Positions 1 to 11,331 of a DNA stretch of 11,331 nt are shown here, in pieces. The stretch comes from Alphaproteobacteria bacterium. Lineage in GTDB: Bacteria; Pseudomonadota; Alphaproteobacteria; Micavibrionales; Micavibrionaceae. Where the stretch lies: assembly GCA_021776015.1 (NCBI GenBank), contig JAJFGT010000106.1, positions 1 through 11,331 on the forward strand, read 5' to 3'. The notes under the pieces were generated by a model, which had not been told where the DNA came from, did not search any database, and was given only the letters and a program-made list of their open reading frames with translations. Positions within the stretch are counted from its first letter, which is position 1. Each line of letters begins with the position of its first letter. Both the position numbers and the translations under genes were made by a program.

Positions 1-18
1 CAGGAGCTTATGGCATAG

Positions 19-46
19 AAAAGCCAAGAGAGAAAGGTCTCTTAGC
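19..46 (-). terminator. Intrinsic terminator of the NAD operon
   Basis: Read on the minus strand, the arms GCTAAGAGA (46-38) and TCTCTTGGC (31-23) pair over 9 bp with one G-U. The loop is CCTTTC, and TTTT followed by C comes after the stem. The stop codon of the ADP-ribose pyrophosphatase gene (44-42) lies inside the 5' arm, so this fits the end of the leftward operon. The U-tract is short, so termination may be incomplete. Confidence 0.6.
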
Positions 47-1232
47 TATAAATTTGCTTCAATTGCTCTTTTATGTTGGAAGAGCTAGGGCGAGAAGAGA
101 CAAGAAAAGATGTTAAATCTTTCAATTGTTCAATAACTGACACAGGAATCTCCTTATTTTGGGCTTGCATCGATAATAAGTAGGAGGCACTCATAAAGGC
201 CAAAAGTGCACCGTGACTCCCATGGGCGTTACTTATAAGCCATGGATCTATTTTAAAGAGTTTTACACCACTGGCATCATCTCCTGCTGAAAAATCGTAG
301 TCGAAGACAGGGTTTTCTCCTTTTATATAGCTCCAAATATTCTCATCCATCATGATCCATGAAAGTTGTGTCTCTATCCAAGCGTTATTTGTACTGCGTT
401 GTGATTGCAAAATAGGCCCTGCAAAACATTCTTTTCCAGAAGCTGTAACTTCATGAAGACGTTTAAGGAAATAAGGATCATGTTCTTCAATTTGTTTAAG
501 TTTTAGAGCTGTTTCAACTTGCTCAGAGATTTCATTTGTTTGAGACTCTGATATTTTTCTTCCGCCTCGTGCCTGAGTACGTGTATTCAGTTCTTTTTCA
601 ATGGCTCCATCCAAGAGGGGTTGATATTCGGGAAGAAGAGAAATAGAACCGCTGATCATTTCTTCAAAAAACTCTTTGGTTCTTGTCCATGTTTCAGCGG
701 CTTTATTAAAATGATAACTCCCATCTTCATAGCGCCCATATTCTGCGAAACCTCCTGCAAAGGCAGGAACATCTCCATCTAATTTTCTTAAAATACAGAG
801 AGCATAAAGCTCTGGATCACCATTTTCATTTTTCTTAATAGTAAGAATTCCATTATCGACAGTATGATTGGGTCCATAACGTCCTAGTCCACCCCGTCCA
901 TTTACGCCTGTATCTATATAGGGGTTAACGGCTAATCCAAATGGATTGAAAGTATATTTTAATCCTGTGTTTGTAGCACGTCTTCCATGATTCCATTTCT
1001 CTCCAGATTCTAAGGGATGCTTTTCATCATCAGCCCAAGGCGCGCCAAAGACAGACTCGCTTGTATATGAAAGAGGTCTGTCTTCTAAATTAATATTTAA
1101 ATTTAGAGCATGGCTAAGATCAAATAACTTTGCAGATTGAACTAAATTCTGTGCAAGTTTTGTTGGAAAACTATCTTTGGCATTCAGAAAATCTTTTTCA
1201 AGATTTTGGAGTGAGTTTGGATATGATATCAT
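42..1232 (-). CDS. NUDT9-type ADP-ribose pyrophosphatase (Nudix hydrolase)
   Basis: A 396-residue protein likely to hydrolyse ADP-ribose to AMP and ribose-5-phosphate in the cytoplasm. It resembles the human NUDT9/TRPM2 NUDT9-homology family rather than the short bacterial NudF type. Visible landmarks are GRGGLGRYGPNH (about 112-123), a Nudix box beginning AGG at 159-161 and ending KEFFEEM (186-192), NNAWIET (282-288) and SAGDDA (315-320). The catalytic EFxEE glutamates are kept. The box's usual Arg is Lys, and about nine extra residues lie between its Gly-Gly end and its helix. A charged insertion at about 200-260 makes it longer than the NUDT9 catalytic core. The ATG at 1232 overlaps the nadE stop as ATGA, so it is translationally coupled as the last gene of the operon. 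The context suggests removal or recycling of ADP-ribose left by NADases. The family call is fairly secure; the exact substrate is inferred. Confidence 0.82.
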   Translation of the reverse strand: MISYPNSLQNLEKDFLNAKDSFPTKLAQNLVQSAKLFDLSHALNLNINLEDRPLSYTSESVFGAPWADDEKHPLESGEKWNHGRRATNTGLKYTFNPFGLAVNPYIDTGVNGRGGLGRYGPNHTVDNGILTIKKNENGDPELYALCILRKLDGDVPAFAGGFAEYGRYEDGSYHFNKAAETWTRTKEFFEEMISGSISLLPEYQPLLDGAIEKELNTRTQARGGRKISESQTNEISEQVETALKLKQIEEHDPYFLKRLHEVTASGKECFAGPILQSQRSTNNAWIETQLSWIMMDENIWSYIKGENPVFDYDFSAGDDASGVKLFKIDPWLISNAHGSHGALLAFMSASYLLSMQAQNKEIPVSVIEQLKDLTSFLVSSRPSSSNIKEQLKQIYS

Positions 1233-2941
1233 AGCGTAAGTCTTTTCATTTCTGATATTGTTTGCGGCGTTGTAGGACGAGCAATAGGAACACGTCGCCC
1301 TTGACCAAAAGAGCGCTGTGTAATTTTTATTCCAGGGCAGGCCTGACGACGCTTGAATTCAGCAATATCTGTTTTAGAAATTATCTCTGTGACAACACTT
1401 TCCTCGTAGTTTGTTTCATCTATGATTTGATCTATCGATTGTTCTCGCTCTACATAACGTTCCAAAATATCATCAAGTTCTGGATAGGGTGGAAGAGATT
1501 CTTCATCAAGCTGATCAGGACGGAGTTCTGCAGAAGGCTTCTTCTCTATAATGTTTTGAGGAATAACATATCCATTCTTTCCAAAAACATTCCGAGGGTA
1601 GTGTGAATTTCTCCAATTGGCTAAATCATATGTTAGTGTTTTGGGAACATCTTTAAGAGGGTTAAAACCACCATTCATATCTCCATAAAGTGTGCAGTAT
1701 CCGACGCTGACTTCTGATTTATTTCCCGTGCTAAGAAGTAAGTCTCCATTGACATTTGAAAGAGTCATTAAAAAAAGACCTCGTAATCTTGCTTGAAGAT
1801 TTTCTTCTCCTAAAGCGATTTGGTCGGGATGAGCGTTCTCATTAAAAAAGGGAGATAACGTTTCTAGTAAGAGAGCTACTGCGGGTTGAATAGAAATATC
1901 TTGGATTTTTGTTCCCAGCATTTCTGCCGCAATATCAGCATCATCTTTACTGGTATCTGATGTATATTGAGAAGGAAGTTTATAAAGAGTAACTTGATTT
2001 GCTCCTAGAGCATCAACTGCAAGAGCAGCAACAACAGCAGAGTCAAGACCTCCAGACATCCCTAGACATACTTTTTTGTTTTTTAATCCTGATTTTTCAA
2101 TATAATCTCGGAGACCAAGAACAAGAGCATTCCAGACTTCTTCCTCAGGAGAATATATCTCATTAATCTCTCCTTCTTTAAAAGAACATAGCCCGCTTTC
2201 TGCTTTTTTAAGAGTGAGAGTCAGGAGGCTTTCTTCAAATCCTCTTGCCATCATAGCAATAGACCCATCTGGATTCATAGCCGTAGAATATCCATCAAAG
2301 ACAATTTCATCTTGTCCCCCGACTTGATTAACGTATAAAATCGGAATTATATTCTCTTCTTCAATAATACGTTGTTTTAAAACGTTTTCTAATCGATTTG
2401 TGTGTTTCCCGACATAAAATGGAGACGCATTAAGGGCGAGAATAACATCGGCACCTTTTGCAACGAGATCGGCAATGACATCCTCTTTCCAGATATCTTC
2501 ACAGATAAGAATTCCAAGCTTAAAACCTCTGAATTCAATAAGATCAGAGCGGTTCCCTTCAGAATAAATTCTTTTTTCATCATGAACATCATAATTAGGA
2601 AGGTGCTGTTTTTGAATGGCAGGGGAACAGTTTCCATTCTCAATGAGATAAGCGACATTATAAATTTGTCCATTCTTATCTTGCTCAGGAAGTCCGACAA
2701 TAATACCACTTCTTTTTTGTTTCGAGAGCTCAATGAGATAATCACGTCCTTCTTTTGAGGCTTTTAGAATATCTGGATTGGCGGCGTGGTCTTCTAAAGG
2801 GTATCCAGATATTGATTGTTCTGGCGTTAGAACAAGATCAACATTTTGTTCTTCGGCCATTTCCCAAAACGCAATAATCTTTTTAATATTTCCAGCAATA
2901 TCACATGCTCGTGTATTCATTTGTGCTGCGGCAATTTTCAT
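1229..2941 (-). CDS. nadE: Glutamine-dependent NAD+ synthetase
   Basis: A 570-residue two-domain enzyme that amidates nicotinic acid adenine dinucleotide to NAD using ATP and glutamine. The N-terminal nitrilase-type glutaminase domain (about 1-250) has a recognisable Glu-Lys-Cys triad: E41 in TPEQ, K111 before QHLPNY, and C147 in ILICEDIW. The C-terminal synthetase domain has the ATP pyrophosphatase loop SGGLDS (296-301). The tail KITQRSFGQGRRVPI is typical of bacterial NadE. Length matches the glutamine-dependent form, so no separate ammonia supply is needed. The start at 2941 has a strong AAGGAG ribosome site 6-7 nt upstream, in the 22-nt gap after pncC. It completes the PncC-NadD-NadE route and overlaps the next gene by 4 nt. 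Confidence 0.95.
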   Translation of the reverse strand: MKIAAAQMNTRACDIAGNIKKIIAFWEMAEEQNVDLVLTPEQSISGYPLEDHAANPDILKASKEGRDYLIELSKQKRSGIIVGLPEQDKNGQIYNVAYLIENGNCSPAIQKQHLPNYDVHDEKRIYSEGNRSDLIEFRGFKLGILICEDIWKEDVIADLVAKGADVILALNASPFYVGKHTNRLENVLKQRIIEEENIIPILYVNQVGGQDEIVFDGYSTAMNPDGSIAMMARGFEESLLTLTLKKAESGLCSFKEGEINEIYSPEEEVWNALVLGLRDYIEKSGLKNKKVCLGMSGGLDSAVVAALAVDALGANQVTLYKLPSQYTSDTSKDDADIAAEMLGTKIQDISIQPAVALLLETLSPFFNENAHPDQIALGEENLQARLRGLFLMTLSNVNGDLLLSTGNKSEVSVGYCTLYGDMNGGFNPLKDVPKTLTYDLANWRNSHYPRNVFGKNGYVIPQNIIEKKPSAELRPDQLDEESLPPYPELDDILERYVEREQSIDQIIDETNYEESVVTEIISKTDIAEFKRRQACPGIKITQRSFGQGRRVPIARPTTPQTISEMKRLTL

Positions 2942-2963
2942 GGTTTTTCTCCTTTTTCTTGGT

Positions 2964-3488
2964 CTATGAGCTGTAAATGAGATCTAAAACACTCTGTAAG
3001 GCTTCATCCGTTGTGGCTTGCCGTACAGATTCTCTGTCTCCAGAAAATTGATATTTAGAAACACGGATCGTTGTGATAGCTGTGGTTGGTGAATAATATC
3101 CAAGAGCGATATAGACTAAACCCGCTAAATCTTCTGATGCTAGGCCCGCTGTACTTCCTGCATAGCCTGTTACAGCAATGGATATATTTGATGCCTCATC
3201 ACCCAAAAATTCAGGGCTGGTTTTTTCTAAAGCACCTTTAGCCATGGCTTCAGCAACAGGTTGGCTGACAGCAGAGAATGTCTTTAATATTTTTAAAGGA
3301 ACACCTAGCTGTAACGTCTTCATTTTGTCCTGATAGACAATGAAACCACCATTGATGACAGCTGATGAGCCTGCAATGTTTGCCAAAGTAGAGGCTATAC
3401 GTCCACAGGTCAGAGATTCTGCTGTGACAATACGCAAGCTTCTTTTCTTTGCCTGTGTGATGATTTCTTGAACTTTAGAATCTTCCAT
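2964..3488 (-). CDS. pncC: NMN deamidase (CinA C-terminal domain family)
   Basis: A 174-residue stand-alone CinA C-terminal-type protein. The family hydrolyses nicotinamide mononucleotide to nicotinic acid mononucleotide and ammonia. The landmarks are TAESLTCG (22-29), GFIVYQDKMK (48-57), AVTGYAG (105-111, usually TGIAG) and GDRESVRQ (150-157). Its length is that of a PncC without the N-terminal CinA/MoaB-like domain. The ATG follows the nadV stop directly (TAA then ATG), and an AAAGGTGG-like ribosome site lies inside the end of nadV, so the two are likely coupled. Following NadV, it would divert freshly made NMN into the deamidated branch served by NadD and NadE. The family assignment is strong; NMN deamidase activity follows from family and context. 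Confidence 0.88.
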   Translation of the reverse strand: MEDSKVQEIITQAKKRSLRIVTAESLTCGRIASTLANIAGSSAVINGGFIVYQDKMKTLQLGVPLKILKTFSAVSQPVAEAMAKGALEKTSPEFLGDEASNISIAVTGYAGSTAGLASEDLAGLVYIALGYYSPTTAITTIRVSKYQFSGDRESVRQATTDEALQSVLDLIYSS

Positions 3489-5090
3489 TTAGGCCACCTT
3501 TCTGGCTTGTGCCCAAGGGTCAGAAGTAGGAGCGACAGCTTGTCCTCTGAAAAATTTAGAAAAGAACTCGGCATTTTGTCGTGCGTCTTTAAAATCAAAT
3601 TCAGTAGGAATATCTCCATTTCTGAAGACGGGGATCATGGCATCCGTCTCATTTCCTTTAAGATCACTGGTTTTGATTGTTTTAAAAGCAGTCCCACTCC
3701 AAACTGTTGAAAGGCGTCCACGTTTTGATTTTTTGATAAAATCAGGGTTTGCTGTTATGGGATCTTTGTAGATCTCGTAGCTTTCTCCATTGATTTGAGC
3801 AAAAGATGCTTTTTGAGCAAAGTTCAAATTGTCTCTATTTACTTTTTGGAGAAGGCCTCCCCCCATTCCAAAGAAAACATTTTCAACGCTATATCTTTTG
3901 TCTTTAACGGCGACGAGAATCTCACGCATTGTACGTTCAGTAATCCCATCTCCTTGTAAAACGCGGATACAATCGGGTAAAACTTTATACCCCTTGCCCT
4001 TGGTATTTGTTGTTGTTCCAAATTTTCTCTCTAGGATCTCTAATGTCTTTACGATAACTTCAACAGGATCACCACTATCTGGGCGTATAACAACTCGCCC
4101 ACCGTTTCTTCCAGCTTCTAGAATGTCTTCTTTGAATTCTTCTCCAAAGATATTTTCAACAGCCTCGTAGTAGTTGTAAGAGTCTGCAACGATTGAAACT
4201 GTGTTTCCTTTTTTGGCATAGTCAATGAGCTTTCTAATCTGTTCCTTCTCACCCTCACGCCCTTTGATGGTCATGGTTGAGTGCTCTGAAGCCACAACTG
4301 AAAATGCGGGGGCAGGAGTCTCTTCTTTTTTCATTTTTTTAAGAAGCTTAAGGAGAGCTACTTTTGGGTCTTTAGGCGTTTCCTCTAGGAATTGAGAAAA
4401 ATCCTTATTGTAATATCCCATAGAGGCAACCATACCCATGACATTGTCTGTACCAAGGAAATTGACAATGTGCGCCATCCCGCCGATGGCAGAACTTTCT
4501 GTTGTTGCGGCACCACGGGCTCCAAAATCGTGTAACATGTAGTTAAGAACATCTTCTGTGTTGTCAGATGTTTCATCTAAAAATTCACGGCAGATTTCTT
4601 TGCAAATACGTGATTTTGTTGCAACAGTTGTTGGGTACCACACAGCACGTAATAAAGAGGTCTCTACATAGCTGGTTAACCAAAAACATTTGGGGTCTGT
4701 ATTGATGATTTCAACAAGGGCATTGCTAGTTGAGGCAATTGTACCTTCTGGCAAGGCTCTGATTTCGATAGGTAATTTTCCACCATATTCATCAACAATA
4801 TATTGCCATCCTTCTTTGTGAAAAGGTTCTCCGTGCAGATCAAATAAGATTTCAGCAATATCAATATCAATTTGTTCAATGGGATTACTCAGATAATCTT
4901 TTATAAAAGCTTGTAATCCAAATAATTGAGCGTAGTCATATTGCTTTCCAAATTCTTTTGCGAATTGACTGCTTCGAGCTTCGATGTAGCTAGAAACATA
5001 TTCTGTCCCTTCAGGGTACTGCATCCAGTGAGATACTTTGTAAGAGTCTGTATTGATAATTGTGCTGGTGAGTGAGGCTAAAATATTCAT
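3489..5090 (-). CDS. nadV: Nicotinamide phosphoribosyltransferase (NAMPT family)
   Basis: A 533-residue enzyme making nicotinamide mononucleotide from nicotinamide and PRPP, the entry step of salvage. NAMPT landmarks occur in order: TDSYKVSHWMQYPEGT (14-29), HDFGARG (187-193), FLGTDNV (211-217), SEHSTM (268-273), ADSYNYYEA (302-310), IRPDSGDP (335-342), VLQGDGI (377-383) and FGMGGGLLQK (407-416). The presumed phosphorylated catalytic histidine is H270 (human H247). D215, R336 and D338 correspond to human D219, R311 and D313. No active-site residue is obviously missing. The ATG at 5090 has an AAGGAG site within the 21-nt gap after nadK. NAMPT-type NadV is common in large phages and patchy in bacteria. 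In NAD-depletion immunity its substrate is the leaving group released by NADases. Confidence 0.95.
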   Translation of the reverse strand: MNILASLTSTIINTDSYKVSHWMQYPEGTEYVSSYIEARSSQFAKEFGKQYDYAQLFGLQAFIKDYLSNPIEQIDIDIAEILFDLHGEPFHKEGWQYIVDEYGGKLPIEIRALPEGTIASTSNALVEIINTDPKCFWLTSYVETSLLRAVWYPTTVATKSRICKEICREFLDETSDNTEDVLNYMLHDFGARGAATTESSAIGGMAHIVNFLGTDNVMGMVASMGYYNKDFSQFLEETPKDPKVALLKLLKKMKKEETPAPAFSVVASEHSTMTIKGREGEKEQIRKLIDYAKKGNTVSIVADSYNYYEAVENIFGEEFKEDILEAGRNGGRVVIRPDSGDPVEVIVKTLEILERKFGTTTNTKGKGYKVLPDCIRVLQGDGITERTMREILVAVKDKRYSVENVFFGMGGGLLQKVNRDNLNFAQKASFAQINGESYEIYKDPITANPDFIKKSKRGRLSTVWSGTAFKTIKTSDLKGNETDAMIPVFRNGDIPTEFDFKDARQNAEFFSKFFRGQAVAPTSDPWAQARKVA

Positions 5091-5111
5091 ATTTTTTCTC
5101 CTTTTTTTTGT

Positions 5112-5933
5112 TTAAACGGGGGTCATAGCCGAGAAAGCTCGTGTTGATGGGTCGTTCATCAACAAGAGTTTGACGGCGTGATCTTTATTTTTTTTGATTG
5201 AAATTTGATTGAAGGGGTTCTCTATCTCTGAATTTAAAGAGAGCCCATCATATTGGAGGCGAACCAACCGTTTGTTTGGAGATAAGAACTTGATTTCAAA
5301 GCAAGAATTATCTGCCGCAATGATAGGATAAAATCCTCCTTGAGGTTCATATATGCCTTTACCAGTAAGAGAGATCCCTGCGTTTCTGATATCGATAGAG
5401 GGGCCACCATATGTTCTGTTGATAGCCGTTGATCCAAAAGCTGTGGCAATGATCAAGCCGTCTCCCATAATTCTAATGGGACCAATTGTTTCTCCAGAGC
5501 CTTTGACTTTAAGTTCAACAAGCATGGCTTGCCCGCTATTCTCACTCGGCATAATTTCATTGAAGGCATGAAGTGTTTGAGAACTGCCGTCTTTGAATTT
5601 TATTTGAGCTTGAAGAGGATTGACTTGAAATTCTTGTGCAGCCTCTAGGCTATCCAAAAGAATTTGTGAGCTCGTAATATCACGATTTGTCCAGAATCCT
5701 TGGCTGTTACTCTCTGGAGGAACAAGCCCAAAAATTTTCTGACCATCGTGGGCTTTTCTAAAAGTGTGGAGTAAAGATCCATCGCCTCCAATGCTCACAA
5801 TAATTTCTGCATTTTCTAGAGTTGTTTGCCCTATATCTTGAATAAGATATTGAGCAAAGCGCTTTAATGCGTCTTTGTGAGGTTCATAAGAAAAATGTAC
5901 TTTGTTCTTAAATGCGTCTTTTGTAGTTACCAT
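5112..5933 (-). CDS. nadK: NAD kinase
   Basis: A 273-residue enzyme that phosphorylates NAD to NADP. It shows the GGDG motif (49-52), a GxxxGFLT-like segment NSQGFWTN (76-83), the NE motif in HAFNEI (122-127), and GDGLIIATAFGSTA followed by GGPSI (157-180), where typical NadK has DGLIVATPTGSTA. The first eight or nine residues, MVTTKDAFK, precede the normal NadK start and are identical to those of the unrelated J-domain protein at 7315. They come from the duplicated leader. No good Shine-Dalgarno precedes the ATG, which lies 26 nt inside the end of the leader ORF, so translation may depend on coupling to it. It is the first gene of the leftward operon and is followed by nadV after 21 nt. Its leader contains a possible attenuator. 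Confidence 0.92.
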   Translation of the reverse strand: MVTTKDAFKNKVHFSYEPHKDALKRFAQYLIQDIGQTTLENAEIIVSIGGDGSLLHTFRKAHDGQKIFGLVPPESNSQGFWTNRDITSSQILLDSLEAAQEFQVNPLQAQIKFKDGSSQTLHAFNEIMPSENSGQAMLVELKVKGSGETIGPIRIMGDGLIIATAFGSTAINRTYGGPSIDIRNAGISLTGKGIYEPQGGFYPIIAADNSCFEIKFLSPNKRLVRLQYDGLSLNSEIENPFNQISIKKNKDHAVKLLLMNDPSTRAFSAMTPV

Positions 5934-6129
5934 CTTGATTTAATGATGTGTTGATCAAGTGTTCAGCACGGGGCTGGACAAGACCGACACATACATAATC
6001 AAGACCTATAAAAGAAAAACGCAAAAAAGCGCGTATCATCTCTGATACACGCGCGGCATAATTCATATTTTGAAATATATATCTGTTTTGGACATCCCAA
6101 TAAATGGGATTCTTTACGACTTGCAACAC
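5908..6129 (-). CDS. 73-codon leader ORF upstream of nadK (copy 1)
   Basis: The frame opens with GTG at 6129, 6 nt after an AAGGAG site held in a small hairpin, with an in-frame TTG one codon later. It encodes a 73-residue basic product with no family I recognise, no signal peptide and no clear membrane segment. Its last 26 nt overlap the start of nadK in another frame. An intrinsic terminator lies within the frame. It differs from copy 2 at four residues (V/I, Q/R, Q/E, L/F) and by two silent changes. It may be a genuine small protein, a translated leader that couples translation and antitermination to nadK, or an incidental frame across a structured RNA. Confidence 0.45.
   Translation of the reverse strand: MLQVVKNPIYWDVQNRYIFQNMNYAARVSEMIRAFLRFSFIGLDYVCVGLVQPRAEHLINTSLNQDGNYKRRI
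6023..6052 (-). terminator. Intrinsic terminator/attenuator in the nadK leader
   Basis: On the minus strand, arms GCGTGTATC (6052-6044) and GATACGCGC (6037-6029) form a 9-bp stem with one G-U and a 6-nt loop (AGAGAT), followed by TTTTTT (6028-6023). It lies downstream of the promoter, inside the leader ORF and about 90 nt before the nadK ATG. That is the position expected for an attenuator rather than for the end of an operon. Confidence 0.75.
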
Positions 6130-6179
6130 AACAAACTCCTTGTTGTTTATGATTTAGAGCGAAGGTCTATCCAACGCTC
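6129..6179 (-). promoter_or_regulatory. Two-hairpin 5'UTR element of the nadK leader
   Basis: On the minus strand a hairpin at 6179-6157 has outer stem GAGCG/CGCTC, a TT/TT internal loop, and an apical GG/CC pair closing loop ATAGA. Eighteen nt later, 6145-6129 reads CAACAAGGAGTTTGTTG. Here the 6-bp arms CAACAA and TTGTTG enclose GGAGT, so the ribosome site sits in a hairpin loop. The same layout occurs upstream of nadD, the second leader and nadM. Confidence 0.7.
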
Positions 6180-6186
6180 CCTTTTA

Positions 6187-6215
6187 GGATTATGTGATTC
6201 AGAGAGTTCTGTCAA
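6187..6215 (-). promoter_or_regulatory. Promoter of the leftward NAD operon
   Basis: On the minus strand TTGACA (6215-6210), a 17-nt spacer and TAATCC (6192-6187) form a sigma-70-like promoter with a perfect -35 and a weak -10. The position matches the second leader's promoter exactly. The transcript would start just before the 5' hairpin at 6179. The promoter is divergent from the nadD promoter, and the two -35 boxes are 20 bp apart. Confidence 0.7.
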
Positions 6216-6235
6216 GGGGCTTTTTAAAAAATAAT

Positions 6236-6264
6236 TTGACAGAGTATTTTTCTAGGATTAGCTT
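6236..6264 (+). promoter_or_regulatory. Promoter of nadD
   Basis: TTGACA (6236-6241) is followed after 17 nt by TAGCTT (6259-6264), a weak -10 match. The -35 and spacer agree with the other three leaders. The predicted start near 6271 places the 5' hairpin (from 6277) at the transcript end. The exact -10 is uncertain. Confidence 0.6.
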
Positions 6265-6276
6265 AATTTCTAGATA

Positions 6277-6327
6277 CAAATAATGGGTAGACCGTTATTT
6301 GCTTAAATTTCAACAAGGAGTTTGTTG
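6277..6327 (+). promoter_or_regulatory. Two-hairpin 5'UTR element of nadD
   Basis: Positions 6277-6301 form a 10-bp stem with one G-U pair: CAAATAATGG against CCGTTATTTG, around loop GTAGA. After the CC closing the loop there are 17 nt, then CAACAAGGAGTTTGTTG (6311-6327), with the ribosome site in the loop of a 6-bp hairpin. The stem sequence differs from that in the duplicated leaders while the pairing, loop and spacing are kept. This is the best evidence that the RNA shape matters. Confidence 0.75.
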
Positions 6328-6328
6328 T

Positions 6329-7024
6329 ATGAAAACGAAGACAGTCACCCTGTTTGGAGGATCTTTTAATCCCCCGCATCATGGTCATTTTGAAATGGCT
6401 AAATATCTTCATGAAACACTAAAGACAGATGAAGTCTGGTTCTTATTTTCTCGAAACTGGCAGAAAGAGCCTTCTGATTATGCTTCAACGTATCACCGCA
6501 TAAGTATGGCTAATATCTTGATGAAGCGCTACGAAAATCATCCTTTCGTAATGTCAGATATACAAGAAAAGATGGGAACACACATCGCATATGAAGTGGT
6601 TCAAAAGCTACAAGAAACATACCCAGAAATTCATTTTATTTGGAGTTTAGGGGCAGATAGTTTTGCAAATTTTGAGTCATGGAAAAATTATAAGCAGTTG
6701 ATAGAAATGATTCCAATTGCGGTGTTGAACAGACGGCCTGACACAGAAAAAGCACGGCAAAGTTTTATTGCAAACACATACAAATATTTGCAGTGTTCGG
6801 ATCCTAAAACTTTATGCGAAGCAGACAATGGATGGATGTTTATGGACAATCCCGAAATTGATATGTCTTCGAGTCTTTTTTTAAAGAAATTGAGGGAAGG
6901 GGGGCGTGATTTTGGTGATATGCAACCCATTGCAGATTATATTCATGATCATAAAATTTATGGGGTAACGCCTTTAAATATAAGGGAAAAATGTGCTTTT
7001 AGTCCAAGAAAATTTTGTCTTTAA
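6329..7024 (+). CDS. nadD: Nicotinate-nucleotide adenylyltransferase
   Basis: A 231-residue enzyme that adenylylates nicotinic acid mononucleotide (and more weakly NMN) with ATP. It has the nucleotidyltransferase signature GGSFNPPHHGH (10-20), the HxGH-type motif HHGH, WSLGADSFANFESW (105-118) typical of NadD, and SSSLFLKKLREG (180-191) in place of the usual ISSTxIR. A short tail after HKIYG extends beyond most NadD proteins. I chose the ATG at 6329 rather than an upstream in-frame TTG because AAGGAG (6315-6320) sits 8 nt before it. It is the middle step between PncC and NadE, which are encoded divergently. Its promoter and leader belong to the set shared with nadK and nadM. No terminator is visible between its stop and the next promoter at 7033. 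Confidence 0.9.
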   Translation: MKTKTVTLFGGSFNPPHHGHFEMAKYLHETLKTDEVWFLFSRNWQKEPSDYASTYHRISMANILMKRYENHPFVMSDIQEKMGTHIAYEVVQKLQETYPEIHFIWSLGADSFANFESWKNYKQLIEMIPIAVLNRRPDTEKARQSFIANTYKYLQCSDPKTLCEADNGWMFMDNPEIDMSSSLFLKKLREGGRDFGDMQPIADYIHDHKIYGVTPLNIREKCAFSPRKFCL

Positions 7025-7032
7025 AAACAATC

Positions 7033-7061
7033 TTGACAGGATATTTAAAAGGGCGTAATTC
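7033..7061 (+). promoter_or_regulatory. Promoter of the J-domain/vWA/purA operon
   Basis: TTGACA (7033-7038), 17-nt spacer, TAATTC (7056-7061). The -10 lies within the inverted repeat, whereas the -35 and spacer are unique sequence, so the same promoter architecture was kept outside the duplicated part. It begins only 9 nt after the nadD stop. Confidence 0.68.
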
Positions 7062-7068
7062 TAAAAGG

Positions 7069-7119
7069 GAGCGTTGGATAGACCTTCGCTCTAAATCATA
7101 AACAACAAGGAGTTTGTTG
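7069..7119 (+). promoter_or_regulatory. Two-hairpin 5'UTR element of the J-domain leader
   Basis: The hairpin at 7069-7091 has outer stem GAGCG/CGCTC, a TT/TT internal loop and apical GG/CC closing ATAGA. After 18 nt comes CAACAAGGAGTTTGTTG (7103-7119), which presents the ribosome site in a hairpin loop. It is identical in sequence to the nadK leader copy. Confidence 0.7.
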
Positions 7120-7340
7120 TGTTGCAAGTCGTAAAGAATCCCATTTATTGGGATATCCGAAACAGATATATATTTGAAAATATGAATTATGCCGCGCGTG
7201 TGTCAGAGATGATACGCGCTTTTTTGCGTTTTTCTTTTATAGGTTTTGATTATGTATGTGTCGGTCTTGTCCAGCCTCGTGCTGAACACTTGATCAACAC
7301 ATCATTAAATCAAGATGGTAACTACAAAAGACGCATTTAA
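7119..7340 (+). CDS. 73-codon leader ORF upstream of the J-domain gene (copy 2)
   Basis: A GTG start at 7119, 6 nt after AAGGAG (7107-7112), opens a 73-codon frame whose product is 69/73 identical to copy 1. It belongs to no family I recognise. The frame crosses the intrinsic terminator at 7196-7225 and ends 26 nt inside the next gene. Four of the six substitutions separating the copies within the frame change the residue, mostly conservatively, so this pair alone does not show protein-level selection. A translated leader coupling expression of the next gene is as likely as a functional small protein. Confidence 0.45.
   Translation: MLQVVKNPIYWDIRNRYIFENMNYAARVSEMIRAFLRFSFIGFDYVCVGLVQPRAEHLINTSLNQDGNYKRRI
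7196..7225 (+). terminator. Intrinsic terminator/attenuator in the J-domain leader
   Basis: Arms GCGTGTGTC (7196-7204) and GATACGCGC (7211-7219) pair over 9 bp with two G-U pairs around loop AGAGAT, followed by TTTTTT (7220-7225). The single difference from copy 1 in the stem (A to G) changes an A-U to a G-U pair, so the stem is preserved. It lies 90 nt before the downstream ATG. Confidence 0.72.
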
Positions 7341-8403
7341 AAAATATACAAATATAACAGATGCAATGCAGATTTTGGCTATCCCAGAGGATGAGCCTGA
7401 ACGTTTTTTTCTGTACCCAGATGAGCAGCATATCAAAACGGCTTTTCGGCTTTTAGCAAAAAAATGGCACCCTGATAGAAATAAAGATCCGAAAGCGAGC
7501 GATGTTTTTAATCGTGTTCGACAGCTTAAAAAGAATGCTGATCTTAAAATTGAATCAGGATCATGGCAGAAACCAGGTGAATTATTTTTAACACCCATAA
7601 GCGGTAATTCCGTAAAAATAACTTTTCTAAAAAAGCATAATTTTGAACTCGGGGAATTTTATATTTCAAATAATTTTGTCACGTATCTTGTGAGAAAAGA
7701 ATTCTCTGATTTGTTCAAAAATGCTGTGAAAACAATTGGTAACTTAAAATTTGCCAATGACGATATGCGGGAGAAAACAGAAGAGGCAATTCCCACTATT
7801 CATAAAGTGTTGGAAACCAATTCACACTATGTTCTCACTGTTCGTAAAACCCCAGATTCCGTGCTTGCCCGAGATTTATTAGATCACTGTAATGAGAAAA
7901 TTGATCCTCGACATGTCGCATGGATGACAAGCCGCTTCCACAATCTTGGATGCTACCTTCAATGGTCAAATCTGACCCATAATGCCCTATCTTTGGATAC
8001 CTGTTTTATCTCTCCAAAACAGCATTCTGTAAGCCTTTTAGGGGGGTGGTGGTATGCAGCGCCAGAAAATAAAAAGCTTTTGGGGCTTCCTGCTCAAACC
8101 TTAGATTCAGTGCCTCGTGCTGTTCTTGAAAGTGGAATAGCGGATAAACGAGTCGATATGATGTTGTTAAGAGTTCTAGCCAAAGAGCTTTTGGGAGATA
8201 AGACAGGCGTTCGTTTATCTCGAGATAAAACCATCCCAGAACCCATGTCTAATTGGGTATGCCTCCCCGGAAGTGGAGATGCTTTTCAAGATTATAAAAC
8301 TTGGATGGAAAAAATAGTCATTGAAAGTTTCGGTCCTCGCCGATTTCAGAATTTCGACGTGTCACCACGCGAAATATACCAACCCCTAACAAAAGGAGAT
8401 TAA
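7315..8403 (+). CDS. J-domain protein fused to a degenerate protein kinase-like domain
   Basis: A 362-residue protein. Residues about 10-75 form a J domain: the DAMQILAI start of helix I, then FRLLAKKWHPDRNKDPKA with the HPD tripeptide at 52-54, which in known J proteins stimulates Hsp70 ATPase. The region at about 90-345 looks like a divergent protein kinase fold. It has a catalytic-loop-like segment WSNLTHNALSLD (217-228), SVSLLGGWWYAAPE (238-251) ending in an APE-like motif, and a D-rich helix ending LLRVLAKELLGD. The HRD aspartate and the DFG motif are not recognisable, so it may be a pseudokinase. The first eight residues equal those of NadK, from the duplicated leader. The ATG at 7315 lacks a clear ribosome site and overlaps the leader ORF. 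A vWA gene follows after 1 nt. The J domain is secure; the kinase-like call is tentative. Confidence 0.7.
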   Translation: MVTTKDAFKKYTNITDAMQILAIPEDEPERFFLYPDEQHIKTAFRLLAKKWHPDRNKDPKASDVFNRVRQLKKNADLKIESGSWQKPGELFLTPISGNSVKITFLKKHNFELGEFYISNNFVTYLVRKEFSDLFKNAVKTIGNLKFANDDMREKTEEAIPTIHKVLETNSHYVLTVRKTPDSVLARDLLDHCNEKIDPRHVAWMTSRFHNLGCYLQWSNLTHNALSLDTCFISPKQHSVSLLGGWWYAAPENKKLLGLPAQTLDSVPRAVLESGIADKRVDMMLLRVLAKELLGDKTGVRLSRDKTIPEPMSNWVCLPGSGDAFQDYKTWMEKIVIESFGPRRFQNFDVSPREIYQPLTKGD

Positions 8404-8404
8404 A

Positions 8405-9337
8405 ATGGGAAGCGGTACATTTACACCCACTGACTGGGATACTTTTTCAACAACTAAAACGAAAGGAAAAACACGATCTGAAATTTTTGCAAGGCATAGT
8501 ATGCATGAGGCTTTTGATCCTAAAGAAATCAAGGTTCGAGAATCTTGTGATTCTGAAGAGCACCCCAATTCAACACCGATTATTACAGCATTAGATGTAA
8601 CGGGATCAATGGGGCATATTCCAGCGGCTCTGATCCGCGATGGGTTAAGTCGTATGGCAACAGAAATTCTTGAAAGAAAACCTGTTCCTGATCCTCAACT
8701 CATGTTTATGGCTGTTGGAGATGCCTATTATGATTCTTATCCACTTCAGGCAACTGAGTTTGAATCTGACATTCGTGTGGCCGAGCAGTTGAAAGATCTT
8801 TACCTCGAAGGAGGTGGGGGAGGAAATAGCGATGAAAGCTATCATTTGCCTTGGTATTTTGCCGCACGTAAAACGCAGATAGATTCTTTTGATAAGCGAG
8901 GAAAGAAAGGTTTTCTCTTCACGCTTGGTGATGAAGGTGTTCCTCCTGTCCTTGAAGCAAAACATATCAAAGATGTCTTTGGTGATGCGGCTCAAGGAAA
9001 TATACAGACAGAGGATCTCTTGAGAATGGTTGAGGAACGATACCATGTGTTTCACTTGATTATTAAACAAGGGTACAACTATCAGCATAATCCAGAATAT
9101 GTTAAAAATTCTTGGAATCCTTTATTAGGACAGCGAGCTATTCCTGTCTCTGATTTTGAAAAAATTCCAGAAATTATAGTTTCAACTCTTGAGTTCATGG
9201 CTGGAAAAGATAAGCCAGAGATTGAAAAATCTTGGAGTGGGAAAACAGCCCTTGTTGTCAGAGAAGCTCTTAACGGTTTGACAACAACAGGTGGTGATAG
9301 TGGGACACCTGCTGTCTGGCGACCTAGCATGAGATAG
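8405..9337 (+). CDS. von Willebrand factor A domain protein
   Basis: A 310-residue cytoplasmic protein with no signal peptide or membrane span. It has a vWA-like domain: strand and metal-site motif DVTGS (64-68, the DxT/SxS form), a glycine-rich segment GGGGGNSDES (136-145) and LGDEG (174-178), likely the later metal-site aspartate. AAGGAG (8393-8398) lies 6 nt before the ATG. The gene begins 1 nt after the J-domain gene and the two are surely co-transcribed. A vWA protein next to a kinase-like protein recalls the TerY-kinase partnerships of tellurium/stress systems and metal-dependent protein assembly, but a specific role cannot be read from the sequence. The C-terminal region, about 230-310, is unassigned. 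Confidence 0.75.
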   Translation: MGSGTFTPTDWDTFSTTKTKGKTRSEIFARHSMHEAFDPKEIKVRESCDSEEHPNSTPIITALDVTGSMGHIPAALIRDGLSRMATEILERKPVPDPQLMFMAVGDAYYDSYPLQATEFESDIRVAEQLKDLYLEGGGGGNSDESYHLPWYFAARKTQIDSFDKRGKKGFLFTLGDEGVPPVLEAKHIKDVFGDAAQGNIQTEDLLRMVEERYHVFHLIIKQGYNYQHNPEYVKNSWNPLLGQRAIPVSDFEKIPEIIVSTLEFMAGKDKPEIEKSWSGKTALVVREALNGLTTTGGDSGTPAVWRPSMR

Positions 9338-9349
9338 AGGGAGTGCATC

Positions 9350-10546
9350 ATGAAACAGGCGAAAGTTGTAATTGGTGCGAATTTAGGTGATGAGGGTAAA
9401 GGCCTCATCACCGATTTTCTTGCTCGCACCTCTAGTGATAATTCTGTAATTATTCGTTTTAATGGAGGTGCTCAGGCTGCTCACACGGTTGAGTTACCAA
9501 CTGGAGAGCGACATGTTTTTCATCATTTTGGAAGTGGAAGTTTTAGCGGAGCAAAAACGTTTTTAAGTCGCTTCTTTGTAAATAATCCTATTCTTTTTTA
9601 TAAGGAATCGTTGGAGTTAAAAAAATATAATCTTCATCCAAAAGTTTTTGTTGATCCTGAATCCTGTGTAACAACACCCTATGATATGATGATTAATCAA
9701 ATTATTGAGAGTATCAGGGGAGGGGGACGACATGGGAGTTGTGGTGTTGGGTTTGGAGAAACAGTAGAGAGAAGCTCACATTCAGAGTTTATTTTAAAAG
9801 CTCAGGATATGAAATGTAAGAAGACTCTTATAAAAACGTTAAGATTGATACAGTTAAAGTGGTTACCTAATCGATTATCTCAACTTGGAATTCAGACAAT
9901 TACAGAAGAATGGAAAGAGCGCATAGCCTCTGAAGAGATTCTCAAAAGGTACTGTGAGGATGTTGGATTTTTTATGGATCACGTAGAATTTAAGACATTA
10001 TCTGATTTTACCTCAAGAGAGTCCTTTATCTTTGAGGGTGCACAAGGTCTGCTTCTTGATCAGGATTATAATTGGTTTCCACATGTGACACGATCTTCTA
10101 CAGGATTGAAGAATGTGGTAACGATGGCTGATGAGTTAGATCTGGAAAGATTGGATGTTACATATATTACACGATGCTATTTAACACGCCATGGAGCGGG
10201 ACCTCTTCCCCATGAAGTGAAAGGACTTCCTTACTCAAAAATCAGTGATCCAACAAATATTCCCAATCAATATCAAGGGGCTCTGAGATTTAGTTGGCTT
10301 AATGTTGATTTATTGAAATCATCGATTCAAAATGATTTAAATCAAGATGTGAAGAACCTTAAAATAACACCATCCCTTGCTATTACATGCTTGGATCAAG
10401 TGGATGATTCTATCAAATACATTGTGGGTCAAAAAATACGATCTGGAAGAGAAGTCGGATTTGTAGAAGATATAAGCCAAGAATTGGGCATTAAAAAAGG
10501 ATTTTTAAGTCATGGCCCGACCTATAAAACAATTTCCCCTTGGTGA
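9350..10546 (+). CDS. purA: Adenylosuccinate synthetase-like enzyme, divergent
   Basis: A 398-residue member of the PurA/PurZ superfamily, whose PurA members join IMP and aspartate using GTP. Visible motifs are GDEGKG (13-18, with the catalytic-base position D14 kept), GGAQAAHT with H45 (39-46), HGSCGVGFGE (128-137), FEGAQG (228-233), TRHGAGPLP (279-287) and FLSHGPT (385-391). It is about 30 residues shorter than E. coli PurA. The aspartate-binding loop, arginine-rich in typical PurA (TTGRRRRTGW), reads YQGALRFSW (308-316), and the guanine-binding TKLD is TCLD (346-349). Substrate or nucleotide preference may therefore differ, as in phage PurZ and PurZ0 enzymes. A GAGGGAG site lies 6 nt before the ATG and 12 nt separate it from the vWA stop, so it is third in the operon. 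Superfamily call is strong; the reaction is less certain. Confidence 0.8.
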   Translation: MKQAKVVIGANLGDEGKGLITDFLARTSSDNSVIIRFNGGAQAAHTVELPTGERHVFHHFGSGSFSGAKTFLSRFFVNNPILFYKESLELKKYNLHPKVFVDPESCVTTPYDMMINQIIESIRGGGRHGSCGVGFGETVERSSHSEFILKAQDMKCKKTLIKTLRLIQLKWLPNRLSQLGIQTITEEWKERIASEEILKRYCEDVGFFMDHVEFKTLSDFTSRESFIFEGAQGLLLDQDYNWFPHVTRSSTGLKNVVTMADELDLERLDVTYITRCYLTRHGAGPLPHEVKGLPYSKISDPTNIPNQYQGALRFSWLNVDLLKSSIQNDLNQDVKNLKITPSLAITCLDQVDDSIKYIVGQKIRSGREVGFVEDISQELGIKKGFLSHGPTYKTISPW

Positions 10547-10569
10547 GTTTGGCTGATTATCCGTCTTTC

Positions 10570-10598
10570 TTTACAAATGGATAGAAAAAGTATAGGAT
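10570..10598 (+). promoter_or_regulatory. Promoter of nadM
   Basis: TTTACA (10570-10575), 17-nt spacer, TAGGAT (10593-10598). It lies in the 110-nt gap after purA and has the same spacing as the other three promoters. I see no terminator between the purA stop and this promoter, so read-through from the upstream operon is possible. Confidence 0.65.
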
Positions 10599-10609
10599 GT
10601 ATGCGCTTT

Positions 10610-10653
10610 GGGATAGACCCTCTGGAAATATAAAACCAACAAGGAGTTTGTTG
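10610..10653 (+). promoter_or_regulatory. Two-hairpin 5'UTR element of nadM
   Basis: GGG (10610-10612) and CCC (10618-10620) close loop ATAGA, with a weak lower stem. Counting from the second C of the arm, 17 nt follow before CAACAAGGAGTTTGTTG (10637-10653). AAGGAG lies 10 nt before the nadM ATG. This is the least paired of the four copies, but loop, spacing and ribosome-site hairpin are kept. Confidence 0.65.
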
Positions 10654-10656
10654 AAA

Positions 10657-11331
10657 ATGAAATATAATCTTGCTGTCTTTATTGGACGATTTCAACCTTT
10701 TCATCTGGGACATCAGCATGTTATTGATGAAGCTCTTGAGGTTGCAGATAAAGTTTTAGTTATGATAGGTTCAGCCTTTGAACCGCGGACATCCTATAAT
10801 CCTTGGCTTTTTGCTGAACGTGAACATATGATTAGAGAGTCCTATAATGCAGAGGATAATCAACGGATTATATGCGAACCTCTTATGGATGTACGGTATA
10901 GTGACACCTTGTGGATCAGTCAGGTTCAAAAGGCTGTTCATAAAATTCAACAAAATCCCCATGCAAAGATTACATTGATTGGTCAAGCTGACAAAGGGGA
11001 GGGGTATTATACAAATCTATTTCCTCAATGGGATACATTATCTGTATCCCGTTATGAAGATGTTGTAGCTCACAATATTCGAAAGTACCTTCTTGAAGGA
11101 GGAAAAGCTGATAGCTTAAAAGATCAAATTGATGACATTCTTGTTGAATCTTTGGATGCCTTTATGTCTTCGGCAGAAGGGACGAATCTAAAAGAAGAAT
11201 ATGAATTCGTAAAGCTCTACAAAAAAGGTTGGGAGAATGCCCCGTTTGAACCAACGCACGTAACCGTGGATGGTGTTGTTATTCAGTCAGGTCATATTCT
11301 TTTGGTTAAAAGAAAAGCTCAACCTGGTAAA
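10657..11331 (+). CDS. nadM: Bifunctional NMN adenylyltransferase/Nudix hydrolase, 3' end outside window
   Basis: The first 225 residues of a longer protein cut by the window edge. The N-terminal domain, residues 1 to about 170, is an NMN adenylyltransferase: GRFQPFHLGH (10-19) with the HxGH motif, MIGSA (36-40), YNPWLFAER (47-55), and VAHNIRKYLLEGG (137-149) where most relatives read ATxIR. A linker EYEFVKLYKKGWENAP (181-196) leads to the start of a Nudix domain, THVTVDGVVIQSGHILLVKRKAQPGK; the Nudix box itself lies beyond the window. The architecture matches Synechocystis slr0787, Francisella NMNAT-Nudix and the vibriophage enzymes, which make NAD from NMN and hydrolyse ADP-ribose. It completes the two-step nicotinamide route begun by NadV. 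It has its own promoter and shares its leader with nadD and nadK. Confidence 0.9.
   Translation, partial: MKYNLAVFIGRFQPFHLGHQHVIDEALEVADKVLVMIGSAFEPRTSYNPWLFAEREHMIRESYNAEDNQRIICEPLMDVRYSDTLWISQVQKAVHKIQQNPHAKITLIGQADKGEGYYTNLFPQWDTLSVSRYEDVVAHNIRKYLLEGGKADSLKDQIDDILVESLDAFMSSAEGTNLKEEYEFVKLYKKGWENAPFEPTHVTVDGVVIQSGHILLVKRKAQPGK

Follow-up and report, generated by a model that had tools for sequence, protein, structure and literature searches.

What do four leaders in an 11,331-nucleotide stretch of alphaproteobacterial DNA (the window) have in common, and does it bear on the supply of NAD? The first-pass annotation had seen in each a GG-RTAGA-CC hairpin motif followed by an identical 17-mer, and all four leaders do carry both. 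The 17-mer, CAACAAGGAGTTTGTTG, stands at 6129-6145 (minus strand), 6311-6327, 7103-7119 and 10637-10653 with 0 mismatches in a scan that tolerated 3, where 0.04 copies were expected and 0 of 200 shuffles reached 4. GGRTAGACC likewise occurs four times in the window, each time exactly and directly upstream of a 17-mer copy. Searched for alone with 1 mismatch tolerated it is not significant (2.0 expected; 29 of 200 shuffles reach 4), and its significance is its placement beside the 17-mer, not the motif by itself. Throughout the 1.52 Mb genome bin, the 17-mer (at most 1 mismatch) and the combined pattern are found at these four places only, and a chance origin of the similarity is ruled out by shuffles, motif counts and relatives.

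All four leaders are present as claimed, but leaders A and A' belong to the two arms of a single 333-bp inverted duplication (92% alike), and the independent leaders are therefore three (Table 1). That each leader forms two hairpins is borne out by folding for A and A' (6 bp, a TT/TT internal loop and 2 bp; z -3.3) and for the nadD leader (10 bp; z -2.9), but not for hairpin 1 of the nadM leader, which is absent from a free fold no better than shuffles (z -0.4), amounts to a 3-bp apical GGG/CCC stem and was recognised through relatives, by a match (E 6e-4) to model R2, which was built without window rows. The transcript starts near the hairpins are predicted ones: TTGACA boxes lie at the expected places by eye, but the promoter scan lists a leader promoter for nadM only.

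Table 1. Leader elements, repeats and genes of the window
Feature	Position	Strand	Basis or remark
NadE with glutamine-hydrolase-type domain	1229..2941	-	PF02540, PF00795
CinA C-terminal family (presumably PncC)	2964..3488	-	PF02464
NAMPT	3489..5090	-	PF18127, PF04095
NAD kinase-like protein	5112..5933	-	tblastn 28% to phage Phosso NAD kinase, E 3e-17; no Pfam match
Left arm, 333-bp inverted repeat with leader A and orf73	5905..6237	+	92% complementary
orf73	5908..6129	-	GTG start; no Pfam match; overlaps start of next gene; ORF list, Pfam
Hairpin 2, leader A	6128..6146	-	Shine-Dalgarno GGAG in apical loop; 17-mer scan, fold
Hairpin 1, leader A	6156..6180	-	GGAGCG-UU-GG-AUAGA-CC-UU-CGCUCU; fold, patterns, models R1 and R2
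Hairpin 1, nadD leader	6277..6301	+	10 bp, GUAGA loop; pattern, fold, model R2
Hairpin 2, nadD leader	6311..6327	+	17-mer scan, fold
NadD-like nucleotidyltransferase	6329..7024	+	PF01467
Right arm, 333-bp inverted repeat	7011..7343	-	repeat search
Hairpin 1, leader A' (inverted duplicate)	7068..7092	+	pattern, fold, repeat search, R2
Hairpin 2, leader A'	7102..7120	+	17-mer scan, fold
orf73', second copy of orf73	7119..7340	+	ORF list
DnaJ-domain protein	7315..8403	+	PF00226
Hypothetical protein (presumably vWA-like)	8405..9337	+	no Pfam match; relatives in Vibrio, Rhizobium and Mycobacterium phages
PurA-family adenylosuccinate synthetase	9350..10546	+	PF00709
Hairpin 1 core, nadM leader	10610..10620	+	GGG-AUAGA-CCC, 3 bp; pattern, R2; absent from free MFE
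Hairpin 2, nadM leader	10637..10653	+	17-mer scan
NadM, cut by contig end	10657..11331	+	PF01467

Leader A is followed by orf73 and the NAD kinase-like, NAMPT, PncC and NadE genes, and leader A' by orf73', DnaJ, the vWA-like gene and PurA. Three of the four leaders had been said to serve NAD genes; all four can be tied to NAD operons by way of the gene order in locus L057 (SZUA-601), where a matching leader precedes DnaJ, vWA-like, PurA and NadM genes. Phage relatives of the window NadM carry the annotation NadM/ADP-ribose pyrophosphatase. The assumption that the window itself is phage DNA is doubtful, because it holds the only full-length NadE found in its bin (86% complete) and the sister cluster, L057, lies next to the one full lepA that was found in its own genome (64% complete); the window probably belongs to a bacterial chromosome.

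Further copies were found in relatives, far beyond the window, and give the layout of the class: hairpin 1 bears an AUAGA loop, 5-16 nt of A-rich linker come next, and hairpin 2 has the Shine-Dalgarno sequence (SD) in its loop and the start codon just after, in all about 52 nt. By comparison, the pentaloop of hairpin 1 is near-invariant in type and its stem sequence varies freely. Among 266 distinct NadM/NAMPT leaders, whose start codons were picked partly by SD, ATAGA ranks top of the 1024 pentamers for closure by a stem of at least 5 bp, in 64 leaders; the next pentamers reach 18, 7 and 4, and the mean is 0.26. The linker has no conserved sequence beyond A-richness; its pairing with the hairpin-1 loop was considered and dropped, TCTA or CTAT, parts of the loop complement, being found in only 4 of 114 linkers.

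Both stems covary strongly in 133 leaders taken by ATAGA and GGA spacing alone, with no selection for stems. Pairs 1-3 of hairpin 1 are formed in 91-93% of these leaders and pairs 1-6 of hairpin 2 in 85-97%, in many Watson-Crick types, and the paired fractions for hairpins 1 and 2 (0.81 and 0.93) compare with 0.50 and 0.57 for swapped arms, the maxima over 2000 swaps being 0.54 and 0.62. These leaders are the unselected test, since the pairing statistics of our alignment A5 (54 rows hand-picked from 70 shown of 85 thinned rows in which stems were already required, plus two rows from L057) lean to structure because its rows were preselected for stems. When folded freely, 109 of 116 leaders selected for stems form both hairpins, against 0 of 580 shuffles that kept the loops. 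It is scarcely credible, then, that the leaders are a DNA operator at +1 or an inherited similarity without function: many copies are promoter-proximal and two in the window stem from one duplication, but the arms change freely with their pairing retained, a constraint that a DNA-binding protein would not impose, and some copies are operon-internal. The exact 17-mer fails as a family signature because the arms vary and the loops define the class; among 14 IMG/VR stretches, GGATAGACC lies upstream in one only (L017). Of 25 IMG/VR stretches with GGATAGACC and then AACAAGGAG, 8 hold the full leader (four distinct leaders) and the other 17 look coincidental.

By covariation, the loop of hairpin 2 is a 5-nt GGAGN, the two bases before GGA being paired in 94% and 97%. 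CsrA/RsmA sites are ANGGAN hexaloops, and such a site was rejected because the loop register is wrong. After GGA, leaders read G/T/A, T/C, T, T, closing a stem. This bears on a further suggestion of the first-pass annotation, an RNase of the RegB type that cuts GGAG in ribosome sites. GGAG is indeed present in the ribosome site, as in T4 early leaders, where RegB cuts GGAG/U; in the part of the source available, strong sites read GG*AGRAYARAA, with an A-rich 3' context, and structure inhibits cleavage (PMC3014915), whereas here GGAGUUU departs from that consensus and U-rich arms close a stem. With GGAA in place of GGAG in 19% of the 133 leaders, and hairpin 1 left without a role, a RegB-type site is very unlikely.

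Since loci were fetched by similarity to NAMPT or NadM (the best 80 of 510 and the best 80 of 274 relatives), the link to these genes is partly by construction. One tally, duplicate loci included, gave 41 NadM, 35 NAMPT and 7 other of 83; 1111 other ORFs, whole records and whole genomes served as controls. The 38 whole records gave 38 model matches, of which 37 lie at NadM, NAMPT, PnuC or a small ORF directly ahead of NadM; 18 records are without a match. The 1111 other ORFs with an SD (duplicates included) yield an ATAGA hairpin in 19, and 18 of these (12 distinct), one being NadA, end between 4 nt past and 253 nt before a NadM start. An SD hairpin of at least 5 bp is found in 181 of 246 NadM/NAMPT leaders versus 41 of the 1111. 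A loop-agnostic scan found no such hairpin pair in 111 of 266 leaders (92 with none, 19 without hairpin 2), so these genes can do without the element.

Sixteen named phages were examined, and the element is present in four, RcXuper, B23, LucasX and BUCT-ZZ01, which may serve as study material; in BUCT-ZZ01, R2 matches the NadM copy only (E 0.04) and the NAMPT copy was seen by eye. At the other 12 loci no element was seen, RaK2 and SCTP-2 among them having other paired hairpins. Under strict filters, 382 of 385 genomes of the class and 397 of 398 of the phylum gave no match, in scans that evidently miss members, given that R2 there found one of the four window copies only. Six of 142 genomes of the order, also searched under strict filters, pass E 0.01 with R1, four of them judged chance, as were pattern matches in G022, G076 and G079; some R1 matches at E 0.07-0.09 (L195 minus strand, L244) look false. 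Within what was scanned, the element is almost confined to NAD-supply genes and coupled ORFs. That the leaders are a selected RNA structure linked to NAD genes, as first proposed, is strongly supported by the further copies, the covariation and this gene specificity.

A loose promoter match (at most 2 mismatches per hexamer, with no shuffle control) was called in 112 of 168 leaders, and 64 of the 112 have the loop 13-19 nt past the -10 box, with a mode of 17, which would put hairpin 1 near the 5' end. This placement, together with the listing of nadD hairpin 1 as terminator-like in the scan, would suit a constitutive element that senses nothing, in which hairpin 1 shields the 5' end, determines mRNA lifetime or works like an attenuator and hairpin 2 fixes the level of translation. 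Yet in 27 of the 168 leaders an upstream ORF stops near the loop with no promoter called, the stop beginning 6 nt before the loop in five (L142, L139, L162, L224 and L180). These operon-internal copies tell against the 5' stability hairpin first suggested and point to translation as the level of control; a constitutive element would also leave the invariant loop and the near-confinement to NAD genes unexplained, and we consider it improbable.

Is the element, then, a known one? Rfam release 15 gave 0 matches in the window at gathering thresholds and 0 at E<=0.1 for L086, L087, L090, L094 and L092, and no description of this element was found in the literature searched. The NAD+-II riboswitch (pnuC motif) of Streptococcus and Haemophilus influenzae, as described in the available parts of the sources, comprises P1, P1a, a variable loop and a pseudoknot on the ribosome binding site (RBS), which it covers as a proposed translational OFF switch (PMC7749635, PMC10085692). 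Like it, our element stands before an NAD-supply gene and involves the RBS; unlike it, the element occurs in phages and alphaproteobacteria, has a near-invariant AUAGA loop, and by covariation consists of two hairpins that are separate from each other, one of them displaying the SD in its apical loop. The NAD+-I riboswitch (nadA motif), limited to Acidobacteria in the portion of the source at hand (PMC7749635), also joins NAD genes to an RBS within the structure, in its second domain (PMC7708056), but its two similar tandem bulged stem-loops with a ACANCCCC bulge (PMC7297122) are absent on inspection of A5 and its consensus. The manA and wcaG motifs are structured leaders of phage-carried metabolic genes of cyanophage and marine origin (PMC2864571), and differ in their genes; Rfam gave no match here. 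The earlier view that this is no known NAD+ riboswitch class therefore agrees with the Rfam result and the differing architecture, and the leaders apparently represent an unrecorded class of cis-acting mRNA element.

Most likely the element controls translation of NAD-supply genes: in many phages and in a few bacteria, mRNAs for enzymes that recycle NAD open with this two-hairpin RNA, which probably switches protein output by NAD state. The leader is conserved and structured, precedes genes of one pathway and overlaps an expression signal, the general marks of a riboswitch, and tentatively, at somewhat less than an even chance, we favour sensing by the RNA itself, as a translational OFF riboswitch that reads the NAD pool. 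Hairpin 2 is marginally stable (median -1.9 kcal/mol), which suits a switch and would leave the ribosome site open by default. With ample NAD or a close derivative of it in the cell, the RNA would bind this ligand through hairpin 1 and the linker, pack against hairpin 2 and clamp it, and translation of the salvage enzymes would fall; when NAD is low, for example after NAD-destroying immunity, the clamp would loosen and the enzymes would be made. Carriers have Rhodobacter, Synechococcus and Xanthomonas among their hosts, a spread that makes a host-specific protein less likely.

Several features speak against a riboswitch: for an aptamer the conserved core is small, the linker is conserved only in A-richness, and the loop is fixed on a stem free to vary, as hairpins bound by proteins typically are. 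Sensing by the RNA and binding by a protein were both among the roles first suggested, and the second is nearly as likely: an RNA-binding protein would bind the twin hairpin and hold down translation across the NAD regulon, with NadM-Nudix, acting on its own and partner mRNAs, as best candidate. NadM lies at or beside the element in 20 of 20 matched whole records (some by coordinates) and likewise in the window, L057 and G420; in G411 there is a relative whose Nudix domain alone passes Pfam, and no NAMPT was found in three bins, G068, G411 and G420 (64, 96 and 87% complete). The loop subclasses (AUAGA, AGAGA and GUAGU) mostly run with the record (ATAGA/ATAGA in 33, AGAGA/AGAGA in 5, AGAGA/ATAGA in 1, AAAGA or GTAGA with ATAGA in 3), as expected if a trans factor changes; inheritance would give the same. 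Against such a protein stand NadM phages without the element by eye and R1 (phiM7, Cp1R7A-A1, Ci1, Mendera, nt-1 and Bajun) and mixed loop types within one genome, such as GUAGA beside AUAGA in the window; we know of no RNA-binding domain in NadM. PyrR, an enzyme that controls pyrimidine mRNAs, offers a parallel, since expression falls when the pathway enzyme binds the leader RNA. Among phage proteins, T4 gp32 and gp43 are autogenous translational repressors that bind leader RNA to like effect (PMC3014915). Our element differs in having a hairpin 2 that displays the SD in its loop, and its protein partner is a candidate.

Returning to sensing by the RNA, the element may, at a probability we place below one half, be a third natural NAD-family riboswitch class, an RNA of about 52 nt and two hairpins that reads NAD or its destruction products and frees translation of NAD-rebuilding enzymes; to our knowledge it would be the first NAD-family riboswitch in phages. 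It would also be a small candidate NAD-related biosensor. The NAMPT-NadM route is a phage answer to NAD-depleting defence. NAD rebuilding by the NARP1 route is likewise such an answer (PMC12774641), and the literature searched did not describe any regulation of NAD rebuilding by phages; in a survey of viral NAD systems the word riboswitch occurs 0 times (PMC9503650). An RNA switch common to phages of cyanobacteria, alpha- and gammaproteobacteria and to some bacterial NAD operons would imply metabolite or enzyme feedback in the pathway and, if true, NAD-linked RNA control of a new kind, by which a phage would respond through its own mRNA to immunity that depletes NAD.

The window is one complete contig of 11,331 bp in a 1.52 Mb genome bin that is 86% complete, and it encodes NadE, a CinA-family protein that we take to be PncC, NAMPT, an NAD kinase-like protein, NadD and NadM, together with DnaJ-domain and PurA-family proteins and a hypothetical protein (from 8405) that we assume to be vWA-like. 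The arrangement of this last gene followed by PurA (8405-10546) is also seen in Rhizobium phage RHph_Y65 and Vibrio phage Va1. All four leaders singled out in the first-pass annotation have the RTAGA loop with GG/CC closure and, 17-18 nt downstream, the identical 17-mer with the Shine-Dalgarno sequence (SD) in its loop. The shared two-hairpin leader proposed there stands as a motif in all four, but hairpin 1 of nadM has just 3 bp and its free fold differs. Two of the copies are accounted for by an inverted duplication, through which the NAD kinase-like gene and the DnaJ gene share a leader, a 73-aa ORF and the first residues MVTTKDAFK; the ORF overlaps the start of the next gene and has no Pfam match. 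For the nadD copy, whose hairpin 1 with its T-rich tail is listed as terminator-like, a role in attenuation is conceivable.

The expectation that relatives would hold further copies was borne out in IMG/VR, where a search for GGATAGACC followed by AACAAGGAG gave 25 stretches, eight of them (four distinct leaders) carrying the complete leader ahead of a NadM start. The sister cluster of the window in SZUA-601 has one copy before NAPRT, PncA-like, NadE and NadD genes and another before DnaJ, vWA-like, PurA and NadM genes. In phage contigs, a model built from these leaders and the SZUA-601 copies (R1) found copies upstream of NadM and NAMPT whose stems differ, and IMG/VR loci around the two genes were added (best 80 for each gene). 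Across 171 loci (2.44 Mb), a stemmed ATAGA loop followed by a stemmed GGAG loop has 48 distinct matches, against 0 to 3 for each of the 19 other arrangements of the same letters.

From 186 loci we took 340 NadM/NAMPT leaders, 266 of them distinct (<90% identity; 133 for each gene). When all 1024 pentamers were counted as loops on a closing stem of 5 bp or more, ATAGA led with 64 leaders, followed by AGAGA (18, a few of them accidental matches), GTAGT (7) and the next at 4, the mean being 0.26; AGAGA, mostly C-G closed, and GTAGT, G-C closed, seem to be loop variants accompanied by the same second hairpin. A selection blind to the stems (ATAGA 22-33 nt before GGA) retained 133 of the 266 leaders, in which hairpin 1 forms pairs 1-3 in 91-93%, pairs 4-5, an internal loop in many, in 66% and pairs 6-7 in 78-81%, while pairs 1-6 of hairpin 2 are present in 85-97%; with slid partners pairing is mostly 20-60% (single positions 1-88%). 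The earlier suggestion of a selected RNA structure is upheld by covariation, with paired fractions of 0.81 and 0.93 in hairpins 1 and 2 against 0.50 and 0.57 for swapped arms. In a structural alignment of 56 rows picked as having stems, both sides change at all 13 pairs, with a covariation score of 0.96 against 0.19 in shuffles. The model made from it without the window rows (R2) recovered all four window copies in a filter-free search (E 1e-5 to 6e-4).

R2 was applied to 38 whole records, including 12 named phages, and 20 of them have matches at E<=0.05, 38 in all: 17 at NadM, 16 at NAMPT, one at PnuC (PF04973), three at small ORFs ending about 60 nt or less from a NadM start and one at a 14-aa ORF that may be a decayed gene or encode a leader peptide, a few being assigned by coordinates against NAMPT/NadM similarity listings. 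Among 1111 control ORFs with an SD, other than NadM and NAMPT, 19 have an ATAGA hairpin; 18 of these (12 distinct), NadA among them, lie just before NadM and the remaining one is unrelated (L204). Among leaders with an SD, 181 of 246 for NadM/NAMPT have an SD hairpin of at least 5 bp, vs 41 of the 1111 control ORFs. The small proteins before NadM mostly touch or overlap its start, and the two tested have no Pfam match.

Features of the window and of the collected loci (L numbers)
Feature	Locus and position	Remark
Inverted duplication, 333 bp	window 5905-6237 and 7011-7343	
nadD hairpin 1 and T-rich tail	window 6277-6301	listed as terminator-like
Full leader, IMG/VR stretches	L017, L037, L040, L041, L044, L048, L049, L055	L044 from the start sequence alone
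NadA (quinolinate synthase, PF02445) under element	L202 5293-6186	viral contig; 178 nt before NadM
Small 108-/118-aa proteins directly before NadM	L224 7645-8001, L229 7670-7996, like loci	element sits at these instead
Well-scoring copy before 14-aa ORF only	L318 9824-9873	
GerE/LuxR-type HTH genes behind NadM-type gene	L314 5366-5635, L315 9864-10211	two alphaproteobacterial genomes; own element copy each
RaK2 shared hairpin, different loop, before SD	L270 upstream of 3989 and 6175	NadM and NAMPT leaders
SCTP-2 shared hairpin, different loop, before SD	L277 upstream of 3992 and 5102	NadM and next gene

The element precedes both NadM and NAMPT in four of 16 named phage loci, those of Rhodobacter phage RcXuper, Xanthomonas phage LucasX and the Synechococcus phages B23 and BUCT-ZZ01, the last with the loop AAAGA and a NAMPT copy recognised by eye. 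Folding seven of their eight leaders gave two hairpins in every case, with register or loop size shifted in some. By eye the element is absent from the rest of the 16, of which RaK2 and SCTP-2 show paired hairpins with other loops, possible sister classes. In the pnuC leader of Sinorhizobium phage Phosso (L280, upstream of 13341), inspection by eye places the SD in the loop of a strong hairpin and shows no AUAGA hairpin.

The window is probably bacterial chromosome; it holds the sole full NadE found in its bin, a second match spanning 36 positions, and the SZUA-601 cluster adjoins the sole full lepA found in its genome (64% complete). Phage relatives exist for some neighbours, such as the vWA-like gene before PurA in RHph_Y65 and Va1, and the region is possibly an island of phage descent. 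Beyond these two genomes, the element lies beside a NadM-type gene in two of 385 genomes of the class, G420 (E 5e-5) and G411 (E 9e-4). In each, a GerE/LuxR-type gene is preceded by a good copy and the NadM-type gene itself by a weak one (E 0.14 and 0.008); in G411 only the Nudix domain of the NadM-type gene passes Pfam. At E 0.001 about 0.4 of the 385 genomes would be expected to pass by chance, so the argument for both rests on the NadM neighbourhood. Among 398 genomes sampled from the phylum, the only match was in the window's own genome.

Rfam 15 has no match for the window or five loci, and the two known NAD riboswitch classes, as far as the consulted parts of PMC7749635, PMC10085692, PMC7297122 and PMC7708056 describe them, differ from the element in structure and range. 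In its passages on phages and on NAD, PMC2864571 names no such motif; we found no description in open-licence literature, and a subscription paper or preprint may hold one.

The SD lies 8-14 nt upstream of the start codon in 131 of 133 leaders. Across 114 leaders hairpin 2 has marginal stability, its median being -1.9 kcal/mol against -5.8 for hairpin 1, and the A-rich linker, 6-14 nt in 106, has no evident conserved sequence. Under loose matching, a promoter was called for 112 of 168 leaders, 64 of which have the loop 13-19 nt past the -10 box; in 27 of the 168 an upstream ORF stops near the loop and no promoter is called, and in five of these (L142, L139, L162, L224, L180) the stop codon starts 6 nt upstream of the loop. 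The SD position, the weak hairpin 2 and the operon-internal copies thus point to control of translation initiation, and the set of genes carrying the element ties it to the NAD pool. The binder could be a protein, for which NadM-Nudix would be the best candidate, a reading we hold as quite possible: the core is small and loop-centred, loop types tend to match within one record, and G411, G420 and G068, the last a genome from the window's order, have a NadM-type gene and no NAMPT could be found in any of the three. We tentatively favour a metabolite, because it would suit both the variety of hosts and a gene set that spans the pathway. The weakness of the SD hairpin suggests that the ribosome site would be open by default and that the binder, on our preferred reading a metabolite, would clamp this hairpin, resulting in feedback repression.
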